In this document: positions 1-14,884 of the stretch, in pieces
Layout of the letters: the number at the start of each line of letters is the position of its first letter
Position numbering within the stretch: position 1 is the stretch's first letter
NCBI GenBank assembly: GCA_019828545.1
Contig: JACVRA010000452.1
Coordinates: 1 to 14,884 of the forward strand
Source: Paracamarosporium sp. OC-R06-R3
Taxonomy: Eukaryota; Ascomycota; Dothideomycetes; Pleosporales; Didymosphaeriaceae
Reading direction: 5' to 3'
DNA length: 14,884 nt
Translations under genes and position numbers: made by a program
The notes under the pieces: generated by a model
What the model was told of the DNA's origin: nothing
The model's input: the letters and a program-made list of their open reading frames with translations, nothing else
Database searches by the model: none

Positions 1-297
1 GACGCGTTGCACGGACTGCCGAGATACGGTACCGCATTGGGGTGTGAATGAAGCTTAACGGGTAGCTAAAGCAAACGTCTACCTGCCTAATTCAAGCCAC
101 TAAGACTGAACACTCGATCCCTTGATGCATTAGGTGAATTTTTTCTAACTCGTCTCGGTCAGAAATTTGGAAGGATCTAAAATATACGGCTATGACGATA
201 TGTAGACTGCCGATGTTCCCAATCTTTTTGCACGCCTCGAGCGATGCTTGATACTCAAACGCTACGCAGGCCTTCTTCAATCTCTCCAAGGCGTTGA
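1..297. other. 3' flank of ERG2, no gene seen
   Basis: This stretch lies downstream of the ERG2 stop codon and should hold its 3' UTR. I see no conserved coding segment, RNA gene or clear AATAAA signal. The open frame on the minus strand across 92-424 only becomes real from 392 down to 298, where a frame different from the longest open one encodes the last ERG2 exon. Confidence 0.5.
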
Positions 298-1017
298 TCA
301 CAACTTCAATTTCATCAAATTGGTCAACATCTCCCGACCCGTGATGACCGTCGTCCTCCACAGCGTTTGGAAGTCCAAGGTACTTGTGAAAGCTATACGA
401 AGTCAGCACCGCTCCGTCACTCAAAAGGCTACTGTGTTCTTCAGGCCACGCATTCTTGAAAACTTACTGTCTGCATATCCAAAAAACAACATGGGCGGAA
501 TCCATCCCCTCGCGTACTCCAAAGCAAAACAATTGTCCTTCATCCCATACTGCTTCACCTCACCCCTCTTCATCAGATTCACCTCGCCCTGCGGATATCT
601 TTCTGCCTCGAACGTCCCCGCCTTCCAAGCCAACTGCTCTCCTTTCAAAATCATAAAGTAGTCGTCAGCTGTGTGCCGTCCCGAGTGCCCTTCAGTTCCA
701 ATCGCTGAGCCGAAAATGATGAGGTACTCGGTGATAGAAGCGTGTATGAGGGTCATGGCGCCCATGGCTCCACCGGCGTTGTTGAATACCCATTCTTCTT
801 CGAGGTTCACGTAGTTGGGATGCGTCTTAGCAAGGTGTGAGATGATGTAGTCGGCTACGGCGCGAGTGTCGTTGCCGTGAGCGGCAATGGCGGATTTAGA
901 CAGGGTGTGTAGCTCGGCGGGGTCGAAAACGTAGAACTTCTCTAGGTGGGAGTCGAGCATGTACATGAGGGAAGAGATGACGGCGACGACTGCGCCGAGG
1001 AAGGTAAGGACGCGCAT
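298..1017 (-). CDS. ERG2: C-8 sterol isomerase (ERG2 / sigma-1 receptor family), 214 aa, one intron
   Basis: This is the ergosterol-pathway enzyme that moves the sterol B-ring double bond from C8 to C7 (fecosterol to episterol), in the ER membrane. It is the fungal homologue of the sigma-1 receptor and a morpholine fungicide target. Exon 1 is 1017-468, the intron 467-393 (75 nt, GTAAGT donor, GCTGAC branch, TATAG acceptor), and exon 2 392-298. Splicing in phase 1 restores a C-terminus reading GYADTFTSTLDF then TLWRTT and ITGREM, as in other ERG2 proteins; without it the frame stops after a nonsense tail. Visible features are an N-terminal hydrophobic segment (residues 1-21), EEWVFNNAGGAMG (73-86), the core IGTEGHSGRHTADDYF (106-121) and FALEYARGWIP (164-174). 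Asp119 and Glu167 line up by eye with the sigma-1 ligand-binding acidic pair. The length matches the family (yeast 222 aa). The start has a good context (GCACCATG). Confidence 0.96.
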
Positions 1018-2371
1018 GGTGCAATCTGGAACAAGGAAAAAGAAGCAAAGGAAAAAAACAGCTTGGACTTTGAAAACAAAGAAACAAACAGAAAAGGCTG
1101 ACCTGATAAAGATGATGGTCGTCCGAAAGAGGCAGTGTACTCAGGGGAGCGGGCGCTGTGATTGGCTGGAACCGCGGGTTTCCGGCGCTGACAAGATCAG
1201 CTCACGGAGTGCGCGGCTTGCGTAGACTCGCACTGAACGCGAAATTAAAGCTGCTGTGTGGGCCGAACCTTTTGCCTACTTCATCTCTCCTGCATCTACC
1301 AGGTGCATCGTTGTGGAAGCACAATATCTTGTAGTGCATCTGCTCACGTGCGCACGACACGACACCTGGAAGTGGCATGGTCAAAGTTACGAGCACACTG
1401 CTTCTGTATGTATCTTTGGTTCACCGTTCCTTATAGGACGCCTAGCATATTTCACAGCATCCCGGTCTTTGGATTTGGATAGAATAGGTATTCAACTCAA
1501 CCAACAATGGTCCAAGACATGGTCACGTTGGGACAGTGGTAAGCGCGCGTTGCGAGAATGGTGCTGCCTGGACTCGGGGATTGGAAGACGCTGCTCGGAC
1601 ATGCCCATTGCTCGGGAAAGCTTCCACGAGCAACAGGCAGCCAGATGTGGAGGATGGTGTTGAGTAGTTGGTGTTGGCGGGGTTCATGCGAACCCGGCGG
1701 CTGTGATTGGGCGCCTCGACCCAGCACGAGAGCTGCTTCTGACCAGGCACGAGACAACGCGTGTTTATTATTTACACAGGAGCCTGTCCTCGCCCATCCT
1801 CCGCACTCGCTGCATATCTATTCCTCCGTCCGCGCCGAACGCACGCACTCGCACTTGCACACGGCGACGCACAGTCGGTGCCCGTATCCTGTCGTCTCGC
1901 CGGCGCTTTTGCGGCAGAGCGAGCCGTCTGTGGTCTGTGACGTCGCTTCTCCGAGGTACGCTCGCCCGGCACAAATTTTTCCTCATGGCATATTTACGCT
2001 CCCCCCTGCACCCCGGGGCCCTGTAGCCCATCTGCTCCAACTGCCCGTGTGCTATTTGCTGAACCACCCAGCCGTCTTCCGCGCCCCTGGCAGTATACTG
2101 TGCCCTTCGTGGGACCTTGGCGCGCTAGCCCGCTTCCGGGCCGCCTGCTGTGAGAGCTCCAGCTCGCGTCACTCAAAAGTATCCAGTATTGTGCTTCAAT
2201 CACGGTGAGAGCCAACGCCATTCACCTCCTCACCTCGGGCATCTCCTCCACTTTTCGTGCTCCCCCCGCCCTTGCAGCCCGCAACCCCCATGATCTGCAA
2301 GCTTGCCAGTTGTTCTTTCCCCCTTGTTCACCGACACACCACTCGCGACCTCGCCTGAACCAGCTGGCACC
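1018..2371. promoter_or_regulatory. Divergent intergenic region between ERG2 and the OTU gene
   Basis: This region of about 1.35 kb serves as promoter and 5' UTR for both neighbours. On the ERG2 strand the first 70 nt upstream of the ATG are strongly CT-rich, a common leader type in filamentous fungi. An inverted CCAAT box (GATTGG) sits at 1160-1165, about 145 bp from ERG2, and an identical CTGTGATTGG 10-mer recurs at 1701-1710. A CACGTG E-box lies at 1345-1350. The half nearer the OTU gene (about 1780-2371) is CT-rich. An open frame at 1558-2208 is rich in Cys, His, Trp and Ser, resembles no family and has no coding feel, so I call no gene here. No TATA box is convincing. Confidence 0.55.
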
Positions 2372-3492
2372 ATGGCGCCCCGCAGATCGCGAGCAAACTC
2401 CCCAGAGTTTCCCATCCTCGAGGCCAATGCCTTGTATGCGGGGAGTATCAAGGGTGACGGTGAGTTCTACATGATGATTTCGACGCCGCTCAACGCTGAC
2501 GGCCCAAGGCAACTGCCTGTTCAATGCCCTTTCCGACCAGCTCTATGGCAACCAAGACATGCATGAGGTGCTCCGAACTTACACCATCGAGCACATGAAG
2601 CAGCATTCAGGCTTCTACCGCCAGTACATGGCCGTCAACAACGTTCGCCGAAATCCCAAACGCAAGACCACGGCTGCCTTGTCTACCACGGTCGAAACAA
2701 CTGCTTATACCGAAGAGGAGCTGCAACGTCAGTTCGAACAGCATGTTGAGAAGATGGGACAGCCGGGCGAGTGGGCGGATAACATGGAAGTATCGGCTTT
2801 TGCGTCCGCTTTTCATGTCCATGTTCGCCTCTGGCAGGCTGACTACACTATTCTCATTTCTCCGAGTTTCGACTACCAGTACGAGGAGCCTGATGCCGTC
2901 GATGATAGACAGACCCTTCACATTGCTTATCACGTAAGTACTTGTCATCACCAATTGCTTGGAATGTCACCCTGATCGTCTGCAGAGCTGGGAACACTAC
3001 TCGTCAGTCCGCAACAATGCTGGACCTCATACCGGCGTGCCTGAGGTCACCGTGATTCCACGACGGACCTCGTTGCGAAAACGACAGAGTCCTAGTGTCT
3101 CGGGTGACGACGAGGATGAAATCCCGCGTGCTCGGAAGCGTCGCTCACCCCTGCCGCTTTGCGACTCAGATTCGACACCTGAGTATACAGAGAGCTCGTC
3201 TGATGAATCAAATGGGCCCATGTTGTCGCAGACACATCTTGAGCTTCCTGACTCGACACAAGGCGCGAAGCCCCAAAAGCTTACTATCAAGCTACGATGT
3301 CTGCGGACTACCGACTCTGTCGAGCCTGTAGAGCCTGTCGAACCTCTTACAGCCATCCCACCACCAACCGTCACTCCGCCCTCACCTCTACCGCCCTCAT
3401 CAGTACCACCATCTACCCTCTCAGCGGTGTCCTCGGATATCGCACCACCCATATCTTCCACAACCACTACGACGACTGCTACGGCCACTTGA
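2372..3492 (+). CDS. OTU-domain cysteine protease (deubiquitinase, OTUD3-like), 339 aa, two introns
   Basis: This is a predicted deubiquitinase that cleaves ubiquitin isopeptide bonds, probably in cytosol or nucleus. Exons are 2372-2459, 2509-2933 and 2986-3492. Introns are 2460-2508 (49 nt, GTGAGT...CTGAC...AAG) and 2934-2985 (52 nt, GTAAGT...TGCAG). The start ATG lies in an excellent context (CACCATGG). The spliced protein shows the OTU signature GDGNCLFNALSDQLYG (residues 28-43, catalytic Cys32, Asp29) and, at the domain end, LHIAYHSWEHYSSVR with catalytic His175. These closely resemble human OTUD3 motifs. The region after about residue 185 is disordered: basic and acidic stretches (KRQ, DDEDE, RKRR, possible nuclear signal), a triple VEP repeat, Pro/Ser-rich runs and a Thr-rich tail. 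That tail is not part of the fold and may be a regulatory or interaction region. The gene converges on TRS85. Linkage specificity cannot be read from the sequence. Confidence 0.93.
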
Positions 3493-4223
3493 GACGATGA
3501 TCCAGATTCATACGCGTGACAAAGACACGCACGACTTATACTCACGACGATACCCTACCCACCACTACCTTGCATAGCCCAGGCGCATTTTGTTTTCCAC
3601 TTTACCCTGCGCTTTTGCGAGGGTTCTTCTTCCAGTTGCATAGCATACGAGTATGGCACACGGCATTGGCATTGGCATGGCATCTCAGATTTGACGATGG
3701 ATTACTTTGCATGACCGGTCGGGACGAGCAGGGCACCAAAGTGCTTGGGCCTTGCGTCCTAGAATCTGGCTTGGCGTTGGTGGCTTATTGATTGTTTGTC
3801 CTTTTCGCTAACGTTTGCAATGTGAGATAGATGGTGAATTTACTTTTCATCCTCGCAGACTATTTGCCTTGACTTTCCTTGATTTGCGTGATGTACCACG
3901 ACATGCCTGTTTCGAATAGCACCTAGCCAGAGCTTTTGTGTAGCTAAACTAGGAACGATTACACTGGTTGCCTCGAAGACACATTTCTCTGATTCAGACA
4001 TGCTTTGACTTGCACACGACGATGCATTCGTAGCTAGCTACACCTAGCCTCTTACGCAACCAACGCCTGCCACCTACCCACCATCTCTGTATATATCAAA
4101 CCCAGTCTTGCCGACCAACTATGCCAAACGCCTCTGCAATGCCATATCAAAACAAACTCGGAGCAATCGCCTCGGGAGCCAAAGCCCGTCTCTGCATCCT
4201 CTTAGTCTCTCCGATGATTACGA
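3493..4223. other. Convergent 3' region between the OTU gene and TRS85
   Basis: About 730 nt between two stop codons; it should hold both 3' UTRs. It contains a small GGCATT/GGCAT tandem run at 3662-3683 and CTAGCTA-type palindromic bits near 4031. Open frames such as 3516-3791 and 4108-4335 are short, lack conserved sequence and overlap presumed UTR, so I call nothing coding. Confidence 0.5.
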
Positions 4224-6594
4224 TTACACCGCCCCCTCAAACAGGTCGTTCTTTTCAGGTGTCCTCTCCAGCGTTGGACTCAATGGCCCTGCATCAATAT
4301 TAGGCGCCACAGCGCCAACAAGACTCTTCCTATGAGCTCGCGGGCTCGCATCCAGCGTCTCAGTCGCCTCCTCAACGGGGATACCCTGTTCTCCTTCCCC
4401 AGCGTCTTCGTCTCCGCCGAGTCCGCGATTCGCAAGCCGCAGCCCAAGGATCTGTTGCCGCAAATCGTCGACATAGTGCTGCATCTCATCGAAGGGCAAG
4501 CGCACCGGTCCGCCCTCCGTGTTCTCGGTATGGGCGCCATAGAGTTGCAACGCGGTATCAAGGCACTTTTCTGCTTGCAGCGCTTTGCTCTGGCGCCACC
4601 ATTCTTGGGCGGCGAGGACGGCCCAGAAGGCTGCCTTGCGGCGTCTGGAACCTAGTTTGAGGGTACCGAGACCGAGTCTGATAGAGAAGCACGCGGAGAT
4701 GCGCTCTGTAACTAAGGCGGTGCCGATGGAGCCCACGAGGTTCATTTCAAGGATGCGGGAGCCCCAGCGCGCGGCATCGTCGGCGGCAGAAGTACCACGT
4801 AAACGCAGCAACTCGAGAGACAGGGCGAGGGTTCGTAATGCATAGAAGGGGTTTGCGGAGCGTTGGCGGTCGGTGTAGCTGTAGGTTGCTGATCTTATCC
4901 ATTCGTCAATCTTTTCGGTACGGATCTTGGCTGTGAGTGCGGCAGGAGAGAGAAGTGCAGAGAGGGCTGCCATTTCAGCTGCGCCTGCGTAGTGCTGCCA
5001 TGCCTTGTCGTTGTTAAAATCCGTACACAAAATCTCGTATGTGCTGAGGGCCAGCTTGGTGTCACGCAGCATAAAGCAGTAATCTGCGAGTCTGCGCATG
5101 AGTGCCTCGGGTGCATCAGGACGGTAGAAGCCTCGGTTAGGGTCGTAATTGGAATTCGACGAGGAGATGGCGGAGGTGGAGCTTGTACGCGAGGAGCCGA
5201 ATGTTGTCCAGCGCTTGGATAGTGACATAAAGCGGCCAGAAAGGCCGCGACGGCGTGCGAGGACTTGCTCGTTCCATTGATGGATGTTGCGCTCCATGTG
5301 CGGGACCATGGATTGAGCGACGAGTTCACGGACAAAGGTCTTTATGGCGGTAACGTCCGAGTCGGGTATGTAAGGGGTTGGGTCTGTTATGTCGTCTGCA
5401 GTCTCTATATGGGAGAGAATCAGCAACGTGCCTAAAGATGCGAGGATATGGATCAAACGTACCTCGCTTCTGAATCTCTGCCAATTCTTCTGACGCAGAC
5501 ATCCATTCGCAAGTCGGCAACCGTACAGCATCATCATCTGAGGATATACACTGTTGGCCTTTTAACCGTAGCAGGTGGCAATTGAGCCCAAAGTGCCGCT
5601 TCATAGAGTCAAAGGTTGCGTTCGATTTCGCAATGTCGCCTGCCTCCTCTTCGTGAATGAACACATAGTACCTCAAAAACAGACCGTCTACCCACTGCGG
5701 GAATCGAAGGTCACCCTGATGCTGTCTATTGTATAGCTCCCTAAGCTGTTCGACGGGATCTGCGCTCCTTGAACTCGTCACAATAACACCAACAACCGGG
5801 TGCGCAAAGGTTTCGTGAGGGACCATGGGTAGGCCTGATAGAAGCCGGCGGAGGTACAAGGCGTAAAAAGGAGATTTGCCGCTTTCCTGGGGGACTGGTT
5901 CGCCCTGGTTCAGATAGTCGGGCACCAAGCCCTGGGCGTTGAATTCGGTATACTGCAGATGGCGGTCCACCAGCTCTTCGACCTGGGCAATATCGCCACC
6001 CACACGCCGCGGCCGTACTGGATGTTCTCCCTGTGCGTTGGGTGGAGGTGGTTTCCCTGCAAGGCCTTCGTTGAAGCCGACGAAGCGTACACCAAAGTCA
6101 TCGTAGCTCTTGCTTGCCCCAACGCTGTCCCGTATCGTGACCTTGCCCGGCACCGACTCTCCAAACGGGCGCAGGAGCTGGAGCAGCCCACCTTCCAATC
6201 CCTTGCCACGGATCAACTCCTCGGTCTCGTTGTCGGCCACCAGCACGACGTGGGGCGCAAAGGCCTGCTGTATGAGCGACCTGTGCTCGTCCGACAGGCC
6301 CGGGGGCAGGGCGCCCGGGGTGCCGGTGCCATTCTGTCTTGATGCGGATCCCGGGGAGAAGACGGAGCCAGGCACCACGGAGGCGGTGGGCGTGGAGCTG
6401 CCGGAGCCGGGGCGCGAGGACGATATCGAGGCGGTGGACTCGAACAGCTTGTGCAGCGACGGGTTGGATCTGCGGTAGGGCAGCGAGGCCAGCGAGGAGG
6501 CGGGCGACGCACGCTGCTTGGGCAGGATCAGGGACGCGTCCAGGTCGGCGGGATACTTTGGGGGCTTCGGCGTGGCATCTTGGGCGGGCGTCAT
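4224..6594 (-). CDS. TRS85: TRAPP complex subunit Trs85 (TRAPPC8 family), about 770 aa, one intron
   Basis: Trs85 is the subunit specific to TRAPPIII, which activates the Rab GTPase Ypt1/Rab1 at the pre-autophagosomal structure and Golgi. Exon 1 is 6594-5463, the intron 5462-5405 (58 nt, GTACGT donor, GCTGAT branch, ATATAG acceptor) and exon 2 5404-4224. Splicing rebuilds a Glu codon (residue 378) between EIQKR and TADDITDP. After a Ser/Pro-rich N-terminus (residues 1-90) the conserved region includes SPFYALYLRRLLSGLPMVPH and FLRYYVFIHEE. Exon 2 carries the family hallmark SMVPHMERNIHQWNEQV (409-425) and RRGLSGRFMSLSKRW (429-443), followed by helical, TPR-like sequence. Yeast Trs85 is 698 aa, so the length fits. 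The start is uncertain. The ATG at 6594 begins MTPAQD and gives a plausible N-terminus; an in-frame ATG at 6792 would add 66 mostly Arg-rich residues that look like translated leader, although its context is better. Confidence 0.9.
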
Positions 6595-6905
6595 GGGGGG
6601 CTCGGGCGGGGCGCCCACGGCGTTGAGGTTGCGCGCACAGGTTCTGGGGCCGTCGGCATGTATTCTGGCGCTGTGCAGGCGGGTCCTGGGGCGGCAGCGG
6701 GCTCGCGGGCGCGGGTCTGCGTTTGAGGCTCGCGGTTTGCGCTGGCGAGACGTTCGTGACCGATTGGACGAGACGAGCACACCTCCATCCATCACAGACC
6801 CCAATCCCCACGCCCACGCTCCTTTGGCCCCGGCGCCGCATGAACCGCCGTCTCCAAGACTGCTCGACCCTCTGCTGCCCTGGGATGCCCTTCTGACTCA
6901 CCTGC
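6595..6905. promoter_or_regulatory. Short GC-rich divergent promoter of TRS85 and CCA1-TTI2
   Basis: Only 311 bp separate the preferred TRS85 start from the first ATG of the CCA gene, so both are probably driven from one shared region. It is very GC-rich from 6595 to about 6750. On the minus strand it holds ATGs at 6792 (in frame with TRS85), 6788 and 6659. The last two share one frame that ends at TGA 6593-6591, overlapping the TRS85 ATG at 6594 by an ATGA motif. No TATA box or CCAAT box is obvious. Confidence 0.5.
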
Positions 6906-8930
6906 ATGCCATTGATGAGCCGTACCTTCCGTGCTGGTCCACCGCGAAGAATTTCCTTGTATCCCCATCCCCAGCTCACCCGACCCTCGCTTTTCGGTCG
7001 CCTCCAGCCCTGTTCACTTCGTCCCTTCTCTCGCATGCCTGCGGAAAGGCTGCCGTCACCTGACCCCCAAGAAGAGCCTGCTGCCAAACGGCGAAGGACT
7101 GGGCCCTGTGAGCCTCGTTTCATACGCTCCTATACCGGCATGGCCGCTCGGTCTGATGCAAACCCAACCACGCTAGAGCTGACCGACGAAGAGACCAAGC
7201 TTCGAAACCTGCTTCTTGCGGTTGCCGCTTACATTGATGATGCCCCTTCTTCCGAACATACGGGGGTCCCCGTGCCTGCAGAGGTCGTGCACGAGAAGAT
7301 TGTGCTACGGTGGACCGGTGGCTGGGTTCGTGACAAGCTACTCGGGGTGGGGAGTCACGATGTCGACGTTGCCATCAACAAGATGACTGGCGAGAACTTC
7401 GGCTTGAAGATGCTGCAATACCTCAAGGTCCCGGGCAACCTCGAGAAGCACGACTTCGGCGCAGTAGAGAGCGGCAAAATCATGTCTGGGCTACACACTA
7501 TTAAGGCAAACCCAGAGGCCTCCAAGAACCTCGAAACGGCGACCATCAAGGTCATGGGCATTGACCTTGACCTTGTCAATCTCAGAAAAGAGACGTACGA
7601 CGACGTCAGTCGGAACCCGCAAATGGAATTTGGGACCGCAGAAGAAGATGCGATGCGTCGAGATGCTACCGTGAACGCAATGTTCTACAACTTGAATACC
7701 CAACAGATTGAGGACTTCACCCATCGCGGTTTCGATGACATGGCCGCAAAGGTCATACGGACACCTCTTGAACCCTATCAAACCTTCAAAGATGATCCAC
7801 TGCGAGTGCTGAGGCTGGTTCGCTTTGCAAGTCGGCTTAACTACACACTCGACCCAGACACCGCGAAGGCCATGGCAAACAAAGACATCCAAGAAGCTCT
7901 TAAGATCAAGATCAAACGTGAGAGAGTAGGAATTGAAATGGAGAAGATGCTCAAAGGGCCTGACCCTGGCATGGCCCTCCGACTCATCGACGAGGCCGGT
8001 CTCTATGATACCATTTTCACCGATCCGACTCGGAAATTAGAGTTCCAACCTGATATAGAACATTACCGGAAGGCGTATAGATTCATGACATCGTGGCATC
8101 ATGAGCGTGAGAGCTCAAAAAACTCGATTGTTTCTCAAACATTGTTGAGCACTCGTGACGCGGAGTCTGACGAGGAATATCTTGCGTGGGTCTGTACGGC
8201 AGTCATGCCGTGGGCTGATGCACCAACGATTCCACCTCCAAAGAAAAATAAGCAGCCTCTTCACGCCGCTTACCTCGTAGCTCAAGAGGGTCTAAAAGCA
8301 CCTAATCGGGTATGCGACGTCATTGCGGCTTCTTTGAGCAATTACGAGGCTATTTCTCAGTTGGTTGGAGAGTGCCAGAAGCAACTTGCCGATCAGGAAT
8401 CCGGATTACCTGCCCAGAGGGAAAAAATAGGTATGGCTCTACGGAGTTGGGGCCGCACATGGAAGTCACAAGTCTTCTTCTCGCTGTTACACGAGATCGT
8501 GTATGGTCCGCATCGTGCTGAAGGTATGTATGCTGTTCGACTTACTATCGAACTATTGTAATCCGGAGCGTGTACTCCATCGCAGTCGAATTCGTACACC
8601 CTCCATCGTGTATTGACTGACCATATCAGATATACTTTGCCAATATGCCAATTTTCTTACCCTCGTCACCGACCTCAATCTCCTAGATGTCATCAGCCTC
8701 AAGCCGCTTGTGAACGGTACGCAGCTTGCTAAAGCTCTTGACGTTAAGCCTGGCCCATGGATGAAAGACGCTCTCGACGTCGTTTTGGCCTGGCAATTGC
8801 GCAACCCCTCCGTCACCGATCCAGCCGATGCAATCGCGGAAGTTAAGAAGACCAGCAAAAGTGAGCTACCCTCTCGACTCATCTCCCATTTCCTGACGCT
8901 TACGATCCGTCCTCTCTTCTCGCAGCTTAA
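6906..8930 (+). CDS. CCA1: Alternative product: CCA-adding enzyme alone, 617 aa
   Basis: If the candidate intron 8861-8925 is removed in addition to intron 8524-8629, exons 6906-8523, 8630-8860 and 8926-8930 encode a 617-residue protein. Its last codons are AGC AAA ACT TAA. It ends just after the DVVLAWQL...AIAEVKK segment, which is about where stand-alone eukaryotic CCA-adding enzymes end. The product would be a complete enzyme with no Tti2 part. This isoform is inferred from splice consensus only. In the spliced message everything after 8930 would be a long 3' UTR with a further intron at 9662-9745, so it might be exposed to nonsense-mediated decay unless polyadenylated early. Confidence 0.5.
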
Positions 8931-9996
8931 GACAGAAAATGTTGGAGACGCTTCGGCGCCATGGAAGATGCGCGAGAATAGGTCCTTCTTTGATCTACTG
9001 CAATGGTGCATAAGAGCAGCAGATGAGAAAGATTTGCGAGAGTGGTTTAAATTAGTGAGACCACCGGTTTTCCGGATGTTGGAGGATAGTGATATCGAGT
9101 GGAATGCGAAAGCGTGCCAGATCATCACCCAGCTAGTGCGAAAGGCACCTAGAAGCATGAAGGAAGAGTGTCGGAATCTATTCTCCGAAGATCTGTTTGG
9201 TTGCTTCAATTATCTCCCCACTCTGACTCCTGCGCAAGATTCTGCAAAGCTACTAGCGCATGTGTATCCGGCTCTGATATCCTTTGTGCCTATAGCGGAG
9301 GAGAAAATTGCAGACCACAGCTGGCAAACTACATCTTCAGTGGAGAACCAGCGTACAAATAATTCATCACTCAACGATAAGGACGTTCGCTTCCTCGACA
9401 AGATCGTCCGGCAAGGTGCCATAGCTGTTCTTCATCATGCCCCAAGTCCGACCACTTATCCTGACCTCACGACTCTCGTTTTGGAAAATCTCATACGCCT
9501 CATCATTGCGCAGGAAGTCGAATGGGTCAAGCACGCCAACGATCTCCTCCCTTTGCTTCACGACATCCTCCGCGACAGGTTCAGTCCCGCGCACCCTGAC
9601 CTCCCATTTGCAGCAGCCAGGTGCATCAGAATATGCATTTCAAATGGTTGGCCTCGTATGGGTGAGTGTTTCTCTACCCCCCTTTTCTCTTTTTTAGGTT
9701 TTTTCTCTCTCTGCAGTACGAATTCTAATTGTGACTGTCCCATAGATGCCAAACGCTTACAGGATATGTACCTCTCTGTCGCTACAGCTTGGGTTAATTG
9801 TTCGGGGTATGAAAAAGACTCAGGGCGACTTGAAGCAATGAAACTGGAGTTGAAGCACTCTACGGTGTACTTGGAGCGCGCTTTCTATAGACCTGGGTTC
9901 GACATGGATGCGACGAATTGGTGGACTGGAGAGAAAGAGAGAGTTAGGAGAGACAAAGCACCGTGGATAGCTATGCTGGGATTATGCAGCGAATGA
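6906..9996 (+). CDS. CCA-adding tRNA nucleotidyltransferase fused to a Tti2-like protein, 966 aa (long form)
   Basis: Exons are 6906-8523, 8630-9661 and 9746-9996. Introns are 8524-8629 (GTATGT...CTGAC...TCAG) and 9662-9745 (GTGAGT...CATAG). Residues 92-616 are a class II CCA-adding enzyme, which adds the 3' CCA end to tRNAs. Visible motifs are GGWVRDKLLG with the metal-binding pair Asp152/Asp154 in SHDVDVAI (motif A), RRDATVNAMFYN (251-262, motif B), DDPLRVLRLVRFASRL (296-311) and KRERVGIEME (337-346). The C-terminal KPGPWM element is as in yeast Cca1. From residue 617 the same frame continues into a helical Tti2-family region: LTLTIRPLFSQ, APWK, WFKLVRPPVFRMLEDSDI. Tti2 belongs to the Tel2-Tti1-Tti2 cochaperone that matures PI3K-like kinases. 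The first 45 residues contain no acidic residue and eight Arg, so they look like a mitochondrial presequence. Two features are odd: the fusion itself, and a candidate extra intron at the domain border (see the separate entry). The Tti2 part is shorter at its N-terminus than stand-alone Tti2 proteins. Confidence 0.88.
8861..8925 (+). other. Candidate alternatively spliced intron at the CCA/Tti2 boundary (65 nt)
   Basis: The donor is AAAA|GTGAGC and the acceptor is TCTCTTCTCGCAG|C, a strong pyrimidine tract. Two possible branch sites (CTGAC, CTTAC) lie in TTTCCTGACGCTTACG about 20-30 nt upstream. The length suits the other introns in the window. It is not a multiple of three, and splicing puts an in-frame TAA at 8928-8930. 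Retained, it has no stop and encodes residues 617-638, including IRPLFSQ, the sequence expected at the start of the Tti2 core. It therefore reads convincingly both as intron and as coding sequence. Confidence 0.55.
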
Positions 9997-10694
9997 GTCG
10001 AAACATCGCAAAGGGGGTGGACATGTGTGATCTACACCAGAGGGTACTATTTCCTTGGTCCCTGATGTGTGTTTAGGGCTATCGTCTCTGACTTTGATAA
10101 TGTTATTTCGAGTCTATGCGGCACACGTACCATAACTACTGCAGGGAAAGCTATAGAGTATGTAGCTGTCGTCATGATAATTGATGATTCTCGTACGTTT
10201 TAGGCTGATCAGCGTAATTTGCCATACGCTATGCCTGATATGCATATCTTAGTTGTTTAAACGCCCGAACGTTGAACAAGCATTCCTACAACGCCCCAAA
10301 ATAAGTAACTTGGTTAGCTTGAATCTAACTGGAGTGGGGGTTCTATTAGGGAATTAGTTTGCGATGATTGACACGGTCAAAGAACCGACTGGTACGTCAT
10401 TCCGCCCCCATCACGGGAATTACGGCAGCAGTCTTACAGATCCGCAGAAAATCCTCCCAGGAGGGAGGAAACAATGCTACCAGGCAACTTAGACAGCCAC
10501 TCGTAATCAGAAATTCGCAGTAATAAGTCGAAGATAGTGCGCTCGCATTTAGCAGCATGACGGGAGCCAAGGAAGGCTTGGAGACGAGCATGATACGAGG
10601 CTTTGATCTTTGTACATGTGCTAGCTAGCTAGATAGATCATTTAAGATGTAGTATTCATCGAGTTCAAACAGTTCGCAGTATTGCATCTTCAGC
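9997..10694. other. Intergenic region downstream of CCA1-TTI2, no gene seen
   Basis: About 700 nt that must contain the 3' UTR of the fusion gene and the promoter of the secreted-protein gene. It is less GC-rich than the coding parts. A CTAGCTAGCTAG run with flanking GATAGATC lies at about 10620-10638, shortly before the next start codon. The only notable open frame (10397-10591, minus) has no conserved sequence. I find no tRNA or other RNA gene. Confidence 0.5.
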
Positions 10695-11713
10695 ATGCGC
10701 AAATCTTCTCCCAAGACGTTGCTCCTCATAGCGTCAACCCTACTTTCGGCGCAAGCACAAAACACCACAAACACAACATCACCCAACTGCGGCAAGCGCA
10801 ATTCATGGATCAACTCTGGGAACAGCACTGCAAATTCGACCGGTCTGCGTGAGTTTACATGGACCAACAGTAGCATTGCTGAGCGGCTCAATCCGGACCC
10901 CTGGTATATGTCTGTTCTCGTCAACGACACATCACGCGTGGAGGATAATAACGGCTTCTGGGGCGGTGCCCAACTGGCGGCCTACGTGAGCGTGCCTAAC
11001 AAAGTGGTCAACGCGAGTCTGTGCACGTACCAATTCGGCAGCATCAACGCGACGCTAGAGGACAGCGTAGATGATGGACATAACTCCTGTGAAGGGGCAC
11101 TGAGCAACGAGTGTATGGAGTTTTTGAGGGGCAAAATACTAGGTTCATCAATTACTGATGGAGGAAGAAGATGTCCGAGTTACAGTGACGCTGGGCCAGA
11201 CGGATCCGAAGCGTTAAAGAAGGCGTGTCCGCATATAAGGGGCGGCACTGCTAGTAAGTTGACACCTTCCCTCTCGCTTCCCGTTGTTCCAACTTGTCAA
11301 AGTCGGCTGGCTGACAGCGCAATGAAGGTACCGAACCCAGAGACATGACAAATACCACTTGCACCCTCAACACGCTCCCCAACATTGATATTCCAGATGA
11401 TTATCACACGTTCGGCACGGGGTCTGCGGCTTCTCCCTACGAGTCCTATGGGTATCGTGGTAATCTGACGCAAACGTATGACTTGATGGTTCGCCAAACA
11501 ATACCGCATGTGCTATATGGCTTGTTCGTTGATCCGAATTCCGACCTGATGCAGGAAACGGTGCAATTTGTTTGCGTGACTCCGAATAGAACGGCGGAGG
11601 GAAGTCGTGTGCCTGAGGGTACAACACCCTGGGAGAACAAGGGAGTGGAATTGGTTGCTGGGAGGGTGGCAGTGTTGGTTGCTGGTGTGTTGGGGATGAT
11701 GCTTGTGCTATAA
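10695..11713 (+). CDS. Secreted N-glycosylated protein, possibly GPI-anchored, 314 aa, one intron; family not recognised
   Basis: I do not recognise the family. Exons are 10695-11253 and 11328-11713. The intron 11254-11327 (74 nt) has a GTAAGT donor, GGCTGAC branch and GAAG acceptor; the alternative acceptor at 11342 also keeps frame and would remove five residues. The protein begins MRKSSPKTLLLIASTLLSAQAQ, a clear signal peptide with cleavage likely after AQA or SAQ. About eleven N-glycosylation sequons follow, eight of them before residue 120 (for example NTT, NST, NSS, NDT, NAS, NAT). The mature part has eight Cys, which could form four disulfides. The last 22 residues are hydrophobic (LVAGRVAVLVAGVLGMMLVL) with no charged tail after them, the layout of a GPI-anchor signal, with an Arg inside as a blemish. 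Expected place: cell wall or outer plasma membrane. Function unknown. Confidence 0.8.
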
Positions 11714-12306
11714 GTGCAGTGACAAACTGTCTTGTGGACAAATACTTCACAATGGGCCAACAAAACGACGTTCTATGAAGCCGTTCATTGTTGTCAAGCT
11801 TGGCCCATGTTCTCAACGGCTTGTGTCTTGCCATGCCCTACACGGCGATGACTTTCGTACATCTTATCCTGGGGCATCGCATAGGTGGAGGCATCCTCAA
11901 GCGTCCTGGTCAAAAAGTACGATATGCCGCAATTGGTCATATATTCCGCCCTTGTAGTGTACCTTGGCATAACACGAATACTATACAGGCAAGCGTGAGC
12001 GAGAACCTTTAAGTGATATTCAAACTATGTTGACCAATGCCAGTCGTTATCATCAATTGTTAGCTATCAAAATTGACATGCAAAACTTTAAGGATGTCCT
12101 CTTGTTATGTCAGTACCGCCCATTCTCTGATAGCGAAAATCGGCCTGCGAAACAGTTGACATAACCCATGTTGCACGCCAGGTCTCGTTCAATCTTTCGT
12201 GGCCAAATATGGAATGTAAGACACCAGGAACACCCGCTAACGCAGGCCGCTACTGTATTTCTCGCCCATTTCCCCATAGCCAAAATAGTACTATCGTAGT
12301 GACTGT
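11714..12306. other. Convergent 3' region, no gene seen
   Basis: About 590 nt between the stop codons of the secreted-protein gene and the PAM2-motif gene, presumably their 3' UTRs. Short open frames here (for example 11788-12012 plus, 12110-12325 minus) lack conserved motifs and coding composition. I see no repeat or RNA gene. Confidence 0.5.
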
Positions 12307-13109
12307 TCACGAGGCGAAGTTGCACTTGCCTTTGTCGTTGTTGTTGTTCTTACCCTTGCGTGAGTAATTTCCGTCTGTAAGAGTCAACTCAACTCAACGC
12401 AGGCTACAATATCACCTACCGAAAGATCCCATGTACCAGTGACCATGCCCGGTGAGGTAGTTCGGGGCGGATGGGTAGAGAGGCTGCGCCCGGCCATAAT
12501 TGTACCTAGAACATCAGGGTAAATGTGCACCTGATTGGCACAACGTTGTTTAACTTACGTGACGGGCCACGGAGCGCCTCCTGTGGGGAAGTATACCGAT
12601 CCGTAGTTGGGGAAAGCGACAGCATGTGCAGCCTCAGTCTCAGGCGCGATTCGAGCTCTACCAAATGAAGGGCCGGCCTGATTGAACGCGTGGTCGGTAT
12701 AGTTGGTCTGGGTGTTCGCGTACGGGCTGTATTGGGGACTTGGGTAGTAGTGCATGCGGGCGGCATTGGTAGGCTTCTGCATGTAGTATGGGTGTCCTGG
12801 TTGTTCAGGATGACCAAGGGCCCCGGCCCCATAAGCACCAGTCACAGGTACTCTAGAAGCGAAGTGTCGCCTTTCGGCAACAGGAACAGCTTCTAGGACG
12901 GTGGACGCGGAGCTGGTCTCAGACTTCGATGGTGACGACGGACCAGAGGTTGACGGGTGGGAAACCGCTCCTGGAACAAATGGCGCGGCGCGTGGATTGA
13001 ATTCAAAGCGGGTACCGGAAGGGAGAAAGAGAGCGGACGGGATGGAAGGAGGCCCTACCATGAAGGGGGGGAAAGGGGAGAGTTTACCTTTTGCGAGGGA
13101 AGATTCCAT
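12307..13109 (-). CDS. Proline-rich disordered protein with a PAM2-like motif, 234 aa, two introns
   Basis: No named family is recognised. Exons are 13109-12559, 12505-12420 and 12374-12307. Introns are 12558-12506 (53 nt, GTAAGT...CCTGAT...CTAG) and 12419-12375 (45 nt, GTAGGT...TTGACTCTTACAG). Both keep frame, and the joined sequence continues in the same style (TYNYGRAQPLYPSAPNYL, then HGHWYMGSFGDGNYSRKGK), which supports the model; unspliced, the frame stops right after the first donor. The protein is rich in Pro, Ser, Tyr, Asn and Gly, with no predicted fold. Residues 35-47 read FEFNPRAAPFVPG, a good match to the PAM2 consensus (LNPxAxxFxP) that binds the MLLE domain of poly(A)-binding protein. 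This suggests a role in mRNA translation, decay or transport, by inference only. The C-terminal RKGKNNNNDKGK is basic and Asn-rich. The start is well placed (AAAAAATGG). Confidence 0.78.
12969..13007 (-). other. PAM2-like motif in the 12307-13109 protein
   Basis: Codons 35-47 encode FEFNPRAAPFVPG. The PAM2 consensus has a hydrophobic residue (usually Leu) before Asn, then Ala, Phe and Pro at fixed spacing. Here Phe replaces Leu, while Asn38, Ala41, Phe44 and Pro46 are all in register. It is embedded in disordered Pro/Ser-rich sequence, as PAM2 motifs usually are. Confidence 0.7.
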
Positions 13110-13756
13110 TTTTTTGTGTGTTTTGTCCTAGCTTGAAAGCATAGACAGCTGTGAAAAGAGACAGGACGTAGGTCAGTGTTGCTGTGAGGTAGAGACTTGA
13201 ATCAGTGATACATGAGAGTCCGTGGATGCACCGCGTGCGAAACCTGGGTAACGCGCGCGGTGAAGGCGATTGTTGAAACGAGACGTCACCACGAGTCGGC
13301 GAGCCTATCACCGGCGCAACTACTCACTTTACCCTACGATGCCGAGCGTGAGAGGAGGAGTATGGAAGTTGATCAAGGCGATAGTTCCGCGCTTGTTGTT
13401 ATATGTTATATACCAGCTGGACGACTCTTTGCGAAGGCGGCCAAAAGCATGTAGTGTTGTTGGCTCGCGAATTACTGCGTTTTTTTTGTTTCACTCTGGG
13501 GCACGAAATTGATGGTTATGTTGTCCGCTGTCGCGAAAAACCTCGTGTTAATGCAGGTTCCCGAACATGGATCTCTTGCTCGCTTTAGTTGAACAGCTGT
13601 TTTTTTTTTCTTTCCGAGTCTGGCTGTTCATATAGCAAGTACCCATCGAGGGTATGGAAAGTGGGTACAACATGCGGCTAATGTACGCCATGGAAGCAAA
13701 TGTAGTGCCTGTGCCAAACACAATATCTCTTGAGGATAGCACCGGGCCTAGACGCC
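13110..13756. promoter_or_regulatory. Upstream region of the PAM2-motif gene and 3' region of the TMEM42-like gene
   Basis: About 650 nt between two minus-strand genes; it should hold the promoter of the PAM2-motif gene and the 3' UTR of the TMEM42-like gene. It has T runs near 13481-13488 and 13591-13600 (A runs on the transcribed minus strand). None of the short open frames looks coding. No regulatory motif stands out. Confidence 0.5.
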
Positions 13757-14451
13757 CTATTTCAAAACGCCGTCCTCATCATCGCTACTCCTATCTCCAT
13801 TGTTGACACTATCAAGCTCGATATCAGCTGTTTCGTGTTCCTCGTCATCGTCTCGAAATGCTTCCCCTTCCGCGTTCAGCAGAGGCTCTGAGCGTACATT
13901 ATCCTCCGTCTCCTTCTTCAGCCCCTCTTCTCTTCTGCCGATTATGACGCTTCCAGCTACCAACAGCGCAGCACCTAGCCACCACAGTCCCGGCAGCGAT
14001 TCAGAGAATATTACCAAACCCAGGATGGCGGTAATCATGAAGTTGGCAGATGTGTTTATGACACTGACGCGGACGGTGGAGGATGCGAGTGTCAGGGCAC
14101 GTGTAAACAGACCCCACATGACGGCATTGAAGAGGAGGTTGAGACCGAAGAAAAGCTACTCGTTGTGTACATGTGAGCTTCAGCTTGCAATGCGAAGACA
14201 AGTGCTGGAAGCTTACCCCGCGTATGCCAAACTCGACAACTTTATTCGAAGCATCTAGGCCGAGCGCATGCGCTATAGAGCTTGACCATGAGGCCGTGAG
14301 CTCCGTCGTTGTGCTGCTTCGCGTAAGCAGCTATCGCGGAGACGGTGGAGACAACATACAGCTTCGCGAAAACGCCATTGAACGCTGCGCATCCGCCGCT
14401 CGCGACGGCTAGTACAAGCCATGAAGACGAATTGGCTTTTGTGGTTAACAT
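13757..14451 (-). CDS. TMEM42/EamA-like membrane protein, 195 aa, two introns
   Basis: This is a small multi-pass membrane protein of the drug/metabolite transporter (EamA) type, like TMEM42; substrate unknown. Exons are 14451-14360, 14313-14217 and 14155-13757. Introns are 14359-14314 (46 nt, GTATGT...CTTAC...GCAG) and 14216-14156 (61 nt, GTAAGC...GCTGA...GTAG). The spliced sequence reads continuously as the family does: SSSWLVLAVASGGCAAFNGV, FAKLTTTELTASW, EFGIRGLFFGLNLLFNAVMW, TRALTLASSTVRVSVINTSA, LPGLWWLGAALLVAGSVI. There are about four hydrophobic segments (residues 11-29, about 63-84, 97-118, 124-140). That is roughly half of a full ten-helix DMT carrier, so it may act as a dimer. The tail after IIGRREE is highly acidic (DDDEEHE, DDEDG) and probably cytosolic. 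The ATG at 14451 has G at -3. A minimal upstream ORF overlaps it (see findings). Confidence 0.9.
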
Positions 14452-14843
14452 CGCATCAGCGCTCGATCCAAGTCGTGGTATACGATCTACTCGACTCCAT
14501 CAGTGTCTGAGGCTTGTGTGGTGAGCTCAGTTCCGAATGGAGACCGAGGGCAAGCGCTCAGCTTAGTCATCACAACATTGGGAACCCTCGCTTTCTCTAT
14601 CCCCCTTCTACTTGGATCAGACATCCATTGGCAAGGGCATGCCAAGGGTGGGGATGGGAATAAACAATAGTAGTACGTTTCTCAGTGAGTGTGCACAGAT
14701 GTTGATTGCTATAATTTTCATAGCAACTTTTCCACTTACATCACCGCCCAGTTCCAGCGTAACGTGTTCCACCAGTCAGTGCTCAACACCAGTCAGTGAG
14801 CCACCCCACCAAAATCGCGACGCGTCTCTACATTGAACCCACT
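14452..14843. promoter_or_regulatory. Divergent promoter between the TMEM42-like gene and the next gene
   Basis: About 390 nt between two presumed start codons on opposite strands. It contains a perfect 12-nt direct repeat CACCAGTCAGTG at 14770-14781 and 14787-14798, close to the right-hand gene. An open frame at 14612-14836 is not conserved-looking and stops just before the ATG at 14844, so I do not call it. Confidence 0.45.
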
Positions 14844-14884
14844 ATGGCCACCACAACGCACGCCCAGCAGCTCCAAAAAGAAGC
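14844..14884 (+). CDS. Probable 5' end of a gene cut by the window edge
   Basis: The last 41 nt open with ATG (context CACTATGGCC, +4 G) and read MATTTHAQQLQKE without a stop before the window ends. The Ala/Thr/Gln-rich start looks like a normal fungal N-terminus, and the divergent spacing from the TMEM42-like gene fits a promoter. Too little is present to name a product, and it could be chance. Confidence 0.4.
   Translation, partial: MATTTHAQQLQKE

Follow-up and report, generated by a model that had tools for sequence, protein, structure and literature searches.

The window analyzed here is a stretch of 14,884 nucleotides from Paracamarosporium sp. OC-R06-R3, whose genome assembly comprises 43.1 Mb in 337 contigs and, in its genes and the layout of their introns, looks fungal. 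Its first half carries genes for an ERG2/sigma-1-receptor-like protein (421–1140, minus strand; 268.9 bits), an OTU protease (2478–2975, plus strand; 48.8 bits) and the TRAPP subunit Trs85, the last in two open frames (4224–6897, minus strand; 248.6 and 203.2 bits) and divergent from the gene that is the subject of this work. Elsewhere in the same genome, the contig ends of stretches L017, L006 and L015 have a G+C content of 18–30%, versus about 50% in many other stretches; low-G+C contig ends of this kind resemble those of genomes with repeat-induced point mutation.

Downstream of Trs85 the plus strand contains two long open frames with Pfam profile matches, one (6897–8561) to the head and RNA-binding domains of a CCA-adding enzyme and the other (8617–9996) to the tail of that enzyme and to Tti2; joins at 8523/8630 and 9661/9746 turn them into a single protein of 963 residues, counted from the ATG at 6915. 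Exon 1 (6915–8523), delimited from the open frame and its list of ATG codons, encodes the N-terminal and catalytic portions of the CCA-adding enzyme, with the PolyA_pol head domain PF01743 at 7308–7760 (80.1 bits, cut-off 23) and the PolyA_pol_RNAbd domain PF12627 at 7839–8018 (29.1 bits, cut-off 22). Removal of predicted intron 1 (8524–8629, 106 nt, GTATGT...CTGAC...TCAG, splice score 22.9) places the CCA body and C-terminal tail in frame. Within the region 8524–8585 on the same strand there is also an alternative acceptor at 8585, which scores 18.0 with branch distance included versus 22.9 for the acceptor at 8629, and whose use would shift the frame. The first part of exon 2 (8630–8860) runs from the CCA C-terminal tail to the Tti2 border as placed by alignment to PDB entries 9ns4 and 9ns2, and the Tti2 domain itself (PF10521, 8830–9585; 130.7 bits, cut-off 25.2) spans positions 23–277 of the 279 in the profile, its start at 8830 overlapping the final CCA residues. 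A predicted last intron (9662–9745, 84 nt, GTGAGT...ATAG, T-rich, splice score 18.6) is followed by the last exon (9746–9996), which holds the C-terminal part of Tti2 and the stop codon; since this intron is a multiple of three and free of stops, the frame is open whether it is removed or retained.

A profile search of the entire 43.1-Mb assembly gave one match each for PF01743 and PF10521, both at this locus, so that the fusion gene should be the source of both CCA enzyme and Tti2, barring a further copy missing from the assembly. The reading frame passes from the CCA enzyme into Tti2 with no stop across the border. At the level of sequence, the case for a genuine single-copy gene with the CCA enzyme as N-terminal and Tti2 as C-terminal partner is solid, and the fusion would be translated whole as one protein of about 963 residues. 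No relative turned up in two collections of prokaryote and viral DNA, which are non-fungal, and a literature search that covered few subscription journals and no protein database returned no paper pairing Tti2 with a tRNA nucleotidyltransferase and none mentioning PF10521.

By its domains and its complete tail, the CCA part is predicted to be a fungal (e-type) CCA tRNA nucleotidyltransferase. Residues 410–473 of 487 in S. pombe cca2 and 435–489 of 502 in S. pombe cca1 align to exon 2, and the tail profile PF13735 gives 25.7 bits there, just below its cut-off of 27. The S. pombe enzymes (PDB 9ns2 for cca1 and 9ns4 for cca2) share head domain, RNA-binding region and C-terminal tail with the fusion protein, but they end where the latter runs on into Tti2. 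The plus-strand sequence at 7596–7619 encodes YDDVSRNP, which matches the flexible-loop pattern Yxxx(x)SRxP described for fungal CCA enzymes (PMC7014341). In-frame ATG codons occur at 6906, 6915, 7035, 7140 and further on, that at 6915 being used here as the start. The first 40 residues from ATG 6915 (plus-strand region 6906–7140) include eight Arg and neither Asp nor Glu and resemble a mitochondrial presequence, which a start at 7035 would omit. The alternative starts suggest dual targeting of the CCA enzyme; in yeast, CCA1 is dually targeted through alternative starts.

The Tti2 part shares PF10521 with Tti2/TTI2 of the TTT complex as described for yeast (PMC4889661) and human (PMC8278493), and differs from them in carrying an N-terminal CCA enzyme. 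Tel2, a partner in the same complex, has a single match in the genome. Between 8617 and the Tti2 core only two in-frame ATG codons are found, one at 8761, inside the CCA tail, and one at 8968, a start from which would lose the border segment described below. Within the human complex, TTI2 contacts TTI1 through its N-terminal half (PMC8278493), and by analogy loss of the N-terminal helix would probably harm Tti2.

At the border between the two parts lies a 65-nt segment, 8861–8925, that reads GTGAGC...CTGACGCTTAC...CTCGCAG and has the features of a short intron, namely AAAA immediately upstream, GT at 8861–8862, AG at 8924–8925 and candidate branch sites CTGAC (8893–8897) and CTTAC (8899–8903). 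Its length is not a multiple of three. The chain of S. pombe cca2 (PDB 9ns4) aligns as far as residue 66 of the second open frame with 14 residues remaining, and that of cca1 (PDB 9ns2) as far as residue 74 with 13 remaining, which by extrapolation places the natural CCA terminus at about 8856 and 8877, respectively; the proposed donor at 8861 falls within this interval. The segment is therefore situated between the two domains, as the preliminary description of this DNA had proposed, and the two products described there were likewise recovered. When the segment is retained, together with base 8860 it encodes SELPSRLISHFLTLTIRPLFSQ and the frame stays open through 8861–8925 into Tti2; when it is removed, the junction reads AAA-ACT-TAA, and the shifted frame ends at the TAA at 8928–8930 to give a CCA enzyme of 614 residues from ATG 6915 that terminates in ...KKTSKT.

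The quality of the segment as an intron was evaluated against introns of the same genome. A splice model was prepared from 40 short genome stretches around kinase/helicase exon pairs or in-frame stops, 38 of which were used; 35 groups had candidates and yielded 26 introns, among which neither of the fusion gene's other two introns was included. The segment scores 16.5, compared with leave-one-out scores of 8.1–24.3 for the training introns, 6 of which score lower. Its branch word is good, its donor and acceptor rank near the middle (12 and 13 of the 26 introns score lower, respectively), and its branch site is remote from the acceptor: the median branch-to-acceptor distance in the training set is 14–15 nt, whereas the 33 nt from CTGAC is reached by one intron of the 26 and the 27 nt from the weaker CTTAC by two. 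Because of its below-average score, middling splice sites and distant branch site, the segment passes as a plausible intron but not as a strong one. The signals that had been called strong are thus all present (GT, AG and branch words), but their strength is not borne out.

Composition presents a similarly mixed picture. The segment is 71% pyrimidine compared with 46% and 43% in its flanks, a level matched or exceeded in 0.4% of 46,917 coding windows from the null set and in 2% of 2,697 windows in the fusion gene. However, such richness points to an intron only in part, because introns of the training set have interiors that are 44–70% pyrimidine. The likelihood ratio of intron to codon usage is 0.1 bit for the segment, which is reached by 11% of 15,723 coding windows, and 8 of the 26 introns, taken in their most coding-like frame, are less intron-like than the segment. 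The hydrophobic helix that it encodes accounts for its composition nearly as well as an intron does. Folding of the region gave no stable RNA structure (z +1.95; 196 of 200 shuffled sequences fold equally well or better).

The frequency with which such segments arise in coding DNA was estimated on 48,087 nt of sequence in 18 long open frames drawn from this genome. Pseudo-introns scoring equally well or better were found at 6 donors (0.125 per kb, in 6 of the 18 frames) when branch distance was ignored and at 14 donors (0.291 per kb, in 11 frames) when it was included; away from the ends of the frames the counts are 3 and 9, respectively. The full counts predict 0.36–0.84 such segments in the 2.89-kb coding sequence and 0.005–0.012 in the 42-nt border interval; with the lower counts taken in, the ranges become 0.2–0.8 and 0.003–0.012. 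When the codons of exon 2 from 8632 to 9639 were redrawn synonymously with the codon usage of the null frames (n = 4000), 13% of the resampled sequences contained an intron of matching quality whose donor lay in the border interval, and in 2% the donor lay exactly at 8861. Among 983 frame-shifting GT..AG pairs picked at random, 5% place a stop at the junction codon or in the codon after it. Taken together, position, composition and early stop are suggestive, but they were assembled post hoc and fall short of proof. The earlier inference of selection, from a sequence that works as intron and coding DNA alike, is not supported, nor is the view that the segment is exceptionally good as an intron: at the densities and resampling frequency given above, coding DNA of this genome yields comparable segments often enough.

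As coding DNA the segment was evaluated by its contribution to the Tti2 profile match. The native 22 residues give a Tti2 score of 129.2 and a match that starts inside the segment; X in their place gives 123.6. Eight control pieces of 22 residues, taken from elsewhere in this protein and set in the same position, give 123.4–124.9, and the match enters none of them. The native residues thus add 4.3 to 5.8 Pfam bits to the match, above all eight controls, and in a longer construct removal of the segment costs 5.0 bits (127.5 to 122.5). A single-sequence AlphaFold2 model places the segment at residues 77–98 and a helix at residues 81–101, with a mean pLDDT of 57.7 and about 50 in this region, and is accordingly of low confidence. 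In view of the score gain and the modeled helix, the segment most likely belongs to Tti2. The motif IRPLFSQ, previously described as the conserved start of Tti2, is in this way weakly supported, the gain in bits being a property of the whole 22-residue segment. Because the retained residues raise the Tti2 score above all eight controls, retention is probably the default.

The spliced form, if produced, would have an unfavorable fate. Its stop at 8928–8930 precedes the next predicted exon junction (9661/9746) by 731 nt, and both Mago nashi and UPF2 are present in the genome; a spliced mRNA is therefore predicted to be a target of decay unless the transcript ends early. For such an early end no AATAAA or ATTAAA was seen. 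In Neurospora, transcripts with introns in the 3' UTR or with long 3' UTRs can be targets of nonsense-mediated decay (PMC7746235, citing Zhang and Sachs 2015).

These results are best accommodated, with a probability that we would put somewhat above even, by a real fusion gene in which the border segment is a cryptic intron, rarely or never used, in ordinary coding DNA. On this reading 8861–8925 would be ordinary coding sequence for the first helix of Tti2 that happens by chance to make a passable intron; retention would be the default and would alone allow Tti2 to carry this N-terminal helix; and any splicing would give a minor mRNA for a CCA enzyme lacking Tti2, which would probably be degraded by nonsense-mediated decay, its stop lying so far ahead of the exon junction. 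The spliced form is thus expected to be rare and to decay. Counting against this explanation are the coincidence with the border, where only 0.003–0.012 such segments are expected, the pyrimidine content of 71% and the early stop, a 5% event; it is also possible that Tti2 is made from the internal start at 8761.

A functional switch, in which a weak regulated intron sets the ratio between a CCA–Tti2 fusion (retention) and the CCA enzyme by itself (splicing), is a possible but distinctly less probable explanation. The location of the segment at the border with a clean CCA terminus fits such a switch, as do intron signals that are weak yet complete (6 of 26 genuine introns are weaker), a composition with sharp edges combined with the early stop, and the single CCA and single Tti2 match that the assembly yielded. 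There is also fungal precedent for one gene yielding two proteins by splicing in SKI7/HBS1 and PTC7 (PMC3597508). In many fungi SKI7/HBS1 resembles the present proposal in that one gene gives two functional proteins via alternative mRNA forms; there, however, the choice is made by alternative 3' splice sites, and in some fungi by alternative starts or exon skipping, whereas here it would lie between retention and splicing at the border of two unrelated proteins. SKI7/HBS1 is moreover backed by RNA and complementation data, while the choice at the present locus is a proposal from sequence. In PTC7 of the Saccharomycetaceae, as in the proposal, an intron is either retained and translated or spliced, with both forms coding, but that intron is a multiple of three and alters the targeting of one phosphatase, while the segment examined here is not a multiple of three and its removal loses a whole domain. 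As described in PMC3597508, neither system joins unrelated proteins by retention. Weighing against a switch are signals within the range of chance, a branch site distant from the acceptor, a pyrimidine content atypical of introns in this genome, a region devoid of stable RNA structure that might serve control, and a spliced form that is a predicted target of decay. None of the results points to actual splicing or to control by stress or growth state. Support for the switch is circumstantial and weak to moderate.

Less probable by a wide step is a constitutive intron in overlapping genes, where the CCA gene would end at 8930 and Tti2 would come from its own transcript starting inside the CCA gene, either from ATG 8761 with the segment unspliced or from ATG 8968. 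Such an arrangement would account for the intron-like signals and composition, and a pyrimidine-rich stretch of 65 nt can by chance lack stops and share the frame of Tti2. A start at 8968, however, loses the N-terminal helix that matches the profile, in the half of the protein that in human TTI2 contacts TTI1 (PMC8278493), and a start at 8761 lies inside CCA coding sequence and would require one transcript to keep the segment that the other loses. Finally, a former intron or intergenic spacer captured as coding sequence at the time of fusion, with splice signals that persist as relics, would explain position, composition and weak signals together with no present use, but the modest Tti2 match of the segment implies that part of it is probably older than the fusion, and this is the least probable explanation, if only slightly so.

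The cryptic-intron reading and the switch differ in what the locus would mean for the biology of this fungus. That one 65-nt coding intron, lying exactly where two unrelated essential proteins meet, selects between the fusion and a CCA enzyme on its own, and thereby couples the amount of a PIKK (TOR) co-chaperone to the maturation of tRNA, we consider doubtful. The fusion itself is of interest, as a covalent link between CCA addition and the Tel2–Tti1–Tti2 co-chaperone was not found in the literature searched. If the border intron is used, the locus would represent a rare fungal splicing choice between two unrelated proteins; if it is not, it would be a compact example of coding DNA at a fusion border that mimics an intron and misleads gene prediction.
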